Shown in pieces: positions 1 through 56,635 of a stretch of DNA of 56,635 nt (its first letter is position 1; every line of letters starts with the position of its first letter). The stretch lies in IMG/VR virus record IMGVR_UViG_3300034356_000821, positions 1 through 56,635 of that record, one strand, 5' to 3'. Made by a program: the position numbers and the translations under genes. This DNA is from a virus. The notes under the pieces were generated by a model. It was not told the DNA's origin, ran no database searches, and saw only the letters and a program-made list of their open reading frames with translations.

Positions 1-139
1 CTCTGACCTTCACCAATGCATCAGCAATCTTGTATGCATAGCGGCTCAGTGCCAGCGGGTCTTCCACTGTCACACCAGAGGCAAGCACACCCTTCATCAC
101 CTCAAGCGAGAAGGTGTCACGCAGGGTAGGCTCTGCCTT
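1..139. repeat. Left copy of 139-bp terminal direct repeat
   Basis: Positions 1-139 match 56497-56635 with three substitutions, all in the last 19 bases of the overlap. The repeat lies inside a gene that reads through the junction, so it most likely marks a circular or circularly permuted molecule cut at an arbitrary point rather than a packaged terminal repeat. Confidence 0.9.
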
Positions 140-220
140 CTCAGCGAATGAGGGACGGCCTCGGCTACGTGTTGGTTTATCAAGACTCATTGACGTTTCA
201 TGCAAATTGTTATCGCTCAT
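1..220 (-). CDS. Small conserved-looking protein, 3' end cut by window edge
   Basis: The ATG is at 220, two bases below the stop of the SleB-like gene (stop at 222-224). The reading frame is open to the window edge. If the ends are joined it continues through 56496-56489 and stops after 75 aa (ending VKVRDE). The N-terminal 25 residues are polar and Arg/Ser/Lys-rich; the rest looks helical (LEVMKGVLASGV, LALSRYAYKIADALVKVR). I do not recognise the family. The same gene reappears at the right edge with one amino-acid difference (Thr to Ser). Confidence 0.7.
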   Translation of the reverse strand, partial: MSDNNLHETSMSLDKPTRSRGRPSFAEKAEPTLRDTFSLEVMKGVLASGVTVEDPLALSRYAYKIADALVKVR

Positions 221-221
221 G

Positions 222-686
222 TTAGTTTTTCCTGTAGAAAATGTGATTGTTTATAACAGCAACCCTGTTCAAAGCCTTACGCCACACAGGGTTGACATGC
301 TTGGTGTGGTAGTGGGTAGCACCACCTGTAATGTCCTGCATAGCACCTGACATAGCCTGTGCCACAACAATGTACAACACAGATGTGTCACCTTCGATGG
401 GCTTGTTGCGTCCCTTCGCTGTGTTCGTCCAACTGAATTGCTTTCGAGCATACACTGTGTCGCAGATGGTGGTGCCTGTCTGTGCTGCCCTGTTCAGTGT
501 GACAGCAGCCACTGCTTGCATGCCAGCAACACCCTCACCACGGGCTTCATGGTAGGTGTTCTTTAACATACAGCACCACTCAGCAGCCACAGCAGGGGAT
601 GGTACAGGTTGATGCTCACACGATGCTGTCGAGAGCAGCAAAGCGCCACAGAACATAGCGATGGGGAAGTGTCTGGTGATGTTCAT
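222..686 (-). CDS. SleB-type cell wall hydrolase, predicted lipoprotein
   Basis: A 154-aa protein of the cell wall hydrolase SleB (Hydrolase_2) family, which cleaves peptidoglycan glycan strands. Seen: a short charged start, a hydrophobic stretch (residues 8-20) and a lipobox-like STASC with Cys23, then YHEARGE with the presumed catalytic Glu, AVAAVTLNR, and FSWT. The signal implies export and lipid anchoring, unusual for a phage endolysin and suggesting action from the periplasmic side. A good Shine-Dalgarno (AGGGG) precedes the ATG at 686. It lies in the early minus-strand arm, far from the plus-strand lysis cassette, which has its own M15 endolysin; a role in infection or superinfection control is therefore possible. 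Family assignment is confident, role is inference. Confidence 0.8.
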   Translation of the reverse strand: MNITRHFPIAMFCGALLLSTASCEHQPVPSPAVAAEWCCMLKNTYHEARGEGVAGMQAVAAVTLNRAAQTGTTICDTVYARKQFSWTNTAKGRNKPIEGDTSVLYIVVAQAMSGAMQDITGGATHYHTKHVNPVWRKALNRVAVINNHIFYRKN

Positions 687-687
687 G

Positions 688-1053
688 TCACACCCCTTGC
701 TCTTCAGCCATCAGCGCTGCCCATTTGAGCCACATGTAACGCATGCCTTGGACTTCGTAGTTGATCTTGTCGTACTCTTTAGGATCACCATACCTTGCAA
801 ACAGGGTTGAACTACCTGTGTTGCATCCCATGTTACACAGTCCATCAAGGACACGGCGGCGCATTGGTGCTACTTCACCATTGTAGTAAGCACCATATAG
901 ATGATAGAGGGCTTCATCAATGCTACAGCATGAGAACTTTTCTCTACGACCACCTTCACCGTATCGCTCATGAGCAACTAAGCATTTGTCAGCGGCAAGA
1001 TGTAACACATCTGCAACGGTGTGTTGTTTTTTCATAACTTTCGTTGCACTCAT
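688..1053 (-). CDS. Hypothetical phage protein, 121 aa
   Basis: No family recognised with certainty. The protein is soluble, with several Cys (SCCSIDEAL, CNMGCN) and an aromatic C-terminus (MRYMWLKWAALMAEEQGV). The stop at 688-690 lies one base from the start of the SleB-like gene, so the two are co-transcribed. ATG at 1053 has AGGA about ten bases upstream; an internal ATG (residue 7) is possible. Confidence 0.7.
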   Translation of the reverse strand: MSATKVMKKQHTVADVLHLAADKCLVAHERYGEGGRREKFSCCSIDEALYHLYGAYYNGEVAPMRRRVLDGLCNMGCNTGSSTLFARYGDPKEYDKINYEVQGMRYMWLKWAALMAEEQGV

Positions 1054-1088
1054 AATGGTGAATCCTCATGGTTGGATGGGTTGAATGG

Positions 1089-1104
1089 TGGACGTTTCCG
1101 TCCA
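1089..1104 (-). other. RNA hairpin with GAAA tetraloop
   Basis: On the minus strand TGGACG-GAAA-CGTCCA forms a perfect 6-bp stem with a GNRA-type loop in the short gap between the 99-aa gene and the 121-aa gene. It is not followed by a T-tract, so it is more likely an mRNA structure (processing or translation control) than a terminator. Confidence 0.5.
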
Positions 1105-1116
1105 TCGTCGAGCGGG

Positions 1117-1416
1117 TTAGGCCATGCTGGAAACGGCCATGCTGTCGAAGCCATATTCATACCTTTCATAGCTACGGATGCGGCTGTCTGTGTCACTACG
1201 CTTCTCAACAAACTTGACACGGGTATCTCGTTCGTTCAGTGCCATGCACAGGGTGGTCAGGTCACAGTCTTCTTCGAGGTAGGCATAGTCGCCACGTTGA
1301 TAGCTGTAGCGGCTTATCTTGTCGGCAATGCCGAGGTTGACCAGTACGTCTCGCTTGACCTTTCCCCATCCATGACCGGGGTCTGAGTACATTGTGATGG
1401 TGAATGACTTGCTCAT
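1117..1416 (-). CDS. Hypothetical phage protein, 99 aa
   Basis: Starts at 1416 and overlaps the stop of the upstream 61-aa gene. It has a GHGWGKV segment near residues 14-20 and an acidic middle (YLEEDCDL). This type of small protein with SDPGHGW near the N-terminus recurs in phage genomes, but I know of no function. Soluble, no membrane segment. Confidence 0.7.
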   Translation of the reverse strand: MSKSFTITMYSDPGHGWGKVKRDVLVNLGIADKISRYSYQRGDYAYLEEDCDLTTLCMALNERDTRVKFVEKRSDTDSRIRSYERYEYGFDSMAVSSMA

Positions 1417-1598
1417 GCTTCTTCCCTTGCAAATATTTGATCAACGCTGTGTGTCTCCCACTCATCAGAGGGAGTCCATTCGTGTTGCATACGGTCTTGT
1501 TCTACCCAAGCCAATGCTTCGGCTTCTTCTCTGCTATTGGCATCAACTGTGACGTTGACATAGCTAGACCGCACAATTTGTACGATGTATGTTTTCAT
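1413..1598 (-). CDS. DpnD/PcfM-like small protein, 61 aa
   Basis: The layout MKTYIVQIVRSSYVNVTVDA followed by NSREEAEALAW resembles the DpnD/PcfM-type fold: two beta strands and then an acidic helix containing an EEA repeat. Such proteins are common in phages and plasmids with unknown role. It overlaps both neighbours by four bases, typical translational coupling. Confidence 0.6.
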   Translation of the reverse strand: MKTYIVQIVRSSYVNVTVDANSREEAEALAWVEQDRMQHEWTPSDEWETHSVDQIFAREEA

Positions 1599-1861
1599 GC
1601 TGTCACCATTGCATTGTTGTTGATGGTCAAGCCTTCACATGTCACCGACACAATGGTGTCTTTGTTGACACAGCGATAGCCTGTGTTGAGGGTGTCATAA
1701 ACGATGATGTATTTGTCAAGATCGACAGTGGTTGTACCGTTCTTGAGGTATTTGGTAACACCAATGCGACCATTCAGTTTACGGACAGTGCCATCTTTCT
1801 TGATGAAGTTGACGGTGATGAACTTGCCCTTGCTTTGGGCGATGAAGTCTACGATTTTCAT
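1595..1861 (-). CDS. Small phage protein, beta-barrel-like, 88 aa
   Basis: The start chosen is the ATG at 1861, because AAGGAAAAC lies just upstream inside a hairpin shared with other early genes. The longer in-frame extension to 1936 lacks such a site. The sequence FITVNFIKKDGTVRKLNGR, a VTKYLKNG turn and DKYIIVYD suggest a small all-beta protein seen in many lytic phages; no known function. Confidence 0.75.
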   Translation of the reverse strand: MKIVDFIAQSKGKFITVNFIKKDGTVRKLNGRIGVTKYLKNGTTTVDLDKYIIVYDTLNTGYRCVNKDTIVSVTCEGLTINNNAMVTA

Positions 1862-1907
1862 TTGTTTTCCTTTGGAAGGTTGATACGATAGTGTATCGGT
1901 GATGGCC

Positions 1908-1936
1908 CTCATAAGACCATCACAGGACACTGTCAA
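1908..1936 (-). promoter_or_regulatory. Weak candidate promoter
   Basis: On the minus strand TTGACA (1931-1936) is followed 17 bp later by TATGAG (1908-1913), a poor -10 box. It would drive the 88-aa gene and those below it. The -35 overlaps the stop codon of the 53-aa gene, so chance occurrence is quite possible. Confidence 0.3.
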
Positions 1937-2094
1937 AATATCTTCGTTGTCTTGTCACCCTCAACCGACCACACACTGACCACATCAGGGTGCATGGTCA
2001 AGCTGACTCTGTAAATGAACATATACATTTCATCTTCGTTTGTGAATGTTTGTTGCCAAACATGATCGTTCCTAAACTTCCAGTGCAGTGTCAC
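1933..2094 (-). CDS. Small protein with GTG start, 53 aa
   Basis: This frame starts with GTG at 2094, overlapping the stop of the 56-aa gene (GTGA). GGAGGTGA, near-perfect for a Shine-Dalgarno, lies immediately upstream, although spacing to the GTG is short. The product is Trp- and Thr-rich (HWKFRND, VSVWSVEGD). No family recognised. Its position fills an otherwise empty gap in a tightly packed operon. Confidence 0.55.
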   Translation of the reverse strand: MTLHWKFRNDHVWQQTFTNEDEMYMFIYRVSLTMHPDVVSVWSVEGDKTTKIF

Positions 2095-2261
2095 AGTTCA
2101 CCTCCACCCATGTAAGCCAATGTAAAGTCGGCAATTTCATCCTCGCTCAACCACTTACCAGCTTGAATGTGATCAAGGGACTGTGAGTCAATTCCGAAAG
2201 TGTGCCGCAGAAAAGCAGCAGCAAAGAAGAAGTCTTTGTGCATCTTGCGGTATGTATTCAT
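2091..2261 (-). CDS. Hypothetical small protein, 56 aa
   Basis: ATG at 2261 was chosen because it follows the stop of the 130-aa gene by one base; the longer frame overlaps that gene almost entirely. The product has an aromatic helix (KDFFFAAAFLRHTFG) and an acidic segment (WLSEDEIADF). Unknown function. Confidence 0.6.
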   Translation of the reverse strand: MNTYRKMHKDFFFAAAFLRHTFGIDSQSLDHIQAGKWLSEDEIADFTLAYMGGGEL

Positions 2262-2262
2262 G

Positions 2263-2655
2263 TCACCACCAGCTATCATAGTACACAGCCTTGCCATAGT
2301 CCAGTGCCTCTCTTGCTTTAGCAATGAAGTCGGCAACGCTTTCGAGTTGTTCGGGGTACACCACTTGAGCACCAAAGAAGCTACCCTGAACAGGTTGCAT
2401 AGTGCCTGCTTCACGCTCAAGCCTGTCTAGGTCTTCGCTGGTCAATCGAACAGTGGTGCAGTTGAAGCTTGCTTTAGCACCACCTTTGATGCGGTATAGC
2501 TGTTCCATCCAGCCATGCAAAGCATTGAACTTGCGCCAGTAGAATAGCTCTGTCTTGTCGATCTCGTTGTCTGTGCCATAGTTGATGTCTAAGTCAACTA
2601 CGTTGTCGCCAGCATCCTTTGCTGACACGGTAAAAGCATACATGTCTAAGCCCAT
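2263..2655 (-). CDS. Phage protein of the MGLDMY type, 130 aa
   Basis: ATG at 2655 is preceded by the early-arm hairpin and AAGGAAC. The N-terminus MGLDMYAF and the later FYWRKFNALHGWMEQLY are characteristic of a widespread family of phage and bacterial hypothetical proteins that begin MGLDMY and carry a W-R-K-x-N segment. Biochemical function unknown. Ends in YYDSWW, one base before the next start. Confidence 0.75.
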   Translation of the reverse strand: MGLDMYAFTVSAKDAGDNVVDLDINYGTDNEIDKTELFYWRKFNALHGWMEQLYRIKGGAKASFNCTTVRLTSEDLDRLEREAGTMQPVQGSFFGAQVVYPEQLESVADFIAKAREALDYGKAVYYDSWW

Positions 2656-2666
2656 GATAGTTCCTT

Positions 2667-2843
2667 TCAGGAGAGTTGTTCTTGAATGATGTAAGTCGAT
2701 GCAGCCAGTGCATCTTTGATGGAGTCTACTGCCCAACCAGTGTATGTCTGCCCTTCGTTGTCAAAGAACAACTCATAGACCTGTGCTGTCTGGTCAAACT
2801 GTGCCCATATTTCGATGCCACTTTTCTTGGTGATCAATCGCAT
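2667..2843 (-). CDS. Small protein, 58 aa
   Basis: A frame from ATG 2843 (early-arm hairpin plus AAGGAAA upstream) to a TGA that lies inside the next hairpin. The product reads as a small beta-rich protein (WAQFDQTAQVYELFFDNEGQ) ending in an amphipathic helix. No family recognised. The matching hairpin at both ends is strong evidence that it is real. Confidence 0.65.
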   Translation of the reverse strand: MRLITKKSGIEIWAQFDQTAQVYELFFDNEGQTYTGWAVDSIKDALAASTYIIQEQLS

Positions 2844-2854
2844 GATGTTTCCTT

Positions 2855-3046
2855 TCAGGAAATGTTGATGATTGTGAAGCCCTCAATCTCGGCAAAGAGG
2901 TTGAGCAGCCTGCTGCTCAGTTGCATGTTGCCACCGTAGACGACGACACGTTCGATGTTACCGTCTGCATGCTTTATATCGGCATAAAAAGCATCACCGA
3001 TACCATTGTCACAGCCTATGGCTCTGATGGTTGTTGCAGGTGTCAT
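2855..3046 (-). CDS. Small protein, 63 aa
   Basis: The start at 3046 was selected from the hairpin and AAGGAAACAAC just upstream. The stop TGA is within the next hairpin. The product is a compact alpha/beta sequence (AFYADIKHADGNIERVVVYGG). Unknown function; no Cys clusters or membrane segment. Confidence 0.65.
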   Translation of the reverse strand: MTPATTIRAIGCDNGIGDAFYADIKHADGNIERVVVYGGNMQLSSRLLNLFAEIEGFTIINIS

Positions 3047-3065
3047 GTTGTTTCCTTTCAGGAAG

Positions 3066-3422
3066 TTAAAAAACTTTACGTGAAACGATACCGAAACCAA
3101 CAGGCTTCGGGGTTTCATATCGCACAGCATCACTCAAATGATACATGTACTTCGCATCTTTGATGTAGAAAATACTGTGCTTCGCAACAAGGTGTTGGTC
3201 ATACAGATCATCGAATGCTAAAGCATCGCTGACCAGTGAGCATCCAACGACATTGACTTGACCAATTGCAAAGGCTTTGCCTTGTCCTGTTCGAACAATC
3301 GCAACGGTCTTGCCAATGTAGGGATGTAAGCTTTTACTATTCCTTGTCTCGATGGTTTTGATACCATCGACAATGAGATCAGCAAAGGCAACATCGGTGT
3401 TTCGCACATTGATGCCTATCAT
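3066..3422 (-). CDS. ASCH-domain protein
   Basis: A 118-aa protein matching the ASCH (PUA-like) fold: ADLIVDGIKTIETRN near residues 14-28, then GKTVAIVRTGQG and an AIGQVNVVG strand. ASCH domains bind RNA or modified nucleosides, and some have RNase or deaminase activity. In phages their role is mostly unknown. The gene lies in the early arm among small genes; it starts at 3422, next to the stop of the 128-aa gene, and ends just before a hairpin module. RNA binding is family-level inference. Confidence 0.75.
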   Translation of the reverse strand: MIGINVRNTDVAFADLIVDGIKTIETRNSKSLHPYIGKTVAIVRTGQGKAFAIGQVNVVGCSLVSDALAFDDLYDQHLVAKHSIFYIKDAKYMYHLSDAVRYETPKPVGFGIVSRKVF

Positions 3423-3423
3423 A

Positions 3424-3810
3424 TTAGTTCCAGACGTTGATGTGAGAACGTTTGTTCTCGCTTACAGTCAGTGCCACAAGACGACCTGTCTTGCATGGAT
3501 GCTCACCGTACAAGTGAACGAAGGTGTCGTACTTGTATGGGTTGTAGGTGATGGGTGTGCCGACTGTGGTGACACGATCAATGGTGATCAGGTCAGTGCC
3601 TGTCATGTCCCAATGACCAACAACACCAGCATGAACATTCTTCTTACGTTCACGAAGGACACGCTGTCGCCCTGCCTCAGACACCTTGAAGGTGGCATCG
3701 AACAGCAACACATCGTCACGATGTGCCACGACACGGCCCTTGTTCTTACCCTCAAGCGCTTTGATGCTGAAGCATTTGCGGTGCAGATTAAAGTATACAT
3801 AAACTCGCAT
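3424..3810 (-). CDS. Hypothetical protein, 128 aa
   Basis: ATG at 3810 follows the hairpin/AAGGAAA module; the longer frame would overlap the 54-aa gene. The protein is basic (RQRVLRERKKN) and beta-rich near the N-terminus (MRVYVYFNLHRKCFSIKAL). I do not recognise a family. Arg/Lys clusters could suit nucleic-acid binding but this is not established. Confidence 0.65.
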   Translation of the reverse strand: MRVYVYFNLHRKCFSIKALEGKNKGRVVAHRDDVLLFDATFKVSEAGRQRVLRERKKNVHAGVVGHWDMTGTDLITIDRVTTVGTPITYNPYKYDTFVHLYGEHPCKTGRLVALTVSENKRSHINVWN

Positions 3811-3832
3811 GATGTTTCCTTTCAGGAATGAA

Positions 3833-3997
3833 TTAGGCAAAATCGCCCCGTTTGTCAAAACCAATTGATGCACAGAAAACATGTAATGTGTTTTCCCATT
3901 TTGTTTCTTCAATGCAAATAGACTTTGCTTCCCATGCAAAGCTTGCCTGAATGGTGTATGACGTATTGTCCCGCATTGTGACTGTGATTGTATGCAT
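3833..3997 (-). CDS. Small protein, 54 aa
   Basis: The frame runs from ATG 3997, preceded by the hairpin and AAGGAAACAAC, to TAA at 3833-3835, about 20 bases before the next start. The product is a mixed sequence (TITVTMRDNTSYTIQ...FAWEAKSI). No family recognised. Confidence 0.6.
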   Translation of the reverse strand: MHTITVTMRDNTSYTIQASFAWEAKSICIEETKWENTLHVFCASIGFDKRGDFA

Positions 3998-4015
3998 GTT
4001 GTTTCCTTTCAGGAA

Positions 4016-4204
4016 TTAATAATCTTCGTACCCATAATGGGGGGTTTGCAGTTGCTGACCGAAGCAATTGAAATATCGGTCACATTCACATACAATGTCA
4101 TAACCACCATCACTTGATTGCACCTCGATGATTTGGTGGCATGCACATGTCCACTTCCGAGTGTATGTGCCATCATCATGTTCAATGATTGTCATATCAG
4201 TCAT
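4016..4204 (-). CDS. Small putative zinc-binding protein, 62 aa
   Basis: Start at 4204, using the hairpin module. It has Cys pairs TCAC (residues 19-22) and VCECDRYFNC (38-47), plus His23, consistent with a small zinc-bound fold. Similar Cys-rich miniproteins are common in phage early regions. Ends in an aromatic tail (HYGYEDY). Metal binding is inferred from the Cys spacing only. Confidence 0.65.
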   Translation of the reverse strand: MTDMTIIEHDDGTYTRKWTCACHQIIEVQSSDGGYDIVCECDRYFNCFGQQLQTPHYGYEDY

Positions 4205-4480
4205 TTTGTTTCCTTTAGGAAGGCTTGATATAAACTCTGTAACCCTGTGCCACAAAGCTTATGAAAGCCACATCATATAGCACCGACCCCGATGCCATGA
4301 TGTGTCCCCTATGCACATTATCATCCTCATGTGCTATGAGCAGTGTAGAACGTTACGTATCTACAATTACGCTGGCCTATTTCAGGCTGCAACATACTTG
4401 CTACATATGTTGCATCCATACTGACACCACGTTACATTTTTAAAGATCAATTTGTTGGTGACGATGCACTGTTGGCCTAA
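4205..4480 (-). other. Leader region below promoter, one possible tiny gene
   Basis: About 275 bases between the promoter at 4481-4510 and the start at 4204. Apart from the 27-codon frame listed separately I see no convincing gene. The sequence is AT-richer than its neighbours and has a TTGCAACATA/ATATGTTGCA inverted repeat near 4388-4413, which could form an RNA stem. Confidence 0.4.
4215..4298 (-). CDS. Possible 27-aa small protein
   Basis: ATG at 4298 has AGGGGA seven bases upstream, and the TAA stop falls inside the hairpin module ahead of the 62-aa gene, just as in neighbouring genes. The product has a hydrophobic centre (VAFISFVAQ). It is short and unsupported by homology, so it may be only a leader peptide or chance. 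Confidence 0.35.
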   Translation of the reverse strand: MASGSVLYDVAFISFVAQGYRVYIKPS

Positions 4481-4510
4481 ATTATACAGGCTTTGCAAAA
4501 CCCCTGTCAA
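4481..4510 (-). promoter_or_regulatory. Consensus sigma70-like promoter with palindromic operators
   Basis: On the minus strand TTGACA (4505-4510), an 18-bp spacer and TATAAT (4481-4486) give exact consensus boxes. CTTTGCAAAG, a perfect palindrome, lies upstream of the -35 (4520-4529), and a near copy lies in the spacer (4491-4500). CCCT and AGGG flank the -35. These look like repressor or activator sites. It drives the genes from 4298/4204 leftward. Confidence 0.85.
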
Positions 4511-4530
4511 CTGTAGGGACTTTGCAAAGC

Positions 4531-4546
4531 CTCCCCCGAAGGGGAA
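4531..4546 (-). terminator. UUCG-loop hairpin after the GP88-like gene
   Basis: On the minus strand CTTCCCC-TTCG-GGGGGAG forms a stable stem just after the stop of the 251-aa gene and before the 4481-4510 promoter. It lacks a clean T-tract, so it may be a weak terminator or a 3'-end stabilising structure. Confidence 0.5.
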
Positions 4547-4554
4547 GCATTGTC

Positions 4555-5310
4555 TCATGCCGCTTGCAACATGAACACAGACTTAGGGGTGTCAACGACG
4601 AAGCCTGTCATATCAAGCTTTGCTTTGCCCTTGGCATACAGTGCCACAATGACGCCCTTATCCTCAAGGTGGCGAATGTCGCTGTTGTCACCACCGATGA
4701 CAGGCATGCCCTTGAACACAGCGGGTATCGATGCTTCGGTACGGAATACGACAGCGACTCGCATGCCATTGTCAATGGCCTTGTTGACATATGGCTGAAA
4801 GCCAACAACACCACTGTAGGAGAACGTCAGATCATAATTCAAAGGTAAACCTTTACGATTCACATCCTTGGTGTAGTCGTAGAATTGAACGTCAGGAAAT
4901 GCAGCAAATATGTTTACATATTCTGTGCCGTCAACATCAGTAAAACCTACAGTTTCCCAACGAATGTCTGACGTGCCATTCAAACGAACAAGCGGAATCA
5001 AGCTTTGCTTTGCAGCTTTTTTGACAAGCTGTCGAATGTTGACAACCAATTGCTGCATGAAAGTGGTTCGCTCAGTGAAAAACCACACTGTCTTATTGAT
5101 TCGACCCTGTGCCACTGTTGACATGGCACCACGCCCTGCACTGAACAAGCATGCAGTGCCACACTCTGCAATTTGTGCCATGCTGCATGTATTCCACTCC
5201 GTGGATTTGTAGGGTGCAAGATACATGATGCCAGTCAGAAAACCGAAGGTTTCGCCCTTCGATGTTTTCGCATCGGCATTGATTGACAAGAGAGATTTTG
5301 ACTTGAACAT
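4555..5310 (-). CDS. Gp88-like phage protein, 251 aa
   Basis: Resembles the phage gene product 88 family: KGETFGFLTGIMYLAPYKST near residues 18-37, then CSMAQIAECGTACLFSAGRG with three Cys that could form a metal site. The C-terminal half has alternating strands (VRVAVVFRTE-type) and a Gly-rich turn (VIGGDNSD). Members are common in phages of actinobacteria and proteobacteria; function unproven. Own promoter at 5359-5388 and own hairpin ribosome-binding site; ATG at 5310. A UUCG hairpin follows the stop. Confidence 0.7.
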   Translation of the reverse strand: MFKSKSLLSINADAKTSKGETFGFLTGIMYLAPYKSTEWNTCSMAQIAECGTACLFSAGRGAMSTVAQGRINKTVWFFTERTTFMQQLVVNIRQLVKKAAKQSLIPLVRLNGTSDIRWETVGFTDVDGTEYVNIFAAFPDVQFYDYTKDVNRKGLPLNYDLTFSYSGVVGFQPYVNKAIDNGMRVAVVFRTEASIPAVFKGMPVIGGDNSDIRHLEDKGVIVALYAKGKAKLDMTGFVVDTPKSVFMLQAA

Positions 5311-5358
5311 GATGTTTACCTTCGGTAAGAGACAGCGGGATTGCCGTCGATGCTTTCA

Positions 5359-5388
5359 ATTGTACAGACCTTCGAAAAGCCCTGTCAA
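5359..5388 (-). promoter_or_regulatory. Sigma70-like early promoter
   Basis: TTGACA (5383-5388), 18-bp spacer, TACAAT (5359-5364) on the minus strand. An inverted repeat CCCTG/CAGGG brackets the -35, and the spacer holds the palindrome TTCGAA. About 45 bp around it, including the downstream leader, is duplicated at the 5876-5905 promoter. It drives the Gp88-like gene. Confidence 0.8.
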
Positions 5389-5396
5389 ATGCAGGG

Positions 5397-5624
5397 TTAT
5401 TTGAAACGTTTTGCTGCAACGAAGTTGCCACGGCGGTATACAGTCGCTGCATCATAGCATGCTGCCCATTGTGCAGCTTCGCTGTAGGTGAAAGTGTAGT
5501 GACGTTTTTTGAAGCCTTGACCGATTGTCATAAAACCGAAGGTTTTCTTCAGTTGCAAAGCGATTTCAGCTTGCATGATGTATGAAGCAATAGCGAGTGA
5601 TGCAATGGATGTGAGCAATAACAT
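5397..5624 (-). CDS. Small membrane-associated or exported protein, 75 aa
   Basis: The N-terminus MLLLTSIASLAIASYIMQ is hydrophobic and could be a signal or a single membrane segment. The rest is basic and aromatic (FKKRHYTFTYSEAAQWAACY). ATG at 5624 follows a TTACT-GAA-AGTAA hairpin. It ends just above the 5359-5388 promoter. Function unknown. Confidence 0.6.
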   Translation of the reverse strand: MLLLTSIASLAIASYIMQAEIALQLKKTFGFMTIGQGFKKRHYTFTYSEAAQWAACYDAATVYRRGNFVAAKRFK

Positions 5625-5635
5625 GATGTTTACTT

Positions 5636-5827
5636 TCAGTAAGTGAAGCCGATGACGACGATTTTGTCTGCCTTGACGTAAACACAGCGGTTTATGTCTT
5701 CGACATCGACCAACTCAAACGACTTCGTCGTTCTGTCGTATGCACCTTTGATGTATACAGCTTTGCTGTCGCTTTTCCGTTTGACGTAGTCACCGGGTTT
5801 GACGTTTTTGATTGTGATGTTTTGCAT
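5636..5827 (-). CDS. Small phage protein, 63 aa, beta-barrel-like
   Basis: First gene of the early arm, directly below the 5876-5905 promoter and a hairpin ribosome-binding site. The sequence VKPGDYVKRKSDSKAVYIKG, FELVDVEDINRCVYVKAD and VVIGFTY suggests a small SH3/KOW-like barrel found in several phages. Its stop TGA lies inside the next hairpin. First position in the arm suggests immediate-early expression; function unknown. Confidence 0.7.
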   Translation of the reverse strand: MQNITIKNVKPGDYVKRKSDSKAVYIKGAYDRTTKSFELVDVEDINRCVYVKADKIVVIGFTY

Positions 5828-5875
5828 GATGTTTACCTTCGGTAGTACGACGACCCGATGCCGTCGATGCTTTCA

Positions 5876-5905
5876 ATTGTAGCGACCTTCGAATGGCCTT
5901 GTCAA
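5876..5905 (-). promoter_or_regulatory. Leftmost-directed early promoter
   Basis: TTGACA (5900-5905), 18-bp spacer, TACAAT (5876-5881) on the minus strand. The spacer contains TTCGAA, and a partly matched inverted repeat spans the -35. The leader down to the first start shares a long block with the 5359 promoter. It faces away from the late genes and opens the early unit. Confidence 0.8.
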
Positions 5906-5980
5906 ATGTAGGGCTATTCAACCACAATCGGTGAAGGGTCTTTCTCGTGTGTGCAGGCATTATGCAGCGGGTAAGGCTTC

Positions 5981-6065
5981 GTTGCCGATATCGTATACCG
6001 CCCCTTTTACTGACCCGTTAGTCATTAAAATCAACCGTTTTCAGGGTATCGAAGATATCGGCAAC
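5981..6065. repeat. Long inverted repeat, potential cruciform
   Basis: GTTGCCGATATC (5981-5992) and GATATCGGCAAC (6054-6065) are perfect 12-bp inverted arms separated by 61 bp. Partial pairing continues inward (GTATACC with GGTAT). The loop contains a further small hairpin, TGAC-CCGTTA-GTCA. Possible origin, protein-binding or attachment structure. Confidence 0.6.
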
Positions 6066-6531
6066 TGTTTTTGAATCAGTTTCTCATATGCGTGTAAGTC
6101 TTTGAATTCATTGAAGAATATGCATGCATGGTGTAATGCACAGCGTATGCATCACTCACCTGTGCAGCTATGTATGCCTATGCACTCATGCCTGTGCAGC
6201 GCAGCGCTATGCGGCCCGTGCGTGGGCCAGTAGGGGGTGGGGCGCTATATGTATACAACGAAGCCCACAGAACAGCTTTTTCAGACCTGTTAACCACCAC
6301 CGCCTAAAACACTCTATCCGTACACACTGTAGCCCACACAAGTGCTACACAGCCTCTACAATCGCTTAACGTCACAGGAGTGTTGCAGAGGCAACACCAC
6401 CCCCTACAGGACCAACAAAGCGTTTCAGACAACACAGCCTATGCTGCTACAGAAAACCAACCATGAATACATAGACTACTACTATCCACTTACACTATGT
6501 TGCAACAAAACAACATATGCAAATATATCGC

Positions 6532-6559
6532 TTGACAACATTTTACGTGTCGATATAAC
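6532..6559 (+). promoter_or_regulatory. Candidate promoter for the late unit
   Basis: TTGACA (6532-6537), 16-bp spacer, TATAAC (6554-6559) on the plus strand. It points toward the first plus-strand genes, about 300 bases away. The TATAAC -10 box is shared with the capsid and tRNA promoters. Confidence 0.6.
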
Positions 6560-6868
6560 ATAGGGGTATTGGGGCTTGGGGCTATGTAGACTATGTAGTG
6601 ATGCAGAGAGCATAGATGACATAGGGTACATAAATGTTCTTGCTCTATGTTGACAAACGATTATAGACCATCATCAACCCCTAAACACAGACTATGAAGT
6701 CTATAAAGCCGCTAACGCAATATCGACCATGAAGATAACAACTATTGATTGTTTATTGTTTTTCTTTTATTTGTTGTTTGCTTTGTTGTTGTTTAGCGAT
6801 ATACTCTCTCATCACTAGCCTACACATCTATAGATAGGCAGCTATGAAGACCTATATAGTAGAAGCAT

Positions 6869-7123
6869 ATGAATATTTTGTTAAGTAGAGAAGCGGTAGA
6901 ATCTAAAGGGATGTTAAATAGTCCCCCTTATTCTGTTGCATCAATTGTGTTTAAAGCGATTCATCGTGACAACTTAGACAATACACATATACCGCATAGT
7001 GATGTATATTACGTCAGAGCCGCTTTAGAGAAGCATACGGGCTATTATTTCCCTTTAGATGTTGTAGAAGATGCGATGCACGAAGAAGGCTGGCGTGACC
7101 GTAAAGGTAAAGGACGATATTGA
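6869..7123 (+). CDS. Hypothetical protein, 84 aa
   Basis: First plus-strand gene. It is rich in His, Tyr and Glu (HIPHSDVYYVRAALEKHTGYYF) and ends in a basic tail. No family recognised. The stop at 7121-7123 is one base before the next ATG (7125), so they are coupled. Upstream Shine-Dalgarno is weak (AGTAGAAG). Confidence 0.55.
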   Translation: MNILLSREAVESKGMLNSPPYSVASIVFKAIHRDNLDNTHIPHSDVYYVRAALEKHTGYYFPLDVVEDAMHEEGWRDRKGKGRY

Positions 7124-7124
7124 T

Positions 7125-7379
7125 ATGGCAATCAAAAGAGGCAGTGAAGAGTTTAGCGGCTACAATAAGCCGAAGGCAACACCCGATCATCCGACAAAGA
7201 GCCATGCTGTGCTGGCTAAGGATGGAGCAACTGTGAAGTTGATCAGGTTTGGACAGAAGGGTGTTGAAGGAAGTCCCGATGGTAGTAAGCGTAACGAGGC
7301 TTTTAAAGCCCGTCATGCCTCTAACATTGCAAAGGGCAAGATGTCGGCTGCATACTGGGCTAACAAAACTAAGTGGTGA
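7125..7379 (+). CDS. DUF6321-like small basic protein, 84 aa
   Basis: Start at 7125 was chosen because the longer frame lies inside the upstream gene. The C-terminus FKARHASNIAKGKMSAAYWA matches the DUF6321-type motif (RHAxNIxKGKxSAxYWA-type) of phage proteins. The remainder is hydrophilic and Lys/Gly-rich. It opens a series of very basic small proteins that precede the terminase genes; possible head-associated or DNA-binding role is inference. Confidence 0.75.
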   Translation: MAIKRGSEEFSGYNKPKATPDHPTKSHAVLAKDGATVKLIRFGQKGVEGSPDGSKRNEAFKARHASNIAKGKMSAAYWANKTKW

Positions 7380-7396
7380 ACAAGCTGTAAAAGTGC

Positions 7397-7402
7397 TATA
7401 AC
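7397..7402 (+). promoter_or_regulatory. Possible extended -10 element
   Basis: TGCTATAAC is an extended -10 form (TGnTATAAC), with only a poor -35. Its predicted start would fall after the ATG at 7405, so if used it would serve downstream genes rather than the 66-codon frame. Confidence 0.3.
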
Positions 7403-7404
7403 AT

Positions 7405-7605
7405 ATGTACGTTGCTCAATATATCATCTGCATTGTTCAAGCGTGTATGATGTTTGAGTATGAGCATTACGTAATGTATAAAGACCTACAGCGCTGTCAA
7501 GCTACAGAGGCTGTGAAGGCTCAGGAGTTAATGGCATTGTTGAAAGACAAGCCTGTTAGTGCTGTGGCGTTTCGTTGTGTAAACAAAAGCGACAGTAGTG
7601 TTTGA
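7405..7605 (+). CDS. Possible small protein, 66 aa
   Basis: The N-terminus (YVAQYIICIVQACMMF) is hydrophobic and could form a membrane helix; the remainder is a soluble helix. A rho-independent terminator begins at its stop, which supports a real gene end. The start lacks a clear Shine-Dalgarno. No family recognised. Confidence 0.45.
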   Translation: MYVAQYIICIVQACMMFEYEHYVMYKDLQRCQATEAVKAQELMALLKDKPVSAVAFRCVNKSDSSV

Positions 7606-7627
7606 GGCATAGCCTCTATTTTTGTTA
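7604..7627 (+). terminator. Rho-independent terminator
   Basis: GAGGC-ATA-GCCTC stem-loop followed by TATTTTTG. It overlaps the stop codon of the 66-codon frame. The stem is only 5 bp, so termination is probably partial, allowing read-through into the next genes. Confidence 0.6.
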
Positions 7628-7637
7628 AAGGAAAAAC

Positions 7638-7979
7638 ATGGCTATGGATAACACAGCAGCTAAGGTTGCTAAATTGCGTGAAATGGCAAAGGACAAGAAC
7701 CTGCCACAGGACGTGCGTAACACCTATCTTGACGAAGCTGTGAAGCTGGAAGAGAAGGCGGCTATGAAGTCTGGTGTGAGGATGGCTAAGGGTGGTATGC
7801 CAATGGTTGAGAAGGCTGGCGTTAAAGTTCCAGCGTTTGCTGCTGACGGTGTTGGTAAGATGGCTAAGGGTGGCGCTGTTGTCGCCAAGGCTCCAACTAA
7901 AGACCTGCCAATGCGCGGTAGCCGTACAGCCACCAACATGGCGAAGGGTGGCTCTGCTATGAAGAAGGCTAAGAAGTAA
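7638..7979 (+). CDS. Small basic protein with three MAKGG motifs, 113 aa
   Basis: A strong ribosome site (AAAGGAAAAAC) precedes ATG 7638. The N-terminal third is a helical segment (KLREMAKDKNLPQDVRNTYL); the rest is low-complexity Lys/Gly/Ala with RMAKGG, KMAKGG and NMAKGG at about residues 50, 75 and 102, ending KKAKK. Very basic, likely DNA- or capsid-associated. The motif recurs in at least five other late proteins. Function unknown. Confidence 0.7.
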   Translation: MAMDNTAAKVAKLREMAKDKNLPQDVRNTYLDEAVKLEEKAAMKSGVRMAKGGMPMVEKAGVKVPAFAADGVGKMAKGGAVVAKAPTKDLPMRGSRTATNMAKGGSAMKKAKK

Positions 7980-7980
7980 G

Positions 7981-8418
7981 ATGGCTAAGAACAAGAACAT
8001 CGACGACGACACCCGCGCTCGTGCTCGGAAGTTTGTTGAAGAAAATAATAAAGGTGTTGACAGCGAAGGCTACGATTCACGAGAGTATCGGTCCGATCCT
8101 TATTCAGCAATGACTAAGAAGCAGCGTGATGCTCGTTTTGGCTATCCAGACGACTTCCCCCCTGCTGTTGTTTCAAAAGCTTTTGACGATGCCACTAAGA
8201 GTGTTGCTAAAGACAAACCTCGTGTTGTCAGCAAGAAAGAGTTGGAAGCGTCTGGTCTTAGCTTGCGTGACTTCCTCAACAAAGAGCGCGGCCTCACACG
8301 CCGTGAAGACAAACCTGACAGCAAAGTTGAAGCGGCTAAGAAGCAGTTGAAACTCAACAAAGGTGGCATGGCTAATTGTGGTGCATCTGTACCTGCTGCA
8401 CAGAAAGCTAAGAAGTAA
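7981..8418 (+). CDS. Charged late-region protein, 145 aa
   Basis: Starts two bases after the previous stop. Highly charged, with repeated Arg/Lys/Asp (DDTRARARKFVEENNKG), no hydrophobic core, and a C-terminus LNKGGMANCGAS...KAKK similar to its neighbours. Probably disordered. No family recognised. Confidence 0.65.
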   Translation: MAKNKNIDDDTRARARKFVEENNKGVDSEGYDSREYRSDPYSAMTKKQRDARFGYPDDFPPAVVSKAFDDATKSVAKDKPRVVSKKELEASGLSLRDFLNKERGLTRREDKPDSKVEAAKKQLKLNKGGMANCGASVPAAQKAKK

Positions 8419-8419
8419 T

Positions 8420-8602
8420 ATGGCTACCAAGTCTAAAGTGAACGCTGCTAACAACTACACCAAGCCTGAGTTGCGTAAGAAGATTGTGTCGCAAGTTAAG
8501 TCTGCTGCAACACAGGGCACTGGCGCTGGTGAATGGTCGGCTCGTAAGGCTCAGCTTGTTGCTAAGAAGTATAAGGCCGCTGGCGGTGGCTACAAAGACT
8601 GA
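8420..8602 (+). CDS. Small conserved basic protein, WSARKAQ type, 60 aa
   Basis: ATG at 8420 follows the previous stop by one base. The motif YTKPELRKKIVSQVK and then GEWSARKAQLVAKKYKAAGG is a recurrent module in phages and large DNA viruses. Its role is unknown, though the basic helix could bind DNA. The longer upstream frame overlaps its neighbour and was rejected. Confidence 0.75.
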   Translation: MATKSKVNAANNYTKPELRKKIVSQVKSAATQGTGAGEWSARKAQLVAKKYKAAGGGYKD

Positions 8603-8603
8603 T

Positions 8604-8837
8604 ATGAAAGCTTCACAGAAATCTCTCAAAGACTGGACAGACCAAGAGTGGACAACTAAGTCTGGAAAGCGTTCCTCTGATACGGGGGAGCGCTATCTAC
8701 CCAAAGCTGCCATCAAGAGTTTGACATCAGCAGAGTATGCTGCCACCACCAAAGCTAAGCGTGAAGGTAAAGCTGAAGGTAAACAATTTGTTGCTCAACC
8801 AAAGAGCATTGCTAAGAAGACGGCTAAGTACCGTTAA
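8604..8837 (+). CDS. Small conserved basic protein, TGERYLP type, 77 aa
   Basis: ATG at 8604 overlaps the end of the previous gene region (GATATG). It carries KSLKDWTDQEWTTKSGKRS, TGERYLPKAAIKSL and GKQFVAQPKSIAKKTAKYR, a pattern seen in small proteins of phages and giant viruses (of the DUF5872 kind, number not certain). Strongly basic; function unknown. Confidence 0.75.
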   Translation: MKASQKSLKDWTDQEWTTKSGKRSSDTGERYLPKAAIKSLTSAEYAATTKAKREGKAEGKQFVAQPKSIAKKTAKYR

Positions 8838-8847
8838 AGGAAACATC

Positions 8848-9012
8848 ATGGCTACAAAGAAAGCGTTTAAGCCCTGCGAAGGCTGTCCCACTCCTGCTAA
8901 ATGCAAGGCTGCTGGTAAGTGTATGGCTAAAGAAGGCAAGGGTGGTAAGCCTGTTGTCGCCATCATGATTGGTGTTGGTAAGCCAATGAAGGCTAAGAAG
9001 AAAGCTACATAA
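8848..9012 (+). CDS. Small Cys-rich basic protein, 54 aa
   Basis: AAAGGAAAC precedes ATG 8848. PCEGCPTPAKCKAAGKC shows four Cys (C-x2-C-x5-C-x4-C) that could bind zinc; the tail is Lys-rich (KAKKKAT). The stop overlaps the next ATG (TAATG). Unknown function. Confidence 0.65.
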   Translation: MATKKAFKPCEGCPTPAKCKAAGKCMAKEGKGGKPVVAIMIGVGKPMKAKKKAT

Positions 9013-9524
9013 TGGAACAAAAAGAAATTGATGAAACCCGTGCTAGATTTAGTCTGCAAGGGGGAGCTAATACATTCAAAGACTCTGGTGCTCAAGGCGC
9101 TGGTGGTGGTGGACGTGTTGGAGTATCTAAAGAACTAGACTCTGGTGGTCGAGTATCTGCTGGTGTTAGTGGTATGGCATCGAAGGTTAAGGTTGATACT
9201 CCTGAAGGTGAAAAGACATTTAAGCAAAGCAGGGTCACTGGTGTTGACGCTTCTTATTCCAAAAATGATACCACCTATGGTGTTTCAGCGTCTAGGCAAC
9301 CTATGATGGACGGTAAGATGGATAAGAAACTTAACTTGTCCATTACAAAGTCGTTTGCTAAAGGTGGTGCTGTCACTAAGAAGAAGCAAACCACCAAAGT
9401 TGCTAAAGTGATGGGAGAGTTCAAAGAAGGCTCTCTGCACAGCGGCAAAGGCGGCAAAGTTGTGAAGAGTCCTAAGCAGGCTATAGCAATTGCTTTGTCT
9501 GAAGCTAAGAAGCCTAAGAAGTAA
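9012..9524 (+). CDS. DUF6496-like protein with AKGG motif, 170 aa
   Basis: The N-terminal 120 residues are Gly/Ser/Val-rich with alternating strands (RVSAGVSGMASKVKVDTPEG), suggesting a beta-rich virion protein. SFAKGGAVTKKK lies at about residues 114-125. The C-terminus KVMGEFKEGSLHSGKGGKVV and KQAIAIALSEAKK matches the DUF6496 motif found in phages and bacteria. TAATG overlap with both neighbours indicates coupling. Likely late structural or DNA-associated; not proven. Confidence 0.7.
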   Translation: MEQKEIDETRARFSLQGGANTFKDSGAQGAGGGGRVGVSKELDSGGRVSAGVSGMASKVKVDTPEGEKTFKQSRVTGVDASYSKNDTTYGVSASRQPMMDGKMDKKLNLSITKSFAKGGAVTKKKQTTKVAKVMGEFKEGSLHSGKGGKVVKSPKQAIAIALSEAKKPKK

Positions 9525-9874
9525 TGAACAAAGAACCAAAGATTAGAAGCCTTGGTAAGGTGTTGACAGCTAACGTTGCCAACACTATCTATACCTGCCC
9601 ACCCAATTACATTGCTAAGATGGTGTTGTTGTTTATTTCCAACCACGCAGGTAATAACAAGACTGTTCAGGTTCAATGGACTGATGTTAGTGCCAGTGGA
9701 ACCTATCACATTGTTGGTGGATACGTCTTAGCATCTAATGCATATTTAAAGCTTGATGGTAGCTACCTTGTCCTCAATCCCGGTGACACTGTCCTTGTAA
9801 CACCCGAAACTGGTTCAACTATGGATGCCACAATCACCATTGAAGAATATTTTGAACCTACACAAACAACATAA
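9524..9874 (+). CDS. Putative structural protein, 116 aa
   Basis: All-beta look: repeated strands (NTIYTCPPNYIAKMVLLFIS, KTVQVQWTDVSASGTYHIVG, GDTVLVTPETGS). Such jelly-roll-like proteins near terminase genes are often minor virion or decoration proteins in podoviruses. No specific family recognised. The start overlaps the preceding stop (TAATG). Confidence 0.6.
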   Translation: MNKEPKIRSLGKVLTANVANTIYTCPPNYIAKMVLLFISNHAGNNKTVQVQWTDVSASGTYHIVGGYVLASNAYLKLDGSYLVLNPGDTVLVTPETGSTMDATITIEEYFEPTQTT

Positions 9875-9876
9875 CA

Positions 9877-10251
9877 ATGTCTAAAAAAGAACTAACAGAA
9901 CAACAGAAACGATTCCTTGAGGTGTTGTTTGCTGAAGCCAATGGCAACATCAACCAAGCTATGAAGATGGCGGGGTTCTCTGAAGGCTATAGCCGCAGAC
10001 AACTCACCAACTCATTGAAGGAAGAAATCATTGAAGCTACACAGCTTTACATTGCTATGGCGGCTCCAAAGGCTGCGGTGGCTATGATCAATGCCATTGA
10101 CGATCCTACAGAGCTTGGCCTCAAAGAGAAGATGTCAGCCGCCAAAGACTTGCTTGACCGTGCTGGATTGGTGAAGACCGAGAAGGTGCAAGTAGAGAGC
10201 AACACAGGCGGTGTCATGATATTGCCTGCTAAGGAACGCGAAGAAGAATGA
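9877..10251 (+). CDS. terS: Terminase small subunit
   Basis: A 124-aa protein with an N-terminal helix-turn-helix (QQKRFLEVLFAEANGNINQA and AGFSEGYSRRQL) of the small-terminase type, then a helical oligomerisation region and an acidic C-terminus (KEREEE). It would recognise packaging-site DNA and present it to TerL. Its ATGA overlap with the next gene and its position two genes upstream of TerL support the call. Confidence 0.8.
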   Translation: MSKKELTEQQKRFLEVLFAEANGNINQAMKMAGFSEGYSRRQLTNSLKEEIIEATQLYIAMAAPKAAVAMINAIDDPTELGLKEKMSAAKDLLDRAGLVKTEKVQVESNTGGVMILPAKEREEE

Positions 10252-10727
10252 CAACAGATGTTGTTACAACAGACTATGATTTTGGTCTAGGTGTCTTCAT
10301 ACTGCCACAGCCCAAAGATGCTAAAGAGTATGTTAAGATACCACGATTGGGAAGAACTATACCTTTTGGTTATGTAGTTGATGAAGCCGATGATGGCTGG
10401 CTTGTTCCTGTAGCTTTAGAGATAGAGGCGCTGGAGAAAGCTAAGAAGCATCTGAAGCAATACAGCTTGAGGCAGGTATCGGCTTGGCTCACTACTGTGA
10501 CTGGTAGAGAAATAAGTCATGTTGGTTTAATGAAGAGGATTAAGAGTGAACAGTCCCAAAGACGTAAGTCCTCTACTTATCGAGAGCTTGCCGACAGGTA
10601 CGAAAAAGCCCTTAAGAAAGCGCAAGAGTACGAAAAAAGAACAGGCACCGGACAAGACAGCTTCTTCGGTAGTGATCGATTCGTCCAACTTAGCGCCACC
10701 TTCCCCGACAGAAGCGCCGATAGCTGA
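10248..10727 (+). CDS. Helix-turn-helix protein between terminase genes, 159 aa
   Basis: N-terminal part is a small beta region (KIPRLGRTIPFGYVVDEADD), followed by KKHLKQYSLRQVSAWLTTVT and ISHVGLMKRI, a clear helix-turn-helix of the resolvase/transposase type, then a charged coiled coil (YEKALKKAQEYEKRTG). A protein of this make-up commonly sits directly before TerL in marine and freshwater podoviruses and may assist packaging. Its last 182 bases overlap the presumed TerL start in another frame. Confidence 0.75.
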   Translation: MTTDVVTTDYDFGLGVFILPQPKDAKEYVKIPRLGRTIPFGYVVDEADDGWLVPVALEIEALEKAKKHLKQYSLRQVSAWLTTVTGREISHVGLMKRIKSEQSQRRKSSTYRELADRYEKALKKAQEYEKRTGTGQDSFFGSDRFVQLSATFPDRSADS

Positions 10728-12132
10728 ACCTGTTGAGTATGAGAACATCATATTCAAACCCAACCCCGGTCCTCAGACATCCTTCCTAGCTGCTCCAGAG
10801 CGTGAAGTGTTGTATGGTGGTGCAGCAGGTGGTGGTAAGAGCTATGCCATTCTTGCTGACCCTCTGCGCTACATGGCTCATCCTCAATTTTCTGGTTTGA
10901 TTCTTCGACACACCACAGAAGAACTACGTGAACTCATTTGGAAATCGCAAGAGTTGTATCCAAAGATATATCCCGGCATCAAGTGGAGTGAGCGTAAGAT
11001 GCAATGGCAGCACCCAAGTGGTGGCAAGCTGTGGATGTCCTACCTTGACCGTGACGAAGATGTTATGCGTTATCAGGGTTTGTCGTTCTCATACATCGCT
11101 TGGGACGAGTTGACACAGTGGCCTACACCGTTTGCCTACAACTACATGCGTTCTCGTCTGCGTACAGCAGCACCTGATCTGCCTGTGTTCATGAGAGCTA
11201 CCACCAACCCCGGTGGTCCCGGCCATCAATGGGTCAGGAAGATGTTTATTGTCCCTTCACCGCCCGGTAAGAGCTTCTATGCTACCGATATTGAGACAGG
11301 ACAGACGCTAATCTATCCTAAAGGACACAGCAAAGAAGGCTTGCCTCTGTTCAAACGCAAGTTTATATCGGCTAGGTTGGCAGACAATCCCTATTTGGCT
11401 GAGTCTGGTGACTATGAAACCATGTTGTTGTCTCTACCAGAGCACCAACGTAAGCAATTGCTTGAGGGAAACTGGGATGTTGCTGAAGGTGCAGCGTTTT
11501 CGGAGTTCAATAGGGCTATTCACGTAGTAGACCCGTTCACTATTCCATCAAGTTGGCCCCGTTTTAGGTCTGCTGACTACGGATATGGTAGCTATAGCGC
11601 TGTATTGTGGTTTGCTGTAGCACCAGATGACAGCGTGGTGGTCTATAGAGAGCTTTATGTCAGCAAAGTGCTGGCAGAAGACCTTGCTATGATGATATTG
11701 AACGCAGAAGACGGTGAAAAAATACGTTATGGTGTGTTGGATAGCTCATGTTGGCACAAACGTGGTGACACTGGACCCTCTATTGCTGAAAGAATGATCA
11801 TGAAGGGGTGTAGATGGCGACCCGCTGATCGTTCTGCTGGTAGTAGGGTGGCTGGTAAGAACGAAATACACCGCCGTCTACAGGTTGATCAATATACTGA
11901 AGAGCCTCGCATGGTGTTCTTCAATACATGTACACAAATCATTGCAGACTTACCAACTTTACCAATTGATAAGACAAACAACGAAGACATTAACACCAAA
12001 GTAAGCAATGATCACACATATGATGCGTTGCGTTATGGTGTAATGAGCCGTCCACGTAGTGGATTGTTTGATTTTGATCCTGCTTCACAATCATCGGGAA
12101 TGAAGATAGCAGACCCTGTGTTTGGATATTGA
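10546..12132 (+). CDS. terL: Terminase large subunit
   Basis: The DNA-packaging motor, ATPase plus nuclease, 528 aa from a GTG at 10546. Seen: Walker A GGAAGGGKS (residues 91-99), Walker B SYIAWDEL with Asp187-Glu188, coupling motif RATTNPGG (about 218-225), and nuclease Asp344 (RSADYG) with further acidic residues near 404 (LDSS) and 500 (DHTYDA). The first 65 residues are low-complexity and lie over the end of the HTH gene, so the true start may be later, for example a GTG near 10672. Confidence 0.92.
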   Translation: MNSPKDVSPLLIESLPTGTKKPLRKRKSTKKEQAPDKTASSVVIDSSNLAPPSPTEAPIAEPVEYENIIFKPNPGPQTSFLAAPEREVLYGGAAGGGKSYAILADPLRYMAHPQFSGLILRHTTEELRELIWKSQELYPKIYPGIKWSERKMQWQHPSGGKLWMSYLDRDEDVMRYQGLSFSYIAWDELTQWPTPFAYNYMRSRLRTAAPDLPVFMRATTNPGGPGHQWVRKMFIVPSPPGKSFYATDIETGQTLIYPKGHSKEGLPLFKRKFISARLADNPYLAESGDYETMLLSLPEHQRKQLLEGNWDVAEGAAFSEFNRAIHVVDPFTIPSSWPRFRSADYGYGSYSAVLWFAVAPDDSVVVYRELYVSKVLAEDLAMMILNAEDGEKIRYGVLDSSCWHKRGDTGPSIAERMIMKGCRWRPADRSAGSRVAGKNEIHRRLQVDQYTEEPRMVFFNTCTQIIADLPTLPIDKTNNEDINTKVSNDHTYDALRYGVMSRPRSGLFDFDPASQSSGMKIADPVFGY

Positions 12133-12189
12133 AACATTTACTACTAAGAGGTTCAATGTTATACCTCTGCAACATCTTTACGGAAAACT

Positions 12190-14274
12190 ATGGCACTAAT
12201 TGACAAACCACAAAGCGACAAGAATATTGTCTTGGACGATTCCTCAAAAACTGAAGATACCTTCAAGGCTGGTGGTCTAATCGCCTTCGTTAATCAACGA
12301 TATACTCGTTCTGAAGAAAGTCGTCGAACTGATGAGACACGTTGGCTTCGTGCTTACCGCAACTATCGTGGCCTCTACGGTCCCGATATGCAATTCACAG
12401 CAACAGAGAAGTCGCGTGTGTTTGTGAAGGTGACAAAGACTAAAGTGTTAGCTGCATATGGGCAAATCATTGATGTGTTGTTTTCTAACAACAAATTTCC
12501 ATTGAGCATTGACCCGTCTGTGTTGCCTGAAGGTGTGTTGGATTCTGTTCACTTTGATCCAAAAGCTCCAGAGTCTGCACCAACCATTCCTTTCGGTGAA
12601 GAAGGTGGCGCTAATATCGGTAAAGACTTTGACCTCGACAATCTTGAAGAGATGTTGGGTGCGTTGAAGAATGACTTGAAAGATGTTCCCGGTTTGAAAA
12701 AAGGGCCGGGACAAACACCTACTTCTATAACATTTAGTCCTGCTATGGTGGCAGCTAAGAAGATGGAGAAGAAGATTCATGATCAGCTTGATGAAAGCAA
12801 TATGAATAAACATCTCCGCGCTACAAGCTTTGAAATGTCATTGTTTGGTACAGGTGTAATGAAGGGTCCATTCGCTGTCAATAAAGAATATCCAAACTGG
12901 AAAGAAGACGGTGTATATTCTCCCGTTATTAAAACAGTACCAGAAGGTTCTCACGTTTCTATCTGGAACTTCTATTGGGACCCTGATGCAAATAACACAG
13001 ACGAATGCCAATATGTTATTGAGCGACACAAGATGTCACGTACTCAACTTCGTCAACTGAAGAACCGTCCTTATTTCCGTAAGAACGTTATCGACGACAT
13101 CATTGCTGGTGGCGAAGGATACTCGAAAAAGTATTGGGAAGATACCATCAAAGATTATTCTTTAAATTATGGTGTTGATCGTTTTGAAGTGCTTGAGTAT
13201 TGGGGTAATGTTGATGTTGATATGCTCATTGAAAATGAAGTTGATATTCCTAAAGAGTTAGAAGATGTGGGTGAGTTGCAAGCAAATATCTGGTATTGCA
13301 ACGGTAAGATTCTTCGTTTAGTTTTGAATCCTTTTAAGCCTTCAAACATTCCATACTATGCCGTACCTTATGAACTCAATCCATATAGTCTTGCTGGTAT
13401 TGGTGTTGCAGAAAACATGGATGATACACAGACGCTGATGAATGGTTTCATGCGTATGGCTGTTGATAATGCTGTGTTGTCTGGTAACTTGGTGTTTGAG
13501 ATTGATGAAACCAACCTTGTACCCGGTCAAGACATGAGTGTATATCCCGGCAAAGTGTTTCGTCGTCAAGGTGGCGCTCCCGGTCAAAGCTTGTTTGGTA
13601 CAAAGTTTCCTAACGTATCGCAGGAAAACCTTCAGTTGTTCGACAAGGCTCGTCAGCTTTCCGATGAATCAACAGGTATGCCCTCGTTTGCTCACGGTCA
13701 AACTGGTGTGAGTGGTGTTGGTCGTACAGCTTCTGGTATTTCGATGTTGATGAATGCTGCCAGCGGTTCAATTAAGACTGTTATCAAAAACGTTGATGAC
13801 TACTTGCTGGCACCACTCGGTAAATCTTTCTTCAGCTTTAACATGCAATTTGATTTCGATCCAGAAATCAGAGGCGACTTGGAAGTTAATGCTCGTGGCA
13901 CAGAATCGTTGATGGCTAATGAAGTGCGTAGTCAACGCCTTATGCAGTTCTTGCAGATTGTTAGCAATCCTGCTCTTATGCCATTCGCTAAGATGCCCTA
14001 CATCATCCGTGAGATTGCTAAGTCAATGAACCTTGACGAAGACAAAGTTACAAACAATATGGATGAGGCTGCTCGTCAGGCAGCGTTGATGGCACCGCCT
14101 GCTGCACCCGCTGGCGCTCCAGCCGCTGGTGCTCCACCTATACCGGGTGCTGGCGGTCCTCCCGGTGTTGCAGACATGACAGGCGGTGGTGGTGGCAACA
14201 TCGGTATTGGTGCTGCCCCTGTACCGGGTGAGCAAGGCTTTAGCGCTGCACCTCCACAGATGCCGGGGATGTAA
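12190..14274 (+). CDS. Portal protein
   Basis: A 694-aa protein directly after TerL, with the size and layout of a podovirus portal: N-terminal helical wing (RWLRAYRNYRGLYGP), a long central stem/clip region (VLEYWGNVDVDMLIENEVDI), SGIAENM-like AGIGVAENMDDTQTLMNGFM, then TASGISMLMNAASGSIKTV. It ends in an Ala/Pro/Gly-rich tail (residues 640-694). The portal forms the dodecameric channel for DNA. The stop overlaps the next gene (TAATG). Confidence 0.85.
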   Translation: MALIDKPQSDKNIVLDDSSKTEDTFKAGGLIAFVNQRYTRSEESRRTDETRWLRAYRNYRGLYGPDMQFTATEKSRVFVKVTKTKVLAAYGQIIDVLFSNNKFPLSIDPSVLPEGVLDSVHFDPKAPESAPTIPFGEEGGANIGKDFDLDNLEEMLGALKNDLKDVPGLKKGPGQTPTSITFSPAMVAAKKMEKKIHDQLDESNMNKHLRATSFEMSLFGTGVMKGPFAVNKEYPNWKEDGVYSPVIKTVPEGSHVSIWNFYWDPDANNTDECQYVIERHKMSRTQLRQLKNRPYFRKNVIDDIIAGGEGYSKKYWEDTIKDYSLNYGVDRFEVLEYWGNVDVDMLIENEVDIPKELEDVGELQANIWYCNGKILRLVLNPFKPSNIPYYAVPYELNPYSLAGIGVAENMDDTQTLMNGFMRMAVDNAVLSGNLVFEIDETNLVPGQDMSVYPGKVFRRQGGAPGQSLFGTKFPNVSQENLQLFDKARQLSDESTGMPSFAHGQTGVSGVGRTASGISMLMNAASGSIKTVIKNVDDYLLAPLGKSFFSFNMQFDFDPEIRGDLEVNARGTESLMANEVRSQRLMQFLQIVSNPALMPFAKMPYIIREIAKSMNLDEDKVTNNMDEAARQAALMAPPAAPAGAPAAGAPPIPGAGGPPGVADMTGGGGGNIGIGAAPVPGEQGFSAAPPQMPGM

Positions 14275-14486
14275 TGATGGATAAGCCGTTTCTGCCAAAG
14301 CTTAAAGGTATGTTGAACAGTCCTCATTTGTGGGAAGCCTTTGTTGAGAAGCTTGATTATGATATTGAGCAACACCAACGCAAGCTGGAACAAACGACTG
14401 AGATGTCTGACGTGTTTAAAGCACAAGGTGCAATAGTTGCACTACGTCAGCTAAAGTATTTGAAGGAAGAAATCAATGCTAAATGA
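14274..14486 (+). CDS. Small helical protein after portal, 70 aa
   Basis: Starts in the TAATG overlap with the portal stop. Predicted almost entirely helical (WEAFVEKLDYDIEQHQRKL, AIVALRQLKYLKEEIN), so probably an oligomer or a chaperone-like head assembly factor. Family not recognised. It overlaps the next start by 11 bases. Confidence 0.65.
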   Translation: MMDKPFLPKLKGMLNSPHLWEAFVEKLDYDIEQHQRKLEQTTEMSDVFKAQGAIVALRQLKYLKEEINAK

Positions 14487-15873
14487 AATGTATAAACTGT
14501 TTGCCGAGGGCGGTGTCATGCAAGAGGGTGGCACAGTCGATCCAGTTTCTGGTAACGATGTACCTCCCGGTGCTATGGCAGAAGAAGTTAGGGACGACAT
14601 TGACGCTAAACTTAGCGAAGGTGAGTTTGTCATTCCAGCCGATGTGGTGAGATACATTGGTTTGGAAAAGCTGATGATGATGCGTGACAAAGCTAAGGCT
14701 GGTCTTAAGCGTATGAACGATATTGGTCAGATGGGTAATGCTGAAGAAGTTCCTGATGCTGAAGCCCTGCATAGCGGTGGAGATGAAATGGATGATGAAT
14801 CTTTCTCGTCAGAGATTGATTCCATTATGGGTGAGGATGGGGGTCAAGAATATGCAGCAGGCGGTGATGTACGTAAGTATGCGCCGGGTGGTTATATTGG
14901 TGGCACTGCAAATCAAGAACTTTATAAAGATGCACCAATCCGTGGCTTTGAAATGGTAGAGATGGTGAATAAGGATGGTCAAGTCATTTACATCCCGTTC
15001 ATTAATGGCAGACCTCAGTTATCTATCCCTCAAGGATATACAGTTAAGTCGTCTGATATAACAACTACCACACCAACTACTCCTGCAACTGGTACAGGCA
15101 CAACCACTCCACAACCTACTGATGGTGGCGGCGCTGATGCTGGTGCTCCCGCTGCACCATCGTCACCGGGCTTTACTATTGGAGAAGACGGGGTTGCTAC
15201 TGCAAATACAACAAGCACCACTATTGGTTCTGTACTAGGTGCAGTTGTTGGTATGGTTACAGGATTATCTCCTGCCATGACATCACAGATTGGTAAGTCA
15301 GCGGTCAACCAATCAAACATTGCAAACACCCAAGCTGCGTTGTCTTTCAACACTGCTGTTGCTGATAACATGGCAATGGACAATTCACCAGCCGCTACCG
15401 CTGGTCCTACTGGTACAGGTGCGGCAGCAGCCTCTGCTGGTTCCGCTGCTGCCGCTGCTGCTACCGCTGTTGGTCATTCACCCGAAGCAGTTGCTGCTGC
15501 TGCACAGGCTGCTGCTACTGCTACAGTTGGTGGCGCTGGTCCCGCTGCTGCTGCCGCTGCTGCTGCCGATGCCGCTAACGCTGTCGCTGCCGATGCAGCC
15601 GATGCTGAAGGTGGTGGTCTTGGTACTGGTATCGGTATAGGTAGTGGTGGTACTGCCGCTGCTGATGGTGTAGGTGCTGATGGTATGGGTGTCGGTGCTG
15701 GTGTAGGTGGTGTAGGTGGTGAATCAGGTGTCAGCGCCGCTGGTGAAGCTGCTGGTGGCGCACCGTCAGGTGGTGGTGCTGACGGTGATGGTACTTATGC
15801 CAAAGGCGGCTTTGTATCCAAGAAGAAAACTACAACACCTAAATCAACATCGCTAGTATCTCGTCGTAAGTAA
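14476..15873 (+). CDS. Ala/Gly-rich structural protein with AKGG motif, 465 aa
   Basis: N-terminal domain (residues 1-130) has DAKLSEGEFVIPADVVRYIG and KLMMMRDKAKAGL, a pattern repeatedly found in podovirus virion proteins. The middle holds FINGRPQLSIPQ and a Thr-rich linker. Residues 250-450 are extremely Ala/Gly-rich and probably helical or disordered. AEGG (residue 10), YAAGG, YAPGG and finally YAKGGFVSKKK occur. It sits between portal and scaffold, so a head-internal role is likely but unproven. Confidence 0.7.
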   Translation: MLNEMYKLFAEGGVMQEGGTVDPVSGNDVPPGAMAEEVRDDIDAKLSEGEFVIPADVVRYIGLEKLMMMRDKAKAGLKRMNDIGQMGNAEEVPDAEALHSGGDEMDDESFSSEIDSIMGEDGGQEYAAGGDVRKYAPGGYIGGTANQELYKDAPIRGFEMVEMVNKDGQVIYIPFINGRPQLSIPQGYTVKSSDITTTTPTTPATGTGTTTPQPTDGGGADAGAPAAPSSPGFTIGEDGVATANTTSTTIGSVLGAVVGMVTGLSPAMTSQIGKSAVNQSNIANTQAALSFNTAVADNMAMDNSPAATAGPTGTGAAAASAGSAAAAAATAVGHSPEAVAAAAQAAATATVGGAGPAAAAAAAADAANAVAADAADAEGGGLGTGIGIGSGGTAAADGVGADGMGVGAGVGGVGGESGVSAAGEAAGGAPSGGGADGDGTYAKGGFVSKKKTTTPKSTSLVSRRK

Positions 15874-15995
15874 GCTATAATATAAATGCTAAAGTCTGTG
15901 GTGGGCAGACTAGCACTTAATAACACCCACCATCATTGGCTACCTGACTCCCCGATATTATCGGCTACAGCGCGGCCCCAACTTAAAAGGTATTT
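15874..15995 (+). other. Structured RNA leader before scaffold gene, possible pseudoknot
   Basis: The 122-base gap folds densely. AGTCTG (15893-15898) pairs with CAGACT (15906-15911), leaving a 7-base loop TGGTGGG, and this loop is fully complementary to CCCACCA at 15926-15932. That permits either an H-type pseudoknot or a switch between two stems. A second hairpin, CCGAT-ATT-ATCGG, lies at 15952-15964. Such a structure could control scaffold translation. Deduced from pairing only. Confidence 0.5.
15876..15881 (+). promoter_or_regulatory. Possible -10 box before the scaffold gene
   Basis: Perfect TATAAT just after the stop of the 465-aa gene, but with no clear -35 at 16-18 bp. If used, transcription would begin near 15888 and the structured leader below would form the 5' end. 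Confidence 0.35.
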
Positions 15996-16859
15996 ATGAC
16001 TGAAATGGTAATGGAACAGAAAGCTGTTGTTGTCCCCTTTGGTAAACGCAACGCCAACCGTGAACGCATCGAACAAGAAGAAGCTGAACTTAAACAACTA
16101 AGCGAAGAAAATGTTAACGGAAAGCGCAACTCTGAAGAAAATAACGAAGACGATAGCAACTTGAGCGCTGAAGAGAAAAGCTTCAAGAAACGTTATGGTG
16201 ATCTTCGTCGCCATTCACAACAGCAATCTTTGGCTTTGCAGAAACAAATTGATGAACTGCGTAGTCAACTTACTCAGTCTACCGAGAAACAAATTAAGCT
16301 GCCAACGAATGAAGAAGACTTGGCTAAGTGGGCAGCAACATACCCTGATGTGGCAAAGATTGTAGAGACAATTGCCATTAAGAAAGCTAAAGAGCAAACT
16401 GCTTCAATGGAGCAACGCTTTGCGGCATTGGACGAACAAGAGAAACTAACAGCACGAGAAAAGGCTGAACTTGAACTTACAAGAATTCATCCAGACTTCG
16501 ACACCATCCGAGACACCGATGACTTCCATACTTGGGCAGATGAACAACCAGCTTGGGTACAACAAGCTTTGTATGAGAATGATACAGATGCTCGTTCTGC
16601 TGCTCGTGCCATTGATCTGTATAAGAGTGATCGCAACATTAGTAAGGCGAAATCGGAGAAGAAAACTTCTGGTGCAGCAGAGAGTATCAACACTCGCGGT
16701 AGCCGATCTGCTCCGTCCGGTGTAGACACTGATGGTCTAATCTACGAATCGCAAGTGAACAAAATGAGTTCTTTGCAGTACGAAAAGAACGTTGAAGCTA
16801 TTCAGAAGGCTATGCAGACTGGTAAGTTTGTGTACGATATGAGTGGCAATGCACGATAA
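15996..16859 (+). CDS. Scaffolding protein
   Basis: A 287-aa, highly charged, coiled-coil protein immediately upstream of the capsid gene. Residues 20-50 (RIEQEEAELKQLSEENVN) and 80-100 (LQKQIDELRSQL) are heptad-like, the middle has WADEQPAWVQQALY, and the C-terminus is basic and small. This is the classic composition, length and place of a podovirus capsid assembly scaffold. It acts inside the prohead and leaves before or during packaging. Confidence 0.8.
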   Translation: MTEMVMEQKAVVVPFGKRNANRERIEQEEAELKQLSEENVNGKRNSEENNEDDSNLSAEEKSFKKRYGDLRRHSQQQSLALQKQIDELRSQLTQSTEKQIKLPTNEEDLAKWAATYPDVAKIVETIAIKKAKEQTASMEQRFAALDEQEKLTAREKAELELTRIHPDFDTIRDTDDFHTWADEQPAWVQQALYENDTDARSAARAIDLYKSDRNISKAKSEKKTSGAAESINTRGSRSAPSGVDTDGLIYESQVNKMSSLQYEKNVEAIQKAMQTGKFVYDMSGNAR

Positions 16860-17154
16860 CAGTTGACAAGTTTTGAAAAATCATAGTATAACTATGACAT
16901 GGTGGTGGAATGCCACCGACACTACATCACTGCCGCTGCTTGCAACAGCCACCAGTCATTAGTACTTTTAGTAAAGACACTTGTTGTGTCAATCTGTAAC
17001 GCAAAACAATGAACTGTCAGAAATACCTGAAGTTTTGTTAGCCCGTTATTTTCCGTTGGGCACTTCGGAATAATAATGTACCTAGCGAAGTCAGCCTCTG
17101 TAGTAGTGTTAGCGTATTTAATTATATGCCAATATATCTATAGGAGATTTTAAT
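16860..17154 (+). other. Structured capsid-gene leader, about 260 bases
   Basis: Between the promoter at 16863-16892 and the capsid start. Seen hairpins: GGTGG/CCACC (about 16901-16917), GCTG/CAGC (16934-16948), TACT-TTT-AGTA (16963-16973), GACAC-TTGTT-GTGTC (16976-16990), and a longer one, TTATTTTCCG with CGGAATAATAA (17046-17076). No gene. Long structured leaders often stabilise highly expressed messages. Confidence 0.55.
16863..16892 (+). promoter_or_regulatory. Capsid-gene promoter
   Basis: TTGACA (16863-16868), 18-bp spacer, TATAAC (16887-16892). A perfect inverted repeat, TCATAG-TATAA-CTATGA (16881-16897), is centred on the -10 box and could be an operator. The strong position before the capsid gene fits high late expression. 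Confidence 0.8.
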
Positions 17155-18225
17155 ATGGCTTTCCCATCAGCAGTCGGTAACGGCAATCTGCCCAATGGTA
17201 ACTTCAGTGCAGTTATCTATTCCAAGCAAGTACAACTTGCATTCCGTAAAGCTTCTACAGTTGAAGACATCACCAATAGCGATTACTTCGGTGAAATCGC
17301 TAACATGGGCGACAGCGTAAAAATCATCAAAGAACCTGAAGTGTCGGTGCAAGCCTACGCTCGTGGTACTCAGATCACAGCGCAAGACCTCGACGACGAA
17401 GACTTCACCTTGGTTGTTGATCAGGCTAACTACTACGCCTTCAAGATCGACGACATCGAAGCTGCTCACTCGCATGTGAACTTTATGCAGATGGCATCGG
17501 ACCGCGCTGCCTATCGTCTGCGTGACAACTACGACCAAGACGTGTTGGCGTATCTGGCTGGCTTCCAACAGTCTGCTAAGCATGCTGCTGGCGACACCAC
17601 TCGTACCACTGCTCCCGGCACCAAAGCTGTTGCCTCCGCTGGTTCTGACGAATTGTTGGCTACCATGAAACTGAGCCGTCCTAGCTTTGGCAACTTGACT
17701 AGCGCTGGTTCTACTGGTGACTCCATCCCATTGGCCCCACGCTTCCCCGGCGCTACTGCTGTTTCCACTACCACTGTGTCCCCTCTGACTGTGATTGCCC
17801 GTATGGGTCGTCTGTTGGATACACAGTTTGTGGACACTCAAGGTCGCTGGTTGGTCGTTGACCCCGTGTTCGTTGAGATGTTGAAGGACGAAGACAGCCG
17901 CCTGTTGAATGGTGACTTCGGTGGTTCTGGTCTGCAAAACGGTTTGATCTTGAACAACCTGCATGGCTTCCGTATCTATGTGTCGAACAACACTCCTAAG
18001 TTTGGTACTGGCCCCGGCACTGCTGGTGCTTCTGCTCAGGCTACCAACTTCGGTGTGATCGTTGCTGGTCATGACTCTGCTGTGGCAACTGCTCAACAGT
18101 TGACAAAGACTGAGACATATCGTGACCCCGATAGCTTCGCTGACATCGTGCGCGGTATGCACCTGTATGGTCGCAAAATCTTGCGTCCTGAAGGTATCGT
18201 GGTTGCACGTTACAACGTGGCCTGA
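17155..18225 (+). CDS. Major capsid protein
   Basis: A 356-aa HK97-fold-type protein just after scaffold. Seen: an N-terminal arm (residues 1-20), a long helix/strand region (SKQVQLAFRKASTVEDITNS), GTQITAQDLDDEDFTLVVDQ, and a C-terminal segment RGMHLYGRKILRPEGIVVAR typical of P22/podovirus-like coat proteins. The ribosome site (TAGGAG) is excellent. Strong promoter, structured leader and downstream hairpin agree with a very abundant product. Confidence 0.88.
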   Translation: MAFPSAVGNGNLPNGNFSAVIYSKQVQLAFRKASTVEDITNSDYFGEIANMGDSVKIIKEPEVSVQAYARGTQITAQDLDDEDFTLVVDQANYYAFKIDDIEAAHSHVNFMQMASDRAAYRLRDNYDQDVLAYLAGFQQSAKHAAGDTTRTTAPGTKAVASAGSDELLATMKLSRPSFGNLTSAGSTGDSIPLAPRFPGATAVSTTTVSPLTVIARMGRLLDTQFVDTQGRWLVVDPVFVEMLKDEDSRLLNGDFGGSGLQNGLILNNLHGFRIYVSNNTPKFGTGPGTAGASAQATNFGVIVAGHDSAVATAQQLTKTETYRDPDSFADIVRGMHLYGRKILRPEGIVVARYNVA

Positions 18226-18232
18226 TGAAACA

Positions 18233-18260
18233 GGGGAGGCTCACGAGGCTTCCCCGTTTA
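18233..18260 (+). terminator. Hairpin after capsid gene, probable partial terminator
   Basis: GGGGAGGC-TCACGAG-GCTTCCCC (one G-T pair) followed by GTTTATAC. The T-tract is weak, so it may mainly protect the capsid message 3' end. It shares the CACGAGGC core with the next terminator. Confidence 0.6.
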
Positions 18261-18287
18261 TACATTTACACATAAAGGAAATTTAAA

Positions 18288-18779
18288 ATGGCTACTGTTA
18301 CTACTCTTGCTGGCGGCGCTACCGCTGGTCGCACTGCTGGCTCCGTGCCCTATCTGGTTGATAAAACTATTGACTTCGCTGCTGCTGCAACCGCTAAAGG
18401 TTCTGCGTTGGCTGCTGCTGACGTGATTGAGTGCATCTCTGTTCCCGTCAACACCCTCATCTTGAATGCTGGTATCGAAGTTATCACCGTACTTGGTGGT
18501 GAGTCGAACGATACAACTTTCGACTTGGGTGTGACCACTACTGAGCCTGACAACTTTGTTGACGGCTTTGACGCTGACGCTGCTGCCGCTGGTGCTTATG
18601 CACAGAACGCTGCTGCTTTCCAGCCTATCGTGATTGGTGCTACTGCTGACACTATCGACTTGTTGATTGCAACCGCTACTACCGCCCCCACCTCCGGTGT
18701 TGTGCGTGTGTGGGCTGTGTTGATGAACGTTGATGGTCGTATCGCTGCCGACGAAGTTGACCGCGACCAGTTGGCCTAA
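18288..18779 (+). CDS. Putative head decoration or minor capsid protein, 163 aa
   Basis: Follows the capsid gene and has a good ribosome site (AAAGGAAA). Ala/Thr-rich, alternating short strands (VIECISVPVNTLILNAGIEV, DTIDLLIATATTAP, VRVWAVLMNVDGR), no membrane segment. Such abundant small beta proteins after the capsid gene usually decorate the head; the sequence itself does not prove this. Confidence 0.65.
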   Translation: MATVTTLAGGATAGRTAGSVPYLVDKTIDFAAAATAKGSALAAADVIECISVPVNTLILNAGIEVITVLGGESNDTTFDLGVTTTEPDNFVDGFDADAAAAGAYAQNAAAFQPIVIGATADTIDLLIATATTAPTSGVVRVWAVLMNVDGRIAADEVDRDQLA

Positions 18780-18780
18780 T

Positions 18781-18836
18781 CTTTTAGGCTGACCTAAGAG
18801 GGAGGGTCTTCCACGAGGCTCTCCCTTTTCTTGTTT
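18781..18836 (+). terminator. Tandem hairpins with T-tract
   Basis: First CTTTTAGG-ctga-CCTAAGAG (18781-18800), then GGGAGGG (18800-18806) pairing with CTCTCCC (18819-18825), followed by TTTTCTTGTTT. The second is a good rho-independent terminator. The two stems share a base, so they may compete. Confidence 0.75.
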
Positions 18837-18852
18837 ATAACTAGGAAATATT

Positions 18853-19296
18853 ATGGCTATCACCTCCGCACTTTGCACCAGCTTCAAGAAAGAATTGTTG
18901 GAGCGTAAGCACGACTTCAATACCACTAGCGGCCACACATTTAAACTTGCTTTGTTCACATCAGCAGCATCACTTGGTGCATCCACTACCAACTACACTA
19001 CCAGTAATGAGGTTGTTGGCACAGGCTATACAGCAGGTGGTGTTACGTTGACAAACATTGACCCAACAACATCAGGCACTACAGCCTTCATTGACTTTGC
19101 TGATGCAACATTCTCTAGCGCCACCATCACTGCTGCTGGCGCTGTCATCTATAACACTACCACTGACGGTGGTTCAAGTACAACCAACGCTGTTGCTGTC
19201 ATCTCCTTTGGTGGCGACAAGACATCGACCAACGGTGACTTTGTTGTGCAGTTCCCTGTTGCAGACGCTTCCAACGCCATTATCCGTATCGCTTAA
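18853..19296 (+). CDS. Putative virion protein, 147 aa
   Basis: Thr/Ser/Ala-rich and all-beta in appearance (HTFKLALFTSAASLGASTTN, AVAVISFGGDKTSTNGDFVV). It resembles small head or tail-associated proteins found after the capsid gene in marine podoviruses. Ribosome site AGGAAAT. No specific family recognised. Confidence 0.6.
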   Translation: MAITSALCTSFKKELLERKHDFNTTSGHTFKLALFTSAASLGASTTNYTTSNEVVGTGYTAGGVTLTNIDPTTSGTTAFIDFADATFSSATITAAGAVIYNTTTDGGSSTTNAVAVISFGGDKTSTNGDFVVQFPVADASNAIIRIA

Positions 19297-19308
19297 TAGG
19301 CGGTACAA

Positions 19309-20283
19309 ATGGCAACAACTGTACGCTCTGGCGCTATATACGGTATAGGCACCTATGGTGTCGTCCGTTATGGCATTAGCAATGTAGCCTATACACCCGA
19401 TGGTGTAGCTGGTGTTGCTACATCAGACAGTGGTGTCGTCATTACAGGCGATTCCAACCACGTTGTTGTCAGCTTAGTTGGTACTGCCGCTGTAGGCAGT
19501 GTAGGTGTTGTTGGTGTAGCTGTTACAAGCGTCACAGGCGTTGAAGCTCTTGCTTCGTTGAATGACAATGTGTCGTTCAGCTTAGGTTGCAAATTCTCTG
19601 TTAATGGTGTTGATGCGACAGGTGTTGTCGGAACAACAACTGTTGTTGCCAATTCGACAACACTTCTTTCCGGTGTCAGTGCTACAGGTTTCGTTGACTC
19701 GCTTACCATAGCTGCTGATGCCAACATAGACATCACAGGTGTTGAAGCTACTTCATCGCTTGGTATAGTTGATGTTAGGTCAATTAACCGAATCCCTGTA
19801 GATGGACTAGTTGCTACAGGTGCTGTTGGTGATGTAGTTGTTGTTGCAAATGCCAACACATCCTTGTCTGGTGTTGCTGCACAGGCTTTGTTGGGTGATG
19901 TTATTATCACTGCCAATAACGTCTATGAACTCATTGGTGTAGATGCAACATCTACCTTGGGTGATGTTACCATTGCAGAGAATGCTAGGCCAACATTTGA
20001 TGGTGTCTTTGCTATTGGTGTTGTTGGTACTGTTGTTATAACTACTGTTGTTTTCAACTACAACAACATTGCTGCTCTGTACGATAGACGTAGAACTGTC
20101 AGTGTTGACAGACGTACTAGCAGCAGTGATAGAACAGTGTTTGTGGCGATGCAGGACAGAACCGTGTATGTCGATGGAGTGTCTACACCATCAACACGTT
20201 CTATACATGTGTCGAGCGAAGACAGAAAAGTGTACACGTATAGAAAACCTAGCTCATCTGACCGATCAGCATTGGTGGCTTAA
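19309..20283 (+). CDS. Repeat-rich virion protein with 22-residue repeats, 324 aa
   Basis: About residues 76-253 consist of seven to eight tandem repeats of 22 residues with consensus GVxATGxVGDVxIxAN then seven less conserved positions ending in a hydrophobic-x. The regular period and alternation of Val/Gly suggest a beta-solenoid. Upstream is a Gly/Tyr-rich head (GAIYGIGTYGVVRYGI), and the C-terminus has Arg/Ser-rich DRRT, STRSIHVSSEDRKV copies. Probably a virion surface or tail-associated protein. Structure is inference. Confidence 0.7.
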   Translation: MATTVRSGAIYGIGTYGVVRYGISNVAYTPDGVAGVATSDSGVVITGDSNHVVVSLVGTAAVGSVGVVGVAVTSVTGVEALASLNDNVSFSLGCKFSVNGVDATGVVGTTTVVANSTTLLSGVSATGFVDSLTIAADANIDITGVEATSSLGIVDVRSINRIPVDGLVATGAVGDVVVVANANTSLSGVAAQALLGDVIITANNVYELIGVDATSTLGDVTIAENARPTFDGVFAIGVVGTVVITTVVFNYNNIAALYDRRRTVSVDRRTSSSDRTVFVAMQDRTVYVDGVSTPSTRSIHVSSEDRKVYTYRKPSSSDRSALVA

Positions 20284-20302
20284 ATAGGAATAGAGGACAT
20301 AT

Positions 20303-20620
20303 ATGTCGTTTAAATGGCCTTCAAAGGACAAAGATGAAACACTAGACTACAGCATTGACTGGTCTAGGTTTCTTAATGGTGCGACGATTAGTTCCATCAC
20401 ATGGTATGTTGATAATTCCAGCGGTGTTGCCACTGTTATTACTGCTGGCTCCACCGTCAACGGTATTCAGAATGTTGCACAGACCATCAGCGGTGGTGTA
20501 GCCACTATCAATCTTGGATTGGGTACTAACAACTATGAGTACAAGTTCACATGCCAGATGGCTGACAGCACAGGTAGTGTTGCCGAACGTGTTGTACGTT
20601 TGAAGATAAAGGAACAATGA
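20303..20620 (+). CDS. Small head-tail region protein, 105 aa
   Basis: Begins FKWPSKDKDETLDYSIDWSR, a pattern found in short virion proteins of related podoviruses (F-x-WP-x-KD-x-DE-x-LDY). The rest is Ig-like beta (TISSITWYVDNSSGVATV, YEYKFTCQMADSTG). Probably structural. Ribosome site AGGACAT. Confidence 0.65.
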   Translation: MSFKWPSKDKDETLDYSIDWSRFLNGATISSITWYVDNSSGVATVITAGSTVNGIQNVAQTISGGVATINLGLGTNNYEYKFTCQMADSTGSVAERVVRLKIKEQ

Positions 20621-20621
20621 T

Positions 20622-21344
20622 ATGGCATACGACTACATTGGTTTAGTGAATGAAGTGAACCGACGACTCAACGAAGTTGAACTCACCTCTGCAAACTTTA
20701 CTGCTACATCTGGTTTCTATTCACAAATCAAAGACTCCGTAAATGCTTCGTTGCGTGATGTATATGATGCTGGTCAAGACTGGGCCTTCAATCATGTTAT
20801 TGCTGAAGACACTTTGTCTGTTGGTATTAGTCGTTATGCTTTCCCGTCTGATGCATCAACTATTGACTTTGACACCTTTCGCATCAAGGCTGACAGTACA
20901 TTGGGTAACGAAACAGTCAAGTTGTCAATCATGCAATATGAAGACTATCTTGAGAGGGCTGTAGATCAAGAATACTCGACAGACACTTCCAAACTCACTG
21001 TGCCTAAGAGTATTGTTCATGCTCCTAGTTTAGAGTGGTTGGTTGTACCTGCCCCCGATCAGGTGTATGAGGTGGTGTATGAGTACTACCGAGTTCCCGT
21101 AGACCTTCTTATCTCTACAGATGTTCCTGCTGTCCCTGAGCGTTTCAGACATGTTGTCATTGATGGCGCTATGTATCATGCATATATGTTCCGCAGCAAC
21201 GAGCAATCTGCCAACTTAGCTAAGAACAAGTTTGAAGAAGGTATTAAGCGTATGCGTACTATGTTGGTTAATCGTGTTAGCTATATGCGATCCACTGCTA
21301 TTAACCAAAGCTCGTTATCTACATTCGGTGAAAGGGTTAAGTAA
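20622..21344 (+). CDS. Head-tail adaptor protein
   Basis: A 240-aa protein resembling the adaptor/connector of SU10/P22-type podoviruses: N-terminal DYIGLVNEVNRRLNEVEL helix, an internal strand region (RYAFPSDASTIDFDTFRIKA), VVYEYYRVPVDLL, then VERFRHVVIDGAMYHAYMF-like helices. It would bind the portal ring and extend the channel. The stop is shared with the next start (TAATG). Function is by resemblance and place. Confidence 0.72.
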   Translation: MAYDYIGLVNEVNRRLNEVELTSANFTATSGFYSQIKDSVNASLRDVYDAGQDWAFNHVIAEDTLSVGISRYAFPSDASTIDFDTFRIKADSTLGNETVKLSIMQYEDYLERAVDQEYSTDTSKLTVPKSIVHAPSLEWLVVPAPDQVYEVVYEYYRVPVDLLISTDVPAVPERFRHVVIDGAMYHAYMFRSNEQSANLAKNKFEEGIKRMRTMLVNRVSYMRSTAINQSSLSTFGERVK

Positions 21345-23323
21345 TGGCTGACGGATGGCAGACATATCCTTTTGAGTTTCGTGGCGGGTTGGTATCAAAC
21401 CTATCCCCTCTACAACATGGCACTCAATCACCCGGTAGCGCACGACTGCTGAAGAACTTTGAGCCTTCAGTGGATGGTGGTTATCGTCGTATTGAAGGCT
21501 TTGATAAATACTCAAGCTCTTTCGTTCCAGCATATGGTGAGCCGTTAGTACAGGGTGGTAGCCAAACAGGTACAACATTGCTTGTCTCCAACTTGTTTAC
21601 CGCACCTGTAGCTGGTGACACATTCACAATTGCTGGCGTTACAGGCACCTACACAATCGCCACTGCTGGTGTCAGCTATAACAGCACCCACAAGCAAGCA
21701 ACACTGACCCTTACAACTTCGTTAGCATCTAGTCCTGCTGACAAAGCAATCATCAGCTTCACCAGCCATCAAGGACTAATTGAAGGTGTTGTTGCTTGGA
21801 ACAGCACAGTGCTGGTCTATCGAAACAGTGACATCTATTCCACCACTGGCTCAGGCTACACCAAAATCAATAAGCCTTCATACGGCACTGTGTTGGTTAA
21901 TGGTGGTAGTCAAACAGGTGCAACACTGGCTGTTGATGGTTTGACCAGTGTTCCACAGATTGGTGACACTTTCTCCATTGCTGGTGTTGCTTTGGTGTAT
22001 ACGGTGTTGGCTGTACCAACTGTTACTGCCACTGCTGCCACCATCAGTATCTATCCATCTTTAGCGTCTAGTCCCGCTAATAACGCCGTCATCACTTGGC
22101 AATCTGTTAGCCGAGCCAGTGGTGATAAATTACGCACTACTAAGTATCGCATTAATGGTGTCGATAAGGTGATAGGCGTTGATGGTTTTAACTATCCTTT
22201 TACGTGGAACGGTACAACCTTCACAGTGTTGTCGTCTGCTCCGTCTGATGTACTTGGTGCTGCATTTGTTGTCTATCACAAGAATCAAATGTTCTTTGCT
22301 AAAGGTGAAACCATTGTCTTCACCGCACCCTATACAGACTCAGACTTCTCTGTTGCTAATGGTTCTGGTGTCATCAATGTTGGTGGAGCCATCACTGCAA
22401 TCATTGTGTTTCGTGAAAACCTCATCATCTTTACTGACAAAACAATTAGTCAATTGACAGGTAACACGTTGCAAGACTTTGTGTTGCAGCCCATCACACG
22501 TAACGTAGGCTGTGTTGCCACTGACACTGTTGAAGAGATTGGTGGTGATGTCATCTTTCTTGGTCCTGAAGGGTTACGTTTGCTGAGTGCTACAGATCGT
22601 GTGGGTGACTTCAACTTGGGTGTGGTATCTAAGCCAATTCAAAATGAGATGACTTCGCTCATTTCATCTAGTTCATCCTTTGCGAGTTGTGTCATTAAGC
22701 AGAAGAGTCAATACCGCATATTCGGATATAACAGCAGCATTACGGCAACAAACTCAAAAGGTATTATCGGCACACAAACTGTAGGTAATGACACCAGCAC
22801 TATGTCGTGGGCAGAGACAGTTGGTATCAAAGCCTATGTTAGTGACAGTGACTATGTCAATCAGACAGAGACTTTGGTGTTTGCTCACAATGATGGCTAT
22901 GTGTATGAGATGGAAAGTGGTAACAATTTTGATGGTCAAAACATCATTGCTTCGTTCGCTACACCCTTTGTTTATATCAACGATCCTCGTGTCCGTAAGA
23001 CTTTCTACAAGATGGTGTTGTATACAGACCCACAGGGTGGTGTCACTACTTCCGTCAACTTGAAGCTTGACTTCGACAACTTTGGTTCCATTCAACCTGA
23101 GACAATTAACTTGTCGAATGAAACAGGTGTTGTAGGCTTCTACGGTAATAGCGGTGCTAAATATGGCACTACGATCTATGGCACCAAGTTGAAGAAGCAG
23201 TTTGAGACACAACTGATTGGTTCAGGGTTTAGTGTTTCGATTCAGTTTGTATCTGATGGACAGAATGCTCCGTTCTCTTTAGACGCTGCAACCATCGAAT
23301 ATAGTACACACGATAGACGCTAA
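21344..23323 (+). CDS. Tail nozzle / tail tube-like protein, 659 aa
   Basis: Size and place match the podovirus nozzle (T7 gp12-like). N-terminal FRGGLVSNLSPLQHGTQSPG and RLLKNFEPSVDGGYRRIEGF are typical. Residues 65-140 and 180-254 are two copies of the same beta domain (GGSQTGTTLL/GGSQTGATLA, GDTFTIAG/GDTFSIAG, SLASSPADKA/SLASSPANNA), an internal duplication. The central propeller-like region carries DVIFLGPEGLRLLS. It forms the distal tail channel. Confidence 0.75.
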   Translation: MADGWQTYPFEFRGGLVSNLSPLQHGTQSPGSARLLKNFEPSVDGGYRRIEGFDKYSSSFVPAYGEPLVQGGSQTGTTLLVSNLFTAPVAGDTFTIAGVTGTYTIATAGVSYNSTHKQATLTLTTSLASSPADKAIISFTSHQGLIEGVVAWNSTVLVYRNSDIYSTTGSGYTKINKPSYGTVLVNGGSQTGATLAVDGLTSVPQIGDTFSIAGVALVYTVLAVPTVTATAATISIYPSLASSPANNAVITWQSVSRASGDKLRTTKYRINGVDKVIGVDGFNYPFTWNGTTFTVLSSAPSDVLGAAFVVYHKNQMFFAKGETIVFTAPYTDSDFSVANGSGVINVGGAITAIIVFRENLIIFTDKTISQLTGNTLQDFVLQPITRNVGCVATDTVEEIGGDVIFLGPEGLRLLSATDRVGDFNLGVVSKPIQNEMTSLISSSSSFASCVIKQKSQYRIFGYNSSITATNSKGIIGTQTVGNDTSTMSWAETVGIKAYVSDSDYVNQTETLVFAHNDGYVYEMESGNNFDGQNIIASFATPFVYINDPRVRKTFYKMVLYTDPQGGVTTSVNLKLDFDNFGSIQPETINLSNETGVVGFYGNSGAKYGTTIYGTKLKKQFETQLIGSGFSVSIQFVSDGQNAPFSLDAATIEYSTHDRR

Positions 23324-23354
23324 TGCGTTATAACTAACTAGCTAAGGAAAACAT

Positions 23355-25463
23355 ATGGCAGGCTATACCCGTACAGACACCACTAACAACATTGCTGATG
23401 GCAACATTATTAATGCTACCGATCTCGACAATGAGTTCGATGGTATTCAAGCAGCATTCAGTAGCTCCACTGGTCACAACCATGATGGCACCACTGGTGA
23501 AGGCGCTCCCATTCTTGTGTTGGGTCCAACACAGGACGTGGTAGTTGGTGCTTCCACTGTCACTCCAAAGACCACCAACACTGTAGACATTGGCTCTAGC
23601 TCGTTGAAATACAAAGACCTGCACATGGCAGGCAATGCTCTTGTTGGTGGCACACTAGGTGTTACAGGTATTGCTACATTCACAGCACAGCCTGTGTTGT
23701 CTTCGTTGACAGCTTCTAGCGCTGTTGCCACTGACGCAAGTAAGGGTCTGGTCAGCGTGACCAACACGGGCACAGGCAACAACGTCCTTGCCACTTCTCC
23801 AACTTTGGTAACTCCTGCATTGGGCACACCAGCATCGGGTGTAGTGACAAACCTGACAGGTACAGCCTCTATCAACATCAACGGCACTGTGGGCGCTACA
23901 ACGGCCACCACAGGCGCATTCACTACGCTCGGCGCATCGTCCACGGCTACGCTAAACACGCTTGTTTCAAGCGGTGCAACACTGACAGGCGGGACAATCA
24001 ATGGGATGACTGTGGGCGCTACAACGGCCTCTACGGGTGCGTTCACATCCCTGACCGACTCTGGCAACCTAGCCTTCACAGGCACTGGCAACCGCATCAC
24101 TGGCGACTTTAGCAATGCGACTATTAACAACCGGGTAGCGTTCCAAGGGGTGAGTGGGTCAACTACGGATGTGGGTTCCATTCCTCCTTCTGCCGCATCA
24201 GCAGCAAGTTTTATTGCATTTAACTCAACAGACACTGGGAATGCTGGGTTTGCTCAACTGCGAATAGACGGTAGTGAAGCCAGAGTTGCGTCAAGTCGTA
24301 CGGGCACAGGCACATATGTACCGATGGTCTTCTACACCGGAGGCAGTGAGCGAGCTAGGATTGATACGTCTGGCAACGTGGGGATTGGGGTAAGCAGTAC
24401 AAACGGATTTTGGGGTTCATCTTCATTAAATGCAAGAACAGTTATTTCTCAGTCTTCAAGCGGGACAGCTATAGACACCGCTGATAAAGCGCTGGTATTG
24501 GTAAATTCAAATACAACTACCAGCAACACAACTTCACTTGTTTTGGGGACGGTAAATACAGGCGGTACAGGCATTGCTCAAGCGGCTGTTTATTCAATTA
24601 ACGGAACTCGTGGCGGAGCGTTTAATACTGGTCAACTTGGCTTTGCTTGCGCAAATTCTTCTGGCTCTCTTATTGAAGCTGTCCGCATCGACTCCTCCGG
24701 CAACGTAGGCATTGGGACGAGTTCGCCAAACACAAAGCTGGAAGTTTCTAACGGCGCGTTAATGGCTGGCACTTCAGGGCAAGTTCTTTTAGGGCGCGTC
24801 AGTTCTTCATTCCCCACCACAACGACCACTGGTTATTTTAGTCTTGATACAAACAACGTTGACGGCACTAACGGCGGTTTAACAATCAAAACGCTTGCGT
24901 CTAATGTTTTAACCGAACGCGCCCGTATCGACTCCAGCGGGAATTTGCTGGTGGGGGCTACGAGTCAAGTAAGTAATGAAAAACTTTCAGTAGTAACAGG
25001 AAATACTACTGGAATGGTTGTTAAAACCACTGGTGGGGCTACATATGTTCCTATTTACTCTTGGAACGCTACAACTACTGGTGACGGATATTTTGCAGGA
25101 TTCTTTACTGAAGCATCTCCAACATTAAGAGGCTCAATCTCATACAACCGTGCTGGTGGTCTTGTTGCGTACAACACTACATCAGACTACCGTGCCAAAG
25201 ACATTACTGGCTTGTTGACCAACAGCGGTGCATTGATTGACTCCGTGCCTGTTTACATGGGCAAGATGAAAGGCGCAACACAAGAGCGTCCAATGTTCAT
25301 TGCTCACGAAGTCCCTGCCTACGCACACACTGGCGAGAAAGACGCAGTGGATAAAGACGGTAAACCTGTTTACCAACAGATGGATGCTTCTGCCCTTGTG
25401 CCAGTGATGTGGGCTGAAATCCAATCCCTCCGCGCCCGTGTGCAAGCCCTCGAATCTAACTAA
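23355..25463 (+). CDS. Tail fibre with C-terminal S74-type chaperone domain
   Basis: A 702-aa fibre. The N-terminus (NIADGNIINATDLDNEFDGI) is a typical attachment region; a long shaft follows with repeats such as RIDSSGNVGIG and RIDSSGNLLVG; the C-terminus from about residue 608 has TSDYRAKDITGLL and ALVPVMWAEIQSLRARVQ, the peptidase S74 intramolecular chaperone that trims itself after trimer folding. Base and codon use between about 23.9 and 25.0 kb (more GGG, CGC, CCG) differ from the neighbours, suggesting recombination. Confidence 0.88.
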   Translation: MAGYTRTDTTNNIADGNIINATDLDNEFDGIQAAFSSSTGHNHDGTTGEGAPILVLGPTQDVVVGASTVTPKTTNTVDIGSSSLKYKDLHMAGNALVGGTLGVTGIATFTAQPVLSSLTASSAVATDASKGLVSVTNTGTGNNVLATSPTLVTPALGTPASGVVTNLTGTASININGTVGATTATTGAFTTLGASSTATLNTLVSSGATLTGGTINGMTVGATTASTGAFTSLTDSGNLAFTGTGNRITGDFSNATINNRVAFQGVSGSTTDVGSIPPSAASAASFIAFNSTDTGNAGFAQLRIDGSEARVASSRTGTGTYVPMVFYTGGSERARIDTSGNVGIGVSSTNGFWGSSSLNARTVISQSSSGTAIDTADKALVLVNSNTTTSNTTSLVLGTVNTGGTGIAQAAVYSINGTRGGAFNTGQLGFACANSSGSLIEAVRIDSSGNVGIGTSSPNTKLEVSNGALMAGTSGQVLLGRVSSSFPTTTTTGYFSLDTNNVDGTNGGLTIKTLASNVLTERARIDSSGNLLVGATSQVSNEKLSVVTGNTTGMVVKTTGGATYVPIYSWNATTTGDGYFAGFFTEASPTLRGSISYNRAGGLVAYNTTSDYRAKDITGLLTNSGALIDSVPVYMGKMKGATQERPMFIAHEVPAYAHTGEKDAVDKDGKPVYQQMDASALVPVMWAEIQSLRARVQALESN

Positions 25464-25472
25464 GGAAACACC

Positions 25473-25775
25473 ATGACAACTTACCTCTGGACAATCTCGC
25501 AAATGGATCGCCTGACTGCTGACGGCTTTGTCGTCACAGTGCATTACAACGTGTCTGCCACTGATGGCACATACAACTCATCTGTCTACGGCACTGTGGG
25601 CTACCAAGAGCAGCCCGGTGAGACATTCATCCCCTATGCTGACCTCACTGAAGCCATTGTGGTTGGCTGGGTGCAAACAAGCCTTGGGAAAGACACTGTG
25701 GAAGCCAGCTTGCAAGATCAAATCAACGCACAGATCAACCCCGTACAACAATCAGGCACACCTTGGAGCGCATAA
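25473..25775 (+). CDS. Small fibre-associated protein, 100 aa
   Basis: Follows the fibre gene with a strong ribosome site (AAGGAAAC). Sequence TYLWTISQMDRLTADGFVVT then a Trp- and Gln-rich end (GWVQTSLGKDTVEASLQDQI) resembles short proteins placed after fibre genes in marine phages. It may be a fibre assembly or tip protein; unproven. Confidence 0.7.
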   Translation: MTTYLWTISQMDRLTADGFVVTVHYNVSATDGTYNSSVYGTVGYQEQPGETFIPYADLTEAIVVGWVQTSLGKDTVEASLQDQINAQINPVQQSGTPWSA

Positions 25776-26207
25776 ATGAAACATTTAATTATCTCATTGG
25801 CTTTTGTTTTGACCGGATGCGGTGGAGGCTCAGAGCCTGAACCAGCAAAAATGCTTGTTCAGTTGTCAGCAGACACTGAATTACCCTCTCCCTTTGTCAT
25901 TGGACCAACGCCTGCTCAGCCTTCATTGGTTGGAGTTGGACCGGGTAACCTTGCTCCGTTTGTCATTGGCCCTACTAATACTCAGGTTGTGGTTGGTCCC
26001 ACTCCTGTTCAGCCTGCAATGGTTGTGGTTGGTCCCACAGTGAGCTTCGTCGCTGGTCCGGTGGTCGGTCCTGTAGCTGTAGTAACAACTCCCGTTGTTA
26101 GCACTCAACCTAATACTCCTGAGCCAAACTGGTGTACTGATGGGTTTGTAATTGGTCCGTGTGTTCAACGATGCCAGCCTAATCAAGTTGTTATTGGCCC
26201 TTGCTGA
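25776..26207 (+). CDS. Predicted lipoprotein with VIGP/VVGPT repeats, 143 aa
   Basis: Signal-like start with lipobox VLTGC (Cys15), so probably lipid-anchored in the envelope. The body is a run of PFVIGPT, VVVGPT and FVIGPC units, ending in a Cys-rich tail (WCTDGFVIGPCVQRC). Position at the head of the lysis cassette suggests a role in the envelope during lysis or blocking superinfection. No family recognised. ATG overlaps the upstream stop region (TAAATG). Confidence 0.65.
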   Translation: MKHLIISLAFVLTGCGGGSEPEPAKMLVQLSADTELPSPFVIGPTPAQPSLVGVGPGNLAPFVIGPTNTQVVVGPTPVQPAMVVVGPTVSFVAGPVVGPVAVVTTPVVSTQPNTPEPNWCTDGFVIGPCVQRCQPNQVVIGPC

Positions 26208-26214
26208 GTTGGAT

Positions 26215-26421
26215 ATGCACGATATTATTAATCCGGTTGAATACGGAAAACTAATCAGCACTGTCGATAGTCTAACTAAGAAAGTCGATAGTATGGATGC
26301 TGACATCAAAGAGCTATTACAACTTGCTAATCAAAGCAAGGGTGGTTTCTGGATGGGTATGACTATCGCTTCAATCTTCGGAGGCTTCCTCACCTTTGTT
26401 GGTGAAAGGTTGCTGCGATAG
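26215..26421 (+). CDS. XhlA-like holin-associated protein, 68 aa
   Basis: Start at 26215 chosen because the longer frame overlaps the lipoprotein. It has a heptad-rich helix (LISTVDSLTKKVDSMDADIK) followed by one membrane segment (GMTIASIFGGFLTFV), the XhlA/hemolysin-holin type arrangement. Its stop TAG overlaps the next GTG start. Likely part of the lysis apparatus. Confidence 0.65.
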   Translation: MHDIINPVEYGKLISTVDSLTKKVDSMDADIKELLQLANQSKGGFWMGMTIASIFGGFLTFVGERLLR

Positions 26422-26861
26422 TGCTTGCAGAACTGGCTGTAGCCAACGCAGCCTTTAGTGTCATTAGAGAAACAGTACAGAATGGTGGAGACATATTCTC
26501 TGCTGGCAAATCTCTATTTAGTTATTTTGATAATAAGTCTGCGATACAACGCAAGGTAAACGAAGGTGGTGAGAACGCCTTAGAAGAATTTGCAGCGCTT
26601 GAACAACTAAAGACACAAGAGGCTGAACTAAAACGTATGATGGTCTATCACGGTCGTGCTGGACTATGGGATGATTGGCTTAAGTTTCAAGCTGAAGCTG
26701 CACGTAAACGTGAGGCAGATAAAAGAGCCGAAGCATTGCTGAAGCTGAAGAAGGCTGAGAAGATTGCATCCATCTTTTGGAACACATGTTTAGCTATCGT
26801 GTTAGCTTTCTCCATTTACTTTTCAGCTATAGTTTATGCATTGTTTAGGGATAGAGGATGA
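26421..26861 (+). CDS. Lysis-region membrane protein, 146 aa, GTG start
   Basis: GTG at 26421 overlaps the preceding TAG. The protein is helical and charged (residues 45-115, many Glu/Lys/Arg), with a C-terminal membrane segment (IFWNTCLAIVLAFSIYFSAI, about 118-137). This layout is recurrent in phage lysis regions, without known function. Confidence 0.65.
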   Translation: MLAELAVANAAFSVIRETVQNGGDIFSAGKSLFSYFDNKSAIQRKVNEGGENALEEFAALEQLKTQEAELKRMMVYHGRAGLWDDWLKFQAEAARKREADKRAEALLKLKKAEKIASIFWNTCLAIVLAFSIYFSAIVYALFRDRG

Positions 26862-27253
26862 CTAAAAAACTACAAGAACATTCTGCATACAATGAATTTG
26901 ATATGAATCAAGATGGCATTGTGACAGACGAAGAGCTTGACCGCAGTGAGAAGATGTTGCAAATTGACAACATGGATAAGCTTGCAGATCAGCAACGCAT
27001 TATGGCTTGGTTGGCTTTGTTCTTACCATTTGTTCTTATTGTTTATTTAACTTCAGGATTTGTGGAACCACAAAGGGTGACAATGATAATGAGTTTGGTG
27101 GCAACATTCTCTGCATCAATGGGTACAGTTGTTGTTGCATTCATGGCTGCTACAGCATATGTTCGTGGTAAGATGACAGATATGCAAAAGATTATGACAC
27201 CTCCTCCCCCACGCCCTATGCCACGTCCTCATCAGCAGGAGTACAATCCGTGA
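26858..27253 (+). CDS. Holin-like membrane protein with EF-hand motif, 131 aa
   Basis: N-terminus has FDMNQDGIVTDEELDR, a good EF-hand calcium loop (D-x-N-x-D-G-x-x-x-D-E-E). Two membrane segments follow (IMAWLALFLPFVLIVYLTSG; SLVATFSASMGTVVVAFMAA), then a Pro-rich tail (PPPPRPMPRPH). Size, two helices and place before Rz argue for a holin. Calcium binding would be unusual for a holin and is only inferred. Confidence 0.65.
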   Translation: MTKKLQEHSAYNEFDMNQDGIVTDEELDRSEKMLQIDNMDKLADQQRIMAWLALFLPFVLIVYLTSGFVEPQRVTMIMSLVATFSASMGTVVVAFMAATAYVRGKMTDMQKIMTPPPPRPMPRPHQQEYNP

Positions 27254-27702
27254 ATATAATCACCATTGTTATAGCCATTGCCGCCTTCTTAGGTGGCTTT
27301 GCTGTTCAGGGATGGAGAATGAAATCAACCATTGCTGAAATTGAAGCAACTAATGTTGCTGCTGTAGTGGCTGCAACAACCGCAGTGGCTGAAGAGGCTG
27401 CTCGTTTACAAGGACAAAAAGATGATGCTCTCAAAGCTGCTCAACAACAAATTCGTAAGAACACTCTTGCTGCCGATGCTGCTCGTATTGAGCTTCACAG
27501 GGTGCGGGTCGAAGCAAACCGTGCCACCACCGCCATTGTTACAGCTACCTGCCCCGCCGTTAGAGACTACGCCACAACCTCAACGTCCGTATTCGGAGAG
27601 TGTACAGTTGCTCTTGAAGAAATGGCAAGACTCGCTGACGGACACGCAGTTGATGCAAAAGCCTTGAGAGATGCTTGGCCTACAACCAAGGAAACAAAAT
27701 GA
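27250..27702 (+). CDS. Rz: Rz-like inner-membrane spanin
   Basis: GTG start at 27250 overlapping the holin-like stop. An N-terminal membrane segment (ITIVIAIAAFLGGFAVQGW) is followed by a long periplasmic coiled coil (EAARLQGQKDDALKAAQQQI) and two Cys near the C-terminus. This is the i-spanin plan; with Rz1 it fuses inner and outer membranes at lysis. A different-frame Rz1 is nested in it. Stop overlaps the endopeptidase start (ATGA). Confidence 0.82.
   Translation: MNIITIVIAIAAFLGGFAVQGWRMKSTIAEIEATNVAAVVAATTAVAEEAARLQGQKDDALKAAQQQIRKNTLAADAARIELHRVRVEANRATTAIVTATCPAVRDYATTSTSVFGECTVALEEMARLADGHAVDAKALRDAWPTTKETK
27422..27667 (+). CDS. Rz1: Rz1-like outer-membrane spanin nested inside Rz
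   Basis: An 81-aa frame in the +1 register of Rz, lying wholly inside it. It has a signal helix (FVRTLLLPMLLVLSFTGC), a Cys at residue 28 that fits a lipoprotein cleavage site, and a Pro-rich region (PPPPLLQLPAPPLETTPQPQ), the hallmarks of Rz1. Nested Rz1 is known in lambda-type phages. Confidence 0.8.
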   Translation: MMLSKLLNNKFVRTLLLPMLLVLSFTGCGSKQTVPPPPLLQLPAPPLETTPQPQRPYSESVQLLLKKWQDSLTDTQLMQKP

Positions 27703-28169
27703 CAATGCTAACTAACAACTTCTCTTTGCACGAGATGATTAAGAGTGAGACAGCTTCGCGTAGAGATATGGACAATACACCGCATAGCGATGAAGTTGTG
27801 CAGAACTTGACAGTGTTGTGTGAACAAGTGTTGCAGCCTTTGCGTGATGCATATGGTGTTGGTATTAAAGTTAATAGTGGCTATCGTAGCCCTGACGTGA
27901 ATGCTGCTGTCGGTGGTAGTCGCACTAGCGATCACTGCAAAGGACAAGCTGCTGACATTGAGATTCCCGGTGTAGCTAATGCAGACCTTGCACAGTACAT
28001 CGCAGACAACTTTGATTTCACACAACTGATATTGGAGTTTTATACACAGGGTATTCCTGATAGTGGTTGGGTACATGTTTCATATGACAGTAACAATCTC
28101 AAACGACAAGTGATGACAGCGGTTCGCCAAAATGGTAGAACTGTTTATCTCCAAGGTTTGGTAGCTTAA
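27699..28169 (+). CDS. M15-type endolysin (D-Ala-D-Ala carboxypeptidase-like)
   Basis: Zinc peptidase of the M15 family, which cuts peptidoglycan peptides. ATG at 27699 overlaps the Rz stop (ATGA), so this start was preferred to the longer frame. Seen: NFSLHEMIKSETASRRD, GIKVNSGYRSPDVN, zinc ligands in SDHCKGQAAD (His79, Asp86) and WVHVS (His126). No signal peptide, so export needs the holin. 156 aa, normal for the family. Confidence 0.88.
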   Translation: MTMLTNNFSLHEMIKSETASRRDMDNTPHSDEVVQNLTVLCEQVLQPLRDAYGVGIKVNSGYRSPDVNAAVGGSRTSDHCKGQAADIEIPGVANADLAQYIADNFDFTQLILEFYTQGIPDSGWVHVSYDSNNLKRQVMTAVRQNGRTVYLQGLVA

Positions 28170-28180
28170 AAAGGTAAGAC

Positions 28181-30817
28181 ATGGCTGAAAACTTTACAGC
28201 AAAACAAAAAGAAATCGTAGCACGTAAGATGGGCTATGACGGTCCTATGCAGGGCTTTGATCAATTCCTTAATTCATCTCCGTCATTAGGCATGCGATAT
28301 TCATCCATCACTTCTAAGTTTGCTGAGCGCATGGCAAAGGGTGGTGTTGTAAAGAAGTTTAATGTTGGTGGCTCTGTCATGTCGCCTGAACAACTTCAAA
28401 GTATTAACGCATTTTTAGCAACCAATCCTTCCCCTCAAGAGTTGGCTGCTGCACAACAACAATATGGTGTGACTGAAGTAGATTTGGCCGCTGCTAGGCA
28501 GCTTAGCGATTCTAGTCAACTAGCTGCTAATCGTGCAGCCGTTCGTGCTGACATGGCTGTAACAGGTGAAGAGTTTCGTATTGCCAACCCCGGTGGTGAT
28601 GTGACAATTCAAGGCACACAACGACCTGCAATGTCTGCCATTCCACAGTCTGAAATTGATGCTGCACGGGCACGCCTGACACCAGAGCAGCAACAGTTTA
28701 TTGATTGGAAGATGAAACAGATTGATCCAATTCAGCAGGGAACAATTGGCGACCAGTTTGCCCGTAGTGGGGTCAACCCATATCTGGATGCAGCAGGAGC
28801 GCAGACACAGATTGACCGTGCCACAAGTCGTGAGGCGGCGTTTCAGCAGGCTGGTGTTACACCAGAAACTAACCTACGCCCGTGGACAACGGCATCAACT
28901 ACAACTCCAGCAGCCAACACAACAACAGCATCAAGAACAGTTGTTGGCGGTGGCAATACAACTACTACACCTTCTCCATTTGTGATTGGCGGTGGCAATC
29001 CAACACCTTCAACAACAGTTGGCCCCGGCCCTATAACACCTTCACAGGTTGGTAATACTCCCGGCTTGGGTGCAGGTGGTATCGGTGTTAACGTTGGCAC
29101 CACAGGCACTACAGGTACAACAGGCACAACAGGCACCACAGGCACCACAGGCACCACAGGCACCACAGGTACAACACCCACCACAGTCACTGCGCCCGAT
29201 GGACCAGTTATGGGTGCTACACCAACCTACACAGCAGCACAAACTGCCACTACTGGTTTGGGAGCACAGGCTACTACTATTGCTCCCATTACTACAGCCA
29301 CTGCTGCTGCTCCTGTTGAAGCGGCAGGTGTCACTGCTCCTGCTCCAATTGTTGCACCAACTGTCACTGCTGCACAATCTGCTCCCGGTGTTAGTCAAGC
29401 GGTGTCGGGTGTAACTGCTGAGCAAGGTACGTTGTCACAACAAGCGCAGGTAACAGCGGCTCAACAAGACCCACGTACAACTGCTGTTTCTACTCTCACT
29501 GCTGCACAGGGTGAAGCTGCTCAGGTTGCTGCTCCTGCTGTTCGTACAGCGCAGGCTGGTGAGATGGTGTCTGGTTCAGCCGTTGACATGGGTAGGGTTG
29601 ATACAGAACTTGCAAAGACACAGGCTGCTCAGGGTGTTGTCACTGAAGAGATGACAGTGCAGGGTCAGTTGAACAAACTCACTAAAGACTTTGACGCTGG
29701 CAATCCACCACCTTGGGCTGCTGCGTCCATGAGGGCGGCTACAGCACAGCTTGCTGCCCGTGGCCTTGGTGCTAGTAGCCTAGCTGGTCAAGCCATCATT
29801 CAAGCCACGCTAGAGGCTGCTACACCCATTGCTGCTGCTGACGCTAAAGTGTTTGAGACAATGGGGTTGCAGAACTTGTCCAACCGTCAGCAAATTGCTG
29901 TGCTTGTTGGTCAACAACGTGCTCAGTTTCTTAGTCAAGAGTTTGATCAAAACTTTCAGTCTCGTGTTATCAATGCTGCAAAGATTAGTGACATTGCTAA
30001 CAAGAACTTTGATGCTACAGTTACTATTGCTTTGGAGAACGCTAGGCTTGCCAACACAATGAACCTTGCCAATCTTTCGTCAAAGAACGCATTGATCTTG
30101 GAGGAGGCTGCTGCCATGTCTCGCTTGGAGACACAGAACCTGAACAACCGTCAACAGGCTGCTGTTCAGAATGCTCAGAACTTCTTACAGATTGATATGA
30201 AGAACTTGGAGAATCGTCAACAGACATCAATCTTCAAGGCACAGGCCATTGTTAATTCGTTAGTGAGTGATGCTGGTTTTGAGAATGCTACACGAGCAAC
30301 CAATGCCAGCAATAAACTAGAAGCTGATAAAATCTCTGCAACATTGGCACTCACGGCTCAACAGTTTTCAGCGTCTGAGAAGAACAAGCTTGCTGTTGCC
30401 AACATGGATGCAGCCAATGAGCTTATTAAATTTAATGCTCAAGAAGCTAATGACAGAGCAGACTTCAATAATAAAATGTCTGCGGAGATTAACGTAGCTA
30501 ATGCTAGAATATTAGCTGAAGTGTCTACAGCCAACACCGCTGCTGTCAACGCAGCCAATGCTCTTAATGCTAAGAACGCCACAGACTTGACAGCAGCACA
30601 GTATGCACAGCAGAGTCAGACCTATCGTGACTTGCTTGAGATGTCTTGGAAGACTGGTGAAAGTGGTAAAGATCGTATTGTTAATTTGGCAATTGCTTCT
30701 ATCGCAAGAGATGTTCAGAATATTAAAAGTGATAGTGAAAACAGTTCGGCTTGGGGTAAGTTATTCATTGAAGGTGTAAAGAACTGGGACACCCTGAAAA
30801 ACATCATTAGTGGATAA
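28181..30817 (+). CDS. Large internal virion protein with GTT repeats, 878 aa
   Basis: N-terminal region has RMAKGGVVKKFNVGG (about residues 49-63). Residues about 230-330 are Thr/Pro/Gly-rich and include eight GTT triplets. The second half is a very long helical region (MGLQNLSNRQQIAVLVGQQR, FDQNFQSRVINAAKISDIAN). Size, helices and position suggest an ejection/internal virion protein that enters the host with the DNA. No family name is certain. Confidence 0.65.
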   Translation: MAENFTAKQKEIVARKMGYDGPMQGFDQFLNSSPSLGMRYSSITSKFAERMAKGGVVKKFNVGGSVMSPEQLQSINAFLATNPSPQELAAAQQQYGVTEVDLAAARQLSDSSQLAANRAAVRADMAVTGEEFRIANPGGDVTIQGTQRPAMSAIPQSEIDAARARLTPEQQQFIDWKMKQIDPIQQGTIGDQFARSGVNPYLDAAGAQTQIDRATSREAAFQQAGVTPETNLRPWTTASTTTPAANTTTASRTVVGGGNTTTTPSPFVIGGGNPTPSTTVGPGPITPSQVGNTPGLGAGGIGVNVGTTGTTGTTGTTGTTGTTGTTGTTGTTPTTVTAPDGPVMGATPTYTAAQTATTGLGAQATTIAPITTATAAAPVEAAGVTAPAPIVAPTVTAAQSAPGVSQAVSGVTAEQGTLSQQAQVTAAQQDPRTTAVSTLTAAQGEAAQVAAPAVRTAQAGEMVSGSAVDMGRVDTELAKTQAAQGVVTEEMTVQGQLNKLTKDFDAGNPPPWAAASMRAATAQLAARGLGASSLAGQAIIQATLEAATPIAAADAKVFETMGLQNLSNRQQIAVLVGQQRAQFLSQEFDQNFQSRVINAAKISDIANKNFDATVTIALENARLANTMNLANLSSKNALILEEAAAMSRLETQNLNNRQQAAVQNAQNFLQIDMKNLENRQQTSIFKAQAIVNSLVSDAGFENATRATNASNKLEADKISATLALTAQQFSASEKNKLAVANMDAANELIKFNAQEANDRADFNNKMSAEINVANARILAEVSTANTAAVNAANALNAKNATDLTAAQYAQQSQTYRDLLEMSWKTGESGKDRIVNLAIASIARDVQNIKSDSENSSAWGKLFIEGVKNWDTLKNIISG
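29096..29175 (+). repeat. Tandem 9-base repeats coding Gly-Thr-Thr
   Basis: About eight copies of a 9-base unit of the form ggcaccaca, with a few third-position changes, in-frame within the 878-aa internal protein. Copy-number change would keep the frame, giving length variation of the linker. Confidence 0.75.
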
Positions 30818-30826
30818 AGGAAATAT

Positions 30827-31027
30827 ATGCAACACATTAAAAATTATATGAATAAAATTGAAGATTTAATTTCTTCAAGAGAAAAAGAAGCCAAGAAAAC
30901 AAAAGAAGTTAAGGGACTTCTGACACCAGTAAAGTCTTCAACACCTTCTCAAAAAACTGAGTTGGATATTGTTGCCAGCTTTGTTCAAAGTATTCGACAA
31001 ACCCGAGAGGAAATGAATAATGGCTAA
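30827..31027 (+). CDS. Small coiled protein, 66 aa
   Basis: Starts ten bases after the internal protein stop with a good ribosome site (AAAGGAAA). Basic and helical (YMNKIEDLISSREKEAKKTK, FVQSIRQTREEMNN). It overlaps the next gene start by eight bases. No family recognised. Confidence 0.6.
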   Translation: MQHIKNYMNKIEDLISSREKEAKKTKEVKGLLTPVKSSTPSQKTELDIVASFVQSIRQTREEMNNG

Positions 31028-31511
31028 TCTTAGTCCCCTTGATGTTATTAAACCTGTACCACCCGGTATCTCGTGGACAGCAGAACCACGTAGTCGTCCT
31101 TGGTCTACACCACCTAAATTTGTTACAGTGAATGATGTTGCTCAAGGATACGTCAACAATCTGTCGTCTGCTAATATGGTTAACTCCACTCTCGACGCAA
31201 TTGAGACTGGTGTGCCGTTGGCCGCATTAGCTAATGGAATGATGTTGTCCGGTGTAGCTTCTGGTATTCATACGATTGATACAGGCATCTTAGTAACTCC
31301 AGTTATTATTGAAATGTTGAAGACGATTGCTGAGATTCATGGTATTAAATATCAAGTATTTGAAGAGGATGAAGATGCTGGTATTATTCCTGATCGCGTA
31401 GCGAAACAGGCAATGAAGAAAGCTTCGTCTGTTGTTGAAGAAGTTGTTGAACCTAAAGTAGAGCTTTTAGGGTTGATGGCTCGTAATCCTAAAAAGATGG
31501 AGAGTATGTAA
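31020..31511 (+). CDS. Putative virion protein, 163 aa
   Basis: N-terminus is Pro/Trp-rich (PVPPGISWTAEPRSRPWSTP), followed by helices (STLDAIETGVPLAALANGMM) and an acidic stretch (QVFEEDEDAGIIPDRVAK). Found between large internal virion proteins, so probably part of the same ejected complex. Stop overlaps the next ATG. Confidence 0.6.
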   Translation: MANLSPLDVIKPVPPGISWTAEPRSRPWSTPPKFVTVNDVAQGYVNNLSSANMVNSTLDAIETGVPLAALANGMMLSGVASGIHTIDTGILVTPVIIEMLKTIAEIHGIKYQVFEEDEDAGIIPDRVAKQAMKKASSVVEEVVEPKVELLGLMARNPKKMESM

Positions 31512-32908
31512 TGGGATTTAAATTTAGCTCATTTGCGGCTGGTGCCGCTGAAGCTGTTGTAGATACTCTCAAAAAAGATGAAGAAGAAGCATCTAAGGTC
31601 GGAGTGTATGGTGTTAAAGCACTCAAAGAAAACTACGACAAGGTGATGGCTGATAATCGAAAGCTTGAGAACGAAGTGTCTGAAAACATCAAAGCTTTGC
31701 GAACGTTTGATAGCACAGCCACCGAAGCTGAACTGTTTGCTGCTGCTACTAACAAGACTTATATGTCTATGGCGGTTGAAGCAGCCAAGAGTAATCCTGC
31801 AACATTTAAAGTTGGTGATGTAGTTAAGATTAAAGAAGATAATGTATCTAATTTAACAGCTATGGATATGCTGAAAGCGTATACAGAAATTCCTGCGGTG
31901 TCTGAGTCTGCTCGACGGGCTGAAGGTGTTACTGTTAATAAAGACATGAACTTCTTCGATAGGATTAGAAAGGGTGCGAGTGATCGTGCAGGTACTAAAG
32001 CCGAAGAACAAACCGCAAAAGCTATGGGTGTTTCTATTGAACAGCTTCGTGGTGCTAGTGAGTTTAAACGACCTGCACTTAACACTGGTGCTGAGTTTGA
32101 TATGGCTAAGTTTCAGAAAGAGAAAGGCTACGACGAGCGTGAAAAAGACGCTAAGCTTGCTTTGTTGAAAGCTGAACAGAGTGGTGATGCTAAAGCTATT
32201 GGTGTTGCCAAAGCTGACATTATGATATTCGGTAAGATTAAAGAAACACTGACATCTGAACAACAACAGTTTGCTAACAAAACTGCTGACATTAAGAATC
32301 GTTATATGTTTGGTAGTCCTGAAGAACGTAAAGCAGCTAAGCCTGAATACGACAAACTCATGGCTGATGTCCGTGCTGAAGCATTGGCTAAGAAGGTTAC
32401 TAAAGACGGTGAGGGTGAAGGTAAGATTCCAGCATTGGGTACATTGAATACCTTTACGTCTGCTTCTGTTGCCCGTGCTGTTGCAGCTAAGCATGGTGAC
32501 TTGATTAAGACTAAGCAGCTTGCTATTGTTGAGAAGGCTGACGGTAGTGTTGGCATTGACTACATTGGTGACAATGAAACTCTTCGTCGTCAAATCTTGG
32601 AGACACAGGCCACCGCAGCGAAGAACGCCTTGTCGTTGTATACAGACGCTAAGGGTCAACCATTTAACCGCGATGTTGCATCTGTGTTGAACTCCTACAC
32701 ATCTATTGTTCCTTCTGTTGTTAGAACAGATGGTAGTGCTACACCTGCTGCTGCTGGACCACAACCTACTGCAAAGCCTACAGCGTCTACACCTGCTGCA
32801 AAATCCACATCGACAATACCTGCTCCTAAGACCAAAGCAGAGTATGATGCTCTGCCACCGGGTACACGTTACATCGATATAGATGGTAAGACAAAAGACA
32901 AAAGCTAA
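31511..32908 (+). CDS. Putative internal virion protein, 465 aa
   Basis: Highly charged, helical, soluble protein (VDTLKKDEEEASKVGVYGVK, KAEEQTAKAMGVSIEQLRGA) with a Pro/Ala/Thr-rich linker near residues 410-440 and a short acidic-Lys tail. Its place before the 1744-aa protein suggests an ejection protein. A coding overlap of one base with the preceding gene (TAATG) indicates translational coupling. No enzymatic motif seen. Confidence 0.65.
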   Translation: MGFKFSSFAAGAAEAVVDTLKKDEEEASKVGVYGVKALKENYDKVMADNRKLENEVSENIKALRTFDSTATEAELFAAATNKTYMSMAVEAAKSNPATFKVGDVVKIKEDNVSNLTAMDMLKAYTEIPAVSESARRAEGVTVNKDMNFFDRIRKGASDRAGTKAEEQTAKAMGVSIEQLRGASEFKRPALNTGAEFDMAKFQKEKGYDEREKDAKLALLKAEQSGDAKAIGVAKADIMIFGKIKETLTSEQQQFANKTADIKNRYMFGSPEERKAAKPEYDKLMADVRAEALAKKVTKDGEGEGKIPALGTLNTFTSASVARAVAAKHGDLIKTKQLAIVEKADGSVGIDYIGDNETLRRQILETQATAAKNALSLYTDAKGQPFNRDVASVLNSYTSIVPSVVRTDGSATPAAAGPQPTAKPTASTPAAKSTSTIPAPKTKAEYDALPPGTRYIDIDGKTKDKS

Positions 32909-32918
32909 AGGATAAATA

Positions 32919-35900
32919 ATGGCGTTTGGTATTAACGACAAAGAAGTTTCTACAGGCTTTGGGGCCAATGATAAAGTTGTGAGTGGTGGTTTTGGTGCAA
33001 ACGATGCTGTTGTTTCTAAGCCAACACCACAGTCTGAAGTAGACCTGACTAAGCCTGCCTTTGCTGCACCACGTCAACGTGCTACAGAGTTAAAGAAGGC
33101 TCAAGCTGTTGCCATCTCAGGTCGAGATGAAAAGAATGAAGGTCTTACTTGGAACGACCTCACAACCAATCCTAGCCTTCAAGACATTCAGAAACAGTTT
33201 CTGGAGATTCGTACAGGCAAGAAAGCTGAAGGTATTAGCGGCGTAGAGTTGTCAAATCAATTCATGTCTAGTGCTCGTGCTGATGAATGGAACACCTTCA
33301 GTAACATTGCATATTTGAATCAACTTCGTAACTCTCCGTTGCCTGACAAAGAGAAGTTGGCATTGGGTAAGCTTGTGTTTGAACGAACAAAGAGTGCATT
33401 GGAAGAAGGTGGTCAACCCGGTGCTCGTCCATATGTTGATGCAGTGACATCAGCCTTCACAGACTTGTCCAACTATGTTGGTCTTGGTGTTGGTGCTGGT
33501 TTGAAGAAGGGTGTTGCTAAAGAAGTAACCAAAGCTGCCACTCGCGCAGCATTGGGTGAGGTGGCTGAGACAGGTGTCAAAGCTAAGCTTGCTCAAGCTA
33601 TGACCGTTACACCCCTGAAGGCTGGTCTTGGTGTTGTAGGCACCGAAGCTGTCATTGGTGGTGGTCAAGCTGCTGTCGAACAGAAGGCGCAGGTTGCTAC
33701 ATCAAAGGTATTGGCTGAACAACGTCCCGATCTTGGTGTTGCTCCTAAAGAGTTTGACGACACTGCTGTTGCTGTTGCTGCATTGTTCTCTGCTGCCTTC
33801 GGTGGTGTTGAGGCCGTTGGTATTATGAAAGCTAAAGGCGGTAAGTCTGGTGCTGAACAACTCAATGATGTTCTCAAAGACAAGATTAAAACTTCAACAG
33901 ACCCTAACGCACCACCCACAAAGGTTGAACGTGTACTGACCGATCCTGTTGCACAAAATATGGACAAGGTTGTTGAAGAGTTCATGAATATTCAAGGTCG
34001 TCAGGTTTTGAATGAGGTCAATCCAGCAACAGCATTAACTGATGCAAAGATTCAGAAAGACTTGTCTGCTCGTGCTGTACGTGTAGCGTTGCACGTCATT
34101 GAACAAGACCCCACATTCCGTCTGCGTCCTAACCAGAAGACAAGCACAGCCATTGCTGAAGTGTTCTCTCAACTGGATACCATTGACGATGCGTTGCTTG
34201 AACAGGCCATTCGCAAGGAAGGGTTGACTCCTGATCAATTCGCTGCTGCTAACAAGCTGACAGTTACAGAGGCTGCTCAGGTGATGCAGCAATACTCTGC
34301 TGCTTCAAAGGTGTTGAAGCGCATGTCAGAGATTGATCCAGAATTCAAGAAGCAAGTTGATGCTTTGTTTGAAAAGCCTGATGAATATGTATCAGCACTT
34401 GGTCGCTTGGGTCAGGGTATTCAGACACTTGAGCGTGAATCAAAGGCTTGGATTGTTTCAGGCATTGGCACCACTGTCCGTAACGTCATTGGCACATCTA
34501 TTGGTCTGACATACAACTCTGCTGCTTCATTGATTGAAGGCGCTTTGTACACTGTCGGTAGAACACTGGATGGTGCTGCCAGCGGTAAGCGTATTGAAAC
34601 TGCAAAGAACAGTTTGGGCGACACCATGCGTGATGCATTCGGTGTGTATGGCTACATGGCTAAGGGTGGTTTGTCTACAGAGGTCACTGACACTTTGTTG
34701 CAACACAACCCCGCCATTCGTAACAACATATTGAGCGCAACACAGGAAAGTTCCACTAAGGAAATCTCTAAAGCTGCACAGGTCTTCAACAGCTTGAACG
34801 TAGCACAGGATGCTTTCTTCCGTAAAGCCATATTTAACGCTTCGGTTGAGAAGCATATGCGCCGTGCTGGTCTTGATATGTATGAGGTCATTGCTGAAGG
34901 TAAGACAATTCCCGCATCGGTCTTGAAAGAAGCTGCTGATGAAACGTTGAAGGCTACGTTCTCCTACACACCAAAGGCACAGAAGAAGGGTATTCAAACC
35001 TTTGAGGCTGGTGCTGAAGCTGCTGGTAACTTGTTCGTTAAAGCTGCTGAGTTCCCCGGTGGTAGCTTGCTTGCTACATTCCCACGCTTCATGTCGAACG
35101 CCATTGCTTTCCAATATCGATACAGCGTGTTCGGTGCTATATCGGGTGCTGAAGACTTGGCTCAGGGTGCATTAATGAAGGCTGCTGGTTCTTCTGGTGG
35201 TGAAGCTCTCATCCGTAAAGGACAACAGAACATTGCCAAGGGTGTTGTTGGTACTGCTGCATTGGCTGCTGCCTATGACTACCGCATGAACAACCAAGAC
35301 ACTGAATGGTACAACATGAAGAACGACGATGGTTCTACTGTTGACACTCGTGCCATCTTCCCATTGGGTCCAACACTGGCTGTTGCTGACTTCATGGCTA
35401 AGCGTAAACTTGGTCTTGAACCAAAGACTGCCGAGGCATTGGAAGCCGTTGTTGGTATGAAGATGCCTGCTGGCACACAGAACCAATTCCTTGATCAAGT
35501 GTTTGCTGCGTTCTCTTCTGAGAAAGAAGCTGATAAGTTGGAAGTGGCTGTTGGTAAAGTTCTTGGTGACTTCACTGCACGTTTTGCTCAACCGTTTGTG
35601 TTTAAGAGCGCTTACGAATTCTTAGATTTGTTCCGTGAGGAAGGCGCTATTCAGCGTGACCCTAATGTGTTGACTGCTGAAGGTGGTGGTGGTCGCTTGG
35701 TTGAAGCTGCTGTCAATCGTGTGCAGTCTAAGTTGCCTGTGCTGAAAGAAGATTTGCCTGAAGCAATCCCTCGTTTGCGTGAAGGACCAGTATATAAAGA
35801 AGGTGAATTCTTTTATAGCTTGGTTGGTGTTAGAGAAACTCCCAATAAGACTCCTGCTGAGAAAGAGATTGTTCGTCTTGGCATTGACCCTTTCAAACTG

Positions 35901-38153
35901 TATGGCCCTTCATCTGGTGACAGAATGTATGATCGTGCCTTTGTTGAGAACGCCAACCCTATGGTGGTTGCTGCCATTGATAGGACAATGGCTAACAACA
36001 GATACAAGGCTTTGTCACCCACTGAACAGAAGTTGGCATTGACCAATGTTGTTCGTGACGTTACAGGTATTGCTCGTGACAAGACAGACGGTAAGTTCAT
36101 GTCTGAAGACCTGACTCGTGTTAAGAAGATGCGCTTTGACAAACTGTCTGCTGATCAACGCAAGGTTATTAACGAACGTTATGCCAAAGACAACAAAGGT
36201 GTAACTCTCGAAGAAGCTAAAGACTACCGCGCTGTCGATAAGTATGAAGCTATGTTGGGTAACTTAGCCTTTGCCAAAGGTGGTCTTGCTGCCAAGATTG
36301 TAGGTAAGAAGGTTGCTGGTGAAGCTGTTGATTCTGTGACAAGCAAGCTTAAAAGCCTGACACCAACACCAACGCCTGCTGCTGACAACGCAGCAATCGA
36401 TGCCATCATCAACAAAGAACTTGGTGCTCCATCACCCGCCATCGATCAAACAGCTAACATGTTGATGGGTAAGAAGCCTGTGCTTCCTAAAACCACAGCA
36501 AAACAAACGCCTTCGCTTCCTGAAGAGCCAGCAACACCTGCACCAACCACACCAGAAGCGCCTGTGTTGAGCCAAACAGATGATGCCCTGCCTACCCTAC
36601 CTGCACAGACAATGGAGGCTCCTACGCTCTCTAAAGCCTTTGCTGATGAAGACTATGTCAAGGGTGAAGAGGCTATGCTTGAGTCGTACACACCTGCTCA
36701 GCTTAAGAGTTGGAAGATAGCCAACCCTGAAGACTACGAAAACACTCTTCATAGCTTTACTGGTCAAGCTAAAGGACTGAAATATTCTGAAATGCCACCA
36801 CAGCCTTTTGCTAAGAAGACTGATGAGGCTGCTGAGTCTTTGGTTGATGAAGTTGAATATGATATGGATGGTAATCCTGTTAGTGTTGGTGGTGTTGCTG
36901 TTAAGAAAGCTACACCAGTTGCTGATGAGTATGGTGTTGACCTTAAGTACTTGTCGGGTGATGCCAACTCTGTAGTTAAGAAAACCAGTGTTGCTCAACG
37001 TAACGCTGCTGTGTCTGCCATCAAAGAGACACGTGAAGACAACTTCTTCAAGCTGCGTAACAATGATAAGTTTGCTTCAGTAGATGATGATGTGTTGGGT
37101 GTGGTGTTGGGTGACTATCGCTACTCACGTGGTGCTGAACTCAACCCTAAAGACCCTGACATGCTTGCTGACGCTGTAAAGATGGCTGGTCAATATCAGA
37201 AACGTCTTGATGTTTTGCGTGAGAAGTATAAAGATGTACCACCTGTGAAGCTGTTCCACGGTCAAGGTACAACCTCTGCCATTGAACCAATTAAGAAGTC
37301 AGGCTTCACGGACCCGTCTAAGCGTGATGAGTTCTTCCATTCTGAAATGATGGTGGGTGCTCCATCGTTTACCAAAGACTTGAACCTTGGCTTTCGAGGT
37401 ACGCCATTTGGTGGAACAAGACCAGAGAACTATGTTGTCACAGAGATTCCTTATGCTGATTATGTGTTCAACAAAATCAATATGTCACCTGAGAATTATG
37501 ACAAGAAAGATATGAACACCATTCTTCGTGCCGTCACTGGCGCACCCGGTGTTGTTCGTCCTGTTGGCTTACCTCGTGCTGGCTTCTTAGAGACTGAAGA
37601 CATGATGCTGGAGGCTGAGAAGCTTCGCGTCAAAGGTAGAGATGCTAAGTTGCGTAGTGGTGAAAAGGATGTTGCTCAGGTGCTGGACACTGGTGGTAAA
37701 GGTCTGAGTCGAGCAACGATGAAGGGTGAAGAAGAAGTTGTGTCAGAGTATATGAAGCTTGCTCGTACCACTCCAGACCCTAAAGAGAAGATGAAGCTGG
37801 CATACATGTCCTACACTGGCATCAAAGACTTGATGAACAATTATCTGGATATGGCTACAGCAACGTCTACGAAGTCTGGTCTTGGTCAACAATATCAAGC
37901 TGCCATTAACAACTTTGCAGACTACTCAGGTATTCAGCGACAGATGCGTGAAGTCGCTGACATCTTGGATGCTGGTGGAGCTAAGCAGAAAGCACAGAAC
38001 CTGTATGAACTTACAGACAAGTTGAAGAAGTTTCAACAGTCTGAACCTGCAATCTCCACAGCGGTTGATGAAAGCAAACGAATTAAACCACTGGACGAGG
38101 TGAGAAAGTTTGTACCAAAGCTGGCAAAGGGTGGTCTAGCAAGTCGTCGGTAA
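32919..38153 (+). CDS. Giant internal virion protein, 1744 aa, possible ADP-ribosyltransferase-like region
   Basis: N-terminus has three copies of a GFGANDKVVS-like unit (residues 3-34). Several hydrophobic or Gly-rich stretches follow (LGVGAGLKKGVAKEV, VAALFSAAFGGVEAVGI, VIGTSIGLTYNSAASLIEG). AKGG occurs at three places, the last near the C-terminus (LAKGGLASRR). Around residues 1443-1560, KLFHGQG, a GF, GAPSFTKDL and YVVTEIPYADYVFNKI give an order reminiscent of ADP-ribosyltransferase (HGT...S-x-T) folds, but the match is weak. Probably injected with the DNA; it may be multifunctional. Confidence 0.7.
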   Translation: MAFGINDKEVSTGFGANDKVVSGGFGANDAVVSKPTPQSEVDLTKPAFAAPRQRATELKKAQAVAISGRDEKNEGLTWNDLTTNPSLQDIQKQFLEIRTGKKAEGISGVELSNQFMSSARADEWNTFSNIAYLNQLRNSPLPDKEKLALGKLVFERTKSALEEGGQPGARPYVDAVTSAFTDLSNYVGLGVGAGLKKGVAKEVTKAATRAALGEVAETGVKAKLAQAMTVTPLKAGLGVVGTEAVIGGGQAAVEQKAQVATSKVLAEQRPDLGVAPKEFDDTAVAVAALFSAAFGGVEAVGIMKAKGGKSGAEQLNDVLKDKIKTSTDPNAPPTKVERVLTDPVAQNMDKVVEEFMNIQGRQVLNEVNPATALTDAKIQKDLSARAVRVALHVIEQDPTFRLRPNQKTSTAIAEVFSQLDTIDDALLEQAIRKEGLTPDQFAAANKLTVTEAAQVMQQYSAASKVLKRMSEIDPEFKKQVDALFEKPDEYVSALGRLGQGIQTLERESKAWIVSGIGTTVRNVIGTSIGLTYNSAASLIEGALYTVGRTLDGAASGKRIETAKNSLGDTMRDAFGVYGYMAKGGLSTEVTDTLLQHNPAIRNNILSATQESSTKEISKAAQVFNSLNVAQDAFFRKAIFNASVEKHMRRAGLDMYEVIAEGKTIPASVLKEAADETLKATFSYTPKAQKKGIQTFEAGAEAAGNLFVKAAEFPGGSLLATFPRFMSNAIAFQYRYSVFGAISGAEDLAQGALMKAAGSSGGEALIRKGQQNIAKGVVGTAALAAAYDYRMNNQDTEWYNMKNDDGSTVDTRAIFPLGPTLAVADFMAKRKLGLEPKTAEALEAVVGMKMPAGTQNQFLDQVFAAFSSEKEADKLEVAVGKVLGDFTARFAQPFVFKSAYEFLDLFREEGAIQRDPNVLTAEGGGGRLVEAAVNRVQSKLPVLKEDLPEAIPRLREGPVYKEGEFFYSLVGVRETPNKTPAEKEIVRLGIDPFKLYGPSSGDRMYDRAFVENANPMVVAAIDRTMANNRYKALSPTEQKLALTNVVRDVTGIARDKTDGKFMSEDLTRVKKMRFDKLSADQRKVINERYAKDNKGVTLEEAKDYRAVDKYEAMLGNLAFAKGGLAAKIVGKKVAGEAVDSVTSKLKSLTPTPTPAADNAAIDAIINKELGAPSPAIDQTANMLMGKKPVLPKTTAKQTPSLPEEPATPAPTTPEAPVLSQTDDALPTLPAQTMEAPTLSKAFADEDYVKGEEAMLESYTPAQLKSWKIANPEDYENTLHSFTGQAKGLKYSEMPPQPFAKKTDEAAESLVDEVEYDMDGNPVSVGGVAVKKATPVADEYGVDLKYLSGDANSVVKKTSVAQRNAAVSAIKETREDNFFKLRNNDKFASVDDDVLGVVLGDYRYSRGAELNPKDPDMLADAVKMAGQYQKRLDVLREKYKDVPPVKLFHGQGTTSAIEPIKKSGFTDPSKRDEFFHSEMMVGAPSFTKDLNLGFRGTPFGGTRPENYVVTEIPYADYVFNKINMSPENYDKKDMNTILRAVTGAPGVVRPVGLPRAGFLETEDMMLEAEKLRVKGRDAKLRSGEKDVAQVLDTGGKGLSRATMKGEEEVVSEYMKLARTTPDPKEKMKLAYMSYTGIKDLMNNYLDMATATSTKSGLGQQYQAAINNFADYSGIQRQMREVADILDAGGAKQKAQNLYELTDKLKKFQQSEPAISTAVDESKRIKPLDEVRKFVPKLAKGGLASRR

Positions 38154-38170
38154 TAAGCACCGACAATAAG

Positions 38171-38199
38171 AAAGGGGAGCCTATGTAGCTCCCCTTTTT
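38171..38199 (+). terminator. Strong rho-independent terminator at the convergence point
   Basis: AAAGGGGAGC-CTATGTA-GCTCCCCTTT plus further T's: ten base pairs including the A/T pairs. It ends the late unit. Read on the minus strand it also forms a stem followed by TTTCTTATT, so it can act in both directions and close the tRNA transcript. Confidence 0.9.
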
Positions 38200-38202
38200 G
38201 TT

Positions 38203-38278
38203 TGGCCTACCCCGTAGGAGTCGAACCTACAACCTACGGATTTGGAGTCCGTTGCTCTGCCAGTTGAGCTAGAGATAG
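38203..38278 (-). tRNA. tRNA-Trp (CCA)
   Basis: Complete 76-nt cloverleaf on the minus strand. Acceptor CTATCTC pairs with GGGGTAG (two G-T pairs), D stem GCTC/GAGC, anticodon stem ACGGA/TCCGT with loop CTCCAAA (anticodon CCA), T arm GTAGG-TTCGACT-CCTAC, and an encoded CCA end. The phage is able to supply tryptophan tRNA. Confidence 0.93.
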
Positions 38279-38279
38279 A

Positions 38280-38350
38280 TGGAAGCGGGGGAAGTATTCG
38301 AAACTTCTGCGTAGAGCTTATGAGACTTACGGATGCCCTGAATCCCCGCT
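38280..38350 (-). tRNA. tRNA-like element, anticodon CAT, reduced D arm
   Basis: Perfect 7-bp acceptor AGCGGGG/CCCCGCT, T arm GAAGT-TTCGAAT-ACTTC, a 5-base variable region, encoded CCA, and an anticodon-like loop CTCATAA. It is only 71 nt; the D arm is shortened and the anticodon stem has just three good pairs. It lies one base from tRNA-Trp and its 5' end is near the predicted start of the upstream promoter. It may be a degenerate Met/Ile tRNA, a working minimal tRNA, or a tRNA mimic. Confidence 0.55.
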
Positions 38351-38356
38351 GTCAAT

Positions 38357-38386
38357 GTTATATCACACCTTGAACGCTTCTTTCAA
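38357..38386 (-). promoter_or_regulatory. Promoter for the tRNA pair
   Basis: TTGAAA (38381-38386), 18-bp spacer, TATAAC (38357-38362), with TGA just before the -10 giving an extended form. The -10 lies seven bases before the 5' end of the tRNA-like element, so transcription would start at or near the mature end. It is inside the 3' end of the phosphatase gene. Confidence 0.7.
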
Positions 38387-38746
38387 CTGTTCTGTTGCAG
38401 CTTCAATAAGCTTGGGATGACGGAACTTAAACATGTCAGGAATCTCCAACACATAATGTTCCATGTTGTCGATCAGTTCTTTGTGATCATAGCAAGCTGA
38501 GATGTAATTGCCATCATCAACAAACACTACAACATCAGCCCACTGTAGCTGCACCTCATCAAGCACAATCAATGCATACTCACTGGATGTACCAACAGCA
38601 CGAGTGTTGTAATTGAAGGGTTCGTTAGACAATATCCACGCCAGTGTAGGGCTACGCAGCAGTCCAGCAGAACAGACACACAGCACCTTCTTTGCATCCC
38701 CTTGATTGGGATTTTTCATGTTATGAAGTCGATTGAATGTTGTCAT
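38363..38746 (-). CDS. Low-molecular-weight protein tyrosine phosphatase-like
   Basis: VLCVCSAGLLRSPT gives the C-x5-R phosphate loop (Cys25, Arg31), and EIPDMFKF provides the likely general acid Asp104, as in LMW-PTPases. 127 aa, slightly short for the family. It would remove phosphate from tyrosine-phosphorylated or similar substrates; target unknown. Last protein gene of the early unit, overlapping its upstream neighbour (ATGA), with the tRNA promoter in its 3' end. Confidence 0.78.
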   Translation of the reverse strand: MTTFNRLHNMKNPNQGDAKKVLCVCSAGLLRSPTLAWILSNEPFNYNTRAVGTSSEYALIVLDEVQLQWADVVVFVDDGNYISACYDHKELIDNMEHYVLEIPDMFKFRHPKLIEAATEQLKEAFKV

Positions 38747-38919
38747 TTTGTAATCCGTGAAAGGTTGTCAAAGTATGCAGCGTTGAAGCCACGTTCCCAT
38801 TCCATACCAGCCAAGCTAGATGGATCGTAGCTGTTGGTCAGCCAACCACGACTGAAGGCATAGTAGCCCTTGTCAAACTGGATACGCAGCAAATGTTGTG
38901 GTCGTTTAAACTGTTGCAT
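38743..38919 (-). CDS. Small protein, possibly RMF-like, 58 aa
   Basis: ATG at 38919 has GGAG six bases upstream and is preferred to the ATG at 38931. The sequence GYYAFSRGWLTNSYDP then MEWERGFNAAYFDNL recalls ribosome-modulation-factor-like short proteins (Trp-x-x-G-F-x-x-A). This likeness is weak. The gene overlaps both neighbours. Confidence 0.5.
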   Translation of the reverse strand: MQQFKRPQHLLRIQFDKGYYAFSRGWLTNSYDPSSLAGMEWERGFNAAYFDNLSRITK

Positions 38920-39199
38920 GATTGTCTCCATAGAGTTCGTTGCTAAGCAGATAACCTTCTAGCTCCCACATCTTGTTGATGGCATCCTCGTAAGCATACT
39001 TCTCGCCAAGGGCTGTGTTGAACTTAGCAGGGTCTACACAGGCACTCTTACCAATGATAAGAAAGCCACAATACAGATGCATGAAGCAGAGCGTTGTTGT
39101 TGTGTCAGGCACCACATAGTACTCCACCTTCTTAGTCTTCTCGGCCATGTCTGTCGTGGTGATAGAGGTGCGCTTCACGGGTTTATTCGGTTGGTTCAT
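38906..39199 (-). CDS. N4 gp49 / Sf6 gp66-like phage protein, 97 aa
   Basis: The real start is ATG 39199; the longer frame is a shadow of the 61-aa gene. TTTTLCFMHLYCGFLIIGKSA, VDPAKFNTALGEKYAYEDAI and WELEGYLL match the Phage_gp49_66 family, a widely distributed phage protein of unknown function. It overlaps its neighbours slightly, consistent with the operon. Confidence 0.8.
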   Translation of the reverse strand: MNQPNKPVKRTSITTTDMAEKTKKVEYYVVPDTTTTLCFMHLYCGFLIIGKSACVDPAKFNTALGEKYAYEDAINKMWELEGYLLSNELYGDNHATV

Positions 39200-39368
39200 C
39201 TTCATCGGCCTCATTAACTTTTTCTGTGATGTACTGATAGGCCAACACAGCAGCGATGTGTGCATTGCTTTCTTTGTTGACTGGTTCAGGGGTGAACAAG
39301 ATTTGCATTTCAAGACCTCCATCGTTGTTGTCAGTGAAGATGATGGTGGCTTTATTAACGGGTGGCAT
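39183..39368 (-). CDS. Small acidic protein, 61 aa
   Basis: Begins MPPVNKATIIFTDNNDGGLE, then LQILFTPEPVNK-like strands and an acidic tail (EADEDEPTE). Similar short proteins with an N-terminal strand and PEPVNK-type segment are frequent in phage early operons. Function unknown. Start overlaps the end of the nuclease-like gene. Confidence 0.65.
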   Translation of the reverse strand: MPPVNKATIIFTDNNDGGLEMQILFTPEPVNKESNAHIAAVLAYQYITEKVNEADEDEPTE

Positions 39369-39843
39369 AAGTATGCTCCTTTAGTTGGTGGATAGGAAGG
39401 TTGTAACAATCGCTCTTAACTACATAGCCATTGTCGGGATCAATTGTACCCTTAGTCATATACTTTGAGTCAAGCATGTATTGTTGTTTTTCGTACACAC
39501 CCAAGAACCAACCCACACTGAAGTCGTTCTTGACACGAACGAAAGCATAGTAGTCACACTCTTGGGTTGTATTCAAAGCAGCGATAGAGCACTCGTAGGT
39601 TGTCAAAGGTTTAACAGAAGTCTGCTTAGTCTTCACATCCACTGTCTTGCCGTTGCACAAGATGAGATCATAGTCGTAGGTGTTAGCGAGTACACCTCCC
39701 ATAACCTGCTCAGCAATAGCTTCACCGATGAAGCCAGCTAAGTTGCCTGCCCCACTGATGATGCTATTGCGTAGCCTACCCATCTCTGCCGCCTTGTCTC
39801 GGGCAGTGACGAGCATGTCGCCTGTGATGACAATCTCAATCAC
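39355..39843 (-). CDS. PD-(D/E)XK nuclease-like protein, 162 aa
   Basis: FIGEAIAEQVMGGVL supplies a likely Glu, YDYDLILCNGKTVDVKTKQT gives the D...(D/E)xK core (VDVK), and TTYECSIAALN completes a nuclease-like sheet. Such proteins occur in phages as exonucleases or restriction-like enzymes. In the early operon among replication genes. Activity not shown. Confidence 0.68.
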   Translation of the reverse strand: MIEIVITGDMLVTARDKAAEMGRLRNSIISGAGNLAGFIGEAIAEQVMGGVLANTYDYDLILCNGKTVDVKTKQTSVKPLTTYECSIAALNTTQECDYYAFVRVKNDFSVGWFLGVYEKQQYMLDSKYMTKGTIDPDNGYVVKSDCYNLPIHQLKEHTYATR

Positions 39844-40022
39844 TCAGTATCACCAATTAAATTCATTTCACCAATGTAGATTTTGATGAACGGTAATAGG
39901 ATGATGATACCAATGAATGCAAACAACCCATCAGTTACTTCATCAGTGTCAGCGATATGACAGATGTCTTCGTTGTATTCAATGTCAAAGCCGATGCCTT
40001 GTCGTAAGTTGATAACCATCAT
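39840..40022 (-). CDS. Small membrane protein, 60 aa
   Basis: An acidic N-terminal part (DIEYNEDICHIADTDEVTDG) is followed by one membrane segment (LFAFIGIIILLPFIKIYIG). Overlaps both neighbours by four bases. Unknown function. Confidence 0.65.
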   Translation of the reverse strand: MMVINLRQGIGFDIEYNEDICHIADTDEVTDGLFAFIGIIILLPFIKIYIGEMNLIGDTE

Positions 40023-40201
40023 AGACTTGTTCCTATTTCTGTGAATTCAAAAGAGAGTTGCCAAAGATGTGCATAGCTAGGTTGATTGCGAAGCCATATC
40101 AGAAACTTACTCTGTGCTTCAGATATGGTGGCAGCTTCAACATGCAACACACCCTTGAACACATTGTTTTGGCTGCTATAGCTGACAGTGAAGTGTCTCA
40201 T
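40019..40201 (-). CDS. Small protein, 60 aa
   Basis: Strand-helix pattern (HFTVSYSSQN, VEAATISEAQSKFLIWLR) of the DpnD/PcfM-like type, then an aromatic C-terminus. It overlaps the stop of nrdB by four bases. No proven function. Confidence 0.6.
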   Translation of the reverse strand: MRHFTVSYSSQNNVFKGVLHVEAATISEAQSKFLIWLRNQPSYAHLWQLSFEFTEIGTSL

Positions 40202-41160
40202 GCTGCCTTACCCCACACATCATCCCATGTCCCTGTTTGGGCACCCTTACTGTAGTCTGTCACCTTCTGTTCAAAGAAGTTGGTGTGGGATGTACCAAGC
40301 ATACCATCAACCCAAGGCAGAGGATTCTTCTTTATCTTGTAGATTCCTTTCATGCCCATTGAGATGAGGCGACGATCAGCAATGTAACGAATGTATTGCT
40401 TCACTTCTTCTTTGGTAAGCTTCTCAACTTCCAACATACCAAAAGCAAGATCAATGAACTTGTCCTCAATATCCACCATCTCTTGAGCAATCTTCTTAAT
40501 CTGCTCAGGTGTTGTTTCATCCTGATGATGTTTAACATATTCTCTGTATACCTTTATCATTCCTTCAGCATGCATAGTCTCGTCGGTGATGGACCAGCTA
40601 ATGATCTGACCCAACCCCTTCAACTTGCCGTTACGTGCGAAGTTTAGCAGCATGACAAAGCTAGAGAACAGTTGCATGCCTTCACCAAACGCAGAGATTG
40701 TAGCGATCTTTTCAGCCATTGGCGCACCATCAATGCGCTGAACATACTCATGCTTGTCCAACATCTCTTTGTACTGCAAGAACTCGTTGTAGGTTGATTC
40801 AGGCAATCCAAGTGTCTCAATCAAATGAGCATAGGCAGCAACGTGCAAAGCTTCACGGGCAGCAAAGCCACTCAACATCATCCTGATTTCATGGTTGCGA
40901 AACGCAGGGATGTAATGGTTGTGGTAGCCACCACCAATGTCCAAGTCGCCCTGTACAAAGAAGCGCAATATCTTTGTCAGAAACTCTTGTTCATCTTTGT
41001 TGAGTTTCTTATAGTCTTTAACGTCCTCAGACATTGGCACTTCGCTGTGCAACCAATGACTCTGCTCATGCTGCAACCAAGCGTCATGTGCCCAAGGGTA
41101 GGTGAAGGGACGGAACGCTGTAGTTTCCGTATCCATTTTATATTGTTTTATCATAGTCAT
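40198..41160 (-). CDS. nrdB: Ribonucleotide reductase small subunit, class Ia
   Basis: Makes the tyrosyl radical used by NrdA to reduce ribonucleotides. ATG at 41160 overlaps the nrdA stop (ATGA). Seen: FVQGDLDIGGGYH, REALHVAAYAHLIE carrying the E-x-x-H ligands and the radical Tyr three residues after His, FGEGMQLFSSF, and DETMHAEG as the second E-x-x-H pair. C-terminus is normal. About 320 aa, slightly short like other phage versions. Confidence 0.93.
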   Translation of the reverse strand: MTMIKQYKMDTETTAFRPFTYPWAHDAWLQHEQSHWLHSEVPMSEDVKDYKKLNKDEQEFLTKILRFFVQGDLDIGGGYHNHYIPAFRNHEIRMMLSGFAAREALHVAAYAHLIETLGLPESTYNEFLQYKEMLDKHEYVQRIDGAPMAEKIATISAFGEGMQLFSSFVMLLNFARNGKLKGLGQIISWSITDETMHAEGMIKVYREYVKHHQDETTPEQIKKIAQEMVDIEDKFIDLAFGMLEVEKLTKEEVKQYIRYIADRRLISMGMKGIYKIKKNPLPWVDGMLGTSHTNFFEQKVTDYSKGAQTGTWDDVWGKAA

Positions 41161-42935
41161 CCTTCGCAAGCTAAGCAGGTGTCACCATCTGCAATTTGTT
41201 TCAAATCAATTTCGTCTTCAATGCGTTGACGCTTTATCTGAGCACCAACCTTGTCTGCCTTACGCACCTTCTCGCTGCGTAGATAGTACAGGCTCTTCAG
41301 TCCACTCTTCCAAGCTAAAAAGTGAATGCTGTGCAGATACTTCACAGACACGTTAGCCGGGAAGAACAGATTCACACTCTGTCCCTGATCAATATATTTC
41401 TGACGGTCAGCAGCAAGCTCAATCAACCAGCGCTGATCAATCTCCATCGCTGTCTTGTACACTTCCTTCAGCTTCTCAGGTACGTCCAGATGCTGGATAG
41501 AGCCATCGTTGCTGATGATGGATGCCCATGTATCGTCATCGTCCATACCAAGCTTCTCAAGCTCTGCTTTGAGGAAACGATTCTTGTACACGAACGCACC
41601 AGATAATGTATCCTGACGGAATACATTGGCGCGGTAGGGTTCGATTGATGGGCTGGTGTTGCCCATGATTAGGCTGCTGCTGGCATTGGGAGCAATAGCA
41701 GTCCAATGACTAAAACGACGACGAACACCACTGAGATGTGCATCAGGGCATTCGCCACGTGATGTAACCAAGATAGCGTCACCAATCGTGCATTGGTTGT
41801 GGATGTGTTTGAAGATTTCATTGTTGTAACTCTTAGCTATTACACCATCGATGGCAACACCTTTCTTTTGCAAGAAAGCATGGAAGCCTAATGTACCAAT
41901 ACCAATACTTCGTTCCATCATCGCACTAGAACGAGCACGGGCGATAGAGTCTGGAGCATTGTCAATAAAGTATTGAAGTACATTATCAAGCATCTCCATA
42001 ACATCAAGTATAAACTGCTTGTTCTTTTTCCATTCATCATAGTACTCCAAGTTCAATGAAGACAAGCAGCACACGGCAGTGCGTTTCTCATTTGTCGGCA
42101 AGAAGATTTCAGTGCAGAGGTTACTACCGTTGATGGTCAAGCCTTTGTCTTTCAACCAAGACGGTAAAGCTTTGTTAGCTGTGTCGATGTAGATGAGGTA
42201 GGGTTCACCAGTCTGCATACGCAACTCAAGAATCTTTTGCCACAGATACTTAGCTGACACTGTCTCAATCACTTCACCATTGGCAGGGTTGACTAGGTTG
42301 AAGCTGTCGTCAGCATTGTCATCTTTCATGCATCTTTCAATGATGTTCATGAACTCATCGGTAATGTTAATACCGTGGTGCATGTTCAATGTACGCACGT
42401 TCTGATCACCAGTGGGCTTACGCATCTCCAAGAACTGGATGATGTCGGGGTGATGGATGTCAAGATAGGCAGCATAGCTACCACGGCGTGTACGTCCTTG
42501 ACGGTAGGCCAATGAACTAGCATCATAGATTTTTAAGTGAGGCATGACACCAGTGGACTTGTCATCGCTGTTACGAATACCAACGTGAATACCAACACCA
42601 CCACCCATCATCGATAGCCAGTTTGTCTCTGAAAGGTTATCGACCAAACCTTCTGCACTATCGTCCATGTAATTAAGAAAACAGCTAATAGGAAGCCCAC
42701 GCTTAGACCTACCAAAAGATAGGACAGGAGTAGAATAGCTGAGCCAATGTTTACTAGAGTATTCATATAGTCGCTGAGCATGTTCTTGGTTGCTTGCGAA
42801 TGAGGCTGATACAAATGCAAATCTTTCTTGCGGAGATACTTCGTCATCTTTCATGTAGCTTTCTTTAAGTCGTTGCCTACCTAGTTCGTCGAAAAGATTG
42901 TCTCGTGATAGGTCAATGTCAACCTTGAATGTCAT
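41157..42935 (-). CDS. nrdA: Ribonucleotide reductase large subunit, class Ia
   Basis: 592 aa, reducing ribonucleoside diphosphates. Seen: LPISCFLNYMDDSAEG (first redox Cys), MGGGVGIHVGIRNSDD, TRRGSYAAYLDIHHPD, GSNLCTEIFLPT with the active-site Cys, AVCCLSSLNLEYY with the second redox Cys, and a C-terminal CLAC reducing pair. It lacks a typical N-terminal ATP-cone, a common loss in phages, so dATP inhibition is probably absent. No thioredoxin or glutaredoxin gene is seen in the phage. Confidence 0.95.
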   Translation of the reverse strand: MTFKVDIDLSRDNLFDELGRQRLKESYMKDDEVSPQERFAFVSASFASNQEHAQRLYEYSSKHWLSYSTPVLSFGRSKRGLPISCFLNYMDDSAEGLVDNLSETNWLSMMGGGVGIHVGIRNSDDKSTGVMPHLKIYDASSLAYRQGRTRRGSYAAYLDIHHPDIIQFLEMRKPTGDQNVRTLNMHHGINITDEFMNIIERCMKDDNADDSFNLVNPANGEVIETVSAKYLWQKILELRMQTGEPYLIYIDTANKALPSWLKDKGLTINGSNLCTEIFLPTNEKRTAVCCLSSLNLEYYDEWKKNKQFILDVMEMLDNVLQYFIDNAPDSIARARSSAMMERSIGIGTLGFHAFLQKKGVAIDGVIAKSYNNEIFKHIHNQCTIGDAILVTSRGECPDAHLSGVRRRFSHWTAIAPNASSSLIMGNTSPSIEPYRANVFRQDTLSGAFVYKNRFLKAELEKLGMDDDDTWASIISNDGSIQHLDVPEKLKEVYKTAMEIDQRWLIELAADRQKYIDQGQSVNLFFPANVSVKYLHSIHFLAWKSGLKSLYYLRSEKVRKADKVGAQIKRQRIEDEIDLKQIADGDTCLACEG

Positions 42936-42953
42936 GTAATACCTTAGTGTTAT

Positions 42954-42980
42954 TGAAAAAGAAAGCAGCCGAAGCTGCTT
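42954..42980 (-). terminator. Rho-independent terminator or attenuator before nrdA
   Basis: On the minus strand AAGCAGC-TTCG-GCTGCTT followed by TCTTTTTC, about 20 bases before the nrdA start. It ends the upstream transcript, but a possible promoter lies just upstream of it, so it may also attenuate nrdAB. Confidence 0.8.
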
Positions 42981-42998
42981 AGGTGTTGGGGGATAGAA

Positions 42999-43007
42999 GT
43001 TATATCA
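42999..43007 (-). promoter_or_regulatory. Possible extended -10 promoter before nrdA
   Basis: TGATATAAC on the minus strand, identical to that at the tRNA promoter, but with only a poor -35. It is placed between the previous stop and the terminator. Confidence 0.35.
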
Positions 43008-43019
43008 TCTATCGAATGT

Positions 43020-43190
43020 TCATTCTGTTTCCTTTGTTGGTGTAGCTTCTTTACCCGTTTCAATAGCATCTGTGATGCAGGCAATGAGAGCATAGCGGAG
43101 CAGAAACTCTTTAGCTGCTTCGTCCATGTAGACATTGAAGTCGGCAGAACCGTCTTCGTTTTCTCTGTAGTTTTCAAGTTCAATTTTCAT
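43020..43190 (-). CDS. Small acidic protein, 56 aa
   Basis: ATG at 43190 overlaps the stop of the 53-aa membrane protein and has GGAAGAA upstream. A strand region (IELENYRENEDGSADFNVYM) precedes a helix (EAAKEFLLRYALIACITDAI). Similar proteins with EDGSA-x-F motifs are frequent in phages; function unknown. Confidence 0.65.
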   Translation of the reverse strand: MKIELENYRENEDGSADFNVYMDEAAKEFLLRYALIACITDAIETGKEATPTKETE

Positions 43191-43348
43191 TTCTTCCTCA
43201 CTGCATAAATAATAAGACCAATGATTGTGCTGATCATTGTAGCCACATGAAATAGTGTTGGTGCCAGTACAAACCACCAAGACCAATCAATGAATTCTGT
43301 CAACTTCAACGTGATGAAGATGAGGGTTAATACATTTAGAAAGCCCAT
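43187..43348 (-). CDS. Small two-helix membrane protein, 53 aa
   Basis: Begins MGFLNVLTLIFITLKLTEFI, then WSWWFVLAPTLFHVATMIST and IIGLIIYAVRKK: two to three membrane segments and a positive end. The start overlaps the RNA ligase stop (TAATG), the stop overlaps the next ATG. Similar proteins are common near phage replication genes, without known role. Confidence 0.65.
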   Translation of the reverse strand: MGFLNVLTLIFITLKLTEFIDWSWWFVLAPTLFHVATMISTIIGLIIYAVRKK

Positions 43349-44247
43349 TAGAACAACTCCTTTTTCAGTTCTTTAATCTTCGCTGTCACATAGTGCGACA
43401 ACACTTTGAAGTCAACCTTTGGATTCTTAAACTCTTTGATAAAGTTCCAAGTTTCCTCAGTGACTACATCGTACCACACGGTGTTGATCAGTCGAGGAAT
43501 ATATTTCGATGACCATCCACCCATCTCGTTGACAATCTTTGCTTCCACCTTGTCAACCAAAGCTTGCGTCACGTACTTAGCAGCAATCTTCTCTTCAACG
43601 ATTTCACCACCAATGACAGGCGCACCCATCTCAAGGTGATGCTTGGCTTTGAATTCGTTAGCGACAATCTTAGCCCATGTCTGACGACCATACTTGTTCT
43701 TGTAGTCATAGTTCTTGATGACAACACCTTCACCAGCGCCCTCACCGTCCTTCACCAGATAGTGTGCCTTACTCAGACACTCAGTGAAGTGGTCGATGCT
43801 GCCGTTCTTGATGATGGCAATTGGTGCAATGATGTTGATGCCAGCAGCAACGAGTCCTTCAGAGTATTCGTCATAGCTGAGCAAGCGTTCTTTGCTACGG
43901 TCAAACACATCGAACACATAGAACTTGCGCCATGCATCGTCGTTGTAGGTCTTCAGTGTGTGCGGTACAAGCCATTCACCGTAGAGGACATGTTCGGGAT
44001 TAGAATACATGTATGGAACAACAGAATAGTCATCAACCATAGCCTTCATAAAGCCAGCATTGTCGTTATCTATGGCAAGCTCACGGTTACGACTACCACA
44101 ACTGAACGGTATGGTTTTGGTTGGGTCCATCCAAACACTACCGTTAGTACCGTCCAGCTTAGGGAACACATAGCATGTACCCACTTCAATGCCTTCAACT
44201 TCGGTGTTGCCGTAGCGTTCAAGGTGTTGATATTTAATGAAGCTCAT
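43348..44247 (-). CDS. RNA ligase (Rnl2-like nucleotidyltransferase)
   Basis: Joins or repairs RNA ends via a lysyl-AMP intermediate. Motif I is KLDGTNG with catalytic Lys30; YGEWLVPH (motif III), GEGVVIKNY (motif IV) and WAKIVANEFK (motif V) follow. The 299-aa length and the C-terminal helical region fit T4 Rnl2-type enzymes. In phages these often counter anticodon nucleases by repairing tRNAs; this genome also carries tRNA elements, so tRNA repair is plausible. It overlaps the HNH gene (ATGA). Confidence 0.85.
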   Translation of the reverse strand: MSFIKYQHLERYGNTEVEGIEVGTCYVFPKLDGTNGSVWMDPTKTIPFSCGSRNRELAIDNDNAGFMKAMVDDYSVVPYMYSNPEHVLYGEWLVPHTLKTYNDDAWRKFYVFDVFDRSKERLLSYDEYSEGLVAAGINIIAPIAIIKNGSIDHFTECLSKAHYLVKDGEGAGEGVVIKNYDYKNKYGRQTWAKIVANEFKAKHHLEMGAPVIGGEIVEEKIAAKYVTQALVDKVEAKIVNEMGGWSSKYIPRLINTVWYDVVTEETWNFIKEFKNPKVDFKVLSHYVTAKIKELKKELF

Positions 44248-44642
44248 ACTTTCTTTTTCCTTTCAAGTTTCTCTTGATCAGTTTTGATTTTATGGCAAGG
44301 CTTACAAAGCACCTGAAGATTCTTTATCTCACAGAACACACGATCAATGAAGTTGTCCCATGTAGTGAAGCCCTTCTTAGGGTCCACCACAGGACTGATG
44401 TGGTCAACCTGAACGTCTGTAGCCACGAAATATTTAGAACACTCAGCACACTTGTAATGCATTGCCTGCTTACCCGTCTTAGCATTCACCTTCCTGCCTA
44501 CGAAAGCTTCCTTCAAAGCCTTGTACTTGGGAGGCCAACGCCTTGACGCAGCACGTAAGGCAGAGGTCACGAAGCTTCTGAATCGTGCCTCTGTCCATTC
44601 ACCACCATTGCGTTCTTTAACGGTCACGAGGGACCGCTTCAA
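44244..44642 (-). CDS. HNH endonuclease
   Basis: CAEC (Cys65, Cys68) and CKPC-H (Cys113, Cys116) bind zinc, VDHISP has the catalytic His81, and NLQVLC supplies the Asn (108). The N-terminus is basic and has RSFVTSALRAASRRWPPKYK. Might be a stand-alone homing nuclease or a recombination nuclease. Typical 132 aa. Confidence 0.82.
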   Translation of the reverse strand: MKRSLVTVKERNGGEWTEARFRSFVTSALRAASRRWPPKYKALKEAFVGRKVNAKTGKQAMHYKCAECSKYFVATDVQVDHISPVVDPKKGFTTWDNFIDRVFCEIKNLQVLCKPCHKIKTDQEKLERKKKV

Positions 44643-44808
44643 ACGCTATGTTGGTCATGTCGAGTTGGTCTTTGGTATCAACCAAAATGTTCTCAATGAT
44701 GCCACACACATCAGCAACGTCGAGAGCAACGAAGTAGTAGTGCTGATCCTCTCGCTCTTCAACACCAACAACAAAGCCATTTTCTGCCGTACTAATTGTC
44801 ACCCTCAT
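44617..44808 (-). CDS. Small protein, 63 aa
   Basis: ATG at 44808 is the better start, because the longer frame overlaps its neighbour. It has a beta-strand pattern (MRVTISTAENGFVVGVEERE) and a helix (VADVCGIIENILVD). It overlaps the HNH gene by 26 bases. No family recognised. Confidence 0.55.
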   Translation of the reverse strand: MRVTISTAENGFVVGVEEREDQHYYFVALDVADVCGIIENILVDTKDQLDMTNIAFEAVPRDR

Positions 44809-44981
44809 GTGAGTCCTTCTACGTCTACATTCCTGTAGCAAACGTCTTCAATGTTGAGTCGAGACAGCGCATATGTTACATGCTCTTTCAAGTCTTCAAC
44901 AAGCAAGTCTTCATGGGTGTAGATGCTGTCAAGTTCTGAGTTGTCTACTTCGGCAACAAAGGTCAGTGTAATCTTAGCCAT
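44805..44981 (-). CDS. Small protein, 58 aa
   Basis: ATG at 44981, preceded by AAGGAAAAAAC, lies inside the end of the DUF3310-like gene. Reads AKITLTFVAEVDNSELDSIY then a helical region and a final strand (CYRNVDVEGLT). Function unknown. Confidence 0.6.
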   Translation of the reverse strand: MAKITLTFVAEVDNSELDSIYTHEDLLVEDLKEHVTYALSRLNIEDVCYRNVDVEGLT

Positions 44982-45399
44982 TGTTTTTTCCTTCAAGTTC
45001 AATCAGCAGATCGATGTAATGCTTTGCTTTCTCAAGGTCAGCAATACCACCTTTGTCGCGCCAACGAGTGACATACTTGATGACGTTGCCTTCAAAGTAG
45101 CCAATCTTGTTGGTGTGGATGTACTCAACAGGTTGAATACCATGCTTCTTGTAATGATCACCAGAAACCTGCACAGCCAAAGCATTGAAGGCTACATCCT
45201 TCGGGTCATACTTAGGTGGTGGAATGACTCGTTGTGCCATAGCTTCACCGTGGTTGTCAATGTTCTTGAACACATCAACGGCTACCCACTTGGTGTACAT
45301 GTCTTTACCACCCACTGAGTTTGCACAGCAACTATCACAAGGCTCAGCACCAGCAGGGTAGTCTCCATAAAAACAGTTCTCACAGTTCTTATCTATCAC
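44974..45399 (-). CDS. DUF3310 (SaV-like) protein, 141 aa
   Basis: The C-terminal half contains SGDHYKKHGIQPVEYIHTN, GYFEGNVIKYVTRWRDKGG and DLEKAKHYIDLLIELE, the DUF3310 signature found in many phages, often as T7-type nucleotide metabolism accessory proteins. The N-terminus adds a Cys-rich segment (CENCFYGDY, CDSCC) that could bind zinc. Function not known. Confidence 0.82.
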   Translation of the reverse strand: MIDKNCENCFYGDYPAGAEPCDSCCANSVGGKDMYTKWVAVDVFKNIDNHGEAMAQRVIPPPKYDPKDVAFNALAVQVSGDHYKKHGIQPVEYIHTNKIGYFEGNVIKYVTRWRDKGGIADLEKAKHYIDLLIELEGKNNG

Positions 45400-45737
45400 T
45401 GCACACCCCCAATCGTTTTCGTATATTTAGACAATACAAACTCCGCATCCTTGACATCATCAAGTTCTTCAAAAGCAGACTGGTTGTATTGCTCTTTCAC
45501 CTTGTCGAGGAAGCGAGCAGCGAGAGCAGGGTCTTCATCAATGAGTTGAACAGATGTTGCAATCACCATAGCAATATGAACAAGACTACCGAAGTCTTCT
45601 TCACTCATCGTGACAGGACCAACACCACTAATCATCACTTGAAAATTCCCGTCCCACTTCTCACCTTCTTTGTAATGAGGACGTATCACAAGAGCTACAT
45701 CGTTTGGTTTCAGTTTGTTAAGTCTGGTGGCTTCCAT
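45396..45737 (-). CDS. Conserved-looking phage protein, 113 aa
   Basis: N-terminal region (LKPNDVALVIRPHYKEGEKW, FQVMISGVGPVTMSEEDFGS) is beta-rich, then a helical part (ALAARFLDKVKEQYNQ). Common near phage exonuclease and SSB genes; role unknown. It overlaps the exonuclease stop by 28 bases. Confidence 0.65.
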   Translation of the reverse strand: MEATRLNKLKPNDVALVIRPHYKEGEKWDGNFQVMISGVGPVTMSEEDFGSLVHIAMVIATSVQLIDEDPALAARFLDKVKEQYNQSAFEELDDVKDAEFVLSKYTKTIGGVQ

Positions 45738-46408
45738 ATTTGACCTTCATGTCTACGTAGAAAAAGTAGATGTGCGTTCTCTATGACACGTTCTTCAACA
45801 CCGTCATAGGCTTCAACACACCGCTGATACATCTCACATTCATCAATGGCATCTTCCAATATCTTCTCAGCTTTCACTGGTCCAATACCTCTTAGGCCGA
45901 TGATGTTGTCTGCACTATCCCCTGTCAAGATTTGCATGTACAGTTTATGCACAGCTTCTTCAGGTGTAATGTAGTAGGCAATTTTCTTGATGAAGTTGTA
46001 GTGCCATCCCACCACCTGATCTAAGTCTTTGTCCAAGGAAACAATGACACCCTCGTCACCAAGGGTTGTAGCATCTGTGGCAATGGCATCATCTGCCTCA
46101 ATACCATCATAGACAACAGCGCCCCACTGGTCAATCAGGTGTTGTCTCACCGCAGCTAGATGCTTAGGTTTAACCTTGTCCACTCTGTTGCCCTTGTAAG
46201 GCGCTGTCACAGCTATGTTGTATCTAAAGTTGTTCTTACCTGTGAGGTAGAGTTTCCATGAATCAACATAGCCACATTTGTCTACACCGCACATGAGAGT
46301 GTTGATGATGAGAGAGTCTACAGACCGTATAGCCTGTAGCTCATCCTCGTTCTCACATGCTGCTGCGGCTCGGTATGCATAAATGTCCGAGTCCAGAAGC
46401 GCTATCAT
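45710..46408 (-). CDS. 5'-3' exonuclease (flap endonuclease)
   Basis: PIN-type FEN nuclease for RNA primer removal and flap cutting. Metal-binding acids are seen in ALLDSDIYAYRAA (N-terminal Asp), DGIEADDAIA, VSLDKDLDQV and LTGDSADNI; the helix-three-turn-helix is GLRGIGPVKAEKIL. 232 aa, fits phage versions. Start at 46408 overlaps the previous stop (TGATG). Confidence 0.88.
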   Translation of the reverse strand: MIALLDSDIYAYRAAAACENEDELQAIRSVDSLIINTLMCGVDKCGYVDSWKLYLTGKNNFRYNIAVTAPYKGNRVDKVKPKHLAAVRQHLIDQWGAVVYDGIEADDAIATDATTLGDEGVIVSLDKDLDQVVGWHYNFIKKIAYYITPEEAVHKLYMQILTGDSADNIIGLRGIGPVKAEKILEDAIDECEMYQRCVEAYDGVEERVIENAHLLFLRRHEGQIWKPPDLTN

Positions 46409-46569
46409 CAGTCTGCAACAACAGCTTCTTCAGCTTGTGCTGGAGCCTGTGCAGCTTGGAATTGCTGAACAAGTTTCTGATGCAGTGGGAATGCACCAGA
46501 TTCTGTTGGTAGTTGTCCAAGTACACGGACAATGAAAGCGGCTTCGTTTGTGTCAATTGTGAAATTCAT
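46408..46569 (-). CDS. Small protein, 53 aa
   Basis: Sequence MNFTIDTNEAAFIVRVLGQL, then PLHQKLVQQFQAAQ and an Ala/Glu-rich tail. Short helical proteins of this design recur between phage exonuclease and SSB genes. Start overlaps the SSB-like stop (TAATG). Function unknown. Confidence 0.7.
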   Translation of the reverse strand: MNFTIDTNEAAFIVRVLGQLPTESGAFPLHQKLVQQFQAAQAPAQAEEAVVAD

Positions 46570-46982
46570 TACAGTACATCCTCATCATCAGCAGAAATAC
46601 GACCACCACCGTCTGCATAGGCTACCAAGTCAGTGACAACCAGCTTAGCCAATGAAGGGCTGACACCCTTCTTGTTCTTGTACGTCCATGCGTAGCTACC
46701 GATCATACAGACAGCCTTGCTTCCGTTGCCAATGTCTTCAACGATTTCATCGTTGTCAGTATCAAAAGCTTTGATGGGACGCTGGCTCTTGCAGGTAATG
46801 TACTTGCCCTGCTCAGGCTTCCTATCAAGGTTCTCTTGCACAGAGATGCCCATGTCTTCCAGTGCAGCCACTGCTTTGTCAGACAGGTTACACAGATCAA
46901 TTGTGTAAGCATCAGCCATTTCATTCTTACGATTTAACGAAGCCCAGTAAACTGTAGCTTTGAGTTTCAACTTGTCACTCAT
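46569..46982 (-). CDS. Single-stranded DNA-binding-like protein, 137 aa
   Basis: KLKATVYWASLNRKNEMADA, IDLCNLSDKAVAALEDMGIS and YITCKSQRPIKAFD match a phage SSB-type family seen with family-B polymerases; the acidic C-terminus (ADDEDVL) is the classic SSB protein-interaction tail. It would protect replication single strands. It has its own promoter and a leader hairpin. Confidence 0.78.
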   Translation of the reverse strand: MSDKLKLKATVYWASLNRKNEMADAYTIDLCNLSDKAVAALEDMGISVQENLDRKPEQGKYITCKSQRPIKAFDTDNDEIVEDIGNGSKAVCMIGSYAWTYKNKKGVSPSLAKLVVTDLVAYADGGGRISADDEDVL

Positions 46983-47004
46983 TTGAGTTTCCTTTGATTT
47001 AAAT

Positions 47005-47029
47005 GCTGACCAATTTAACAGGGGTCAGC
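47005..47029 (-). promoter_or_regulatory. Leader hairpin before the SSB-like gene
   Basis: GCTGACC (47005-47011) and GGTCAGC (47023-47029) form a 7-bp stem with an 11-base loop in the message leader. It lacks a T-tract; it could be a translational operator, as SSB proteins often self-regulate. Confidence 0.45.
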
Positions 47030-47042
47030 TTCCTGCATCTCG

Positions 47043-49109
47043 TCATTGTATCACTAGCTTTGCAGCAGCGTCAATGTAGTATTGGTAGTCAACGTCTTTC
47101 CATGTGAAGTCATTGACATCATTACATGTCCACATACCGTAGCCTTCACCAATCGATATGCGTCTAGGTTCTGCTTCTTCCTTGATTGGTGGCATCACCT
47201 TAACCAACTCACCACCAGCACTGCATGCGTAGTAGCGACACGTATTCTGTTGCTTAATATGTACATTGTCAACAATGAGAAACAGACCACTGCTACGTGG
47301 CACCTTCACTCTAAGCATAAAGTCATACTTGTTCTTGTGACCCTTGATGTATGTGTCAAGAGAGATGCCATGAAGCATTGCAGCTTCAGCAGCCTTTGGT
47401 ATCACCAACCCACCCTGATCTTGATGCCAGCCTAAGTCTTCATACTGGTACGCACCCTTACGCTTCACCTTACCGTCTGTATATACAGCGATGTAGTTGT
47501 TCACGTCACGAATAATCATCTTGGAATACTCAGCATACTCAAGCTGCAAACCAACTTGCTTCTGCCATGCGTCACAAACTCTGTCGTACTGGTCGCGCTT
47601 ACTACGTGGCAGCTTCACAGTGATACCGTCTGTATTAACCTGCACAATGGACAAACCTTCAATGTCCATTAGCTTCTCAGCCAACAGGCACAGGCTAAGC
47701 TGACCATTAATGGTGATCGCCATCGTGTACTGAGGGTCGTAGAAGGGGCTGTACTTGTTGTTGCTATCACCGTATACACCGTTCAACGCAAGCTTCAGCA
47801 TGGCGTTCTCAGCGCTGCCCTTGGGGTAGCTCTTACGCTGCTCGTACACGTCTTGATAGATGTCACAGAACTTCTCAGACAAATGCTCAGGATAGATACG
47901 GTTGGCAATGGCAATGTTGGGATACATGGATGCCACGTCAGCATCAACAATCATGCGCGTGTCGCTGTCACTGACGATGGTGCTCTCAACAGACCCGTGA
48001 ATACCACCAGTGCCGAAGTCGAAACGAAAGCCACCGATTGTCACGTTCAAGTTGGTAGCAACTTTCCAGTTCTTCCAATAGCTGTACTGCTTCTCACCCT
48101 TCTTCTTAGCTTTCAGTTCCTCTTCAGACACCCACCCCATAGGATGCAATGCTTTGAAGCCAGCAATAACATCATCGCTTGGTTTGTTGAACCACTTCTG
48201 ACGCTTCGTCACCATCTCAGCATAGGCAGCTAAGTCACCAAGGTCGTCCTCTTCAATGTCAGACAATGCACCTTTTGTTTCTGTCAAAGACTGTGCAGCA
48301 AACCACTCCAGCACTAGCTGAAACTCAGGACGCAGAAAGTCGTAGTAGTTGAACAGACAATCTTTGATGTGAATAACTTCACGCCTAGTCTGATTAATGT
48401 GACGCTCACCCTTCTTACCAATACGATAGCAACTACCGGGCATGTTCTCTTCAAGCTTCATGATGAAGTAGTCTTTGCCGATCTTTGTATCGTTGTGGTT
48501 GAGAAAGTTGCGATTGTATTTAACAGACAACTCTTCACGAAACGTTATCTGTGATAAGCATTCTTTGTAGAACAACAACGTCATCTTCACATCATGCATG
48601 TTGTATTTTAACAACACATCTATCTGGTCATCGGTTAGGTCACTGTGTGGGTCGTATGGCAGGTCAACAATGCTGTCAGCTTTCATGTTGAACTCAAGCG
48701 CCTTCAACGATGTAGCCCTTGCAGGATTGTCGAAGTGCATGATTTTGTACAGGTCAATCTGCTGCACATACTGTGACTTGTCATGGATGATGTGACCAAA
48801 CCTGTCATCGCTACCGATGATGGACTGTGCCTTCTTGTACACCCGTGTAGCCACAGCCTTACCAGATACAGTGAGGGCTTTGTCAGATACAGAGATGAGG
48901 TCATGCAACACAGGGTAGTCAAAGCCTATGTTGTTGTACCCCACCATCCTGTGCTTCTTACGCTTGAGTTCCCCGAGGAAACTAAAAAGTTGCTCAGCTT
49001 CATTCTTTCGCTGTGAACATTCAAACGCTACAGCATGCGACTCATCAACGCTAATCGCTGAGAACGTGAACGCTGTCTTGTATGTCTCTATGTCCCATAC
49101 GTAGTCCAT
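47043..49109 (-). CDS. DNA polymerase, family B
   Basis: The replicative polymerase, with ATG 49109 chosen because AAGGAAAAG precedes it (about 688 aa). Seen: exonuclease VWDIETYK with Asp6 and Glu8, GYNNIGFDYPVL, KYNMHDVKMT (third exo site); polymerase motif A DADVASMYPN, motif B KLALNGVYGDSNNK, and motif C VNTDGITV. It lacks a terminal-protein-type region, so normal primed synthesis by the helicase-primase is expected. Its 3' end contains the SSB promoter. Confidence 0.92.
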   Translation of the reverse strand: MDYVWDIETYKTAFTFSAISVDESHAVAFECSQRKNEAEQLFSFLGELKRKKHRMVGYNNIGFDYPVLHDLISVSDKALTVSGKAVATRVYKKAQSIIGSDDRFGHIIHDKSQYVQQIDLYKIMHFDNPARATSLKALEFNMKADSIVDLPYDPHSDLTDDQIDVLLKYNMHDVKMTLLFYKECLSQITFREELSVKYNRNFLNHNDTKIGKDYFIMKLEENMPGSCYRIGKKGERHINQTRREVIHIKDCLFNYYDFLRPEFQLVLEWFAAQSLTETKGALSDIEEDDLGDLAAYAEMVTKRQKWFNKPSDDVIAGFKALHPMGWVSEEELKAKKKGEKQYSYWKNWKVATNLNVTIGGFRFDFGTGGIHGSVESTIVSDSDTRMIVDADVASMYPNIAIANRIYPEHLSEKFCDIYQDVYEQRKSYPKGSAENAMLKLALNGVYGDSNNKYSPFYDPQYTMAITINGQLSLCLLAEKLMDIEGLSIVQVNTDGITVKLPRSKRDQYDRVCDAWQKQVGLQLEYAEYSKMIIRDVNNYIAVYTDGKVKRKGAYQYEDLGWHQDQGGLVIPKAAEAAMLHGISLDTYIKGHKNKYDFMLRVKVPRSSGLFLIVDNVHIKQQNTCRYYACSAGGELVKVMPPIKEEAEPRRISIGEGYGMWTCNDVNDFTWKDVDYQYYIDAAAKLVIQ
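47045..47074 (-). promoter_or_regulatory. Promoter for the SSB-like gene
   Basis: TTGACG (47069-47074), 18-bp spacer, TACAAT (47045-47050) on the minus strand, in the 3' end of the polymerase gene. Same box spacing as the early-arm promoters, with one change in the -35. Confidence 0.65.
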
Positions 49110-49512
49110 CTTTCTTTTCCTTCTTTGGTTTGGGAAACAGTCTATCACGATACGCTCTCATCAGTGATGCACTCACATTCTGAATGGCGTATGCTTCTAT
49201 CTCGTTGCCGGGGTTGTCTTCACCAATGTATCTAAAGTATTCCTGCACCACATGCACAGCCTCATGTACTAACAATGTTGCAACGTCGATACCATCAGTC
49301 TGAGGTGTAACAGGGATGCAAACAATGCTCACTCTGTTGCCCTTCGGTGTGTTGAAATAGTGCGTGGTTGCTAATGATTCATGAATAAGCCATCTGTCCC
49401 ACTCATGTATAGGAACCTTCAAATATCTCAGTGTGCGATAGTAGTCTGACTCAGTGGTACAGACTTTTAAGAAATCACCTTCGATTAGGCAACGGTTTAA
49501 CCATGTAGTCAT
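49051..49512 (-). CDS. Zinc metallopeptidase-like protein, 153 aa
   Basis: LLVHEAVHVVQEYFRYIGED has an HExxH zinc site with a later Glu in NEIEAYAIQN, the gluzincin pattern. No signal peptide. Possibly a protease or a structural relative without activity. It overlaps the polymerase start by about 58 bases and follows the 48-aa gene (ATGA). Confidence 0.7.
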   Translation of the reverse strand: MTTWLNRCLIEGDFLKVCTTESDYYRTLRYLKVPIHEWDRWLIHESLATTHYFNTPKGNRVSIVCIPVTPQTDGIDVATLLVHEAVHVVQEYFRYIGEDNPGNEIEAYAIQNVSASLMRAYRDRLFPKPKKEKKDGLRMGHRDIQDSVHVLSD

Positions 49513-49655
49513 GTGCCGCCATACTCACGGCTAAGAATGTGTTGGTCATATACATCAAGCTCCTGTTCAACATCTGCAAGCTCAGCATAAAGCTTAGCCA
49601 GTGTTGTGTCACCTTTGATGTAGGCATCACGCTCAAGTTCTGCATAGGTTTTCAT
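49509..49655 (-). CDS. Small helical protein, 48 aa
   Basis: Acidic, almost wholly helical (KTYAELERDAYIKGDTTLAK, LYAELADVEQELDVYDQHIL), likely a coiled coil. Its stop overlaps the peptidase-like start (ATGA). No family recognised. Confidence 0.6.
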   Translation of the reverse strand: MKTYAELERDAYIKGDTTLAKLYAELADVEQELDVYDQHILSREYGGT

Positions 49656-49657
49656 GG

Positions 49658-50131
49658 TTAATCCCAAAGGCTTTGAAAGAAAATACCGAACAGCTTAGTG
49701 CCGTTGGCGATACGTTCGTGATGTTTCTGAAGACCAGCACGGTCACACAAGATAGCATCAATCTGCTCCATAAGTTCAGCTTCTTTGTTCACATTAGACA
49801 TGTCATAGAACAGGTCTTCATTGTCATGATCAACGATCTGTTCCATCGCCCAAATCATTTCATCAAGTACATATTCCCATCGTTCAAAGTGGTTGTTGTC
49901 AACATCCCACTCATGCTCTTTAGGTGGTGCTGCTGTAGAGCGAAGATGTTCTGGTACATACTCGTCATCAACTAACGGAGCACCATGCTTCGTAGCCTTC
50001 AACTGCTTGAGCATAGGCACGATGAGTAGCGCTAACGTGTGGTCCATACTCCATGTGTCATGCTCTTCAATGGTGATGTCAACTTGACGTGGAGTGTCGT
50101 CTTCTACATAGGGTCCGATAATTACTTTCAT
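49658..50131 (-). CDS. Phage protein, 157 aa
   Basis: Begins MKVIIGPYVEDDTPRQVDIT, with SMDHTLALLIVPMLKQLKAT and an acidic C-terminal half. The MKVxIGPY start with DHTLA and PxLKQLK recurs in replication regions of T7-like and other phages. Function unknown; no enzymatic motif seen. Confidence 0.72.
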   Translation of the reverse strand: MKVIIGPYVEDDTPRQVDITIEEHDTWSMDHTLALLIVPMLKQLKATKHGAPLVDDEYVPEHLRSTAAPPKEHEWDVDNNHFERWEYVLDEMIWAMEQIVDHDNEDLFYDMSNVNKEAELMEQIDAILCDRAGLQKHHERIANGTKLFGIFFQSLWD

Positions 50132-50132
50132 G

Positions 50133-50285
50133 TCAGTTCCTTTCGTGGTTGTTTAAAATTTGAAGGATGATGTTGATCGACTGCATCAACATCATCTGCT
50201 CCATTGGGTCAAGCTGGTGATAGCTAGGTTGTGGCGTAGGCCACTTCTTAATGATGGCGTTCCAGTATTGTTCTACTTCGCTCAT
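50133..50285 (-). CDS. Small protein, 50 aa
   Basis: Starts at 50285 overlapping the helicase-primase stop (ATGA). Contains EVEQYWNAIIKKWPTPQPSY and a Met-rich helix (PMEQMMLMQSINIILQIL). No family recognised. Confidence 0.65.
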   Translation of the reverse strand: MSEVEQYWNAIIKKWPTPQPSYHQLDPMEQMMLMQSINIILQILNNHERN

Positions 50286-51883
50286 AAAACATCCTGTTCT
50301 ACTTCGGTCTGGAACATTCTACCTGTCTCTTTGTTGTACAGCAAGTGACAAGCTGGACCAGTGACACCACTATAGCGGTTCTTTAAAACCCTGACATGTG
50401 TGGTGTTGCGCTCAGTCAAGTCTTCAGCTTGACCATTACGCTCCAGACCAATCACCATGTCGCTAAGCTGTGCAATGGATGCTGACCCACGAAGCTGAGC
50501 CAGTGATGTAGCAGCACCTTCTTCATGGCCCTTGTCAGACGGACGCTTCAAGTGGCTGACCAAGATGAGAGCGATGTTGGTTTCTTGCACCAGCATACGC
50601 AGCTTAGTCATCACTTCGTCCAAGGCTTTGCGTTCGTCACCACTCTCTTGACTTGAGATGATGATGGACAAGTGGTCAAGGAAGATGTAATTACATGACA
50701 TACCTTTTGCCAGATAGCGAACACGGTTGACAATGTTTTCAATGCTGGTCGATCCGAAGTGGTCGAACAGGTACAATCTACCAGTGCCAAGCGTTGCATC
50801 GAAAGCGTTCTTGCGTTCTTCATCAGACACAACAGCATCGGGTAGGTGTAGTGGTGCATTGGCAGCAAGCGACATCATAGACAGTGCAGTCTTACGAACA
50901 CTTTCTTCCAAGAACATCAAGCCGATGTTGTCTGGTGTGTTCTGAATCAAATGCCACACCAACTCACGCAACACCTGAGACTTACCCAACCCTGAGCCTG
51001 CTGTGATGGTGACAAGTTCACCGAGTCGGATGCCATAGGTTAGTTCGTTCAACCCATCCCACGGATACTTGCAATCAGCAGGTGCCATTGGTGTAGATAC
51101 CATGTCCCACAAAGTGCTACCTGAAACAATACCGTCTGGAACAAACTGCTCAGCCCTCCACCAACGGTCAACAAACTGTGCTTCCTTACTTGCTGACAAC
51201 CAATCACATGCATCCTTCAACTCAGGCATGGGCTTGAATATCTTGCACTTGCTACCGAACAACTCAGCCACTTCCTTTGCAGCCTTGATGCCGGGTTCAT
51301 CACCATCAAAGCAAACAACAATGGTTTCAAAGCTGTTGATGTATTCGTAGTTGGCTTTGCAATCTTTCAATGCTGAAGCTGCACCATTCCTGATCGACAC
51401 CACAGGCCATTTCGATCCTGTCATTTGGAATGCAGCCAGTGCATCGAACTCGCCTTCAGTGATGGTTAGATATTTACCACCGGACGGGAACAGGTTCTGC
51501 CCATACAGTGTTGCAGCTTTCCAGTTGCCAATAGCGCTGAAGTCTTTGCGGTCTACAGGTCGGACCTTTGCTGCCACCAGCACAGAGTCTTTGTCGTAGT
51601 AGGGGAAATAGTATTTGCCATTGTCACGGACAGTGCCATACTTCTCCATCGTTGTTTTGGTGATGCGTCTTTCTGACACAGACACTGGCACACCTGTGTT
51701 GAAAGCTTTGATGAAGCTTGTGTCAGACACTGCTGGTGTAATGGGTTCGATCACAATTATTCCTTCTGTACCGGGGGTTAGTGTTGAACAGACAAAGCAG
51801 TAGGCACTACCGTCTGCATTGATTGATGCACCATCACTGCTACCACAAGCAGGACAGGCAACGTGAGTGCGAATGAAACTCAT
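50282..51883 (-). CDS. Bifunctional primase-helicase (T7 gp4-like)
   Basis: A 533-aa protein that primes and unwinds. N-terminal zinc ribbon (Cys10, Cys13, Cys29, Cys32); TOPRIM primase residues TEGEFDA (Glu143) and CFDGDEPG (Asp193, Asp195); DnaB-type helicase with Walker A AGSGLGKS (Lys301), YIFLDHLSIIIS (Walker B) and VSHLKRP. It likely loads at the fork with the family-B polymerase. Stop is shared with the next start. Confidence 0.93.
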   Translation of the reverse strand: MSFIRTHVACPACGSSDGASINADGSAYCFVCSTLTPGTEGIIVIEPITPAVSDTSFIKAFNTGVPVSVSERRITKTTMEKYGTVRDNGKYYFPYYDKDSVLVAAKVRPVDRKDFSAIGNWKAATLYGQNLFPSGGKYLTITEGEFDALAAFQMTGSKWPVVSIRNGAASALKDCKANYEYINSFETIVVCFDGDEPGIKAAKEVAELFGSKCKIFKPMPELKDACDWLSASKEAQFVDRWWRAEQFVPDGIVSGSTLWDMVSTPMAPADCKYPWDGLNELTYGIRLGELVTITAGSGLGKSQVLRELVWHLIQNTPDNIGLMFLEESVRKTALSMMSLAANAPLHLPDAVVSDEERKNAFDATLGTGRLYLFDHFGSTSIENIVNRVRYLAKGMSCNYIFLDHLSIIISSQESGDERKALDEVMTKLRMLVQETNIALILVSHLKRPSDKGHEEGAATSLAQLRGSASIAQLSDMVIGLERNGQAEDLTERNTTHVRVLKNRYSGVTGPACHLLYNKETGRMFQTEVEQDVL

Positions 51884-52134
51884 TTAGTTCCAGCCTTACT
51901 AAACATATGGAAGCGCTTGGCATGCAGCAAAGCCTCGTCACGTTCTTTGTTGAGGCCGTAGATTGTGCCCATGTCGGTGCCTTCATCACGCTTACGCTTG
52001 ACCACCTCTGTGCTAATTTGTGATGCTGTCTTACCTGACTGCTTAGCCTTGAACGTGGAGTCTTCAGCGAACATGGACGGGCGGGGATGTTGTTGCCAAT
52101 GAAACGGTGACAAGGGGTGGCAGTTGCAGGTCAT
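51880..52134 (-). CDS. Hypothetical protein, 84 aa
   Basis: N-terminus has Cys/His/Trp-rich TCNCHPLSPFHWQQH, then a basic helix (FKAKQSGKTASQISTEVVKR). It overlaps ThyX by four bases. Unknown function. Confidence 0.6.
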   Translation of the reverse strand: MTCNCHPLSPFHWQQHPRPSMFAEDSTFKAKQSGKTASQISTEVVKRKRDEGTDMGTIYGLNKERDEALLHAKRFHMFSKAGTK

Positions 52135-52775
52135 TGTTGTTCCCTAAAGAAAGCAGACATAGTAACAGGTGCAACATCACGCAACACAGCCAGCACATCC
52201 TGTGCCACCAACCTGTGTTCCTTCTGTGTGGATGGGTCGAGTCGTGCTTGCAAGAATGTAATCCAGCTACGCATAGTGCCGTTGACGTACAGCTTAGATG
52301 GTGTCAACCCTTCAGGCAACAAAGCACGAGCTTGCTCTTTGGCAATGCCACGCTTCAATGCTTCGCTGTACAAATACTCAGCCTCACCAACCATCCTAGC
52401 CTGTGCTGCTGCCCACCATATGGTGAGGTCAAAGTCGTCTGTCTCTAAAGAGTTCTGCCGATTCTTGTTGTCTTGCATTCGGCATTCTCGAATAGCGAAT
52501 TCACCAAGCTGTGTAGCGTCAGCATATCGCTGGCTAAACTCTTGAAAGCTAAAGCTTCTGTGTCGCAATAGTTGTCGTGCAATGTCGCGGGTGGTTGACA
52601 CTTCGATACACGCACTAGCCATTTCAAACACAGACCAGTGAGCATTCTTTGCACAATAACTTAGCAGCCCTGCCACGTTGGGGTTGTCTTGGTTGCCGGG
52701 GTTGCTGACACGGGCGCAATAGCCGATGTGTTTGTCAGCATCTGGTGTTGCCCAAATAAGTTTTGCTGTTGTCAT
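52131..52775 (-). CDS. thyX: FAD-dependent thymidylate synthase
   Basis: Makes dTMP from dUMP with FAD and folate. The signature RHRSFSFQEFSQRY is the ThyX motif (RHRxxSxxxxSxRY). Also HWSVFEMASACIEV and LNGTMRSWITFLQ-like region (YVNGTMRSWITFLQARLDP). 214 aa, standard. Next to the RNR and polymerase genes, it completes nucleotide supply. Start overlaps the 49-aa gene stop (ATGA). Confidence 0.95.
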   Translation of the reverse strand: MTTAKLIWATPDADKHIGYCARVSNPGNQDNPNVAGLLSYCAKNAHWSVFEMASACIEVSTTRDIARQLLRHRSFSFQEFSQRYADATQLGEFAIRECRMQDNKNRQNSLETDDFDLTIWWAAAQARMVGEAEYLYSEALKRGIAKEQARALLPEGLTPSKLYVNGTMRSWITFLQARLDPSTQKEHRLVAQDVLAVLRDVAPVTMSAFFREQQ

Positions 52776-52921
52776 AGTTTCATTGCCTCCATAGTTAGTC
52801 CGATGTTACCAATGGCATAGCCAACAAAGGCTAAGCCAAGTCCTGTGTTGCCTTTAAGCAACAGATCAATTGCAATGACGGTGTACACAACACCTATAGT
52901 TGCTATAAGCCAAGCGCTCAT
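52772..52921 (-). CDS. Small membrane protein, 49 aa
   Basis: Two hydrophobic helices (AWLIATIGVVYTVIAIDLLL and LGLAFVGYAIGNIGLTM) with a short loop. Its start overlaps the integrase stop and its stop overlaps the thyX start. Function unknown. Confidence 0.65.
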   Translation of the reverse strand: MSAWLIATIGVVYTVIAIDLLLKGNTGLGLAFVGYAIGNIGLTMEAMKL

Positions 52922-54006
52922 ACCATTCCTCTCATGTTCTGTGCCACTGTAGCACTCTTCAATGTGTGTTTGACATACGGTGTAAGGCTATGCACTGTGG
53001 CATGACCACTCAGAGCCATGACGTTTGTGAGAGCTACACCAACTTCAACCATCTCTGTGATAGCTGTTCTACGCAAGTCCATTAGCTGAAGTTCATCAGG
53101 CAGTCCAGCTTCCTGCATCACCACCTTACCCGCCTTGCTCAACTGCTGCAAGCTGTAGGGCTTGGGTGTGTTCTTCGTTGAAGCTGGCATTATAAATGGT
53201 TGCCATGACAGGTCAACGTGTTGTTGCTTCAGCATCTCTTGCAAATCTTTTGGTAGCGGTATAGCCACCCTTGCCCTACGTTTGCTCTGCTCCAACGACA
53301 ACACCCCTGTGTTGATGTCATAGCTGTCCCATGTCAGCATACGCATGTCACCAAGTCGTTGCGCTGCACAGTAGGCTGTGTACACAATGAGTCCAATGCT
53401 TCGCCATTCATACTTGCTAAATGCTGTAGCCATGAAAGCTTTGATGTGTTCCTTCGTCCACACTGTGCGGCGTGGTCGGTCTGTCTGTCGCTTGACGTTG
53501 GTGAAGGGATTGAATGTACAGAATCCATTACGTATAGCATAGCTAAACAACAGACGATACACAGCCAATGAATGATTGGCTAAGCTAACACTGTTGCCAG
53601 CATGAGTGTCATAGATTTGTTGGCACATCGGTGTTGTCAAACTGCCAAGCCTCGTGTGCAACAACACCTGCCCTGCTGTGCGATCTTGATACCATTGCTT
53701 GAGATAGTAGGCATAGTCTGAACGTGTCTTGATACCAAGCCTGCTATGTTCAAGACTGTTGACATAGCTCTTGGTCAAGTCGTTGACGGTTGACTTGTCT
53801 GTCAAGTGTTTGAGGTAGCGGTGATGCTGCCTCCACTCGTCCATCAACTCGTTCTGTTCGTTGCAATAGTTGATGGCTTCAACAAGGTTGGTGCCTATCT
53901 TGATGCGCTTGACAATGTTGGCTTCGACAGCATCAGCGGGTGGGTTGTATCGGTAGTAGGCAACACCATCATTGTCAACACGCTGCATGTAACGGGCTAG
54001 GTTCAT
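52918..54006 (-). CDS. int: Tyrosine recombinase (integrase)
   Basis: 362 aa. N-terminal core-binding domain, then the catalytic domain with AAQRLGDMRML (Arg217), a basic beta hairpin (Lys242), box II MDLRRT where the usual HxxR His is replaced by Met309, LSGH (His335) and Tyr344. Normally integrates phage DNA at an att site. The His change may alter efficiency. It lies in the replication operon; no repressor or obvious att site was found beside it. Confidence 0.85.
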   Translation of the reverse strand: MNLARYMQRVDNDGVAYYRYNPPADAVEANIVKRIKIGTNLVEAINYCNEQNELMDEWRQHHRYLKHLTDKSTVNDLTKSYVNSLEHSRLGIKTRSDYAYYLKQWYQDRTAGQVLLHTRLGSLTTPMCQQIYDTHAGNSVSLANHSLAVYRLLFSYAIRNGFCTFNPFTNVKRQTDRPRRTVWTKEHIKAFMATAFSKYEWRSIGLIVYTAYCAAQRLGDMRMLTWDSYDINTGVLSLEQSKRRARVAIPLPKDLQEMLKQQHVDLSWQPFIMPASTKNTPKPYSLQQLSKAGKVVMQEAGLPDELQLMDLRRTAITEMVEVGVALTNVMALSGHATVHSLTPYVKHTLKSATVAQNMRGMV

Positions 54007-54206
54007 TTAGTTTCCTCTTTAGGTTTCTTAGGCAATGGTGCCCAATGTGTCCAATACTTATCGTCACTACGCAACTCACCATACACAGCAACACCATGCA
54101 CACTCAGTAGCTGCACCTTCGCAGACCTTGGGCATGTTGCAATGGGTTGCCAATAGTATTCTGTATCGACAACGGCTGTGCCATCTCTGGTTAGTCTAAC
54201 TGTCAT
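54003..54206 (-). CDS. DUF551-like small protein, 67 aa
   Basis: YYWQPIATCPRSAKVQLLSV and YWTHWAPLPKKPK match the WxPIxxxP ... WxPLP pattern of the DUF551 type, common in phages and prophages. Role unknown. It overlaps both neighbours by four bases. Confidence 0.75.
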   Translation of the reverse strand: MTVRLTRDGTAVVDTEYYWQPIATCPRSAKVQLLSVHGVAVYGELRSDDKYWTHWAPLPKKPKEETK

Positions 54207-55051
54207 ACATCACCCATGTTGTAGAGCATGGTTGCTGTCGCCAACAACTTGTTGTGATCAACCAATGCATCAAGCCAGCGCTGAGGGATACTGTCGTAGC
54301 CATACAAACGACCAGCAATCATGCCTGTCACAGCACCAACAGTATCAGCGTCACCGCCTTTGTTGATGGCATGAACAACAGCGTCTTCAAAGGAGTGTGT
54401 TGCACACACAGACTGCCATGCCGATGCATAGCAACCCATCACTGTGCCACTGTCTTCCCTGATACCCTTGTCGAACAGGGCTTGGTTGCCTGTAGTTGCA
54501 CCATCGAACAACTCTTCAGCCAATTGTGCTGTGTATGCTACGCAATTGGCAGTGCCATGAGTGAGCAAGCCACCAGCAACAGACTCAGCAATTGCCATCG
54601 TCTTGTTCGTGTGGTTGAACAAAATGTGTGGAGCCATTCGCATAGCGCTCCCATTACCATCTGTCATGAACGCACAAGAGCCACCATAGGGACGCTTGTT
54701 GGACGATGCGCTCAGCGCTTCAGCAGTAGTAGTTCCAATATCAAAACAATAATTTCTAGTACCGAAAGTTCCATTGTTTCTCCACTGCTTGAAGTTTTGG
54801 GCAATGATGCCGGGAGCAAAGCGTTTGTAGGTGAGGTAGGCATCGGCGATGCAGTTGCTCATGGCCCCATCATCGCTGTATTCTCCAACAGATGCATCGT
54901 GTACACCGCCACCAATCATGTCACGAACAGGTGATCCTGTGTTTGGTTCGGTGAACTCAAGAGCGATACCCATAGCATCACCAATATACAGACCCATGAA
55001 CATACCGATAGCATTGTTTTGATTCATAACATTGTTTGTGCTGTCTAACAT
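54203..55051 (-). CDS. ADP-ribosylglycohydrolase (DraG-like)
   Basis: Removes ADP-ribose from modified targets (protein, or other molecules). Seen: YIGDAMGIALEF, EYSDDGAMSNCIADAYL with metal-binding Asp60/Asp61, TDGNGSAMRMAP, and NKGGDADTVGAVTGMIAGRL with the second metal site (Asp234, Asp236, Thr237). 282 aa, normal. Most likely start 55051, or ATG 55027; neither has a clear Shine-Dalgarno. A 19-bp perfect inverted repeat (55045-55063) covers the start. Confidence 0.88.
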   Translation of the reverse strand: MLDSTNNVMNQNNAIGMFMGLYIGDAMGIALEFTEPNTGSPVRDMIGGGVHDASVGEYSDDGAMSNCIADAYLTYKRFAPGIIAQNFKQWRNNGTFGTRNYCFDIGTTTAEALSASSNKRPYGGSCAFMTDGNGSAMRMAPHILFNHTNKTMAIAESVAGGLLTHGTANCVAYTAQLAEELFDGATTGNQALFDKGIREDSGTVMGCYASAWQSVCATHSFEDAVVHAINKGGDADTVGAVTGMIAGRLYGYDSIPQRWLDALVDHNKLLATATMLYNMGDV

Positions 55052-55063
55052 GAGCTATGTTAG
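55045..55063 (-). promoter_or_regulatory. Hairpin over the ADP-ribosylglycohydrolase start
   Basis: CTAACAT-GAGCT-ATGTTAG, perfect 7-bp arms, spanning the first ATG at 55051. It could limit translation or be a protein-binding site. Confidence 0.5.
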
Positions 55064-55143
55064 ATGTGTTGTTGATGTTGCATGTCTCTCCATGCTGTCA
55101 CCGATTGTCGTAACCAGAAGAACCCCATAGCGGTTAAGGCCAT
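55060..55143 (-). CDS. Possible 27-aa peptide
   Basis: Frame from ATG 55143 to TAA 55060, in the gap between the DUF932-like and DraG-like genes. It encodes a hydrophobic/Trp peptide (ALTAMGFFWLRQSV). No Shine-Dalgarno of note. May be chance. Confidence 0.25.
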   Translation of the reverse strand: MALTAMGFFWLRQSVTAWRDMQHQQHI

Positions 55144-55148
55144 TGACG

Positions 55149-55988
55149 TTACGCTGTAACGTATTCGTCAGCAATGTTCCACAGTTCTGTGTTGATACGC
55201 ACAGCTTCCTTGATGGAGTTGACAGGTCGAGCCTTACGCATCACACCTTGAGGATGCACATCAGTGATGGACCTGATCAATGCATTGCCACGAACTACAC
55301 CTTCTTGGATGCGGTTGAACACAGTCCAAGCATCGTAGCCTCTGTCACCATCACGGCGTACACTCATCACATCCTTGACCGTCTGTGCCACAGCATAGGC
55401 ACCCTTGGCTTGACCAGTGTAGTCGTCCCAACGGGTAGCAACACCAGCAATAGCCATGTCATGTACATCACCAGTGGACAGTGACACACCACGCATCTTG
55501 TCAATGCGGCCCATCAAGGATGGCAGGGTAGCCACTGTGTTACGCAGCATCTCTTCAAAGCCGTTCAATGCTTTGCTGTGATAGATGCGAGACTGAAAGC
55601 CATCACCAGCCACGATGCCGTTGGAGCAGATGAAACGGAATGCACCAGCGAAGAGCTTCACACTACCACTACCATCATGAGAGTTGTACAAGATGATTTC
55701 AGGACGAATGTCATCAGCGGTGGCAAGGTCAACCACCTTGCTGAATGCCAACATGTGAGCAGCATGTAACGGGCTGGCCTTACGGCTACGTTTCTGTGCA
55801 GCCTGTGTCGGTACATAACCATAGTCTGCCATGATGGGCAGCACATCGCTTGTGTTGAGGGAGATGTAACGGTCGGTCAAGCGGTCTGCCTTGGTGACGC
55901 TGAATGCAGCAGGAGCACGTTGATGGATGGCTTCGATACTCAAGGCTGAGTTGTCGGCATTACGGGAGAAGATGACATGCTTAGACAT
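55149..55988 (-). CDS. DUF932-like phage/plasmid protein
   Basis: Start at 55988 chosen because AAGGAAACAATC precedes it. 279 aa with PLHAAHMLAFSKVVDLATAD, PEIILYNSHDGSGSVKLFAG, FRFICSNGIVAG, and a C-terminal region (NALIRSITDVHPQGV) that match the DUF932 family of phages and plasmids. Function not known; some are expressed early. It is the first gene below the 56037-56066 promoter and opens the main replication operon. Confidence 0.82.
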   Translation of the reverse strand: MSKHVIFSRNADNSALSIEAIHQRAPAAFSVTKADRLTDRYISLNTSDVLPIMADYGYVPTQAAQKRSRKASPLHAAHMLAFSKVVDLATADDIRPEIILYNSHDGSGSVKLFAGAFRFICSNGIVAGDGFQSRIYHSKALNGFEEMLRNTVATLPSLMGRIDKMRGVSLSTGDVHDMAIAGVATRWDDYTGQAKGAYAVAQTVKDVMSVRRDGDRGYDAWTVFNRIQEGVVRGNALIRSITDVHPQGVMRKARPVNSIKEAVRINTELWNIADEYVTA

Positions 55989-56036
55989 GATTGTTTCCTT
56001 ACGAGAGTTGTGGCAACATTGCCGGGTTGGGCCTTC

Positions 56037-56066
56037 AGTGTAAAGGCTTTCCAAATGGCTTGTCAA
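56037..56066 (-). promoter_or_regulatory. Promoter for the replication operon
   Basis: TTGACA (56061-56066), 18-bp spacer, TACACT (56037-56042). ATGGCTT and AAGCCAT form perfect inverted arms around the -35, the same design as the early-arm promoters. It drives the DUF932-like gene and those below it. Confidence 0.75.
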
Positions 56067-56092
56067 ATAAGCCATTCAGAAAACCCTACAAC

Positions 56093-56332
56093 TTAGTCGG
56101 GTTTGTCCTTCTTCACAAGCGGTGCAACCTCTGCCCATGCTTGCAAATGTATCACTTGATTTTTCATGTTCAGGCAGTAGCTGTACATGCCATCGATGTG
56201 GTCAAAAAACAACACTTCATCAATGCCTGTGCCATCCATCCACGGTAGCTTGATGTAGCTGCGAGGCTTCACCTTGTACAACTCACGCACTGGTAACAAA
56301 TCGTAGTCTGCAACATCTATTTCGCTAATCAT
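56093..56332 (-). CDS. Phage protein, 79 aa
   Basis: MISEIDVADYDLLPVRELYK, then PRSYIKLPWMDGTGIDEVLF and FDHIDGMYSYCLN...QVIHLQAWAEV. The WMDGxGxDEVxFFDxIDGMYSYC pattern recurs in phages, function unknown. It overlaps the 55-aa gene by four bases (ATGA). Confidence 0.72.
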   Translation of the reverse strand: MISEIDVADYDLLPVRELYKVKPRSYIKLPWMDGTGIDEVLFFDHIDGMYSYCLNMKNQVIHLQAWAEVAPLVKKDKPD

Positions 56333-56496
56333 TTTGTTTCCTTTTCAATGTCATTTTCCAAAGCTACAGCACCATCGATGTAGCCTTGCCTGTATTGCTT
56401 GTCTTCCCAACATCCTGTAGGGGTGAAGAAGGGACGCATCGGTTGGTTACGCAGGCCATGCATCCTGCCTAAAATATAGGCAACACTCTCACTCAT
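56329..56496 (-). CDS. Small protein, 55 aa
   Basis: Frame from ATG 56496 to TGA 56329-56331. The sequence ILGRMHGLRNQPMRPFFTPT then WEDKQYRQGYIDGAVAL looks like short phage proteins with a G-x-x-G/Y-x-x-G-Y-IDG tail. Unknown function. Its start overlaps the stop of the gene that crosses the window edge. Confidence 0.6.
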   Translation of the reverse strand: MSESVAYILGRMHGLRNQPMRPFFTPTGCWEDKQYRQGYIDGAVALENDIEKETK

Positions 56497-56635
56497 CTCT
56501 GACCTTCACCAATGCATCAGCAATCTTGTATGCATAGCGGCTCAGTGCCAGCGGGTCTTCCACTGTCACACCAGAGGCAAGCACACCCTTCATCACCTCA
56601 AGCGAGAAGGTGTCACGCAGGGATGGCTCAGCCTT
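56489..56635 (-). CDS. Second copy of edge-crossing gene, 5' end missing
   Basis: This is the 3' part of the gene also present at 1-220, here with its natural stop (TGA at 56489-56491). Compared with the left copy there are three base differences: two are synonymous, one changes Thr to Ser. So both versions are intact coding sequence. Confidence 0.8.
   Translation of the reverse strand, partial: KAEPSLRDTFSLEVMKGVLASGVTVEDPLALSRYAYKIADALVKVRDE
56497..56635. repeat. Right copy of 139-bp terminal direct repeat
   Basis: Matches positions 1-139 with three substitutions clustered at the far end. It shows that the window covers a closed circle once, plus overlap. Confidence 0.9.

What the first reader, a model, noticed from the sequence alone, without database searches (positions are those of the whole stretch)
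1867..5844. Ten early genes share a covarying hairpin that holds the ribosome-binding site
Upstream of ten minus-strand starts a small hairpin places the Shine-Dalgarno in its 3' arm. Forms differ (TTCCT/AGGAA, TTACC/GGTAA, TTACT/AGTAA) yet pairing is kept, and the loop is mostly GAA. In several copies the loop TGA is the stop of the upstream gene. This couples termination, structure and re-initiation in one repeated unit. It is confined to the early arm and absent from late genes. A regulatory protein or temperature could open all of them together.
Basis: partly seen in the sequence, partly recalled or inferred. Interest (0 to 1): 0.65.

Follow-up and report, generated by a model that had tools for sequence, protein, structure and literature searches.

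The report
Early-gene ribosome-site hairpin in aquatic phages
A family of uncultured aquatic bacteriophages puts the ribosome-binding site of its early genes inside the same tiny RNA hairpin, and the two arms of the hairpin change together in evolution, which points to a shared but still unproven way of controlling when or how well those genes are translated.

Summary
Ten minus-strand starts in window 1861-5827 carry a 4-6 bp hairpin whose 3' arm holds the Shine-Dalgarno (SD) position; none of the other SD starts in the phage does. The same unit occurs in about 90 further IMG/VR stretches. The 18 of 21 records in which it was found share the window's portal protein at 69-100% identity, and the hairpins sit on one strand in a segment of a few kb. 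Pairing is conserved rather than one sequence: TTCCT/AGGAA, TTACC/GGTAA, TTTCC/GGAAA, TTACT/AGTAA and rarer forms exchange at orthologous genes (at least 6, 8 and 4 changes on three gene trees). The loop is GAA in 229 of 248 triloops. A loop TGA ends the upstream gene in about a third of GAA-looped copies (3 of 10 in the window). 301 of 303 cores precede a start codon. The unit is absent from the nearest annotated relatives.

Best reading: a start-associated translation module, like mycobacteriophage SAS elements but with a different sequence. It is too weak (-1.3 to -3.8 kcal/mol at 37 C) to lock translation alone. Ribosome opening plus recognition by an unknown factor is inferred, not shown. 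Promoter-proximal copies lie in a leader with a near-consensus sigma-70 promoter and a second covarying hairpin.

The parts
5834..5844 (-). SD hairpin 1 of 10, TACC-GAA-GGTA, for 63-aa gene (ATG 5827); outer pair broken (C/A)
   Evidence: orthologues
5630..5642 (-). SD hairpin 2, TTACT-GAA-AGTAA, for 75-aa gene (ATG 5624); loop TGA (5636-5638) is the stop of the 63-aa gene; no recognisable SD
5316..5328 (-). SD hairpin 3, TTACC-GAA-GGTAA, for 251-aa PHROG 1617 gene (ATG 5310)
4210..4221 (-). SD hairpin 4, TTCCT-AA-AGGAA (TTCC-TAAA-GGAA), for 62-aa gene (ATG 4204)
4003..4015 (-). SD hairpin 5, TTCCT-GAA-AGGAA, for 54-aa gene (ATG 3997)
3816..3828 (-). SD hairpin 6, TTCCT-GAA-AGGAA, for 128-aa L5 gp82-family gene (ATG 3810)
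3052..3064 (-). SD hairpin 7, TTCCT-GAA-AGGAA, for 63-aa gene (ATG 3046)
2848..2862 (-). SD hairpin 8, TTTCCT-GAA-AGGAAA, for 58-aa gene (ATG 2843); loop TGA is the upstream stop (2855-2857)
2662..2672 (-). SD hairpin 9, TCCT-GAA-AGGA, for 130-aa gene (ATG 2655); loop TGA is the upstream stop (2667-2669)
1867..1877 (-). SD hairpin 10, TTCC-AAA-GGAA, for 88-aa WYL_2 gene (ATG 1861)
5876..5905 (-). sigma-70-like promoter TTGACA-18-TACAAT (11/12) of the 5827 operon, with CCC..GG inverted repeat over the -35
5359..5388 (-). sigma-70-like promoter TTGACA-18-TACAAT (11/12) of the 5310 gene, with CCCTG..CAGGG inverted repeat over the -35
4481..4510 (-). sigma-70-like promoter TTGACA-18-TATAAT (12/12) upstream of the 4204 operon
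5849..5865 (-). second leader hairpin at the predicted 5' end, GACGGC-ATCGG-GTCGTC (approximate span)
5331..5348 (-). second leader hairpin at the predicted 5' end, GACGGC-AATCCC-GCTGTC (approximate span)

Best explanation
The repeated hairpin is a translation-initiation module ('structured ribosome-binding site') that this phage group places before most independently initiated genes of its early arm. Shown by sequence: the 3' arm plus the loop As hold the SD position; the stem is kept by paired changes on both arms; the loop is a GNA-type triloop; the unit nearly always precedes a start codon; it belongs to an early-gene set. Inferred: as RNA, the weak stem lowers free 30S access to the SD and is opened by ribosomes, either ones terminating at the stop in the loop (about a third of GAA-looped copies) or initiating ones, and the constant shape (C-G core, GAA loop, AACA flank) also lets a still unknown phage or host factor recognise all early messages together, most likely to damp or end early translation. 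The first half (a structure-dependent element acting on translation initiation) is well supported; the trans-acting half is a proposal. The confidence given is for the first half; I put the trans-acting half at about 0.35.
For: Covariation: GGTAA right arms pair with TTACC in 29 of 35 cases and GGAAA with TTTCC in 6 of 10; fully paired non-AGGAA stems 41 against 7.9 after redealing left arms, maximum 16. In 65 leaders, 97.8% of cells pair against 83.0% shuffled, two pairs each have 32 double-changed sequences, and slid controls lose the signal. On gene trees stem form changes at least 6, 8 and 4 times, each form giving full pairing. RNA level: 301 of 303 cores are followed by a start codon within 14 nt. 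Loop GAA in 229 of 248 triloops. Set membership: only the early arm; the 279-aa gene keeps the promoter and leader hairpin but has no SD hairpin in the window and the relatives seen. Ribosome contact: the loop TGA is the upstream stop far above the other frames. The SD-less AGTAA form still pairs, in at least 3 of 11 copies without the loop stop, so hiding an SD is not the whole function. Folding model: SD arm unpaired 0.13 native against 0.32 with left arm scrambled, no effect on AUG.
Against: No expression, probing or mutant data. Stem energies of -1.3 to -3.8 kcal/mol at 37 C in context (about -3 to -6 at 20 C) are far from the roughly -8.7 kcal/mol at which the MS2 fit in PMC9894550 gives half repression, so passive repression is unlikely to be strong. 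No trans-acting factor was found: the one early protein present in all 12 relatives (L5 gp82 family) also occurs in phages without the hairpin and its predicted fold matches nothing solved. Loci were found by searching for paired patterns, so overall frequencies are biased; the tests cited leave the left arm free or compare orthologues. Form changes on the trees may partly reflect leader exchange by recombination rather than point changes. In a 33-nt context the window's 5827 and 5624 leaders do not have the SD hairpin as predicted minimum-energy fold.
Confidence: 0.66

Rival explanations
1. Trans-acting operator: a phage or host RNA-binding protein or ribonuclease recognises the GAA-capped hairpin and shuts down (or stabilises) all early messages together, as RegA, RegB or MS2 coat protein do for their targets.
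For: Loop and CC/GG core far more constant than the outer pairs; stem too weak to act alone; defined gene set; pairing kept even without an SD.
Against: No factor identified; loop AA and the A-rich flank are also explained by SD extension and favourable spacing; no fold match for the one universal early protein.
Confidence: 0.35
2. Cis-only tuning and coupling: the hairpin sets a moderate initiation rate and insulates the SD from other pairings; where the stop lies in the loop, the terminating ribosome melts the stem and reinitiates.
For: Loop stop enriched; predicted SD accessibility falls with the left arm intact while AUG is unaffected; ribosome unfolding and reinitiation are established models of coupling (PMC12548453).
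Against: Most copies have no loop stop; does not explain restriction to the early arm or the nearly fixed loop; predicted energy too small for strong control.
Confidence: 0.4
3. Recombination linker: the short repeated unit is a homology boundary that lets small early genes be shuffled as cassettes, and repetition reflects spread rather than control.
For: Early arm gene content and order vary greatly between relatives; the unit lies at gene boundaries; promoter early stem-loop cassettes are reported to do this in T4-like phages (as cited in PMC4503421).
Against: Pure homology would not keep pairing through different sequences at orthologous genes; 13-bp identity is short for recombination; strict position before start codons.
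Confidence: 0.12
4. RNA thermometer: stems melt with temperature and control early translation.
For: Computed stability roughly doubles between 37 and 10 C; the contigs are from environmental, largely aquatic samples (inferred).
Against: Strictly paired stems without the mismatches or U-runs of known thermometers; already weak at 20 C; no reason for early genes only.
Confidence: 0.06
5. Chance or plain SD conservation: a conserved purine SD and an unrelated pyrimidine tract look like a hairpin.
For: TTCCT-GAA-AGGAA is by far the commonest form and its sequence conservation alone could mimic pairing.
Against: Left-arm-free tests, orthologue comparisons and tree changes; among newly fetched loci with the same right half GAAGGTAAACANCATG none had the full TTACC arm.
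Confidence: 0.02

Closest known systems
Start-Associated Sequences (SAS) and extended SAS of cluster K mycobacteriophages (PMC3203893; PMC11373665)
   Same: Short repeated unit a few bases before the start codons of 13-19 genes, conservation beyond the SD, gene-set membership largely conserved in relatives, and a subset preceded by an inverted repeat that contains a sigma-70-type promoter; function unknown there too.
   Different: The SAS consensus GGGATAGGAGCCC is absent here beyond chance; SAS is described as one asymmetric sequence, not as a covarying hairpin; hosts and phages are unrelated; a stop codon in the loop is not described.
Promoter early stem-loops (PeSLs) of T4-like phages (Arbiol 2010; Comeau 2014; cited in PMC4503421)
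   Same: Repeated cassettes of early promoter plus stem-loop in a fast-changing early region.
   Different: The PeSL papers could not be read here; in this phage the SD hairpin itself is repeated also at internal genes without promoters.
T4 RegA and RegB control of early messages (PMC3014915)
   Same: Act on translation-initiation regions of many early genes at once.
   Different: RegA sites are unstructured and A+U rich; RegB cuts GGAG/U that must be unpaired; here the site is a hairpin and lacks GGAG/U in its main forms.
MS2 replicase operator hairpin and coat-gene hairpin
   Same: Hairpin at an initiation site, controlled by protein binding or ribosome passage.
   Different: Single sites in an RNA phage; here ten weak copies in a DNA phage and no known binder.
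Translational coupling by ribosome unfolding or reinitiation (PMC12548453)
   Same: Stop codon close to, and structure around, the next start.
   Different: Only about a third of GAA-looped copies carry the upstream stop in the loop.

Membership tests
Mycobacteriophage SAS/ESAS | Short conserved element 3-9 nt before start codons of many genes | tested here: met
Mycobacteriophage SAS/ESAS | Consensus GGGATAGGAGCCC | tested here: not met
   One match with 2 mismatches, on the + strand at 38857, 5.7 expected by chance at up to 3 mismatches
Mycobacteriophage SAS/ESAS | Subset preceded by inverted repeat containing a sigma-70-type promoter | tested here: met
   CCY..TTGACA-RGG in 51 of 75 early-type leaders; window promoters
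T4 RegA operator | Unstructured A+U-rich site overlapping or next to AUG | tested here: not met
   Conserved pairing; description of RegA sites
T4 RegB site | GGAG or GGAU, GGA unpaired | tested here: not met
   Main arms are AGGAA, GGTAA, GGAAA, AGTAA, paired; RegB requirement
CsrA/RsmA site | ANGGA with GGA in a hairpin loop | tested here: not met
   GG lies in the stem; GGTAA and AGTAA forms have no GGA; the family definition is from general knowledge
fourU-type RNA thermometer | Four U opposite the SD, imperfect stem | tested here: not met
   Left arm is UUCCU, UUACC, UUUCC or UUACT, perfectly paired; definition from general knowledge
Any Rfam family | Covariance-model match | tested here: not met
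   Only a tRNA at gathering threshold; nothing at the hairpins at E up to 5; very short hairpins are poorly covered by such models
Translational coupling pair | Downstream translation depends on upstream translation | not testable with these tools
   Only stop position tested
T4-type PeSL | Composite terminator-promoter cassette that mediates gene shuffling | tested here: inconclusive
   Promoter and inverted repeat present; terminator scan found nothing at these promoters in the window; shuffling at the units not tested

The most novel reading that the evidence does not exclude
A phage-wide translational regulon: the early messages carry a common hairpin operator at the ribosome-binding site which a dedicated phage or host factor binds or cuts to switch early translation off (or on), a structured DNA-phage counterpart of the T4 RegA/RegB systems and possibly the key to what SAS-type elements do.
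Probability: 0.33. Interest if true: 0.78.

Novelty: new variant of a known kind. Interest (0 to 1): 0.58.

Why it matters
Start-associated repeats were described in mycobacteriophages in 2011 and their function is still open. Here an unrelated, widespread group of aquatic phages has a similar unit in which the evolutionary record shows that base pairing is what is kept. That makes the question directly testable with simple arm-swap reporters, and it gives a handle (a constant bait of 13-25 nt) to look for a factor that would control a whole set of early phage genes at translation.

Tried and rejected
Near-DNA search of phage records: only distant relatives; the three nearest by early genes (MW202701, DC31, HMO-2011) lack the hairpin in the stretches read. 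Short-motif search of annotated phages: weak single matches in unrelated phages. Genome-collection scan: nine isolated single matches, none with proteins related to the window, so no prophage or host clue. Rfam: nothing. Candidate factor by gene content: only the L5 gp82-family gene, among early-arm genes, was present in all 12 relatives and absent from MW202701, but HMO-2011 and phage DC31 have it without hairpins; a confident model (pLDDT 92) matched no solved fold. CsrA, RegB, RegA and fourU readings rejected on sequence grounds. The PeSL papers were not held.
Full report
What is there. The window is a 56.6-kb virus record. By its proteins it is a podovirus-type phage: terminase, head-tail adaptor/portal, ribonucleotide reductase, DNA polymerase, primase/helicase, integrase. 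Its nearest annotated record is Caudoviricetes ctYwJ313, MW202701, and HMO-2011 carries homologues of two of its early genes. Bases 1-6000 hold a run of short minus-strand genes, mostly without informative family matches. Ten of their starts carry a hairpin at the SD position; coordinates are in the parts list. Four stem forms occur in the window, the loop is GAA in eight, and three copies have the upstream stop as loop TGA. Seven other starts in the same arm lack the hairpin; all but one (ATG 1053) overlap or abut the upstream gene, so the hairpin marks starts that are initiated on their own (read).

Is it more than chance? The right half GAAAGGAAACA (1 mismatch allowed) occurs 11 times against 1.3 expected. 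The full 21-mer was found in 71 stretches of IMG/VR, the TTACC form in 18 and the TTACT form in 8. In 21 source records the units lie mostly on one strand within a few kb, and the reversed control pattern gives 0 or 1. Eighteen of the 21 records have the window's portal protein at 69-100% identity; G002 is essentially the same phage. Only 12 have its DNA polymerase, so the replication module is exchanged while the hairpins stay. A whole-genome scan of 13 phages puts nearly all SD hairpins in the early arm.

Covariation. Because loci were found through paired patterns, I used tests that leave the left arm free. Over 422 distinct NNN-NNNAA-ACANN-start sites, GGTAA right arms have TTACC in 29 of 35 and GGAAA have TTTCC in 6 of 10, a form never searched for. 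Outside the commonest right arm, 41 sites pair fully against 7.9 (maximum 16) when left arms are redealt. In the first 72 sequences (71 loci chosen only by the TTCCT form, and the window), 9 of 12 GGTAA arms pair fully with TTACC. Among newly fetched loci with the same right half, no site had the full TTACC arm. For genes whose orthologues were collected regardless of hairpins, 43 of 44, 46 of 62, 25 of 26 and 23 of 23 carry stems of 5 bp or more, against about 1 in shuffled sequence. In 65 leaders 97.8% of cells pair; the third and the closing pair each switch on both sides in 32 sequences; slid controls fail. On protein trees stem form changes at least 6, 8 and 4 times. Some changes may come with recombined leaders, but pairing is kept each time a hairpin is present.

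Position and loop. 301 of 303 hairpin cores are followed by a start codon within 14 nt, so the function is at the RNA start site. Triloops are GAA in 229 of 248; GTA and AAA are the main exceptions. The AA belongs to the SD (AAGG); the G is not needed for the SD or, in the TTACC form, for a stop, which suggests a GNA-type loop or a reader of the loop (inference).

Stop codon. The frame ending at the loop TGA is open for 60 codons or more in 99 of 258 copies, against 22 and 22 for the other frames. By the longest-frame method it is 53 of 150. This is real but a minority arrangement. The TTACT/AGTAA form has no recognisable SD. In the window it sits at a loop stop, yet at least 3 of 11 distinct copies do not.

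The leader. Promoter-proximal units lie in a stereotyped leader: TTGACA-17/18-TATAAT at 10-12 of 12 matches, often with CCY..RGG around the -35 (51 of 75), then a second stem starting mostly 6-11 nt after the -10, that is near the expected 5' end, then the SD hairpin. The second stem also covaries: 61% have a stem score of 5 or more against 10% shuffled, and the covariation score is 0.321 against 0.189. The 279-aa gene at 55149-55988 has such a promoter and second stem but no SD hairpin in the window and the relatives seen, so the two stems are separate devices.

Mechanism. Stability in a 33-nt context is -1.3 to -3.8 kcal/mol at 37 C and -3.0 to -6.0 at 20 C. With the MS2 coat-hairpin fit given in PMC9894550 (intercept -13.8, slope 1.59), half repression needs about -8.7 kcal/mol. 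That fit is for 42 C and a strong site, so it is a guide only. Folding predicts that the left arm lowers SD accessibility from 0.32 to 0.13 without touching the AUG. The stem is therefore selected but probably too weak for a passive lock. I infer opening by ribosomes, with a possible additional reader. No reader was found: the L5 gp82-family protein is universal in the hairpin phages tested but not specific, and its model has no known fold.

Known relatives. The best match in kind is SAS/ESAS of cluster K mycobacteriophages: repeats before starts, a subset with a promoter-bearing inverted repeat, function unknown. The SAS sequence itself is absent here. RegA, RegB, CsrA and fourU definitions are not met. 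The annotated relatives MW202701, DC31 and HMO-2011 lack the unit in the stretches read.

Verdict. Observation confirmed; interpretation partly supported; a new variant of the start-associated element, with conserved pairing as the new fact.

Noticed in passing
window 5849-5865 and 5331-5348 (minus), and leaders in many relatives: A second covarying stem-loop near the predicted 5' end of early transcripts, independent of the SD hairpin; possibly an mRNA 5' stabiliser.
   Followed up: partly
window 5905-5876, 5388-5359, 4510-4481 (minus) and relatives: Early promoters at 11-12 of 12 consensus matches whose -35 lies inside a CCC..GGG inverted repeat, resembling composite promoter-terminator cassettes.
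   Followed up: partly
window 3424-3810 (minus): L5 gp82-family gene present in all 12 relatives whose sequence was fetched; confident model with no match among solved folds.
   Followed up: partly
L008, L028, L047, L057, L062, L065, L070-L073, L076 upstream of the 75-aa gene homologue: Instead of the small SD hairpin, a long near-perfect inverted repeat (about 30-nt arms, GTCTTTCATTTAAC...GTTAAATGAAAGAC) lies directly before the SD.
   Followed up: no
L108:2364-2414 and L058:1071-1121: Early-type promoter followed by a short leader with a CCGAGTCGG palindrome and no SD hairpin; possibly a small RNA.
   Followed up: no
L101 (Alteraurantiacibacter aquimixticola), minus strand: The exact 21-mer TTCCTGAAAGGAAACANCATG precedes a cold-shock-protein-like ORF (MAKTGTVKFFNTDKGYGFIQP); single case.
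   Followed up: no
G006, G008, G009, G010, G011, G013-G016 against window 47043-49109: The window's DNA polymerase is missing from about half of the relatives that share its portal protein: replication module exchange.
   Followed up: no
window 3066-3422 and 1595-1861 (minus): ASCH-domain and WYL_2 (Sm-like) proteins in the early arm, both folds with possible RNA contacts.
   Followed up: no
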